DNA of 21,937 nucleotides from a virus. Under the pieces are notes generated by a model. That model ran no database searches. It was not told where the DNA came from and was given only the letters and a program-made list of their open reading frames with translations. The stretch covers positions 1-21,937 of IMG/VR virus record IMGVR_UViG_3300047352_000459; one strand, written 5' to 3'. Within the stretch, counting starts at the first letter, position 1; each line of letters begins with the position of its first letter. The translations under genes and the position numbers were made by a program. Below are positions 1 through 21,937 of this stretch, in pieces.

Positions 1-809
1 TCGAAATCAGTTAGGTCAGCAATACATTGTTCATGATTAAATGCCCATATTTGACCCTCATAAACATTAAAGTCTGCCATATATTCTTGTTGAAACTCTG
101 CTTCGGACATTGTTTTTCTAGCTTCTTTAATATCTGCTTCTGAAACACGAGGATTTTCATGATAAGTAGCTTTGATAGCTGCCCATTCTGGAAACTCTTC
201 AGAATACCCTCTATAATAAAACTCTGCAAAGTAATTATTTCTACCCCTTGGAGTAGATATAAAAATTGCTTTGGAATTGTCTTTATCTAATGTGGGTCGA
301 AGTGCGACGTTGAAAGCATCTCTGCCATCGGTGAGGGCCGCTTCGTCGAATATGATAAGATCGTATGATCTCCCAACCACTGAGTCCACCTGATTAATCG
401 AACCCATACGGATAGTACTATTGTTCGATAGTTCAATAACTTTGTCTTTTGCATTGTCTCTTATTACCTCTAAATCAAAATGTTTTATTAAACCTCTTTG
501 TAAATCAAAAGAAATTTGTGATAAAGAATAGTTTGGAGACATCAACAGCACGTGGCTATCTGGTACTAGACAAACAAGTTGTCCGATTATATTTGATATA
601 TAAGTTTTGCCCTGCCTACGTGAAACAGCGGCAGTTACAAATCTATATTTAGGGTTATTGATTGCATTGATAATTGCAGTTTGTGATGAATTAGGGGTTA
701 TACCTAATAAGTCCATGTATCCTTCTATAGGAAGTTTAATAAAACGCGTTTCTGCGTCTAAATCCATTAGAAACTTTGATTCTATATCTGCTCTACTAAT
801 ATCAATCAA
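1..809 (-). CDS. terL: Terminase large subunit, N-terminal ATPase half (partial at left edge)
   Basis: This is the packaging motor ATPase that drives DNA into the procapsid; only the first ~270 residues are in the window and the nuclease half lies beyond the left edge. Translating the minus strand gives Walker A SRRQGKT (residues 63-69 from the chosen start), Walker B LIIFDEAA, and the coupling motif FISTPRGRNNYF, all typical of T4/T7-type TerL. The open frame has no ATG near its beginning. I chose TTG at 809, whose TTGA overlaps the TGA of the upstream gene, the same arrangement seen at 9941; the first ATG is at 767. The ribosome site is weak, so the start is uncertain. It is the last gene of the leftward run that begins at the 3.5-kb promoter. 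Confidence 0.95.
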   Translation of the reverse strand, partial: MIDISRADIESKFLMDLDAETRFIKLPIEGYMDLLGITPNSSQTAIINAINNPKYRFVTAAVSRRQGKTYISNIIGQLVCLVPDSHVLLMSPNYSLSQISFDLQRGLIKHFDLEVIRDNAKDKVIELSNNSTIRMGSINQVDSVVGRSYDLIIFDEAALTDGRDAFNVALRPTLDKDNSKAIFISTPRGRNNYFAEFYYRGYSEEFPEWAAIKATYHENPRVSEADIKEARKTMSEAEFQQEYMADFNVYEGQIWAFNHEQCIADLTDF

Positions 810-1045
810 TGTAAAGTCTCAAAGTCAAATGGATTATCGGGATCGTCTGCGCTCAATATTTCATTATCTTGAGCCAGCCTGTATAAATAGAGGTAGGCGC
901 TACAGACTTTTGCATACTGTATCTCCACGGGAGATACATGTTTTCCTGTCACTTCCTTTTCAGTAATTTTCATCAAACTACTTTGAGTGTGAACTTGCAA
1001 TTCGTCTAGCCACGCCTTTCGAGTGTCAATTGTAGGTATTGTCAT
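806..1045 (-). CDS. Hypothetical protein, 79 aa, directly upstream of terL
   Basis: I do not recognise this acidic 79-residue protein. It has no signal peptide or membrane segment. A central helix-like stretch (KHVSPVEIQYAKVCSAYLYL) is followed by an acidic tail (SADDPDNPFDFETLH). Its start overlaps the stop of the preceding basic-protein gene as ATGA, and its stop overlaps the TTG start of terL, so translation is probably coupled to terL. Position suggests a packaging accessory role, but a better small-terminase candidate lies at 11131-11592. Confidence 0.8.
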   Translation of the reverse strand: MTIPTIDTRKAWLDELQVHTQSSLMKITEKEVTGKHVSPVEIQYAKVCSAYLYLYRLAQDNEILSADDPDNPFDFETLH

Positions 1046-1383
1046 CTTCTTCTTTTTAATCCTCTAGTATATTTTTGTGATTTTGGCGGCATCTTTTTAG
1101 ACCCACCTTTACCTGCCCAGAACACTTTATTAGCCCAGTATGCCGCTGAGGACTTACCTTTTCTAATATTTTTTGCGTGTCGAGCTTTGAAGCTTTTACG
1201 GGCTTCAGGACTGTAATTATGCCCCATGCCTTGTGCACCAAATCGTATGATTTTTACCTTTCCTCCAACTCTTACAGCTACTACAGCTTTCTTAGTTCGA
1301 TGTTTAGGTGTTCTTTTAGGTTTATTCAACCCTGTTAGTCCAGCTTTTTTAAGCCTTGCTTTTTCTCCTTTTGTCAGTGCCAT
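1042..1383 (-). CDS. Small basic phage protein (DUF6321-like)
   Basis: This is a 113-residue, strongly basic protein. Its sequence (MALTKGEKARLKKAGL near the start; GAQGMGHNYSPEARKSFKAR in the middle; SSAAYWANKVFWAGKGGSKK near the end) matches my memory of a family common in marine cyano- and pelagiphages, which I believe is DUF6321; the accession is from memory. No function is established to my knowledge. The charge suggests nucleic-acid binding, perhaps in the virion. The stop overlaps the next start (ATGA). Confidence 0.85.
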   Translation of the reverse strand: MALTKGEKARLKKAGLTGLNKPKRTPKHRTKKAVVAVRVGGKVKIIRFGAQGMGHNYSPEARKSFKARHAKNIRKGKSSAAYWANKVFWAGKGGSKKMPPKSQKYTRGLKRRR

Positions 1384-1468
1384 CTTTTTTCTTTTTCTTC
1401 TTACGCGGTTCGGCTATGCCACTCCAGATAAATAATTGTGCGTAAGCTTTGCCTATATTTTTAGTAAT
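1349..1468 (-). CDS. Possible 39-aa basic protein with a non-canonical ATT start
   Basis: The gap between the neighbouring genes (1384-1471) is open in one frame and reads like a phage protein: TKNIGKAYAQLFIWSGIAEP followed by a lysine run. The frame has no ATG, GTG or TTG; the only plausible initiator is ATT at 1468, after a purine-rich AGAAAAGAAG. It overlaps the DUF6321-like gene by 35 nt. Either a rare start is used, the frame is a remnant, or there is a sequencing error. Low confidence. Confidence 0.3.
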   Translation of the reverse strand: MTKNIGKAYAQLFIWSGIAEPRKKKKKKDGTDKRRKSKA

Positions 1469-1471
1469 AAG

Positions 1472-1738
1472 CTATCTTCTTTTCTTTAATATTCTGCCAA
1501 CACTTTTCTTACCAAATTTTGCTTTCTTTGGGTTTAAGGTTTTTCCGTATCTGGGTCCGACACCTTTGGGTGCGGCTGAATATCTGAACGCCTCAATACT
1601 GTTAGGGTTTTTAGTATTTACTGTTGTCCCTGCAGCTGCGTTCATGTCTCTTGTAACTCCTCTTTTGAGTTTATGTTTACGAATCTTCTGAGTAGCATGT
1701 ACTCCAGTAGGTCCGCTTAAAAATCCGCCTCTTGCCAT
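1472..1738 (-). CDS. Small basic hypothetical protein, 88 aa
   Basis: The 88-residue product is basic and glycine-rich (MARGGFLSGPTGVHATQKIR at the start, GKKSVGRILKKRR at the end). The start has a good ribosome site (AGGAG 7 nt upstream). No domain is recognised. It belongs to the run of very basic mini-proteins at 1.0-2.7 kb, which probably bind DNA or RNA or sit in the virion. Confidence 0.8.
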   Translation of the reverse strand: MARGGFLSGPTGVHATQKIRKHKLKRGVTRDMNAAAGTTVNTKNPNSIEAFRYSAAPKGVGPRYGKTLNPKKAKFGKKSVGRILKKRR

Positions 1739-1747
1739 GATTTTCTC

Positions 1748-1939
1748 CTATTTGCTTGCACTATTAGTGCCATTTTTTAAGTAATTTGTTAACTTTACTT
1801 TATTGTGCACAGTGTCAGGCAACTTTAAAAGTTTCCTAACTTTTCTATTTTCTTCTAGTTTATTGGTTGTTTTTGAAACCAACTGTTCTAAAAGATTGTT
1901 GATTATATGGAGTTCCTTAATAAAGGTATCTCTATTCAT
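1748..1939 (-). CDS. Small helical hypothetical protein, 63 aa
   Basis: This 63-residue protein lacks a signal peptide. Its first half (TFIKELHIINNLLEQLVSKT) has heptad-like leucines and probably forms a coiled coil; the second half is basic. It lies in the same leftward operon as the flanking basic proteins, with 9 nt to the next gene. Function unknown. Confidence 0.65.
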   Translation of the reverse strand: MNRDTFIKELHIINNLLEQLVSKTTNKLEENRKVRKLLKLPDTVHNKVKLTNYLKNGTNSASK

Positions 1940-1957
1940 ACTCTCCCTTACAGAAGA

Positions 1958-2254
1958 CTAACGTTTTTTACGAGTAGTTCTCCTCTTTTTGCCTCTTTTA
2001 GCAAAGGTAGAAACCATCGTTGGTTTTCCACCTGGATTTCCAGCTTTTCTTTTTCTTGTAACTGCGGAACGAATCTGTGCCTTTGTCATTCTTCTAGCTT
2101 TACTTGCTGGTACACACTTAGGGTATCCCCCGGCTTTTTTGCCTCTTGCTGATTTACGTCCACAGGGGGAGTATCCTCCGCCTTTACGAGGTCTGGATAT
2201 ATCTACCCAGCCTTCTTTGAACCATTTTGTTAATCCGCCTTTCGGTTTAGCCAT
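1958..2254 (-). CDS. DUF5872-like basic protein
   Basis: This 98-residue protein carries the pattern LTKWFKEGWVDISRPRKGGG, then YSPCGR, KCVPASKARRMTKAQ and RKRKAGNPGGKP. I associate it with DUF5872, a family frequent in marine phages and large DNA viruses with no known function. Two cysteines (YSPC, PKC) are conserved in what I remember of the family. The start overlaps the stop of the EF-hand-like mini-protein by 8 nt and has no clear ribosome site, suggesting coupled translation. Confidence 0.85.
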   Translation of the reverse strand: MAKPKGGLTKWFKEGWVDISRPRKGGGYSPCGRKSARGKKAGGYPKCVPASKARRMTKAQIRSAVTRKRKAGNPGGKPTMVSTFAKRGKKRRTTRKKR

Positions 2255-2378
2255 TTTGTGTTTTGTTTTCTGCTTCCATCATTTTATCTTTGATATCAAC
2301 AGACCCGTCCCAGTTTTTATCTTTTCCTGAAACAATATTCCAAAGTTGTATAAACTTTGTTTTTATAAAATCAATCAT
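2247..2378 (-). CDS. 43-aa protein with an EF-hand/dockerin-like loop
   Basis: This short gene fills the gap between two longer ones. ATG at 2378 overlaps the previous stop as ATGA and follows an AGAGGAAAAG ribosome site. The product is an N-terminal amphipathic helix (MIDFIKTKFIQLWNIV) followed by DKNWDGSVDIKD, which matches the DxNxDGxVDxxD calcium loop of EF-hand and dockerin repeats, then a short helix. A single half-site could bind calcium or a partner; only the motif is seen. Confidence 0.65.
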   Translation of the reverse strand: MIDFIKTKFIQLWNIVSGKDKNWDGSVDIKDKMMEAENKTQNG

Positions 2379-2566
2379 CTTTTCCTCTTCCTTGGAGTAG
2401 ACATTCTATATCTTCCACCCCGTTTTTTATAAGTTTTGACTAACCAGCCATTAGCATATGCAGAGGGATAGACTTTAAATTTACGTCTTGCTTCTGCTTT
2501 TACTCTTGCATATAACTTAGGGTTAGTAGGTACAGGTTTCTTTTTTGCTACTCTTCGTCTAGGCAT
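2375..2566 (-). CDS. Small basic phage protein, 63 aa
   Basis: The product has a basic N-terminus (MPRRRVAKKK), then LYARVKAEARRKFKVYPSAY, a WLVKTYKKRGG block and a basic tail. The motif RKFKVYPSAYANGW...YKKRGG recurs, as I recall, in short proteins of marine phages and large DNA viruses, function unknown. The start overlaps the previous stop (TAATG) and the stop overlaps the next start (ATGA), so it is translationally coupled. Confidence 0.8.
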   Translation of the reverse strand: MPRRRVAKKKPVPTNPKLYARVKAEARRKFKVYPSAYANGWLVKTYKKRGGRYRMSTPRKRKR

Positions 2567-2730
2567 TACTTTTTCTTTTTCTTTCTTTTCAAGATTGCTG
2601 CTTGTAAAGCCTTAGGTAGTTTCTTCTGAGCTGCTGTTAAGCCTCCCATTGACTTTTTCTTCTTTCCACCTTTTTTCTTTTTCTTTGGTCTACCGACCTT
2701 CGATCCATAAGTTCCTTTACCCTTCGGCAT
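2566..2730 (-). CDS. Lysine-rich mini-protein with AT-hook-like core, 54 aa
   Basis: I chose ATG at 2730 because GGAG lies 6 nt upstream; a longer frame reaching 2802 overlaps the zinc-ribbon gene in another frame and is rejected. The product starts MPKGKGTYGSKVGRPKKKKK. GRPKKK resembles an AT-hook core (GRP flanked by basic residues). About 40% of residues are lysine. Probably a nucleic-acid binding or condensing protein; no enzyme features. Confidence 0.75.
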   Translation of the reverse strand: MPKGKGTYGSKVGRPKKKKKGGKKKKSMGGLTAAQKKLPKALQAAILKRKKKKK

Positions 2731-2732
2731 AG

Positions 2733-2909
2733 TTATCTCCAATGTCCGTCTGGACACTCTGCCCATCTTATTTTTGTTTTGAGGGGCATAAAACACCCAC
2801 ATTCTTTACAAGTTTTCCATACTTTGTTGAATTTTGGGCACTTTTTACAAATATCGTAACGATTTTTGTGACTTTTCTTGTCTGTAACCTTTATAATCTC
2901 TAGAGTCAT
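2733..2909 (-). CDS. DUF6171-like small zinc-ribbon protein, 58 aa
   Basis: ATG at 2909 overlaps the previous stop as ATGA, and the frame ends 2 nt before the next start. The product has CKKCPKFNKVWKTCKECGCF followed by MPLKTKIRWAECPDGHW, i.e. CxxC...CxxCxCF...CPxGxW, which I associate with DUF6171 of tailed phages. Cysteine spacing indicates a zinc-binding fold. Role unknown; similar genes sit among structural genes in T4-like phages. Confidence 0.8.
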   Translation of the reverse strand: MTLEIIKVTDKKSHKNRYDICKKCPKFNKVWKTCKECGCFMPLKTKIRWAECPDGHWR

Positions 2910-3067
2910 CTAAGAGATTTTGGTGTTTTTTGTCTTTTCTGTCTTTGTAGTTGCTTTTTTCTAGCTTTTAATATTTCGATTCTAGGGCTTACTACTTCGT
3001 TATCTACAGTAGCTTTGTCTTCTACTGCACTTGCGTTTTCTATTGCTTCTTTAATATCTTTTTTCAT
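2906..3067 (-). CDS. Hypothetical protein, 53 aa
   Basis: ATG at 3067 overlaps the preceding TGA (ATGA) and the stop overlaps the next ATG (ATGA), so it is embedded in a coupled series. The N-terminal half is acidic and helical (MKKDIKEAIENASAVEDKAT), the C-terminal half very basic (KARKKQLQRQKRQKTPK). No recognised domain. Overlap geometry and composition are the evidence that it is a gene. Confidence 0.65.
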   Translation of the reverse strand: MKKDIKEAIENASAVEDKATVDNEVVSPRIEILKARKKQLQRQKRQKTPKSLR

Positions 3068-3240
3068 TTTGTCAACCTAGCGTAAGCGATTTCAGCATCT
3101 TCTTTTTTAGCAAAAGAATGTTTTTCCCCTTCTAGTATAAAACTCCATAAAGGTCTTTTTCCTGAATCATCGTAATTAAATTTTTCTTTTTTCATTTTAG
3201 GCGATTTTTTAATATCTTTTTTTGTATATTCCATTTCCAT
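3064..3240 (-). CDS. Hypothetical protein, 58 aa
   Basis: ATG at 3240 has an AGGAG ribosome site 7 nt upstream. The product begins MEMEYTKKDIKKSPKMKKEK and continues with YDDSGKRPLWSFILEGEKH, ending AEIAYARLTK. The second half looks like a small beta-strand/helix unit. Soluble, charged, unknown function. Coupled to the next gene by ATGA. Confidence 0.7.
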   Translation of the reverse strand: MEMEYTKKDIKKSPKMKKEKFNYDDSGKRPLWSFILEGEKHSFAKKEDAEIAYARLTK

Positions 3241-3249
3241 TGTTTTCTC

Positions 3250-3444
3250 CTAGTGTAACTGTGACATTGCTATTATAAGTCCGCATCCGCCAACTATTAT
3301 TGCTCCTGCGCAACTTATTAATATAGTCTCTATTCTTTTTACGTTCTCGTCCATATCGTCGAAACGTTTAAACGCAGTCTTCCACCGCTCAGCACATACT
3401 GCTTCATGTTTAGCCAAGTCTGCGGCTACTTTTTCTGCGTCCAT
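3250..3444 (-). CDS. XhlA-like small membrane protein (holin-associated candidate)
   Basis: The 64-residue product has a charged helical N-terminal part (EKVAADLAKHEAVCAERWKT, FKRFDDMDENVKRIE) and one C-terminal membrane helix (ISCAGAIIVGGCGLIIAM). A cytoplasmic coiled coil plus a terminal helix is the XhlA/haemolysin-XhlA architecture often linked to holins, so a lysis or membrane-anchoring role is possible. It is the first gene after the perfect promoter at 3493-3521 and has a GGGAG ribosome site. The assignment rests on architecture only. Confidence 0.7.
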   Translation of the reverse strand: MDAEKVAADLAKHEAVCAERWKTAFKRFDDMDENVKRIETILISCAGAIIVGGCGLIIAMSQLH

Positions 3445-3466
3445 TGAGTTCTCCCTAAATCTTTGT

Positions 3467-3483
3467 GTTGAGATCTTCTCAAC
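3467..3483. promoter_or_regulatory. 17-bp palindrome at a transcription start (candidate operator)
   Basis: GTTGAGA-TCT-TCTCAAC is an inverted repeat with 7-bp perfect arms. It begins about 3 nt downstream of the predicted start of the 3493-3521 promoter, where repressors often bind. No T-tract follows, so it is not a terminator; it could instead form a 5'-end hairpin that stabilises the mRNA. Confidence 0.5.
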
Positions 3484-3492
3484 TATTTCTAA

Positions 3493-3521
3493 ATTATACC
3501 AAAAATACTACCGAAAGTCAA
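3493..3521 (-). promoter_or_regulatory. Sigma70-type promoter for the 3.4-kb to terL operon
   Basis: Minus strand: -35 TTGACT (3521-3516), 17-bp spacer, -10 TATAAT (3498-3493). It lies just after the cyclase stop and drives the XhlA-like gene, the basic mini-proteins and terL. This is where the cassette of interest is separated from the downstream virion-type genes. Confidence 0.85.
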
Positions 3522-3524
3522 GTA

Positions 3525-5306
3525 CTATTTTTCGATGGTATATATTTTAACTGGTTCGGACTTTCCTTTGACCGTAACTTCGTCTAAGAATTTGTAATCA
3601 TATCCGTCTACTAGACTGTACTCAGATATGATTAAGTCCGTGTCATAGTTCTTACAGCTAGACTCTAGTCGAGCAGCAAGGTTGACAGAATCGCCAAGCA
3701 CACTGTAATCGAAGCGAGTACTACTACCAAAGTTCCCCACCACGCATAAGCCTGTATTGATTCCAGCACCTGTATTAATTTGATCAAGGCCTTCCTCTTT
3801 AAGTGTTTCATTTAATTCTCCTAGTGCTAGTCTCATTTCGAGAACAGCCTTTGTAGCGTTGTTAACTTGATCTTCATCATCAAGTGGTGCTCCCCAAAAT
3901 GCCATTATACAATCACCCATATATTTATCGATTGTTCCACCATGTTTGAGAATAATCTCAGTTTGGTTATCAAGGAAGCGATTAATGAGAGCAGTAAGTC
4001 CTTGAGGGTCTTTTTGATATTTTTCTGAAATTGGTGTGAATCCTCTGATATCAGAAAAAAGAAAAGTCATACGTTTGGTCGACCCACCCAATCTCAGTAA
4101 TGTTGGGTCTTTCTGTAATTTTTTGACCAAGGCGGGACTTACGTACGTGCCAAATTGTTGTTTGATTTGAAGTTTCTGACGATACTCGGAAAGGAAACTC
4201 AGGAATGTATGGTATGCCCAAAACAAAACCGAGAGTATTACGATTCCGCTAACGTCAAACAAGTAAGAAGATTCATATAATTTCAGACCTGTGTAAAAAG
4301 AACCGCCAACTATTATTAGCAATGAGGGCAACGAGAACCATACGGATCTTGTTGCAAATGCAAGTAGTAATAAGGCGAGGAGTGTTCCTGCGATTTCTGC
4401 CCCAAGTACCCAAGTAGGTATAGAAGGAGCAGTGCCTGTAATAAGATTATGAAGAATGTTAGCTTGTATTTCATGTGGGTATTTCGCCCCCGCAGGGGTC
4501 GGCACCGGGTTGGTTATACCCTCTGCAGTCGTGCCGAATATAATAAAAGGTGCATCAATTGGATTCTTCATGAACTCTGCACCTGTTTGTTTGTAAAATT
4601 TAGTATTCCAATTTAACCAGATACGTCCATTTGCATCCGTGTTCATAAGTGGGTAACTTGGTACTCTAACCCAAGCTAAACCCTGTTCTTCTGTTTTTAT
4701 TTGGTAGCTTGGGTCTCCTATTGCGACTCTTAAGAGTTCGAGTGCGAAGCTTGGGTAAAGTTTTGACTCTACGTTTACGACTAGGGGAATACGACGTGTG
4801 ACCCCGTCTATTTCCGGCGTAGACGTTACTAGTCCGAGACCTTGAGCTTTTTCTTCGAGTACTGGTGCTGTAGGTAAAATTCCTGGGTATTTGAATAGCC
4901 ATGGTGTTGGGTCTTCTCCTAACTGGGCTGTTCCCACGTGTGGGTTAGTTCCAGTAACTTGTGTCGATGCTGCGCTAGCAAGGACTGTTGGTTTGTACTG
5001 CATTCTCATTGCAAAGTAATCATCATAATCTTTGCCACGTAAGTCTGGATTCGGCATAAGAACCGTAAATCCATTTACAGCATTTGTAGATGTTATTAAG
5101 TCTCCGTAGAGTGATCTAGGAAGAGGCCAACCTCCATAGGTTTTAAGAAGTTCTTCGTCAAGATCTACAATAAGAATGTTTTCATTTTGTACTGGTTCGG
5201 TATTCATAATTAGATAGTCATAACCAATTAGTTCGACTCTTTGCATGATACCAGGATTCCATATAAGGAGTCCCATAAAAATTAGTATTGATATTAATTT
5301 ATTCAT
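3525..5306 (-). CDS. CHASE2-domain class III adenylate cyclase
   Basis: A 593-residue inner-membrane receptor cyclase predicted to make cAMP. After one N-terminal membrane helix (residues ~3-16) comes a CHASE2 sensor (~20-290, periplasmic; note ENILIVDLDEE and GGWPLPRSLYGDL), then about three membrane helices (~300-375) and a C-terminal class III cyclase domain (~400-590). Catalytic residues are present: metal-binding Asp419 (FSDIRGF) and Asp465 (KYMGD), purine-specifying Lys461 with Ser535 in the Thr/Asp position, and transition-state Asn542 and Arg546 (GDSVNLAARLES). ATG at 5306 overlaps the curlin-2 stop as ATGA; an upstream in-frame extension to 5348 is less likely. In bacteria CHASE2-cyclases often neighbour FecR-domain genes, as here. 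A cyclase is very unusual in a phage and would act on host cAMP signalling. Confidence 0.93.
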   Translation of the reverse strand: MNKLISILIFMGLLIWNPGIMQRVELIGYDYLIMNTEPVQNENILIVDLDEELLKTYGGWPLPRSLYGDLITSTNAVNGFTVLMPNPDLRGKDYDDYFAMRMQYKPTVLASAASTQVTGTNPHVGTAQLGEDPTPWLFKYPGILPTAPVLEEKAQGLGLVTSTPEIDGVTRRIPLVVNVESKLYPSFALELLRVAIGDPSYQIKTEEQGLAWVRVPSYPLMNTDANGRIWLNWNTKFYKQTGAEFMKNPIDAPFIIFGTTAEGITNPVPTPAGAKYPHEIQANILHNLITGTAPSIPTWVLGAEIAGTLLALLLLAFATRSVWFSLPSLLIIVGGSFYTGLKLYESSYLFDVSGIVILSVLFWAYHTFLSFLSEYRQKLQIKQQFGTYVSPALVKKLQKDPTLLRLGGSTKRMTFLFSDIRGFTPISEKYQKDPQGLTALINRFLDNQTEIILKHGGTIDKYMGDCIMAFWGAPLDDEDQVNNATKAVLEMRLALGELNETLKEEGLDQINTGAGINTGLCVVGNFGSSTRFDYSVLGDSVNLAARLESSCKNYDTDLIISEYSLVDGYDYKFLDEVTVKGKSEPVKIYTIEK

Positions 5307-6097
5307 TGTTGTGTAATAGATATTGTTTTTGTACAGTCTGCCGTACAATTGAAAGTTGCGGTATATGTTTGATTTGTAGCTCCAAGTTGAGTTACATCTA
5401 CATCATATCCTGTTGTATAGAATTTCATATTTGCTACGTGAGCCCCTGTTCCATATTGTGTTAAGTCTACTTCATTATCAGAGTTGTAAAAGAATATATC
5501 TGCATCCTTATTACCACTACCATACTGAGTAACACTTACCGAGTTATTGTGCGCACCACCATTTCCATAAATATAAGAATTATGTTGGCCAGTCCCATAC
5601 TGATTAACAGTAATATCAGAATCATCACCGAAAAAGAATATTTTGCTATATTTATTGTTTCCTGTTTGAGTAGTTGAATAGACATTGTCGTCTCCTGAGC
5701 CTAGAGCTTCTGCGTGGTTATCATTACCTGTTTGAGTAATAGTTACTGTATTATCATCTTCATCTTGGTCAATGTATGCATAGTTATCATTACCGTCTAT
5801 AGTTACAGTAGAAGAGTTTCCTATATTATTTGACCATACAGTATACATCTTAACTGTATTGCTATTGCCCGTTACAGTACTGTTCCATGTAGCATTTGTG
5901 CAGCTATGGGATGTATAGTTAGCTCCTGTTATAGTTCCGTTTGAGTTTGCACCACAAAGAATATAAGTAGCATTACCATTTCCTATTTGCTTAGTAGTAA
6001 TCTGATTATTCGTTCCTTTTGTAATAATCGTAGTAGAGTTATCCCCAGCAAAGCTAAGGGGACTGATTAATAATAATAACGTTATCGCCCGCACCAT
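5303..6097 (-). CDS. Curlin-like repeat protein 2 (CsgA/CsgB-type amyloid candidate)
   Basis: A 264-residue exported protein. A signal peptide (MVRAITLLLLISPLSFAG) precedes an Asn/Gly/Thr-rich body. At least seven units carry the curlin-type Q-x-G-x-x-N pattern, e.g. ITQTGNDNHAE, TTQTGNNKYSK, VNQYGTGQHNS, VTQYGSGNKDA, LTQYGTGAHVA, VTQLGATNQ, and it ends ISITQQ, like CsgB-family C-termini. Spacing between Q-x-G motifs is longer and less regular than in E. coli curlins. Cysteines occur near the front (LCGAN, HSC) and end (NCTADC), unlike classical curlins. The start overlaps the FecR gene by 44 nt and the stop overlaps the cyclase start. Predicted CsgG substrate; amyloid formation is inferred, not shown. 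Confidence 0.85.
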   Translation of the reverse strand: MVRAITLLLLISPLSFAGDNSTTIITKGTNNQITTKQIGNGNATYILCGANSNGTITGANYTSHSCTNATWNSTVTGNSNTVKMYTVWSNNIGNSSTVTIDGNDNYAYIDQDEDDNTVTITQTGNDNHAEALGSGDDNVYSTTQTGNNKYSKIFFFGDDSDITVNQYGTGQHNSYIYGNGGAHNNSVSVTQYGSGNKDADIFFYNSDNEVDLTQYGTGAHVANMKFYTTGYDVDVTQLGATNQTYTATFNCTADCTKTISITQQ

Positions 6098-7154
6098 TTA
6101 TATTTACCTCCAGTATTACTCCTGCATTGTCTATGTATAGATAAGTACCTGCATTTATATCGATACCTATATCGTAATTGTTTTGTCCTTCGTGTACAAA
6201 GTAAATTAATCCTTCTTCCACAAAAGTGTATGTTTGGTATACAGGATCAAAGCCTGCTATTATACCTTCGAGTTCTACTCCATTTAATTGCGAAGTTTGT
6301 CCTCTTTTCTTGCTTGTAGTTTCTACTAATGCTAATAAATCTACAAGAAACTCTATACTTAGTAAATCAATGTCTAGTCTTGTAACTTCTTCTTGTTCTT
6401 CATCACATTTGTCTACTAAAGCATCACAATCTAAGTCTGGAGCCTCTTCAAAGAAGTCTTTGTCTAAATCTGCAGTAGGCGATGTACCTGCTTGTTGTTC
6501 TTCTACTGCTTCTTCGACTTCTTGAGGTCTTTGAACAATTAACATATTGTCAATCATTCCAAGTGTTATATTTGATAAGGTTACAGCTTGTGTGGGTGGT
6601 TGTTCCCATGCTGAAACCATTGTTGCTTGAAAAGCTTCATTGAGTATTTCTACTCCTGCTGCAGTAGTTACTGTTATCTCTCCTGATGAATCACCATTCT
6701 CATCTGGTAGTAGTATAACTAAACTTCTGCCTAATTCGTCCACAGTTGTTGTAAAATCTGTGCCACGAATACCGATAGTTGCTGTTGGAGTATTGATTGT
6801 TATATTCTGTTTGTCAATTTTTCCAAAAGCTCCCGAAATAAATCGAGCTGTTCCAGAAGCCATGTTAAGAGCCATCTTACTCTTACTTGGGTCTGGGTCA
6901 AAGATATATTCATCAATGACTAGTTTTGAATGTTCTGTTAATTTAACTACGGAATCATCTAGAAACTGTATCGCGAGTCTTCCGTTTCCTGTTCTTACAT
7001 CATCGAATGAGAAGATATCTGAATCTATTTCAGCAGTAAAAGAGTCAGTAGAGTTTACTCTAGTGATTTCTCCATTACCTCGTAATTCAGATATCTCTCC
7101 GATTTCTGTCGTAAAGACTGGAATACTCAATAGTATTAGCAGCCAGACGCGCAT
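6054..7154 (-). CDS. Exported FecR-domain protein
   Basis: A 366-residue protein with a signal peptide (MRVWLLILLSIPVFT). The FecR domain spans ~50-135: VRTGNGRLAIQFLDDSVVKL, a KMALNMASGTARFISGAF core and NTPTATIGIRGTDF, the signature of periplasmic FecR domains outside the iron-sigma system. An acidic linker follows (~205-250, VEEAVEEQQ, EEAPDLDCD), then a beta-rich C-terminus ending NGAGDNVIIINQ, which resembles half a curlin unit. There is no adjacent FecI sigma factor or TonB receptor, so iron signalling is unlikely. Neighbours suggest a periplasmic scaffold or a partner of the CHASE2 sensor. It overlaps curlin 1 by 19 nt and curlin 2 by 44 nt. Confidence 0.9.
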   Translation of the reverse strand: MRVWLLILLSIPVFTTEIGEISELRGNGEITRVNSTDSFTAEIDSDIFSFDDVRTGNGRLAIQFLDDSVVKLTEHSKLVIDEYIFDPDPSKSKMALNMASGTARFISGAFGKIDKQNITINTPTATIGIRGTDFTTTVDELGRSLVILLPDENGDSSGEITVTTAAGVEILNEAFQATMVSAWEQPPTQAVTLSNITLGMIDNMLIVQRPQEVEEAVEEQQAGTSPTADLDKDFFEEAPDLDCDALVDKCDEEQEEVTRLDIDLLSIEFLVDLLALVETTSKKRGQTSQLNGVELEGIIAGFDPVYQTYTFVEEGLIYFVHEGQNNYDIGIDINAGTYLYIDNAGVILEVNINGAGDNVIIINQSP

Positions 7155-7813
7155 TGGTCTACATTAATAGTACCGTTTGATGTAGTAGATACTATATTAG
7201 CAACGTTTGTACTTGCAGTATCAGTTTGGTCAATAGTTACAGTATTAGAACTTCCAGTCAAAGTAGCTGTGATCTGATGATCAGCAGAACCTGTCTGAGT
7301 AGTAGTAATATTGTTACTATTTCCACTAATAGTCCAATTATTTATACAACCCACAACTTCACAAGTACCTGTTATGGCATTTGAAGTTCCTGTTATGGTA
7401 AAGTCAGTGTTGGCTCCAGTAGCTGTTGCTGCAGCACCTTGAGTCCAAGTAAGACTGTTACTGTCTCCAATTGTAATATAATCAAAGTCAGAACTAGCAA
7501 TGTCGCCTGTAGCTCCACCTGCTAAAGTAGCAGTGTTACTGTCCCCTGTGACTTTATAAGTCCAACTAGATGAGTTGCCTTGAAGTAATGAAGCCAGGAA
7601 GGTGTTAGTATCACCAATCTGGTCTATATCTACTGTCATTGAAGTACCTGACAAAGTAAATCTATTGTCGGTTTTACCAACTGTGTTAGTAGCACCTATT
7701 TGATCAATAGTAAGTGTAAGTCCTGTACCTGTTTGAGTAATATATAAATCATTATTACCCGCAAACGCTGTAAGAGATAGACATATCGCGAATAGTCCAA
7801 TTATCTTATTCAT
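7136..7813 (-). CDS. Curlin-like repeat protein 1
   Basis: A 225-residue exported protein with signal peptide MNKIIGLFAICLSLTAFA. The mature part is rich in Thr, Asn, Gly and Ser and carries curlin-like units: ITQTGTGLTLT, IDQIGATNTVG, IDQIGDTNTFL, TTTQTGSADHQ, TGSSNTVTIDQTD, plus degenerate TGDSNTATL and IGDSNSLTWTQ. It starts directly after CsgG (8-nt overlap) with a GGGAG ribosome site. The protein ends DQCASGC, and a CEVVGC pair lies in the middle; cysteines are unexpected in a curlin. It is the first substrate candidate after the pore gene, so possibly the nucleator or major fibre. Alternative: a beta-helical adhesin exported through CsgG. Confidence 0.85.
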   Translation of the reverse strand: MNKIIGLFAICLSLTAFAGNNDLYITQTGTGLTLTIDQIGATNTVGKTDNRFTLSGTSMTVDIDQIGDTNTFLASLLQGNSSSWTYKVTGDSNTATLAGGATGDIASSDFDYITIGDSNSLTWTQGAAATATGANTDFTITGTSNAITGTCEVVGCINNWTISGNSNNITTTQTGSADHQITATLTGSSNTVTIDQTDTASTNVANIVSTTSNGTINVDQCASGC

Positions 7814-8702
7814 TGTTTTCTCCCAGATTTGGGTAATTAAAATCCCAAACCTCTTTTTCGAGTCCCTGCATAACTAAACCATATACAGCCGCTTCAATAG
7901 CAGCTCTTACAGCTTGGCTAACAGCCTCGTTCTCTGTACTACCACTTTCGATTTCCACGAGTTCTGTACCAAGTTCTATGAATCTAAACACATCCCCGCC
8001 ACCTCCAGTAGATAGTATAGTTTTTGTGGTTGTAACATTTAACAAAACTTCGCCTGTTTGAACTAATACAGCCCTTAATGTTACTGTAACGACATCTTCA
8101 CGATATTGATTCTTCATACCGATACCTAAGTATCGAGCACCGTTACCACCAGTTCTTACGTTAGTATCATAACTAACGATACCACCCTCTATAATCATTC
8201 CTGCATATAGTAGTGGTTTTAAAATTGTTTTTCCATCCGCCCCTTTGTTGTAAGCCTCAAAAGTACTTCTTACAAGTTGTCTTTCTTTTGTCAAAGCATC
8301 AAGTCCAGTTCTCTCTACAACTACAAACCAATTTCCTTTGCCAGCGTCTCTCAAAGCTTCAATCAGAATATGATGCGCTCCTTGTGTTACTGCAGTAGAA
8401 AAATCAGCAATACCCTCTCTGGCTTTTCTCTGACCTGTGTTATCCCCAAAGTTGTATACTGCTACAACTGTCTTTTGGTTTGGGTAGGGTAGATTAAGTA
8501 ATTGTTGGGTAGCACTAGGTTGTATGACAGGGCCTGTTCTACATACCATTCTATCTGTACCTGCTTTTGCAATTCCTGTTACAACGTCTTTATTAAATCC
8601 TTCTTCAAATCTATAACAGTTATCATATTGTTGTGGTGCGCCAAATGAAGCACATCCCACGAGTAGTAAAGGAACTAATACTTTAGCCAGACGCGCAGTC
8701 AC
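7806..8702 (-). CDS. csgG: CsgG, outer-membrane curli export lipoprotein
   Basis: A 298-residue homologue of the nonameric outer-membrane channel that secretes curli subunits. I chose GTG at 8702: GGAGG lies 8 nt upstream and it gives a lipoprotein signal TARLAKVLVPLLLVGC with lipobox LVGC and lipidated Cys17. A frame opening at ATG 8726 would overlap csgF further. Conserved blocks match E. coli CsgG: VVAVYNFGDNTGQRK, DFSTAVTQGA, NWFVVVERTGLDAL, GGNGARYLGIG, LVQTGEVLLNVTTTKTILS, VFRFIELG. In the constriction loop the Phe56 equivalent is kept (DFSTAV), but by my hand alignment Asn55 is Asp and Tyr51 is replaced, probably by Glu. Its start overlaps csgF by 20 nt. Confidence 0.95.
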   Translation of the reverse strand: MTARLAKVLVPLLLVGCASFGAPQQYDNCYRFEEGFNKDVVTGIAKAGTDRMVCRTGPVIQPSATQQLLNLPYPNQKTVVAVYNFGDNTGQRKAREGIADFSTAVTQGAHHILIEALRDAGKGNWFVVVERTGLDALTKERQLVRSTFEAYNKGADGKTILKPLLYAGMIIEGGIVSYDTNVRTGGNGARYLGIGMKNQYREDVVTVTLRAVLVQTGEVLLNVTTTKTILSTGGGGDVFRFIELGTELVEIESGSTENEAVSQAVRAAIEAAVYGLVMQGLEKEVWDFNYPNLGENNE

Positions 8703-9219
8703 TAAAACATCCTCCGAAGCTTCCAACTGGTATTTCGATAGTTGTTGTAGATATCAACACTCCATCTAACCATTCTTCAACCACTAGAGTGATAGAGACT
8801 CCATTGTTTGTCCAAATTATTCTATTTCCTTCTAACCAAATTTCTCCAGTTACAGGATCCTCTAATGTGCCAGGATTGTTATAATCAAAAAGTGATTCTG
8901 ATATATCCTTTGCAAGTGTAGAATAGATTCTTGATTCTAAGTTTCTCAAAAATTTAGCAAGAGTAGTATTGTCTGCTTCTCTTTGAGCGTCTTCTAAAGC
9001 GTCCTGTGCTTTTTGAGCAAGGGCGTCTTTTCTTGTTCTTTCTTGTTCGTCAATTGTTAAATAGTGTGCGGATTGATTAATCCCACTAAAACTTGGGTTG
9101 CCAAACTTATGTACAAGTTCTGCGGCGCTTAGTTCTGATATAAACAGTACGCCCATAAATACAAATATAGTACCGAGTACTGCATTTGAAACTCTATTAT
9201 TTACCTTTTCTTCTTTCAT
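8683..9219 (-). CDS. csgF: CsgF-like curli assembly factor
   Basis: A 178-residue exported protein with a signal peptide ending near SELSAA (residue ~33). The mature N-terminus ELVHKFGNPSFSGINQSAHY parallels E. coli CsgF (FQFRNPNFGGN...), the peptide that inserts into the CsgG pore and forms a second constriction. A charged helix (~55-100, EQERTRKDALAQKAQDALED) and a C-terminal beta region follow. The tail GGCFSDCASG contains two cysteines and is encoded over the ribosome site and start of csgG. In E. coli CsgF links the nucleator CsgB to the pore. The order csgF-csgG is the reverse of the E. coli csgDEFG tail only in being contiguous without csgE, which I do not find. Confidence 0.92.
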   Translation of the reverse strand: MKEEKVNNRVSNAVLGTIFVFMGVLFISELSAAELVHKFGNPSFSGINQSAHYLTIDEQERTRKDALAQKAQDALEDAQREADNTTLAKFLRNLESRIYSTLAKDISESLFDYNNPGTLEDPVTGEIWLEGNRIIWTNNGVSITLVVEEWLDGVLISTTTIEIPVGSFGGCFSDCASG

Positions 9220-9448
9220 TTTCTTTCAACTGTAAAACTGTGTCCAGTTTCTTTTGCAAGCGAATCATATCATTGTCCAACATCCTTATCTGATCAATTA
9301 ACTGTAAGATTGTTATCTTCATGGCTTCGATTGCAGGGTCTATCTTTTCTGTTATTGTAGTCCACACAAAGTATACAAAGTAACCTAAACCAACCATTGC
9401 TACGATTGGAAATCCAAACTGCTGGATAGCATCAATCACGTCTTGCAT
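9197..9448 (-). CDS. Small membrane protein with coiled coil, 83 aa
   Basis: One N-terminal membrane helix (~14-33, FPIVAMVGLGYFVYFVWTTI) is followed by a long charged helix with MLDNDMIRLQKKLDTVLQLK. The plan matches the next upstream gene (9432-9734), whose helix contains VMNNDMIKIDMSVSSAL, so the two are probably diverged paralogues. GGGAG precedes ATG 9448. Possible holin-like, membrane-anchoring or secretion-accessory protein; position just before csgF makes a link to export possible but unproven. Confidence 0.75.
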   Translation of the reverse strand: MQDVIDAIQQFGFPIVAMVGLGYFVYFVWTTITEKIDPAIEAMKITILQLIDQIRMLDNDMIRLQKKLDTVLQLKENERRKGK

Positions 9449-9734
9449 CTATACTCCCTGATTCTACAAAATTCTCTGCTCTTGCTATTTTTTCTAAGTC
9501 TGGTGTAAGTCCAAGAGCGGAACTTACACTCATGTCAATTTTAATCATATCATTGTTCATTACTTTTATTCTAGTAATAAGCATTTTTGATATGCCCTTT
9601 ACTTCTTCAGTATTTCCAACAACATCATCCATAATTTTACGAATGATTAAAAATATAAAACCGCCCATAAACAATGCAGCGGCTATCGGTGCTCCTACTT
9701 GAGCAATGATATCAAATATACCTAACTCTTCCAT
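9432..9734 (-). CDS. Small membrane protein with coiled coil, 100 aa
   Basis: The N-terminal region (~5-33, FDIIAQVGAPIAAALFMGGF, then IFLIIRK) is a membrane helix; the rest is a cytoplasmic-type helix and a short acidic tail. I chose ATG at 9734; GTG at 9743 in the same frame is an alternative and both have only weak GGA ribosome sites. Similar in plan to its downstream neighbour, with a shared NDMI motif. Unknown function. Confidence 0.7.
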   Translation of the reverse strand: MEELGIFDIIAQVGAPIAAALFMGGFIFLIIRKIMDDVVGNTEEVKGISKMLITRIKVMNNDMIKIDMSVSSALGLTPDLEKIARAENFVESGSIDARRD

Positions 9735-9758
9735 GGGTTCCACGGTAGTATCCAGTAT

Positions 9759-9941
9759 TTATAAAACGTGTGTAATAATTTGTTCATTTATTGCAAAACA
9801 CCCAAACATACTAAATAACACTGTCACCTGTATAATACTTGCGTATGTTATTTGTCTCATTGGATGCATCTCCGTTAGTTTCTCTATGATGCTTTCATTT
9901 GGTGATAAGTTCACCGCTTGTAATATTTTTTTAGTCTTCAA
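9759..9941 (-). CDS. Small membrane protein, 60 aa, TTG start
   Basis: TTG at 9941 is preferred because GGAG sits 7 nt upstream and TTGA overlaps the previous stop, as at terL; ATG at 9965 would extend it by 8 residues. The protein has a soluble basic N-terminus (LKTKKILQAVNLSPNESIIE) and a single C-terminal membrane helix (ITYASIIQVTVLFSMFGCFA). No family recognised. Third membrane protein in a row before csgF. Confidence 0.65.
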   Translation of the reverse strand: MKTKKILQAVNLSPNESIIEKLTEMHPMRQITYASIIQVTVLFSMFGCFAINEQIITHVL

Positions 9942-10114
9942 TCTATATCTCCACAATCTGGACAAAGTAATATTTTTTGAAAATAAACTGTATCTTTATT
10001 TTTATAAGTGTTAGGTCTTTTCTTTCCAAAAATTCTTTCAAAGTTTTCATCAAACTTCTTTTTGTCTTCGGGTCTACGCTTGTCGCCCTTACCTCCGTGC
10101 CACTTATCTGCCAT
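9938..10114 (-). CDS. Small phage protein of the KWHGGKG family, 58 aa
   Basis: The protein begins MADKWHGGKGDKRRPEDKKK, then FDENFERIFGKKRPNTYKN, and ends CPDCGDID. The KWHGGKGxxxRP...FDxNFxxIFG pattern is common, as I recall, in short proteins of many tailed phages, function unknown. ATG at 10114 has GGAG 5 nt upstream; longer frames reaching 10135-10137 lack that site. Confidence 0.8.
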   Translation of the reverse strand: MADKWHGGKGDKRRPEDKKKFDENFERIFGKKRPNTYKNKDTVYFQKILLCPDCGDID

Positions 10115-10115
10115 C

Positions 10116-10382
10116 TTAACTCCAGACTGCTGCACAAATAGTTTTAACTAAAGCATGTTCATTTGAATAGTCAGTAGCTGCTCCGCCATCTTCTACAAAT
10201 TTTGTTAGATAGACAGTTCTTCCTACGCTAACAGGAAGGTCAGCATCCTCTGAATCATCTAAAGTATCTATATATTCTGCTCTTACTCTAGCATATTTAG
10301 TATTGGACGAATCTGCTGCACTGCTATCAATCGCCTCGTATACTTCTATGTGGTTTAGTTTTGTTGTTTTTGTTATTGCCAT
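10116..10382 (-). CDS. Hypothetical acidic protein, 88 aa
   Basis: ATG at 10382 has an AGGAG site 7 nt upstream. The product (MAITKTTKLNHIEVYEAIDS at the start; VGRTVYLTKFVEDGGAATDY later; ending CAAVWS) is acidic, beta-rich and soluble. I recall similar short proteins in marine phages near virion genes, but no function. No signal peptide. Confidence 0.75.
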   Translation of the reverse strand: MAITKTTKLNHIEVYEAIDSSAADSSNTKYARVRAEYIDTLDDSEDADLPVSVGRTVYLTKFVEDGGAATDYSNEHALVKTICAAVWS

Positions 10383-10494
10383 TTGTTTCTCCTATTATGA
10401 CTCCCGCTCTACGAGCATCTTGTATTCTTCCTTTTTCTCTAATTGCTTTACTCTTTTCGGAAATGGGTTTGAGTAACCACTTCCAAGTATTCAC
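10327..10494 (-). CDS. Possible 55-aa basic protein, GTG start
   Basis: GTG at 10494 overlaps the stop of the nuclease gene (GTGA), and the frame NTWKWLLKPISEKSKAIREK, RIQDARRAGVIIG fills the otherwise empty 10383-10490. It runs 56 nt into the next gene. There is no well-spaced ribosome site, so it would depend on coupling. The N-terminal part looks protein-like; the C-terminal overlap looks like shadow coding. Confidence 0.4.
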   Translation of the reverse strand: MNTWKWLLKPISEKSKAIREKGRIQDARRAGVIIGETNGNNKNNKTKPHRSIRGD

Positions 10495-11129
10495 CCTCTG
10501 ATATTTGCTATCGGCTCAGGTATATCGAAACATTCTACTTCGTACTCTTGCCACTTCATATCTGGAGCTTCGTTTGGGAAAAAGAAACATTTCATTCCCC
10601 CACTTTCCGTAAACTCTATATTTTTCTGGAAACCATCAGGTACTGTCGCCCCGGTATCTAGAACAAGACTGCTTTCGGAAAAATAAATAAAGTTTTCCAC
10701 ATGTAATAGTTCATCTTCTGACCATTTACGAACAGCTGCTTCTAGAAATCTCCATGCACCCCTGTTAAGTTTTTCGTGCTGCAATGCGGAATTTAAGTAA
10801 CTAAAAGTAGTTTTTAGATTTTTCTCTGTATCGCTGAAATGTGCGGCGGGTGCCATATGACCTTTATCCCACACATTCTTATAGTAGTCTTTGTCATCAG
10901 AAGTGTGAAAATCTTTTTCTTTGTAAAAATTCATTCCCTTTCTATCAACATTTTTAGGTCTATCTTTTACCCAGTATGAAACCTTTATAGGTTGTTCTAA
11001 TTTTTCATCATACCATACTTGATAGATTTCTTTATCCGCCCACAATTGGTGATGGTCTGCATAGGTATACCCTACGAACAGAACTGCTGATAGTAGTAAT
11101 ATTAGTACTGGTTCATTTCCTTTAATCAT
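10491..11129 (-). CDS. DNA/RNA non-specific endonuclease (NUC1/beta-beta-alpha-Me), exported
   Basis: A 212-residue Serratia-nuclease-type enzyme. An N-terminal hydrophobic segment (~7-22, PVLILLLSAVLFVGYTY) is a signal peptide or anchor, so it acts outside the cytoplasm. The active-site motif WDKGHMAPAAHF gives catalytic His91 (DRGH type), and SALQHEKLNRGAW gives the metal-binding Asn122 with Glu130 (FLE) downstream, as in the family. It lies between the putative small terminase and small genes, with an AAGGA site 8 nt before ATG 11129. It could degrade host or competitor DNA in the periplasm, or extracellular DNA in a biofilm. Confidence 0.9.
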   Translation of the reverse strand: MIKGNEPVLILLLSAVLFVGYTYADHHQLWADKEIYQVWYDEKLEQPIKVSYWVKDRPKNVDRKGMNFYKEKDFHTSDDKDYYKNVWDKGHMAPAAHFSDTEKNLKTTFSYLNSALQHEKLNRGAWRFLEAAVRKWSEDELLHVENFIYFSESSLVLDTGATVPDGFQKNIEFTESGGMKCFFFPNEAPDMKWQEYEVECFDIPEPIANIRG

Positions 11130-11130
11130 T

Positions 11131-11592
11131 TTATTTATCCTTAAGTAGCTTTTTCATTAATTCGCCGTAGTTACCTTGTCCGAAGGGAACTTCTCCATTG
11201 TTCTGTATATTTATTTGGTTCTTAACATTTGATGCTTTTGCTTTTTCTAAGTCTGCTTGAGCTTTAATTTCGTCCATTCGCATTTTATGAGCCATTTGTA
11301 GTAAATCAGCTAAGTCTTTATTAGAGTATATTTCTGATTCGTCAGCCTCTTCCATTTTTCTATCAATAAGGTCGTCAAGTGCTTCTGCTAATTTGAATCG
11401 GTTTCTATACCCCGTGTCTAAGTACACTTGATCCACATATGATTTAACTTCCCGCTTAGCAAGTATTTCGCTGCATTCACCTTCGTCTAGTTTCAATCTT
11501 ATACATACGGCCTGGATGTTACCCAGTTCCAAATACGCGTTGGCTACTTCAAGTCCCTCTGGACTAATTCTTGTGGATATTTCATTCTTCAT
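11131..11592 (-). CDS. terS: Probable terminase small subunit
   Basis: A 153-residue soluble helical protein. Residues ~10-45 (EGLEVANAYLELGNIQAVCI) look like the helix-turn-helix of terminase small subunits; residues ~50-110 (KSYVDQVYLDTGYRNRFKLA, LIDRKMEEADESE, MAHKMRMDEIKAQ) match what I remember of small terminases of marine podoviruses. It would recognise the packaging site for TerL, although here terS and terL are ~10 kb apart. ATG at 11592 lies only 6 nt beyond a perfect -10 box, so its mRNA should be leaderless. Confidence 0.75.
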   Translation of the reverse strand: MKNEISTRISPEGLEVANAYLELGNIQAVCIRLKLDEGECSEILAKREVKSYVDQVYLDTGYRNRFKLAEALDDLIDRKMEEADESEIYSNKDLADLLQMAHKMRMDEIKAQADLEKAKASNVKNQINIQNNGEVPFGQGNYGELMKKLLKDK

Positions 11593-11598
11593 AATGGA

Positions 11599-11627
11599 AT
11601 TATAACAAATTTTTTACCTCATGTCAA
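11599..11627 (-). promoter_or_regulatory. Perfect sigma70 promoter giving leaderless terS mRNA
   Basis: Minus strand: TTGACA (11627-11622), 17-bp spacer, TATAAT (11604-11599). Only 6 nt separate the -10 box from ATG 11592, so transcription should start at or within a base or two of the A of ATG. It is the likely main promoter for the nuclease and curli cassette. Confidence 0.88.
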
Positions 11628-11641
11628 GATTTATTTTTGAG

Positions 11642-11658
11642 AGCATCATTATGATGCT
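11642..11658. promoter_or_regulatory. 17-bp palindrome upstream of the terS promoter
   Basis: AGCATCAT-T-ATGATGCT has perfect 8-bp arms. It lies 14 bp upstream of the -35 hexamer, a position fitting an activator or repressor site. No T-tract follows on the minus strand. Confidence 0.45.
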
Positions 11659-11709
11659 GATCGTTGCGTCTTTTTTACTTTTTGAAATTTTCAAAAGTTG
11701 TACATGTAA

Positions 11710-11764
11710 GGGGGTAAACTGGTCGACAGGCAGAGAGGTCTGCTAACTGCTACCCCCTCTCTGC
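11710..11764 (-). other. Alternative RNA hairpins after the 48-aa gene
   Basis: GGGGGTA (11710-11716) can pair with TACCCCC (11751-11757), and GCAGAGAGG (11730-11738) with CCTCTCTGC (11756-11764). The pairings compete for 11756-11757. They lie in the 3' end of the leftward 48-aa gene transcript and could be a terminator-like or processing structure, though no clear T-tract follows. The rest of 11593-11770 holds only the terS promoter and palindrome. Confidence 0.4.
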
Positions 11765-11770
11765 TCTGTG

Positions 11771-11917
11771 CTAAGCTTTCAGCTTTTGCTTTAGGTTGTA
11801 TATCCTGTTTGAAATTTTGTTATACATTCTAATGCTTTGCTTTCTGTTTAGGGTTGCTCTTGCTGACTCCCAAATTTTGATTTGCTTTTCAATTTCTCTT
11901 TTTGTTTTCTTTTTCAT
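11771..11917 (-). CDS. 48-aa basic helical protein, leaderless
   Basis: MKKKTKREIEKQIKIWESAR followed by ATLNRKQSIRMYNKISNRIY, basic and helical throughout. ATG 11917 is 6 nt from a TATAAT box, with no ribosome site, repeating the leaderless arrangement of terS. Possibly a small DNA- or RNA-binding regulator; no family recognised. Confidence 0.65.
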   Translation of the reverse strand: MKKKTKREIEKQIKIWESARATLNRKQSIRMYNKISNRIYNLKQKLKA

Positions 11918-11923
11918 AAGATA

Positions 11924-11952
11924 ATTATACTAACAAATCCAGCATAATGCAA
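11924..11952 (-). promoter_or_regulatory. Sigma70-type promoter of the 48-aa gene
   Basis: Minus strand: TTGCAT (11952-11947), 17-bp spacer, TATAAT (11929-11924), 6 nt before ATG 11917. Confidence 0.75.
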
Positions 11953-11967
11953 CACTTTATTTAAAAA

Positions 11968-12006
11968 TATTTGCCCTTATTTTTAGGGGGTTAATAAGGG
12001 CAAATA
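11968..12006 (-). terminator. Intrinsic terminator, 14-bp stem
   Basis: TATTTGCCCTTATT pairs perfectly with AATAAGGGCAAATA around an 11-nt loop; on the minus strand a TTTTTAAATAA tract follows. It ends the leftward transcript of the genes at 12.0-12.8 kb before the next promoter. Confidence 0.8.
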
Positions 12007-12016
12007 CTCGGAGCAA

Positions 12017-12238
12017 CTATCCCGAATGGATAGCAAGAAAACCAACACCACCTAATACAATAACTAATAATATAAAGGGAAACATTGACTCACCCTCTTT
12101 TTTAAAACTTCTCCACCACTTACGCATTGCTCTATCGTTTCTTATTTGTTGTGGCGTTCTTTGTCGCCTTGAGAATCTCGAAAAGAAACTATCAATATCA
12201 TTACTTAAATTTTCTAACATTAATAATAATTCTTTCAT
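12017..12238 (-). CDS. Small tail-anchored-type membrane protein, 73 aa
   Basis: The N-terminal ~48 residues are charged (MKELLLMLENLSNDIDSFFS, then RRQRTPQQIRNDRAMRKWW); the C-terminus is one membrane helix (FPFILLVIVLGGVGFLAIH). ATG 12238 overlaps the previous stop (ATGA). Last gene of the small leftward operon. Unknown function; a host-membrane effector or lysis helper is possible. Confidence 0.7.
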   Translation of the reverse strand: MKELLLMLENLSNDIDSFFSRFSRRQRTPQQIRNDRAMRKWWRSFKKEGESMFPFILLVIVLGGVGFLAIHSG

Positions 12239-12414
12239 TCTGCTACACTCCTTGTTTTAAGACTTCCAAAAGGTTGCTCAACAATTCTACTTACTGAACA
12301 TCTATTATCATTGTATTCTCTTTCTTTCTTTGCTTTGCTTTCTGCAATTGCTTTAACACTTGCATCATTTTCAGCATAAACATACATTTCTAAGGTTACT
12401 ATATATCTTTTCAT
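12235..12414 (-). CDS. Hypothetical soluble protein, 59 aa
   Basis: MKRYIVTLEMYVYAENDASV, KAIAESKAKKEREYNDNR, ending EQPFGSLKTRSVAE. The beta strand followed by a helix of the form YVxAxNDxxVxAIAExKAK resembles many small phage proteins that I cannot name. ATG 12414 overlaps the previous stop (TAATG) and its stop overlaps the next start (ATGA). Confidence 0.75.
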   Translation of the reverse strand: MKRYIVTLEMYVYAENDASVKAIAESKAKKEREYNDNRCSVSRIVEQPFGSLKTRSVAE

Positions 12415-12536
12415 TATATCACCCCATGTAATGCTAATGTAAATACACCCACTACTAATAAGAAGGCTATCCCACCAAAGAAAAAGCTTAATAGATAATC
12501 AGGCTCATTTCTTTTTAACTTACTATATTTTTTCAT
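12414..12536 (-). CDS. Small membrane protein, 40 aa
   Basis: I chose ATG 12536, preceded by AGGAGCAAAA. The product is MKKYSKLKRNEPDYLLSFFF, GGIAFLLVVGVFTLALHGVI: a basic head and one membrane helix. The longer frame to 12608 would cross its own promoter and a hairpin, so is rejected. Unknown function. Confidence 0.7.
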   Translation of the reverse strand: MKKYSKLKRNEPDYLLSFFFGGIAFLLVVGVFTLALHGVI

Positions 12537-12563
12537 TTTTGCTCCTTTTTTAAAATATAATTT

Positions 12564-12596
12564 ATTATAGCATAACCCTTGCTTAATGCAAGGGTT
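12564..12596 (-). promoter_or_regulatory. Promoter with an overlapping palindrome
   Basis: Minus strand: TTGCAT (12591-12586), 16-bp spacer, TATAAT (12569-12564). A perfect 9-bp-arm inverted repeat AACCCTTGC-N5-GCAAGGGTT (12574-12596) covers the -35 and spacer and also contains the stop of the upstream gene. It may be an operator or an attenuator for the 12.5-12.0 kb genes. Confidence 0.6.
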
Positions 12597-12816
12597 TTGT
12601 TTTACCATTTACTGTATAGCTAATTAATTGGAAATAGCCTTGAATTTTCATTCCACCCTCTCTCCAAAAGATACGCTCACAAATTAAATCCCATACTTTA
12701 TTTTGAAAAGCACCATTACCCTTACAAGATAAAGCCATTGCTTCGCCTTTGGTAATCTCAACATTCTCTAGGTATTCACTACCACCATTTAATTTTACTG
12801 TTATATAATTTTCCAT
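12583..12816 (-). CDS. Hypothetical protein, 77 aa
   Basis: MENYITVKLNGGSEYLENVE, then ITKGEAMALSCKGNGAFQNK, WDLICERIFWREGG, IQGYFQLISYTVNGK. A soluble alpha/beta protein with two cysteines; no family recognised. CAGGAGC precedes ATG 12816 by 5 nt. First leftward gene after the divergent control region, so probably early expressed. Confidence 0.75.
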   Translation of the reverse strand: MENYITVKLNGGSEYLENVEITKGEAMALSCKGNGAFQNKVWDLICERIFWREGGMKIQGYFQLISYTVNGKTKPLH

Positions 12817-12845
12817 TTTTGCTCCTGTTAAATTAATATAAGATA

Positions 12846-12873
12846 ATTATAAGCTATTGAGCCAAGATGTCAA
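12846..12873 (-). promoter_or_regulatory. Sigma70-type leftward promoter of the 77-aa gene
   Basis: Minus strand: TTGACA (12873-12868), 16-bp spacer, TATAAT (12851-12846), about 29 nt before ATG 12816. Confidence 0.8.
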
Positions 12874-12902
12874 CACTTTAAGCAAATATTTTTTACGATT
12901 GT

Positions 12903-12923
12903 AAATGAGAATCATTCTCATTT
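12903..12923. promoter_or_regulatory. Fur-box-like perfect 21-bp palindrome
   Basis: AAATGAGAAT-C-ATTCTCATTT has perfect 10-bp arms around one base. The core TGAGAAT-C-ATTCTCA has the 7-1-7 layout of Fur boxes (TGATAATnATTATCA) and fits the gammaproteobacterial form AATGAnAATnATTnTCATT at every fixed base. It lies at about +3 to +24 of the leftward promoter at 12933-12961, a repression position. A phage repressor operator is the alternative. Confidence 0.55.
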
Positions 12924-12932
12924 GGGGCGCCG

Positions 12933-12961
12933 ATTTTACCATACCCCACACAAAATGTCAA
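12933..12961 (-). promoter_or_regulatory. Leftward promoter above the Fur-like palindrome
   Basis: Minus strand: TTGACA (12961-12956), 17-bp spacer ending in an extended-10 TGG, TAAAAT (12938-12933). The block GCGCCGATTTTACCAyACC containing the -10 recurs at 16244-16262 (also a leftward promoter) and partly at 16355-16368. Confidence 0.7.
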
Positions 12962-13017
12962 GGGTTTTTTCAAATAAATTTTAAGCTGTGATTTTGGCTT
13001 GTCTGATTTGGGAGGCT

Positions 13018-13073
13018 TGGTTTAAGATATGTTTATTTGAATATATCAAAAGATATAAACATATCTTAAACCA
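13018..13073. repeat. Long inverted repeat, 19-bp perfect arms (left control element)
   Basis: TGGTTTAAGATATGTTTAT (13018-13036) is repeated inverted at 13055-13073 around an 18-nt centre that itself holds TTGA...TCAA. The right arm contains the -10 TAAGAT of a leftward promoter whose -35 TTGACA lies in the adjacent 17-bp box. A diverged inverted copy lies at 15115-15171. Region 12839-13263 has no gene; it holds this element, the boxes, promoters and the Fur-like palindrome. Confidence 0.75.
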
Positions 13074-13091
13074 TGTTCGCTGAAATGTCAA
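13063..13091 (-). promoter_or_regulatory. Leftward promoter inside the left control element
   Basis: Minus strand: TTGACA (13091-13086), 17-bp spacer, TAAGAT (13068-13063). The -35 is part of the operator-like box at 13086-13102 and the -10 is within the long inverted repeat, so both elements could control it. Confidence 0.55.
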
Positions 13092-13158
13092 ATTTTGTGA
13101 CAACTTTTTTTGGCTCGGCTCATATCATATTTTTGCTAAAATGTCAAATTTTGTGACA
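13086..13158. repeat. Two 17-bp operator-like boxes in a 36-bp direct repeat
   Basis: TGTCAAATTTTGTGACA occurs at 13086-13102 and 13142-13158, 56 bp apart, within a longer repeat continuing ACTTTTTTTGGCTC. The box is an imperfect palindrome with TGTCA/TGACA ends. Near-identical copies lie at 15085-15101 (inverted, last base differs) and 15221-15237 (one mismatch). Probably sites for a phage repressor or replication protein. Confidence 0.7.
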
Positions 13159-13201
13159 ACTTTTTTTGGCTCAATTAAAATTTTTTATTTAGGTTTTACT
13201 G

Positions 13202-13229
13202 TTGATATACATTCTTAAATTGTTATACT
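13202..13229 (+). promoter_or_regulatory. Rightward promoter of the exonuclease cassette
   Basis: TTGATA (13202-13207), 16-bp spacer, TATACT (13224-13229), then an AAGGAG ribosome site before TTG 13264. Confidence 0.75.
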
Positions 13230-13263
13230 TATAGAATAAATTATTTTAACTAAGGAGAAAAAA

Positions 13264-13413
13264 TTGGAAAATAATAAACCAAAGAAAAGAACTAAAAAAG
13301 AGGTATTAAACGAGATTGAAAAACTAACAAGCGTTTTCAACTATAAACCACTTGAAAGAACTGATGTTCATAATTTAGAGCAAATCTTACTTATTTTAAA
13401 AGGTGGTAAATAA
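13264..13413 (+). CDS. 49-aa basic protein, TTG start
   Basis: TTG 13264 follows AAGGAG by 7 nt. The product is MENNKPKKRTKKEVLNEIEK, LTSVFNYKPLERTDVHNLEQ, ILLILKGGK: a lysine-rich head then a small helical domain. The head KPKKRTKKEV and overall plan resemble the 50-aa protein at 16060 (KPTKKEVVKML), suggesting paralogues. TAATG couples it to the exonuclease. Perhaps a small regulator or exonuclease partner. Confidence 0.75.
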   Translation: MENNKPKKRTKKEVLNEIEKLTSVFNYKPLERTDVHNLEQILLILKGGK

Positions 13414-14231
13414 TGACACCTTTTAAAAGAAAAGATAAATTAACAATTTGCGTTGTTGATACTGAAACAACAATGATGAATGAATATTCACATCAAGTTT
13501 TTGATTTTGCTTATGTAATAGGAAATGTTTTAGATTCAAATTGTGAGCCACTAGAACGAAGCTTTTTAATTGATGAAGTTTTAGACGAGCCAAAGAATTT
13601 TATTTGGACTACTCCGAAAGGAATGCCCGAAGGAGAGAGAAAAGCTTTTGCATTAGATAGCCGATACGAAACATCTTTAAAAAGGAGAACAAAAACAAAA
13701 AAAGGCGTTTCATGGGAATTTGCATTGGACTATTTTTATAAAGATTGTTCAAGAATGGGCGTTGATATTTTTACTGCTTATAATGTTAAATTTGACATTG
13801 AAGCACTAAGAAAAACACAAGACCAAATAAACGATAAAAGGTTTAGAATGCCAAATGGCATGAACATAATGTGCCTTATGGATATTGCTCAAACAAAGGT
13901 TATTAACAACGATTTTCATAATTGGTTTAAAAAGCAAGATAAATATTTGCAAAATCAATTTACAACTGATAATGATAATATTTCTTATTCGGCTGAATGT
14001 GTTTTTAGATATTGGTTTGATAACTATTATTATAAAGAACAGCATACAGCGTTGAGAGATGCGAGAATGGAATGGAAACTAGCTGTAAAAATGTTTGAAA
14101 GGTGGGAAGGAGAAATTAAAAGAGATTTTATAAATTTCGTTGTGAATCTCGGTTGGCAATCTGTTAATAAAATTCCATCATCAACTAAGAAAGCAAAAAT
14201 GAGAAAAGAAAAGAGGAACTTAATAGCATGA
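13413..14231 (+). CDS. DnaQ-like DEDDh 3'-5' exonuclease
   Basis: A 272-residue nuclease of the RNase H-like DEDD class. Exo I is VVDTETT (Asp16, Glu18), Exo II TAYNVKFDIEAL (Asp128 with the Asn before it), Exo III HTALRDARME (His211, Asp216), the DEDDh form found in DnaQ/epsilon and RNase T. The domain has an insertion at ~85-105 and a lysine-rich C-terminal tail (STKKAKMRKEKRN). It probably degrades or proofreads DNA or RNA during phage takeover. It is coupled to the upstream 49-aa gene (TAATG) and overlaps the HAD gene by 4 nt (ATGA). The cassette is more AT-rich than the rest. Confidence 0.92.
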   Translation: MTPFKRKDKLTICVVDTETTMMNEYSHQVFDFAYVIGNVLDSNCEPLERSFLIDEVLDEPKNFIWTTPKGMPEGERKAFALDSRYETSLKRRTKTKKGVSWEFALDYFYKDCSRMGVDIFTAYNVKFDIEALRKTQDQINDKRFRMPNGMNIMCLMDIAQTKVINNDFHNWFKKQDKYLQNQFTTDNDNISYSAECVFRYWFDNYYYKEQHTALRDARMEWKLAVKMFERWEGEIKRDFINFVVNLGWQSVNKIPSSTKKAKMRKEKRNLIA

Positions 14232-14734
14232 AAAAAGAAAAATTACTAAAGGTTATTTCAAATAAATATTTAATTCCGAAGGTAGCAAAAAGCTTTGATA
14301 TGAAAATTATCAAAGCTTTTGATTTTGATGATACTTTGTTTACTGCAATCGGAACTTATGAGCAAGATTATAATTTAGAAAAATTTAAAAAAGATAATAC
14401 CTTTTTTAAAAATCTATTTACAAAAGAATTGCCATTGGCAAAGAAATTGAGACAAGCAAAAAAGAAAGGAGATATAATTGTTATCATTACAGCTAGAGAA
14501 CAAAAATGGTGGTTTCCATTTCTATTATGGCTCAAAAGAATTCCTTATGATTATGTTAGGCAAAGACCAAAGACAAGGCAAAGAATAACAACTCACGAAT
14601 TAAAGAAAGAGCAATTAATAGATATTGTTTCCAAACATGGCTCATCTTACTATTTAGATTTTTATGATGATTCTAAAATTAATTGTGATACGATTGAGCA
14701 AGGCATAAAATTTGCAACTGTTCACAAAATTTGA
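14228..14734 (+). CDS. HAD-superfamily phosphatase
   Basis: A 168-residue protein with HAD motif I FDFDDTLF (nucleophile Asp32, Asp34), motif II VIITARE (Thr, ~residue 90) and motif IV LDFYDDSK (~150). The cap is minimal, as in polynucleotide 3'-phosphatase or 5'(3')-deoxyribonucleotidase-like members, so a DNA/RNA end or a nucleotide is the likely substrate. It is paired with the DEDDh exonuclease through an ATGA overlap, supporting a nucleic-acid end-processing or nucleotide-salvage role. The first ~25 residues before motif I are extra; a later start (M25) is possible but has no better ribosome site. Confidence 0.85.
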   Translation: MKKEKLLKVISNKYLIPKVAKSFDMKIIKAFDFDDTLFTAIGTYEQDYNLEKFKKDNTFFKNLFTKELPLAKKLRQAKKKGDIIVIITAREQKWWFPFLLWLKRIPYDYVRQRPKTRQRITTHELKKEQLIDIVSKHGSSYYLDFYDDSKINCDTIEQGIKFATVHKI

Positions 14735-14768
14735 TATATTAAATAGAGATAATAAAGAGAGGTATTTT

Positions 14769-14981
14769 ATGAAATATGCAAAAGATAAAGAATGGCGATC
14801 ATTTTGTCGTGAAATGTATCAACGAAACTCTAAAGAGAGGAGAATTTGGAAAGAGAAACCCTTTCCCACATTATATTCTTATGTAAAAAATAATTATAGA
14901 TTCTTAGAGGGAGAATTTAAAAAACAAAAAGGAGAACCACAAATTAAATTGATAGAGGTTAAACAGCTTTCATTAATTTAA
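14769..14981 (+). CDS. Hypothetical basic protein, 70 aa
   Basis: ATG 14769 follows GAGAGG by 6 nt; an upstream extension to 14712 overlaps the HAD gene and lacks a site. The product is MKYAKDKEWRSFCREMYQRN, then RRIWKEKPFPTLYSYVKNNY, ending VKQLSLI. Basic, helical, no recognised domain. Last gene before the terminator at 15.0 kb. Confidence 0.75.
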   Translation: MKYAKDKEWRSFCREMYQRNSKERRIWKEKPFPTLYSYVKNNYRFLEGEFKKQKGEPQIKLIEVKQLSLI

Positions 14982-14997
14982 TTTAGGATTCCAGAAG

Positions 14998-15027
14998 ATT
15001 CCAGATTAATTTCTGGAATTTTTTTAT
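14998..15027 (+). terminator. Intrinsic terminator of the exonuclease cassette
   Basis: ATTCCAGA (14998-15005) pairs with TCTGGAAT (15012-15019) around a 6-nt loop, followed by a T-tract. It closes the 13.26-14.98 kb operon. Confidence 0.85.
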
Positions 15028-15084
15028 TTAAAAAAAGACTTGACATTTAGCCCTTTTTCGTGTAGGGTTTTTCTGATTTTTTCT

Positions 15085-15171
15085 TGTCACAAAATTTGAC
15101 TTTTTCGTAAACATGGTTTAAAATTTGTTTATCTAAACAGATAAACCCGAAGGGCTAGCAAATTTTAAACC
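15085..15171. repeat. Right control element: inverted, diverged copy of the 13.0-13.1 kb element
   Basis: Read on the minus strand this matches the left element in order: GATTTGGGAG, GCTTGGTTTAA, stem, TTAAACCATGTT, GTCAAATTTTGTGACAA. The stem arms are GGTTTAAAATTTG (15115-15127) and CAAATTTTAAACC (15159-15171); compared with the left element both arms changed together so pairing is kept. A nested hairpin GTTTATCT/AGATAAAC lies at 15127-15146. The operator-like box is 15085-15101, and another follows at 15221-15237. The gene-free stretch 14982-15276 holds only the terminator and this element. Confidence 0.7.
15096..15124 (+). promoter_or_regulatory. Rightward promoter within the right control element
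   Basis: TTGACT (15096-15101), 17-bp spacer, TAAAAT (15119-15124). The mirror image of the leftward promoter at 13063-13091; together they point outward from the exonuclease cassette. The -35 overlaps the operator-like box. Confidence 0.6.
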
Positions 15172-15263
15172 AAGCACGATTTATTGAACTCCCAAATCTC
15201 ATAACACAAAATACTGAAAATGTCAAATTTTGTGAAATTATTTTTTAAGCAAATTTTTTATGG

Positions 15264-15269
15264 TATAAT
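15264..15269 (+). promoter_or_regulatory. Extended -10 promoter of the 35-aa gene
   Basis: TGG directly before TATAAT (15264-15269) makes an extended -10; no good -35 is present. The box is 7 nt from ATG 15277, so the mRNA should be leaderless. A fourth operator-like box ends 26 bp upstream. Confidence 0.6.
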
Positions 15270-15276
15270 TTTTGTC

Positions 15277-15384
15277 ATGAATACTTTAATTAAATATAGA
15301 ATCATTATGGAATTAATTAGAACTGTAATACCTTGCATTTTATTAATTTTACAATGCATAATTTTATTTAAATTATTTTCATAA
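15277..15384 (+). CDS. 35-aa membrane protein, leaderless
   Basis: MNTLIKYRIIMELIRTVIPC, ILLILQCIILFKLFS: a short basic head and a single membrane helix. The segment ELIRTVIPCILLILQCIIL closely resembles ELVRTVVPVLVLILQVLIL of the 41-aa protein at 20346, so the two are paralogues, which supports both as real genes. No ribosome site; see the promoter entry. Confidence 0.7.
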   Translation: MNTLIKYRIIMELIRTVIPCILLILQCIILFKLFS

Positions 15385-15389
15385 AACTG

Positions 15390-15418
15390 TTGACAGACAT
15401 AACCATAACCCCTATAAT
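15390..15418 (+). promoter_or_regulatory. Perfect sigma70 promoter of the 300-nt RNA
   Basis: TTGACA (15390-15395), 17-bp spacer, TATAAT (15413-15418). Followed by TTATATCTTTTGAGGGAAA (15421-15439), which recurs 18/19 at 16932-16950 behind the promoter of the tRNA-like RNA. Confidence 0.88.
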
Positions 15419-15424
15419 GGTTAT

Positions 15425-15725
15425 ATCTTTTGAGGGAAAACAACCGCAAAGGGAAGGAACGGAAAACGGCACAACTTGACAGGGCAACCTTTCAGACCGA
15501 GCCACAGACCAACGCCTGAACTTTCAACATACTTGAAGATGCTAAGAATAGAACCGACTTTGTCGCCCTTTTCAAAGCACTTCGAGGACTCCCCCAAGAG
15601 ATAGCCGAGAGGTGGACTCATACAGAGAGATTATATCAAACTGATTGCTGGACACCTCGAAGCGACTCGGAGAGGATTAATTTTAACTTATTGGTAAAAT
15701 TTTGCAATCCTCTCCACCTTTTTTT
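15425..15725 (+). ncRNA. Putative structured ncRNA, about 300 nt
   Basis: The stretch between a perfect promoter and a strong intrinsic terminator has no ribosome site or credible ORF and is richer in GC than nearby genes. It can form GTCG/CGAC-type and longer stems, e.g. CTTCGAGG (15580-15587) with CCTCGAAG (15655-15662) closing a ~67-nt domain, and CGAC-TTT-GTCG (15554-15564). It does not match RNase P, 6S, SRP or tmRNA signatures I know. It shares its first ~19 nt with the 16.9-kb RNA. The function is unknown. A plus frame interrupted by one TGA runs through the terminator and is not accepted as a gene. Confidence 0.6.
15669..15725 (+). terminator. Intrinsic terminator of the 300-nt RNA
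   Basis: GGAGAGGATT (15669-15678) pairs with AATCCTCTCC (15706-15715); inside, AATTTTA pairs with TAAAATT. A T7 tract follows (15719-15725). Confidence 0.85.
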
Positions 15726-15772
15726 CGTCAATTAATTTTGAGGGGTCGCCCCTGCCTGACTGTTTTATATGA

Positions 15773-15936
15773 GGGTCGGCGCGCTCTGCGCCGCAGTGCC
15801 AAAACTCAGTGCAAAAACTAATCACGCGTGCGCCAATAGTGCAGTACCTAAACTCGGTAAAGTCTACCCGGGTGTAAGCGACCCAGGCGGGTTCTGTACC
15901 CAGGTCTATTATAACACGAATTTTCCCGCTTGTCAA
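15773..15936. repeat. Diverged ~165-bp repeat, copy 1, with a leftward promoter
   Basis: It begins GGGTCGGC, then has GC-rich hairpin GCGCTCTGCGC and motifs of the form yAGTGynAAAACTnA at 15794, 15807 and 15837. Copy 2 at 16391 has the same order and nearly the same spacing (13 and 31 bp). It ends with a minus-strand promoter: TTGACA (15936-15931), 17-bp spacer, TATAAT (15913-15908), which would transcribe the repeat leftward. No credible gene is present in 15726-16059. Confidence 0.6.
15908..15936 (-). promoter_or_regulatory. Perfect leftward sigma70 promoter in repeat copy 1
   Basis: Minus strand TTGACA, 17-bp spacer, TATAAT. The leftward product (from ~15901) would cross the repeat and could end near GGGG-CGA-CCCC at ~15741-15752. 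No ORF with a ribosome site follows, so a small antisense or regulatory RNA is likely. Confidence 0.7.
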
Positions 15937-15964
15937 GACAAATTTTCAAAAACTTTTAAAAAAC

Positions 15965-15973
15965 TTATCCACA
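15965..15973 (+). promoter_or_regulatory. DnaA box
   Basis: TTATCCACA is an exact match to the strongest E. coli DnaA box. It follows an A/T-rich stretch and is followed by a second weaker ATTTCCACA. It lies between the two ~165-bp repeats, suggesting an origin, but a single site can occur by chance. Confidence 0.45.
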
Positions 15974-16004
15974 GGATTTCCACAGAAAAAACACAAGATA
16001 TTCC

Positions 16005-16033
16005 TTGACCCCGCCTAGAAAAACCCTTATAAT
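16005..16033 (+). promoter_or_regulatory. Sigma70 promoter of the 50-aa gene
   Basis: TTGACC (16005-16010), 17-bp spacer, TATAAT (16028-16033), followed by AAAGGAG before ATG 16060. Confidence 0.85.
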
Positions 16034-16059
16034 AGTATCATATTTTAAAGGAGAACATT

Positions 16060-16212
16060 ATGAAAAACGAAACAACTGTCAAGAAAACTAAACCAACCAA
16101 AAAAGAGGTTGTCAAAATGCTAGAAGAAAGAGGCGTAGAGCAAACAATTGTCGCTTCTCTTCAAAGAGCGAACATTGATACAATGCTCTGGGTTCTAAGC
16201 AAAATTAGATAA
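16060..16212 (+). CDS. 50-aa basic helical protein
   Basis: MKNETTVKKTKPTKKEVVKM, LEERGVEQTIVASLQRANID, TMLWVLSKIR. A lysine-rich head precedes a ~32-residue helical domain ending in WVLSKIR. It resembles the 49-aa protein at 13264 (KPKKRTKKEV head, short helical tail). AAAGGAG lies 5 nt before the ATG, and the gene has its own perfect promoter and a hairpin at its end. A small DNA-binding regulator or host-takeover protein is plausible; no family recognised. Confidence 0.75.
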   Translation: MKNETTVKKTKPTKKEVVKMLEERGVEQTIVASLQRANIDTMLWVLSKIR

Positions 16213-16217
16213 CCACC

Positions 16218-16240
16218 AAAGGGGGACGCTTGTCCCCTTT
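16218..16240 (+). terminator. GC-rich hairpin after the 50-aa gene
   Basis: AAAGGGGGAC-GCTT-GTCCCCTTT forms a ~9-bp stem with one bulged G, six bases after the stop. Only TTT follows on either strand, so termination would be weak. Confidence 0.5.
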
Positions 16241-16249
16241 ACCGCGCCG

Positions 16250-16278
16250 ATTTTACCACACCTTCCCCCGCCTGTCAA
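16250..16278 (-). promoter_or_regulatory. Leftward promoter antisense to the 50-aa gene
   Basis: Minus strand: TTGACA (16278-16273), 17-bp spacer ending in TGG, TAAAAT (16255-16250). It shares GCGCCGATTTTACCAyACC with the leftward promoter at 12.9 kb and would transcribe the 50-aa gene in antisense. Confidence 0.6.
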
Positions 16279-16390
16279 TACGTACGCCTAATTTCGTATG
16301 TGTTAATTTTTCCTTATGTCTTCGTTGAGAGGGCAGGTTTGCCCCTCTGAATGTGATTTTACCATACCCGCGAAGACCTTTAAATCAAGG

Positions 16391-16560
16391 GGGTCGGCCC
16401 TCGCTGCGCCAAAGGCAGTGCTAAACCTCAGTGTAAAACTTACGAAAGCGCGGGCTAATTAGTGTAAAAACTAGGCATAGTCTAGTGTAAAAGTTATGCG
16501 CGCTTGGCGGGGTTATAATAAAGTTATTAAAAGTATAACAGAATTTGTCGGGGTTGTCAA
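16391..16560. repeat. Diverged ~165-bp repeat, copy 2, with a leftward promoter
   Basis: Begins GGGTCGGC, then carries yAGTGynAAAACTnA motifs at 16416, 16429, 16460 and 16483, matching copy 1 at 15773. It ends with a minus-strand promoter TTGACA (16560-16555), 17-bp spacer, TATACT (16537-16532). The gene-free stretch 16213-16702 otherwise holds hairpin GAGAGGGCA/TGCCCCTCT (~16327-16349) and a third copy of GATTTTACCATACC (16355-16368). Confidence 0.6.
16532..16560 (-). promoter_or_regulatory. Leftward sigma70 promoter in repeat copy 2
   Basis: Minus strand TTGACA, 17-bp spacer, TATACT. It corresponds to the promoter that ends repeat copy 1 and would transcribe the repeated motifs leftward. 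Confidence 0.65.
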
Positions 16561-16666
16561 GAGTTTTGCTGAGAAATTTTGGGAAATTTTGGGCACGCCC
16601 GCCGAGGTTTCGCGTCCGGCCCCCGAGAATTCGCTGATGTTTTTTAATGAATCTTCCGCGATTCTA

Positions 16667-16695
16667 TTGACAAATATGAAAAAGCCTAGTATAAT
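16667..16695 (+). promoter_or_regulatory. Perfect sigma70 promoter of the 62-aa gene
   Basis: TTGACA (16667-16672), 17-bp spacer, TATAAT (16690-16695). Seven nt separate the -10 from ATG 16703, so the mRNA should be leaderless. Confidence 0.88.
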
Positions 16696-16702
16696 ATGTC
16701 TT

Positions 16703-16891
16703 ATGATTGATAATATTCTATATACTCTAGCAATGGGCATGCTGTACTTCATTATATTTGGAGGAATCGCAGTGTGGGTATTAAACTACTTGCTAGAGCA
16801 GATGGAAGAAATACAGGCACAAAAGTGGACGCTAGTAGAAGTAATAGTTATGCTAGTAGTTTTCTTCGGCATTGGACTATTAGTCGCCTAA
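16703..16891 (+). CDS. 62-aa two-helix membrane protein, leaderless
   Basis: MIDNILYTLAMGMLYFIIFG, GIAVWVLNYLLEQMEEIQAQ, then KWTLVEVIVMLVVFFGIGLL. Two membrane helices (~5-29 and ~42-61) flank a short acidic loop (EQMEEIQAQK). A longer frame from 16496 is rejected because its first 69 codons include the promoter itself. There is no ribosome site. Size and layout fit a holin-like or membrane-modifying early protein. Confidence 0.75.
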   Translation: MIDNILYTLAMGMLYFIIFGGIAVWVLNYLLEQMEEIQAQKWTLVEVIVMLVVFFGIGLLVA

Positions 16892-16899
16892 GAAAGTTA

Positions 16900-16928
16900 T
16901 TGACAACTCCTTAATGGCTCTGTATAAT
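16900..16928 (+). promoter_or_regulatory. Perfect sigma70 promoter of the tRNA-like RNA
   Basis: TTGACA (16900-16905), 17-bp spacer, TATAAT (16923-16928), followed by the 5' leader shared with the 15.4-kb RNA (16932-16950). Confidence 0.88.
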
Positions 16929-16934
16929 ATATTA

Positions 16935-17089
16935 TATCTTTTGAAGGAAATGAAGATACTTTGAGCAGGGTAGCTCGTGGCAGAGAAGTGACTACGGAAG
17001 CACGCTCGTTATGGAGAAGTAGCAGGTTCAACTCCTGCCTCTGCCAGTAAAGGTCAGTACGAATCTGACACCTTGCTCAAAGTATTTTC
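16935..17089 (+). ncRNA. RNA with a tRNA-like fold inside a 20-bp helix
   Basis: The ends pair over 20 bp: 16952-16971 (GAAGATACTTTGAGCAGGGT) with 17070-17089, two G-U pairs. Inside are a tRNA-like element (16979-17046) and a hairpin GTCAG/CTGAC (17053-17069), a three-way junction. The tRNA-like part has a perfect 7-bp acceptor (GGCAGAG/CTCTGCC), a perfect T-arm GCAGG-TTCAACT-CCTGC, and a short D-arm GTG/CAC whose loop contains GG, as needed for the elbow contact. The anticodon arm is too short (CTC-GTTATG-GAG) with no U33 position, and no CCA is encoded, so it is unlikely to decode. No ORF. Possible tRNA mimic for host tRNA enzymes, or a processing or stability element. Confidence 0.7.
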
Positions 17090-17098
17090 AGAAACTTC

Positions 17099-17127
17099 TT
17101 GACAAAGCGTCAAAAAGTTGATATAAT
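17099..17127 (+). promoter_or_regulatory. Perfect sigma70 promoter of the KLSREGVY gene 1
   Basis: TTGACA (17099-17104), 17-bp spacer, TATAAT (17122-17127). The first in-frame ATGs (17137, 17140) are 9-12 nt beyond the -10 box; the internal ATG with a ribosome site is at 17185. Confidence 0.88.
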
Positions 17128-17184
17128 ATTTATATTATGATGATAAAGATACTAAAAAAATTATTTGGCACTAAGGAGGAAACA

Positions 17185-17496
17185 ATGGCACAAGTAAATT
17201 ATTCAGAAAAAGATGTTAGCATGATGGTAGAAACCTACACTGCTAATCCAACTAGAGACACAGTAGAAGCTCTAGCAGAAAAGTTAGGCAAAAACACAAG
17301 AAGTGTAATAGCTAAACTTTCAAGAGAAGGTGTCTACAAATCTCAGCCGAGAGTAACAAAAGCAGGAGAGCCTGTAGTACTCAAGGGCGAGTTCGTAGAG
17401 AGAATTGAAGCAGTATTAGGTTTCAGTATACCTTCTATCAGCAAAGCAACGAAAGCAGACCTTTCAAAGTTAGCTGACCACCTAGAAGCACAGTAA
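17185..17496 (+). CDS. KLSREGVY-family probable DNA-binding protein, copy 1
   Basis: ATG 17185 has AGGAGG 6 nt upstream. An in-frame leaderless start at 17137 would add a basic amphipathic head (MMIKILKKLFGTKEET). The product MAQVNYSEKDVSMMVETYTA, then TVEALAEKLGKNTRSVIAKL, SREGVY..., reads as a helix-turn-helix (TVEALAEKLGKNTRSVIAKLS) followed by a short C-terminal helical domain. It is paralogous to the protein at 21562 (ETVNMLAEDLDKSVKSIIGK, LSREGVYKK). The family is frequent in marine phages as I recall; a transcriptional or replication role is inferred. A hairpin (17485-17505) overlaps its stop. Confidence 0.8.
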   Translation: MAQVNYSEKDVSMMVETYTANPTRDTVEALAEKLGKNTRSVIAKLSREGVYKSQPRVTKAGEPVVLKGEFVERIEAVLGFSIPSISKATKADLSKLADHLEAQ

Positions 17497-17546
17497 ATGT
17501 GCTTCGCCCCTCGGGGAGGGTTGAGAAAAATAGATTAAAATTTTTC

Positions 17547-17575
17547 TTGACAAATGGTTAAAAGCCGTGTATAAT
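17547..17575 (+). promoter_or_regulatory. Perfect sigma70 promoter of the giant RNA
   Basis: TTGACA (17547-17552), 17-bp spacer, TATAAT (17570-17575), predicted start ~17582. Confidence 0.88.
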
Positions 17576-17581
17576 ATATCT

Positions 17582-18604
17582 TATAAAATATAAAAAAGAA
17601 TAGAGAACAACGGCAGAGTTGCAAAGGAAAAAATAAATGTTTGAGCTTCGGCCAAAAAATAATCCTAACTCATGCCGACTCAAGGAGCCTACTGCCATAA
17701 GTGTAGGAAGTCAGGCATGACATTAAAGATAGCCGTATGCTCTTCGGTGCTTGGAGAACTCGTTAAGGAACAAGTACACGATTTTTTGATAGTCATATGC
17801 AGACATATTTTGCGGAAATAAAAGTGAGTGCATATCTGATTAGCTTGTCAGTAAATGAGTGGAGCGTTAGCCTTATCGGTAATCCCTACCATCGCGTGTA
17901 GGTCGTAAGCAGAGTAGGACACGCCCCTTGAGCACTTTGTCGAAAGTATAAAACCGATTTGTTTTACTGTATTTCTGGGCGTTACGAGCTTCGGCTTTAA
18001 AAATACAGAGGTGATTGACGCAAGATGCACCACAACATCATGTAGAGTGAGGAAACCACGCTGACACTCTTGATAACAAACCGATTTGCTCGGTAGCAAC
18101 AAGAGGAAACGAGAAGGAAACCAGTCTACTGCGACACGGGCGGACTAGATATTTATATCATAGCAACCAGTCAATAGTAGCAAAGTCTTGGGGCGATTCA
18201 GTTTTAACTGTCAAACCAAGCATAGGGCAAGGAGTTAGAATATAGAGAACTCCACCGCTTATCTGCGAGGATATCCCACGCTTGCTTAGGCAAGAGAGTA
18301 GGGTAAGAGGGGCAGAAAGCACTGATATAATAATGACAAACTGCAGACTTGGAACAGTATAAAAGCTAAGCATTAAGTAGAACGGCAGTCGCTCTGTCAA
18401 CCACTGAATAGCGGATAACTTAATATAGTAGATAAGTGATGCGAAATGAGCAGTATACCATAGACGCAAGTCGTAGATTGAAGTTCGTAATATCCATCAC
18501 CGCTAGCTACACCCTGTGATAGGTGCAAGATAAGATGCCGACTTGCCACAGTATAATAAAATAAACGCGTTTTAATGGGCAGTAGCAATACTGCCTATTT
18601 TTTT
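17582..18604 (+). ncRNA. Giant structured ncRNA, about 1.02 kb (GOLLD/ROOL-like candidate)
   Basis: Over 1 kb between a perfect promoter and a strong terminator has no plus-strand ORF of 60 codons and no ribosome site. It is full of hairpins: 17670-17720 (TCATGCC/GGCATGA, GACT/AGTC, CCTAC/GTAGG), 17894-17924 (GCGTGT/ACACGC), 17967-18008 (CTGTATTT/AAATACAG enclosing an AGC-TTCG-GCT tetraloop), ~18066-18102 (CTCTTG/CAAGAG enclosing ACCGA/TCGGT), GGAGTT/AACTCC near 18230-18257 and CTTGC-TTAG-GCAAG near 18279-18292. Size, position in an early region and a tRNA-like neighbour recall GOLLD and ROOL, the giant ornate RNAs of phages and prophages often found beside tRNAs. I cannot confirm a family match; a new class is equally possible. 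Confidence 0.75.
18576..18604 (+). terminator. Intrinsic terminator of the giant RNA
   Basis: GGCAGTA (18578-18584), loop GCAA, TACTGCC (18589-18595), extended by G-T and T-A pairs, then a T7 tract (18598-18604). Confidence 0.88.
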
Positions 18605-18653
18605 ATCTTCCAAACCTTCACATCAAAATTTTAAGGCTAACTTAAAATAGTTC

Positions 18654-18682
18654 TTGACAACTTCCCCAAAATCCAGTATAAT
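18654..18682 (+). promoter_or_regulatory. Perfect sigma70 promoter of the 18.7-kb operon
   Basis: TTGACA (18654-18659), 17-bp spacer, TATAAT (18677-18682). AGGAG precedes ATG 18719, so this one has a normal leader. Confidence 0.88.
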
Positions 18683-18718
18683 ATACACATATAAAAATTT
18701 AATAGTAGGAGAAAAATA

Positions 18719-18964
18719 ATGGCACAAGCAAACACAGAATATTTAGCAGTAATGCAATTAGACAGTAATGAACTTATCGCAAGGCGCGAGGAGCAAACTC
18801 CTATGGGCAAACTAATACGCAAAGAAATCCAAAGAAGAAAGTCACTAGGCTCAGGATATTGGAAAGGCGATTATGCAGTTCATAAAGGAGGTATTGATGG
18901 CACAATACAAACACCATCAAGAGTAGGCACTATCACAACTTATGTGAAAGGGAGCAGAAGATAA
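18719..18964 (+). CDS. Hypothetical protein, 81 aa
   Basis: MAQANTEYLAVMQLDSNELI, then MGKLIRKEIQRRKSLGSGYW and a Gly/Thr-rich end (GGIDGTIQTPSRVGTITTYV). AGGAG lies 7 nt before ATG. It begins a tightly overlapping plus-strand operon that runs beyond the right edge; TAATG couples it to the next gene. No domain recognised. Confidence 0.8.
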   Translation: MAQANTEYLAVMQLDSNELIARREEQTPMGKLIRKEIQRRKSLGSGYWKGDYAVHKGGIDGTIQTPSRVGTITTYVKGSRR

Positions 18965-19377
18965 TGGATTACGATAAAAGTGAAAAAGCTATTATGAACC
19001 CCGCTCAGTCCGAAAAAGAATTTATGGACACAGACGATGGCTTAATGTTCATGCACACTCATAGTTTATGGGAAGTGCTGAGCGCAGTAGAAAAGTTCTA
19101 CGAGTGCAAAATCTATGGAGTATTAAGCCTTGAAGATGTAGTAGAAAACCTACGAGACTGGAGTGCTTTCGATAAAGAAAACGGCAACCCATACTATCTA
19201 TGCGAAATAGATGATGTGCCAAAGCAACTATGGATTGATGGAATGGAAAACGCATACGACAACATCAATGACAACGAGTACGGATATGAAGCATATTTAG
19301 AGTATCTGTATGATTACGCAGTGACTTACATAAAGATTAACAACAAAATAAGAACAGGAGATAACAATGCCAGCTAA
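18964..19377 (+). CDS. Hypothetical acidic protein, 137 aa
   Basis: A strongly acidic, tyrosine-rich soluble protein: MDYDKSEKAIMNPAQSEKEF, LWEVLSAVEKFYECKIYGVL, then NAYDNINDNEYGYEAYLEYL. No signal peptide. Acidic early phage proteins can be DNA mimics or host-factor inhibitors, but there is no specific evidence here. TAATG start overlap; the end overlaps the next gene by 11 nt. Confidence 0.8.
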   Translation: MDYDKSEKAIMNPAQSEKEFMDTDDGLMFMHTHSLWEVLSAVEKFYECKIYGVLSLEDVVENLRDWSAFDKENGNPYYLCEIDDVPKQLWIDGMENAYDNINDNEYGYEAYLEYLYDYAVTYIKINNKIRTGDNNAS

Positions 19378-19594
19378 ATGGAAACCAAGTATAAGAATGA
19401 CAAGAATTAGAAACGCAGAAGGCAAATTGGTGACTATACCAAGAGCAAGAGCCAGCTTTCAGCACTTCTACATGCATCAAACGCCAAAACAAGAGTTAAT
19501 AGACTACCTAAACAATAAGAATGGTAAGCCTAAACTCAAAGTAAAAGCACTTAATGAACTCACTCGCAGAGGAGTAAGGATAGTGTGGCAGTGA
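19367..19594 (+). CDS. Hypothetical basic protein, 75 aa
   Basis: MPAKWKPSIRMTRIRNAEGK, LVTIPRARASFQHFYMHQTP, ELTRRGVRIVWQ. Basic, soluble. The C-terminal half (KQELIDYLNNKNGKPKLKVK) contains the only helix-rich part. ACAGGAG before ATG is a good ribosome site. Unrecognised. Confidence 0.8.
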   Translation: MPAKWKPSIRMTRIRNAEGKLVTIPRARASFQHFYMHQTPKQELIDYLNNKNGKPKLKVKALNELTRRGVRIVWQ

Positions 19595-19713
19595 AAAAAC
19601 TAATGGAAGCAATATGGGGCGACTTCGATAAAGAAGACCCAGCGGAATGGTTATTACTATTCTTCGGATACGCAGTACTAATTCTATTATTGGTGGGCGC
19701 ATGGGTGAAGTAG
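19591..19713 (+). CDS. 40-aa membrane protein, GTG start
   Basis: GTG 19591 overlaps the previous stop (GTGA). The product is KKLMEAIWGDFDKEDPAEW followed by one membrane helix LLLFFGYAVLILLLVGAWVK. Short single-helix proteins are a theme of this phage. Start codon and coupling make it plausible. Confidence 0.6.
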   Translation: MKKLMEAIWGDFDKEDPAEWLLLFFGYAVLILLLVGAWVK

Positions 19714-19928
19714 TAAAGTTCCCTAATTCTAGGCAAAGAGTCGGTAAAAAGTATCGACAAGAAGAAATTGCTCGCATAAATGATTTATTGAAGATATGCG
19801 ACGACGACATGAAAACTATACTCGAGCAGATAGACCAGTTCCAAGAAGAACTACAAGGTTTAACTGCCGAGTATGAGATTTTATTAAAAAGATTAACAGA
19901 TTTAATAGAGGTAGATAGCGATGATTAA
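19701..19928 (+). CDS. Coiled-coil hypothetical protein, 75 aa
   Basis: ATG 19701 (MGEVVKFPNSRQRVGKKYRQ) is preferred over 19647, which would overlap the small membrane protein more deeply and lacks a ribosome site. Residues ~20-70 (EEIARINDLLKICDDDMKTI, LEQIDQFQEELQGLTAEYEI) form a long heptad-repeat coiled coil. Unknown role, possibly dimeric. Overlaps both neighbours. Confidence 0.75.
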   Translation: MGEVVKFPNSRQRVGKKYRQEEIARINDLLKICDDDMKTILEQIDQFQEELQGLTAEYEILLKRLTDLIEVDSDD

Positions 19929-20346
19929 TGATTACGCAAAGTTTGTAGACACCACTACAAGTAAAACAAGTAAAAATACTATGATGTTGGGCGATAGGCT
20001 TGGAAACCTATGTGGCAACACATGGCATAGAGGCGACGAGCATGGTGAAGAGTTGCAAGTAGCAAGACTACTTACTGCTGTTATAGGAATGATGGCAGAA
20101 AGTGGAGAGTTTGCAGAAGTAGTAAAGAAAAAAGTATTTCAAGCAGACTCAAAGTTCTCAGATGATGAGATTTTTCACATGAAAAGAGAGCTAGGAGATG
20201 TATTATGGTATTGGGTGCAAGGTTGTATCGCACTTGGATTTACGCCTGAAGAAGTAATGCTAGAAAATATTAGTAAATTAGAGAAGCGATATCCTAATGG
20301 CTTTGAAGTTATTAGGTCAGAAGTGCGAGAGCAGGGAGATATATAA
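19921..20346 (+). CDS. mazG: MazG-like nucleotide pyrophosphohydrolase
   Basis: A 141-residue all-alpha NTP pyrophosphatase. The metal motif EXXE...EXXD is complete: Glu60/Glu63 in MMAESGEFAEVVKKK and Glu90/Asp93 in KRELGDVLWYW. The C-terminal block GFTPEEVMLENISKLEKRYP is typical of phage MazG. Such enzymes hydrolyse NTPs or dNTPs and in marine phages are thought to adjust nucleotide pools or alarmone signalling. Single-domain length fits the short MazG forms. It overlaps both neighbours (8 nt; TAATG). Confidence 0.92.
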   Translation: MINDYAKFVDTTTSKTSKNTMMLGDRLGNLCGNTWHRGDEHGEELQVARLLTAVIGMMAESGEFAEVVKKKVFQADSKFSDDEIFHMKRELGDVLWYWVQGCIALGFTPEEVMLENISKLEKRYPNGFEVIRSEVREQGDI

Positions 20347-20471
20347 TGGCGAAGAAAAATAAAATGGAGTATGAGCTAAGTAAGTATAAGCATAGCTTAG
20401 AACTCGTAAGAACAGTAGTGCCAGTATTAGTATTGATTCTACAAGTATTAATTCTAGGGAGGATTCTATAA
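20346..20471 (+). CDS. 41-aa single-helix membrane protein
   Basis: MAKKNKMEYELSKYKHSLEL, then VRTVVPVLVLILQVLILGRI. A basic head and one membrane helix. It is paralogous to the 35-aa protein at 15277 (shared RTVxPxxxxILQxxIL). TAATG overlaps at both ends; AGGGAGG near its end is the ribosome site of the next gene. Confidence 0.7.
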   Translation: MAKKNKMEYELSKYKHSLELVRTVVPVLVLILQVLILGRIL

Positions 20472-21148
20472 TGGCGAATCATGTATATTTTAATATAACA
20501 ATAGAAGGGCTAGATGAAGGATGTAAAGCATTGGAGAAAGCATTTCCGATTATAGAAGGCGAAAGACCTCATTGGCAAGAAGGAGAACCACCTATAACAT
20601 ATAAGGAAATTATCGAAGTAGATAAGCTACCTATGTATGAAAATTGTGGGCAAGAATATGACGAAGATGGCAGTCAAACTAATTGGTATGATTGGGGTTG
20701 TACTAATGTTGGTGCTAAGTGGATTAGCCTTGAAGATTGGGAGTTTTATGACCACGGTGGCTATATTAGTGGACACAGTGCATGGTCTCACCCATACCCA
20801 TTTTGTGAAAGATTGGCGAAGTACTTATCTGAAACAACACATAATCCAATCTCAATTACAATGACTTATGAAGATGAGTTTAGAAACTTCTTTGGAGTAG
20901 ATAGTTTTTATTCTACATGGAATGACCTTGAAGGAGAGTGTTTAGTAGACCATGAGGAGAACTATATAGATGGAAGTGAATTAACTGACATTGTTAGGGA
21001 AAAGTTTGGAGAACAAATAGATGATGAGGACTTTGATTGGTGGGATTTAGTTGAAACAGTTGATGGCGATGAAAGGTCGGCATCAGAGTTTAGTGATGAT
21101 GTAGTATATAACTTCTTTGAAACAGGAGAGCTAAATGACACAGTATAA
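20471..21148 (+). CDS. YubB/Api92-like ferredoxin-fold protein
   Basis: A 225-residue acidic protein starting MANHVYFNITIEGLDEG. The segment TNWYDWGCTNVGAKW is a variant of the NWYxWxxxNWGTKWD signature of the DUF1281/Api92-type ferredoxin-like domain found on plasmids and phages. A WSHPYPFCERLAKYLSE helix and a Trp/Asp-rich C-terminus (DDEDFDWWDLVET) follow. Function unknown; possibly an anti-defence or nucleic-acid mimic given its charge. Preceded by AGGGAGG. Confidence 0.75.
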   Translation: MANHVYFNITIEGLDEGCKALEKAFPIIEGERPHWQEGEPPITYKEIIEVDKLPMYENCGQEYDEDGSQTNWYDWGCTNVGAKWISLEDWEFYDHGGYISGHSAWSHPYPFCERLAKYLSETTHNPISITMTYEDEFRNFFGVDSFYSTWNDLEGECLVDHEENYIDGSELTDIVREKFGEQIDDEDFDWWDLVETVDGDERSASEFSDDVVYNFFETGELNDTV

Positions 21149-21395
21149 ATCTGAAGTAGAAAAACGAAGACTTTATCTAGCAGCAGAGCATTGGGGTAAT
21201 AGTGTGGCACAACATTATATGTGCAATGGCTGTGGGGATTTAGGGTATGGCACTGGGTATTTTATATACTATAACAATGGAGCAGTGCATAAGATAAACA
21301 AAAAAGGATATACTATAGTGCAAGTTGCTATGAGTATAGACGAGGTTATAGACAACTATACAAGGAGTGAAGAATGTGGAACAGAATACATGTAG
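21135..21395 (+). CDS. Hypothetical protein, 86 aa
   Basis: MTQYKSEVEKRRLYLAAEHW, GNSVAQHYMCNGCGDLGYGT, then IYYNNGAVHKINKKGYTIVQ. A CNGCG pair suggests a minimal metal site without partner cysteines except one near the end (EECGTEYM). ACAGGAG precedes ATG; it overlaps both neighbours. Unrecognised. Confidence 0.75.
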   Translation: MTQYKSEVEKRRLYLAAEHWGNSVAQHYMCNGCGDLGYGTGYFIYYNNGAVHKINKKGYTIVQVAMSIDEVIDNYTRSEECGTEYM

Positions 21396-21565
21396 AAATG
21401 GACTATGATGCACACACAGCTAACGGCATGTCAAAGATGGAAGCAGTTAGAGAAATATCTAAAGAATGGACAATGACCTTAGAAGAAGTGCTAGACATAA
21501 TAACAATCTATGAAATCGAAATGAACGACATAGACCACACAGGCGATTTAGGAGAAATAATATGA
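21374..21565 (+). CDS. Hypothetical acidic protein, 63 aa
   Basis: MWNRIHVEMDYDAHTANGMS, KMEAVREISKEWTMTLEEVL, DIITIYEIEMNDIDHTGDLG. The middle looks like a small helix-turn-helix-shaped unit (KMEAVREISKEWTMTLEEVLDI) but is acidic. It overlaps the next gene by 4 nt (ATGA). Confidence 0.7.
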   Translation: MWNRIHVEMDYDAHTANGMSKMEAVREISKEWTMTLEEVLDIITIYEIEMNDIDHTGDLGEII

Positions 21566-21888
21566 GTGTAAACTACACACAAGACCAAGTAGAATTTATA
21601 GTTAATCAGTATAGATTAAAGCCAGACAGAGAAACAGTAAATATGTTAGCTGAAGATTTGGATAAGAGTGTAAAATCTATAATTGGAAAACTAAGCAGAG
21701 AAGGCGTATACAAGAAAACTGTATATAAAACTAAAACTGGCGAAGACCCAGTGACTAAAAAAGAGATAGTTCAAGAACTAGCAGAACTTTTAGTAATTGA
21801 GTATGAAGCCGTAGCGGGGTTGGAGAAAGCTCCCAAGTCTGCTCTTAAAATACTAAGGGAGGCTATAGGTGATGAGTGCATGGACTAA
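21562..21888 (+). CDS. KLSREGVY-family probable DNA-binding protein, copy 2
   Basis: A 108-residue paralogue of the 17185 protein: VNYTQDQVEFIVNQYRLKPD, ETVNMLAEDLDKSVKSIIGK, LSREGVYKK, then a C-terminal helical domain. The helix-turn-helix-like segment and the KLSREGVY motif are conserved between the copies while the tails diverge. Role likely transcriptional or replicative; inferred. Confidence 0.8.
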   Translation: MSVNYTQDQVEFIVNQYRLKPDRETVNMLAEDLDKSVKSIIGKLSREGVYKKTVYKTKTGEDPVTKKEIVQELAELLVIEYEAVAGLEKAPKSALKILREAIGDECMD

Positions 21889-21937
21889 AAGAATAGTAGA
21901 ACTTCTACCAAATAATAGTAAAATTCGGAATGTAATA
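21872..21937 (+). CDS. Partial gene running off the right edge
   Basis: ATG 21872 follows AAGGGAGG by 9 nt and overlaps the end of the previous gene. The visible part is MSAWTKRIVELLPNNSKIRN VI. Too short to identify; the operon continues beyond the window. Confidence 0.6.
   Translation, partial: MSAWTKRIVELLPNNSKIRNVI

Follow-up and report, generated by a model that had tools for sequence, protein, structure and literature searches.

Background

The closest described counterparts of the locus reported here come from pelagiphages. A type VIII secretion system (T8SS) gene set that includes FecR and cyclase genes is known from pelagi-myophages and pelagi-podophages (Wittmers et al. 2022, PMC9599517), the published module having the order csgF-csgG-csgA/B-fecR-csgA/B-AC. 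The bacterial curli systems, such as csgBAC-csgDEFG of E. coli and the csgF-csgG-curlin loci of sphingomonads (L082-L084), offer a second point of reference. In E. coli the N-terminal segment of CsgF is the part that lines CsgG (PMC7304575), and for curli secretion in general the CsgE gate is reported to have an enhancing role without being essential (PMC7029224). A third is the BiofilmReg operon of Burkholderia, which combines a LysM-FecR protein with a CHASE2 histidine kinase (PMC5192318).

Organization of the gene block

The window, that is, the whole 21,937-nucleotide stretch of viral DNA that was analysed, carries on its minus strand a block of eight genes: two phrog_18771 genes followed by csgF, csgG, curlin, fecR, curlin and cyclase genes. 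HMM searches recovered CsgF, CsgG, two curlin-type proteins, a FecR-domain protein and a CHASE2-adenylate cyclase as one overlapping minus-strand series, far above chance and in the place where the first-pass annotation had proposed these six proteins. The block reaches past the right edge drawn in that annotation (9219), as the genes at 9197-9448 and 9432-9743 are members of the conserved block. The features, from the upstream to the downstream border, are:

11131..11592, minus strand: terminase small subunit (TerS), T5-like, upstream border (phrog_3802, E=3.3e-39)
10491..11129, minus strand: exported DNA/RNA non-specific endonuclease between terS and the block (Endonuclease_NS, PF01223, 1.3e-23)
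9432..9743, minus strand: gene 1, 'holB', 103 aa, single transmembrane (TM) segment at residues 7-25 and C-terminal coiled coil (phrog_18771, E=4.5e-23)
9197..9448, minus strand: gene 2, 'holA', 83 aa, single TM segment and coiled coil, of the same PHROG as holB (phrog_18771, E=4.1e-26)
8683..9219, minus strand: CsgF, exported (PF10614, E=2.3e-9)
7806..8702 (frame to 8726), minus strand: CsgG outer-membrane pore lipoprotein (PF03783, E=5.8e-55; PDB CsgG, 1e-46)
7136..7813, minus strand: curlin-like substrate 1, 225 aa, signal peptide, beta-repeat fold (Curlin_rpt, E=0.0047; AF2 model)
6054..7154, minus strand: FecR-domain exported protein, 366 aa (PF04773, E=6e-12; phrog_37870, 3.8e-68)
5303..6097, minus strand: curlin-like substrate 2, 264 aa (Curlin_rpt, E=2.4e-14, 4 stretches)
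3525..5306 (frame to TTG 5348), minus strand: CHASE2-adenylate cyclase (CHASE2, E=3.6e-31; Guanylate_cyc, 1.3e-20)
3250..3444, minus strand: small coiled-coil/TM protein that follows the cyclase in T5-like relatives, outside the cross-family block
3..809, minus strand: terminase large subunit (TerL), N-terminal part, cut by the window end, T5-like, downstream border (phrog_2, 2e-26)

Reading of the DNA refined two starts: ATG 5306 is the likelier start of the cyclase gene, with a 4-bp overlap with the curlin gene, and GTG 8702, with GGAGG ahead of it, is that of csgG.

The gene combination itself is not new. The gene order of the window block is also that of HTVC008M and Melnitz, with two short ORFs ahead of csgF, csgG, curlin, fecR, curlin and cyclase, and the order of the published module recurs in the window. 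The earlier view that substrates, a FecR protein and a cyclase reach far beyond a bare csgGF pair had thus been overtaken by the published set, and, with the cassette described in two phage groups, its occurrence here is no surprise in kind. What is new is the carrier, T5-like phages being a further phage group for the cassette. Unlike the pelagiphage modules, the window block lies between terS and terL of a T5-like phage, its preceding ORFs encode kinase-free phrog_18771 membrane/coiled-coil proteins, and its cyclase falls in a T5-like clade of its own. With bacterial curli it shares CsgG, CsgF, curlin repeats, the lipobox and the CsgF N-terminus, whereas it lacks a detected CsgE, adds FecR, cyclase and phrog_18771 proteins, and differs in the constriction residues.

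A T5-like phage with the block between its terminase genes

By the affinities of its proteins, the window can be assigned to a marine T5-like bacterial virus: TerS is about 41% identical to T5-like phages, and the N-terminal part of TerL reaches up to 56% identity with them. The T5 core gene set and order were recognized outside the 22-kb window, in two incomplete contigs related to it, G001 with 18 proteins and G002 with 26; in G001 the dmp protein was also matched once, weakly. Likeness to the Demerecviridae (T5-like) thus extends from TerL and TerS to the genes for capsid, tail and replication, which follow the T5 order in the related contigs; the proteins are mostly 25-50% identical, which marks a distant group. 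In T5-like phages terS and terL are adjacent, and in Yersinia phage phiR2-01 they overlap by 1 bp, whereas in the window they are separated by about 10 kb holding the cassette.

Matches to TerS, the nuclease and TerL confirmed that the cassette is bracketed by terS and nuclease on one side and terL on the other. The possibility of a chimeric assembly, raised in the first-pass annotation, was answered by the recurrence of the same junctions in seven independent contigs from other samples. The block runs in the same direction as the terminase genes, a hint that it is expressed late. The endonuclease had no phmmer match in relatives L001-L058.

The secretion pore and its substrates

Phage CsgG matches the solved E. 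coli CsgG over residues 66-297, and its lipobox (LLLVGC) has an invariant Cys. Compared with E. coli, the constriction loop has lost Tyr66 and carries another residue for Asn70, and Phe71 is either Phe or Leu. The N-terminal segment of CsgF, ELVHKFGNPSFSG..., the counterpart of the one docking inside CsgG, is strongly conserved in all phage groups examined. The sequences accordingly display the elements of a type VIII system, namely a CsgG nonamer-type pore lipoprotein, a CsgF with a docking N-terminus, and exported curlin-repeat substrates. As to the earlier description of the system as complete, the pore, two substrates, periplasmic FecR protein and membrane cyclase are in place; the CsgE gate was not found, a profile (PF10627) that detects E. 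coli CsgE giving no match at E<=1 in eight records, mostly fragments but including the 147-kb HTVC008M.

Profile support is clear for CsgG, CsgF, curlin 2, FecR and the cyclase, whereas the Curlin_rpt match of curlin 1 is borderline, below the curated Pfam cut-off, and is backed by the fold model. The AlphaFold2 model of curlin 1 is an all-beta repeat (pLDDT 79, pTM 0.78) with significant viral fold matches, three of them named 'Curlin associated' (E 3e-9 to 3e-5); a fold search of the PDB gave nothing at E<=0.001. When alignments of curlin 1, CsgF, FecR and the hol proteins were used as profiles, the PDB sequences yielded nothing significant. The second curlin of several T4-like relatives (HTVC008M, L207 and L214) is fused to a PA14 domain, which favours an export or adhesin role over a lysis pore.

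The FecR protein, the cyclase and the phrog_18771 proteins

The cyclase retains intact catalytic motifs (FSDIRGF, IDKYMGD, GDSVNLAARLE), with the metal-binding Asp pair, substrate Lys and transition-state Asn/Arg of class III cyclases. The juxtaposition of an exported FecR-domain protein and a CHASE2 membrane sensor recalls the BiofilmReg operon, from which the phage pair differs in that its output is a cyclase, without histidine kinase and response regulator, and in that it is linked to a curli pore. The AlphaFold model of FecR (pLDDT 39.5) is unusable. We considered the C-terminal tail of FecR, ending in GAGDNVIIINQSP, as a curlin-like nucleator and rejected it: hhalign against both curlin families gave 0.2-0.3% probability, barely above shuffled controls, and Pfam gave no match.

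Neither holB nor holA (103 and 83 aa) matched a Pfam kinase domain at E<=1, and the sole holin match, that of holA, is weak (E=0.0079). With respect to the 'histidine kinase' of the literature's pelagiphage module, the phrog_18771 ORFs at that position are, judged by their sequences, too short and kinase-free; the comparison is one of position and published description. This result and the nesting described below call into question one literature annotation and one transfer direction, respectively.

Conservation, exchange and origin

A gene-neighbourhood survey, as the first-pass annotation had suggested, found the block partners kept with CsgG in every phage locus with sufficient flanking DNA: CsgF in 126/126, curlin in 116/116, FecR in 94/94, the hol genes in all 114 loci with enough upstream DNA, and the cyclase in all 52 with enough downstream DNA. 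Purifying selection acts on every one of the eight genes, with dN/dS of about 0.05-0.25 in nearly all comparisons (0.04-0.12 for holA).

The five-gene core csgF-csgG-curlin-fecR-curlin has been exchanged between phages, across families and apparently between unrelated ones, and the cyclase has not. Podophage cores nest inside the T5-like cores, which questions the published myo-to-podo direction of transfer. We tentatively suggest, with the balance somewhat against us, that at least four marine phage lineages (T4-like, T5-like, HTVC023P-type podophages and an HK97/lambda-like siphophage) might share a phage-specific amyloid-like adhesin display organ, whose five-gene core travels between phages as one cassette, each lineage retaining a sensor cyclase of its own, and that T5-like phages rather than myophages might have been the podophage source.

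A bacterial source of the whole block was rejected: the four 'cellular' hits (L078-L081) all include the hol genes, together with whatever part of the block their contigs span. L078 is a contig of a T4-like phage that had been binned into a MAG, L081 resembles a phage contig that also has respiratory genes, and L079 and L080 are short contigs. Phage-trained profiles placed FecR, cyclase or phrog_18771 near CsgG in none of 76 bacterial CsgG loci.

Proposed working and alternative explanations

In this region the T5-like marine phage probably carries a module for curli-type (type VIII) secretion and fibre display that is self-contained and adapted to phages. The host Sec system would export both curlins, CsgF and FecR; CsgG would form the outer-membrane pore, into which CsgF would plug via its conserved N-terminal segment, organizing the outer face. 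Both curlin-like beta-repeat proteins would then pass the pore to form fibres or an adhesive coat on the infected cell, a use the first-pass annotation had also envisaged. The periplasmic FecR and inner-membrane CHASE2 cyclase may translate the state of the envelope or of secretion into a cAMP signal, with the two phrog_18771 membrane proteins as putative inner-membrane partners. The benefit could come from host capture or adhesion, or else from keeping other phages out.

The domain matches, the beta-repeat model of curlin 1, the signal peptides, the CsgG lipobox, the conserved CsgF N-terminus, the purifying selection, the co-retention of substrates with pore in loci that hold the full set, the PA14 domains of relatives' second curlins, a lysozyme encoded elsewhere in T5-like contigs, and the recurrence of the unit in HTVC008M, Melnitz and published pelagiphages all support fibre display. 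Counting against it are the absence of clumping in Melnitz-infected cells (PMC9004378) and, among our own observations, the CsgE result, the divergent constriction loop, the Pfam-weak curlin 1 with its empty PDB fold search, and the poor FecR model. The fixed unit in T5-like phages, co-retention of substrates and pore, core exchange, PA14-curlins and absent kinase sharpen the question of function; they argue for exported fibres and define a testable unit of eight genes with a five-gene core.

Among the alternatives, superinfection exclusion, in which fibres or an altered surface would keep other phages out rather than serve capture or adhesion, was suggested in PMC9599517 and fits the swapping of core alleles between phages of the same sea, as expected for competitive traits; the PA14 fusions point at least equally to adhesion, and we consider exclusion rather improbable, if the best of the alternatives. 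Somewhat less probable still is a CsgG/CsgF pore that would time lysis or serve release in the manner of a pinholin or secretin, with curlins and FecR secondary. Such a role was suggested for Melnitz (PMC9004378) and listed in the first-pass annotation; it draws on the small membrane proteins before csgF, with their very weak holin match, and on G006 and G007, where a lysozyme gene is found no more than about 2 kb from the block. We disfavour it since the two large T5-like contigs have their lysozyme gene over 10 kb away, and the selected, co-kept curlin genes, the retained CsgF N-terminus and the PA14 domains on substrates also speak against it. The T5-type endolysin (PF13539) was absent from the eight records.

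A pore that takes up large nutrients, or complexes of iron or cofactors, during infection, with FecR reflecting iron, was proposed in PMC7029224 and PMC9599517 and is consistent with the undetected CsgE gate. It appears a poor candidate, as it leaves two conserved exported curlins and CsgF unexplained, and FecR-CHASE2 pairs occur in the biofilm-regulating operon too (PMC5192318), so that FecR need not mean iron. Least plausible is that the curlins are virion components, late genes beside the terminase, with CsgG/CsgF acquired alongside: the co-directional position between terS and terL would suit this, but the curlins have signal peptides, the pore is conserved, and in HTVC008M and Melnitz the block sits between the replication and baseplate regions.

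Anatomy of the cassette

All six proteins that the first-pass annotation had named from the sequence alone, namely CsgF, CsgG, two curlins, a FecR-domain protein and a CHASE2-adenylate cyclase, are indeed present in the window. Pfam searches recovered CsgG (5.8e-55), CsgF (2.3e-9), FecR (6e-12), the repeats of curlin 2 (2.4e-14), and both the CHASE2 (3.6e-31) and class III cyclase (1.3e-20) domains of the cyclase gene product, and the solved E. coli CsgG is alignable to the window CsgG over most of its length. Curlin 1 gave a sub-threshold match (0.0047), complemented by a confident all-beta repeat model (pLDDT 79, pTM 0.78) with four significant matches among viral proteins, three of them named curlin-associated, and none among solved structures. 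The cassette genes overlap head-to-tail on the minus strand, and the anatomy first proposed for them was right:

upstream of the cassette: TerS and a signal-peptide-bearing Endonuclease_NS protein
10491-11129: Endonuclease_NS protein with signal peptide, adjoining terS
minus strand, GTG 8702: likelier start of CsgG
minus strand, ATG 5306: likelier start of the cyclase
downstream of the cassette: TerL

The accompanying claim of novelty fell, the cassette having already been published for pelagiphages (PMC9599517). No Endonuclease_NS relative occupied the matching position among loci L001-L058.

Composition and order of the block

We assembled 142 phage loci with CsgG: 58 that either came up with the window or are reference records, 80 retrieved independently with the CsgG of phage HTVC008M, and 4 contigs from metagenome-assembled genomes (MAGs). 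Wherever flanking DNA sufficed, CsgG was accompanied by CsgF (126/126), a phrog_18771 gene (hol; 114/114), curlin (116/116), FecR (94/94) and the cyclase (AC; 52/52); as all loci were selected by CsgG, these counts describe its companions in these phages and not the frequency of the block. The order hol-hol-csgF-csgG-curlin-fecR-curlin-AC has one variant, with a hol gene between csgF and csgG. Wittmers et al. (PMC9599517) reported a short 'histidine kinase', sometimes two, always ahead of csgF. At this position the loci examined encode proteins about 81-133 aa long that have a single predicted transmembrane segment and a coiled coil, and no Pfam kinase domain; going by the published description, the kinase label is probably a misannotation. 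Phage Melnitz has been said to lack csgA/csgB (PMC9004378); contrary to this, its record MZ577098.1 has two curlin-repeat proteins annotated in the cluster.

The second curlin position is variable. PA14, commonly a glycan-binding domain, is fused to curlin repeats in HTVC008M and two T4-like contigs (E 2.7e-6 to 8e-9). The second curlins of L166, L187 and L203 carry a different N-terminal domain (KTALIYHSNYSDAHTNVKTQLEADGYTV...), which has no Pfam match and, judged by eye, looks like a ThuA/GATase-like fold. The pelagimyophage-like contig L187 additionally has a SoxY-SoxZ fusion gene at this position (L187:5739-6479), and in L226 a 1446-aa protein with no Pfam match separates FecR from a short curlin (L226:12914-17251).

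A T5-like carrier

Against T5-like phages, the TerL fragment in the window reaches 56% identity and TerS about 41%. Two larger contigs, G001 (88 kb) and G002 (91 kb), share the arrangement of the window and match 18 and 26 proteins, respectively, of phiR2-01 (Demerecviridae); their major capsid protein, protease, portal and terL genes, where present, keep the T5 order. The nearest known phages are remote, with capsid proteins at about 33%. The terS and terL genes of phiR2-01 have a one-base overlap, whereas about 10.3 kb separates them in the window. A terL-anchored survey covered 28 contigs that extend 4.2 kb or more upstream of terL, and 26 of them have the cyclase there; one exception, L304, stops just short of the expected cyclase position. 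The other, the T5-like contig L275, lacks the curli block and has other exported proteins in this slot (L275:1439-4571).

Relative to the literature searched, the T5-like carrier with the block between terS and terL, the definition of the block as eight genes with no kinase, exchange of the cassette apart from the cyclase, and the PA14-curlin fusions appear to be new; no description of the block in T5-like phages was found there, subscription journals and preprints being outside its scope.

Five small, very Lys/Arg-rich proteins lie consecutively between block and terL (1042-2802, minus strand); at least three are conserved throughout the T5-like lineage, and they are possibly DNA-condensing or packaging proteins. 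Many T5-like contigs (L004, L007, L014, L028, L271, L277, L295, L296, L299), though not the window, have an extra putative membrane protein of 128-187 aa, apparently one family, between curlin 2 and the cyclase.

Exchange of the core between phages

In close T5-like pairs, fourfold-degenerate divergence is about 0.1-0.35 from csgF to curlin 2 and about 0.3-0.7 in hol, cyclase, terS and terL. Since the first pairs had been picked by CsgG similarity, terL-picked loci were also checked, and with these included the core and terL are incongruent in both directions: L058/L027 differ by 0.03 in terL versus 0.21 in the core, L009/L310 are 91% identical in TerL versus 49% in FecR, and L004/L007 95% in FecR versus 80% in TerL. 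L039 (HK97/lambda-like siphophage, judging by the capsid, portal and tail genes) and L042 (assigned to HTVC023P-type podophages on one 641-aa protein) are 95.8% identical over 3,630 bp, a stretch that stops 8 bp past the curlin-2 stop; their cyclases are 65.5% identical.

Transfer from myophages to podophages was earlier inferred on the sampling then available (PMC9599517). In our trees the CsgG and FecR of podophages and siphophages are nested among the T5-like ones, those of T4-like phages group apart in a clade of their own, and the cyclases of T5-like phages are monophyletic. Some tree labels were assigned by similarity only, and podophage-like L042 is tagged SIP, which leaves the nesting unaffected because the siphophage and podophage labels share one nested group. 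Once T5-like phages are included, a T5-like source of the podophage core is the better fit.

Cellular counterparts

The best 80 CsgG loci from 84,980 bacterial and archaeal genomes comprised 76 bacterial loci and the 4 MAG contigs. None of the 76 had phrog_18771, FecR or cyclase relatives near CsgG by phage-trained profiles, which distant FecR or cyclase could escape. FecR-CHASE2 pairs do occur in bacteria, one example being a Burkholderia biofilm operon. Among the MAG contigs, L078 is T4-like phage DNA and L081 is probably phage. L081 and L321 (contig PAPS01000029.1), binned as Saprospirales, carry the full block, an alternative oxidase, an SdhB-like Fe-S protein and many small phage-like ORFs, possibly representing a phage with respiratory genes. 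The 1.5-kb record OR851715.1, named Salmonella phage S.Kent 1-2-1, has a CsgG gene that is likely host DNA.

Functional implications

The cassette is a real, conserved and selected phage module: dN/dS is well below 1 for all eight genes, mostly 0.05-0.2, and peaks at 0.45 in a single pair that has few changes. The reading we favour, and hold to be reasonably probable, is export of curlin-like fibres. In E. coli, one segment of CsgF lines the lumen of CsgG (PMC7304575); its equivalent is strongly conserved across phages, which speaks against a proposal that pairing with CsgG may have been lost in phage CsgF (PMC9004378). The phage pore constriction is altered relative to E. coli CsgG, and CsgE was not found in 8 records searched, including the 147-kb HTVC008M record. 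Fibre export may benefit the phage through adhesion or capture, or else by keeping rivals out. A lysis pore is less likely; lysozyme genes lie about 13 kb or more from the block in T5-like contigs, and within about 2 kb in G006 and G007. The cyclase retains the metal, substrate and transition-state residues in its sequence motifs.

Follow-up and report, generated by a model that had tools for sequence, protein, structure and literature searches.

What is the tRNA-like element lying at positions 16952-17089 (+ strand) of this viral DNA: a tRNA gene, the remains of one, or an RNA of another kind, and what could it do for the phage that carries it? The window, i.e. the whole stretch of DNA analysed, corresponds to positions 1 to 21,937 of a 21.9-kb IMG/VR virus record (IMGVR_UViG_3300047352_000459). 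An earlier note had described in it a perfect acceptor stem and T-arm and a GG-containing D-loop, enclosed by a 20-bp outer helix and accompanied by a second hairpin; sequence and fold reproduced each of these features exactly.

In the predicted fold, the outer helix is formed by 16952-16971 (5' strand) and 17070-17089 (3' strand), paired over 20 bp, and the tRNA-like part lies inside this closing helix. The acceptor-like stem, GGCAGAG (16979-16985) with CTCTGCC (17039-17045), is supported by the fold, by the Rfam tRNA model and by covariation at 7/7 pairs. Within it are found the D-arm GTGACTACGGAAGCAC (16988-17003), which is near-invariant in the 28 family members and whose loop contains GG in the window; a mini anticodon hairpin, CTC-GTTATG-GAG (17005-17016, 3 bp and a 6-nt loop), with covariation of its stem; the variable loop AAGTA (17017-17021), of which GTA could pair with the D-loop TAC in a tentative pseudoknot lacking covariation support; and the T-arm GCAGG-TTCAACT-CCTGC (17022-17038), recovered by the fold, the Rfam tRNA model and covariation in the family alignment. 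The second hairpin, GTCAG-TACGAAT-CTGAC (17053-17069), has a T-loop-like loop. All these features are on the + strand. The MFE of the element is -59.6 kcal/mol versus -39.6 +/- 4.3 kcal/mol for dinucleotide shuffles (z -4.6, 0/200).

A tRNA anticodon arm has a stem of 5 bp and a loop of 7 nt. The claim that the arm of the element is too short to decode holds, since in the window it consists of a stem of 3 bp and a loop of 6 nt, and the canonical arm was found in none of the 28 members, the largest arms having 6 bp and 9 nt (L162, L166, L172) or a long split stem (L156). The CCA tail is, as had been noted, not encoded (downstream of the acceptor the sequence reads A GTA), whereas ordinary tRNAs in the same phage group encode a terminal CCA. 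The element thus resembles a canonical tRNA (RF00005) by its acceptor, its D-arm with GG, its T-arm and a variable loop of normal size, and differs from it by the mini anticodon hairpin, the missing CCA and an acceptor closed by more helix. In the fold of the window element the 20-bp helix leaves no free acceptor end, which rules out charging and CCA addition as long as the transcript is unprocessed. ARAGORN, a check proposed in the earlier note, called no tRNA at the element in the window, nor in any family member tested, and a default Rfam scan of the window did not match the element as a tRNA. Under permissive filters the Rfam tRNA model gave 31.5 bits, barely above the 29-bit cut-off, and no Rfam tRNA match was obtained in six other carrier loci. 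A minus-strand Rfam match at the element (Plastid-ycf2) was discarded as the antisense of the tRNA-like part. No ordinary tRNA genes were found in eight carrier records of 40-105 kb, so the element is not a component of a tRNA supplement there.

The covariance search for homologues suggested in the note was productive, leading to a family with 28 distinct members from phage contigs of IMG/VR. The first homologue (L006/L033) was reached via the neighbouring gene, and its acceptor is GACAGAG/CTCTGTC instead of GGCAGAG/CTCTGCC, a compensatory change. A pattern search with the 16-base D-arm revealed a divergent group with an entirely different outer helix and an identical plan. A covariance model built from six sequences (R1), searched over loci containing the neighbouring gene, gave >30 matches at E 2e-8 or better, to which an additional pattern scan added more; sequences outside this first model scored as high as 109.6 bits (E 1e-25). 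With a core covariance model of the family (R2), members scored 61-92 bits, and the top real tRNA tested, T5 tRNA-Ala, 40 bits. The element occurs as one copy in the long carrier records searched. We are nearly certain that the structured RNA family is real, and it is apparently new to the literature, no earlier description being found in the open-licence literature subset.

Several candidates were examined and rejected. Where the pattern but no model gave a hit (L128, L129, L133 and others), the sequences were considered as chance matches or tRNAs. Three pattern matches came from GTDB bacterial genomes: one (L186, 38 bits with R2) resembles a tRNA and has an anticodon arm of full length, and the other two had no R2 score. 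Weak R1 hits at L082 (811-935), L084 (3338-3462), L065 (822-943) and L066 (2713-2834) occupy the element locus and consist of long helices around an insert that is not tRNA-like; they were not retained as members. In L009, the corresponding slot contains a short RNA-like stretch with a terminal helix and no tRNA-like part. As regards cultured phages, a search of 50,697 phage records for relatives gave no match to the 9.9-kb right half of the window (near mode), to an L037-type neighbour protein (tblastn) or to the L102 element (blastn).

Covariation was analysed on 19 representative cores. In these, 93.5% of cells were paired, compared with 35-51% when the partners were slid, and 89 double-change cells were counted versus 24.8 +/- 3.8 in shuffles. 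Covarying pairs were found in the acceptor (7/7), the mini anticodon stem (3/3) and the T-stem (3/5), the mini anticodon stem by itself providing 13 double-change cells compared with 2.2 in shuffles. Relatives have thus kept the acceptor pairing. Its loss, or a homologue with a normal 5-bp anticodon stem, would have spoken against the earlier note, and neither was seen. The D-stem and D-loop show almost no variation (GTG[A/T]CTACGGAAGCA[C/T]), and for this reason covariation is unable to test the D-stem, the D-loop and the elbow; the pairing between D-loop and variable loop is possible in 96.5% of cases and is devoid of covariation.

Across all aligned members, the GG of the D-loop and the majority of the T-loop residues do not vary, and the predicted elbow residues (D-loop GG, T-loop TTCRANY) are present in all of them. 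The acceptor itself is more variable in shape: it is longer and bulged in the L034 group, and merged with the outer helix as one stem in L115. The L034 group retains the outer helix despite its different sequence, and L036 differs from L034 by compensatory changes both in this helix and in the acceptor extension. A helix encloses the tRNA-like part in every member, the automatic count including neighbouring sequence for L115, L170, L175, L132 and L156, and only some members have a second hairpin. Judged from the aligned sequences, the elbow residues are fixed and the anticodon cap and the helix are free in sequence and length.

The synteny of the locus is conserved. A small DNA-binding-like protein gene (17185-17496, +; phrog_323 'D5-like', weak IF2_N-like match) follows the element in the window, and a D5-like gene adjoins the element in 27/27 assessable members. 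In 25 of these the distance from the gene to the downstream D-arm is 52-258 nt, with gene and element on the same strand and the next promoter farther on; in the two others (window and L033) the element is upstream of the gene and has its own promoter. Phages without the element have only a short hairpin at the corresponding spot, so the element is an optional module within a conserved locus. The arrangement of DnaQ-like phrog_20187, HAD/polynucleotide-kinase-like phrog_415, D5-like gene, element and MazG around the element is found again in L144, and L037 shares the first part of this layout. The phrog_415 protein (14228-14734, +, in the window) is conserved near the element and may have an RNA-end repair function. 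A T-run directly follows the helix in some members (L119/L178, L124/L156), and a real tRNA-Glu(TTC) lies within about a dozen bases 3' of the element in L134, L140, L160, L180, L181, L094 and L096. On the other side of the D5-like gene, the window contains an ORF-poor conserved region (17576-18650, +) preceded by a perfect promoter (17547-17575); its conserved blocks, some of >90% identity, extend across many related phages, and 17547-18650 (+) is probably a giant non-coding RNA. In nearly all carriers this region comes after the element. No Rfam match, GOLLD and ROOL included, was obtained for it in the window up to E 5. Elsewhere in the window, the minus strand of 3525-9219 carries genes that by eye look curli-like (curlin-repeat-like proteins, a CsgG-like protein) together with FecR-like and CHASE2/adenylate-cyclase-like proteins, and a phage terminase small subunit is present on the record.

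The note had attributed to the element a dedicated perfect promoter. A sigma-70 promoter with a 12/12 match (TTGACA-17-TATAAT) is indeed located at 16900-16928 (+), with transcription expected to start near 16935, so this part stands for the window; as a distinctive trait of the element it does not, perfect promoters being frequent in the window (four within 1.1 kb) and an own promoter being found only in the window and in L006/L033. Another promoter-led stretch (15390-16000, +), with a transcript start expected near ATATCTTTTGA, like that of the element, has parts conserved in L006, L005, L099 and L137.

As to function, we tentatively favour, at somewhat below an even chance with the mechanism included, a stand-alone, non-decoding mimic of the tRNA elbow that acts in trans as a decoy or a scaffold. 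We infer that the element is expressed and that its transcript would fold into a tRNA-like cap, with the D-loop GG docked on the T-loop and the acceptor and T stems stacked. This cap would sit on a long helix made of the paired 5' and 3' ends, hence the lack of a free acceptor end, and the anticodon hairpin would serve merely as a cap. The elbow would be presented in trans to a protein partner recognising tRNA via its D-arm and T-arm, and the bound protein would be either occupied (decoy) or tethered (scaffold). The combination of a fixed elbow, a free cap and helix, and no free acceptor end favours such a trans-acting mimic, and the unusual constancy of the D-arm suggests that recognition there is sequence-specific. 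The position of the element, 3' of the D5-like gene in 25 members and 5' of it in 2, also favours a role in trans over a fixed 3'-UTR role; as a counterpoint, most members lie close 3' of the gene, where a role in cis is possible.

The main rival, which we consider rather unlikely, is such a role in cis, at the 3' end of the mRNA: the element, situated past the D5-like gene and ahead of the next unit, would protect the mRNA 3' end, be a site of RNase III or RNase P cutting, or insulate the giant-RNA promoter. The position of the element in the 25 same-strand members, with the D-arm 52-258 nt past the gene and ahead of the next promoter, and the T-runs right behind the helix in the members cited above agree with this, but in the window and in L033 the element precedes the gene with its own promoter, relatives without it have just a short hairpin in the same place, no terminator-like site scores within the window stretch, and in a protective hairpin a fixed 16-nt D-arm and T-loop would be superfluous. 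The partnership with the giant RNA proposed in the note, comparable to that of tRNAs beside ROOL and GOLLD in phages, is possible by position, and we consider it improbable. The giant-RNA region was found by blastn in 25/29 carrier loci, window excluded, and ROOL and GOLLD giant RNAs often lie near tRNA islands, GOLLD linkers possibly holding tRNAs (PMC12286853); however, the element is missing from many phages that have the giant RNA (L008, L009, L010, L018, L065, L078), a gene and a promoter lie between both in the window, and Rfam recognises neither GOLLD nor ROOL here.

The decoy for RNase P, CCA-adding enzyme or anticodon nucleases that the note had envisaged is a doubtful candidate of low probability. 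The elements of the window and L033 do have a proper 7-bp acceptor, a T-arm and, at both junctions, unpaired nucleotides that RNase P could engage, but among relatives no acceptor end is preserved as such (longer and bulged in the L034 group, fused in L115), so that a decoy for RNase P or CCA enzyme is unsupported, and a freely varying anticodon hairpin fits poorly with an anticodon-nuclease decoy. That the element might be a decaying tRNA gene, as its tRNA-like arms and the Rfam tRNA score could suggest, is refuted by covariation and keeps hardly any probability: across highly divergent members, three helices show compensatory changes and the D-arm hardly varies.

Among known systems, the bacterial Y RNA YrlA (RF02553) shares the overall plan, which in YrlA consists of a stem of the 5' and 3' ends and a tRNA-like domain comprising D, T and acceptor arms, for 90-150 nt in total (PMC8394870); the element likewise has a long terminal stem, D and T arms, no decoding capacity and a size of about 90-150 nt. 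The tRNA-like domain of YrlA has been suggested to inhibit an anticodon nuclease competitively (PMC7790460). At the biochemical level, YrlA is characterised by binding of Rsr and as a substrate of DusA and TruB. A phage Y RNA, whose long stem would bind Ro60/Rsr and whose tRNA-like domain would bind an effector, is nonetheless very improbable here. In YrlA, as read from the Rfam model on L187 (a weak match below the curated cut-off), the order is T-arm, closed hairpin and D-arm within the long stem, i.e. circularly permuted, whereas the element keeps the tRNA order (acceptor, D, anticodon, T, acceptor) and its long stem extends the acceptor. RF02553 matched neither the window nor six other carrier loci, and the Ro60/TROVE domain (PF05731) was found in 0/15 records (11 carriers, including those of 79.8 and 88.2 kb; positive control detected), records that are possibly fragments. 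Membership in YrlA was therefore rejected on the grounds of Rfam, of Ro60 in the records searched and of topology.

The phage tRNAs accompanying ROOL and GOLLD offer a parallel in layout only, that of a tRNA-like unit adjoining a large conserved phage RNA; the element differs in being non-decoding, and the giant RNA here is outside the Rfam families. The species 1 and 2 RNAs of T4 (rnaC, rnaD) are also small, stable phage RNAs, adjoining tRNA genes; in their stretch R1 had no match and the R2 matches were tRNA genes. Against T5 RNA1, RNA2 and RNA3 the family models reached at most 15.5 bits (R2 on RNA2), less than on real tRNAs, so that no convincing homology (R1, R2) links the family to these RNAs or to T4 species 1/2. 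The element adds to these systems a covariation-backed family of tRNA mimics from uncultured large phages, with a topology unlike that of YrlA and an adjoining conserved giant RNA. More speculatively, and with less confidence than we place in the elbow mimic itself, it could represent a new class of phage RNA: a tRNA converted into an elbow module that does not decode and is carried by a long helix, the reverse of the YrlA architecture, and that captures or redirects a host tRNA-binding protein during infection, or a tRNA-targeting defence. The nearest annotated precedents are T5 RNA1 and RNA2 (AY543070), annotated as 'tRNA-like stable RNA with unknown functions', which like the element are stand-alone RNAs of a tailed phage, and which differ from it by other predicted folds and by their site inside a tRNA cluster. 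The identity of the partner would reveal how a phage benefits from an elbow without a message, a question that the element shares with the tRNA-like stable RNAs of T5.
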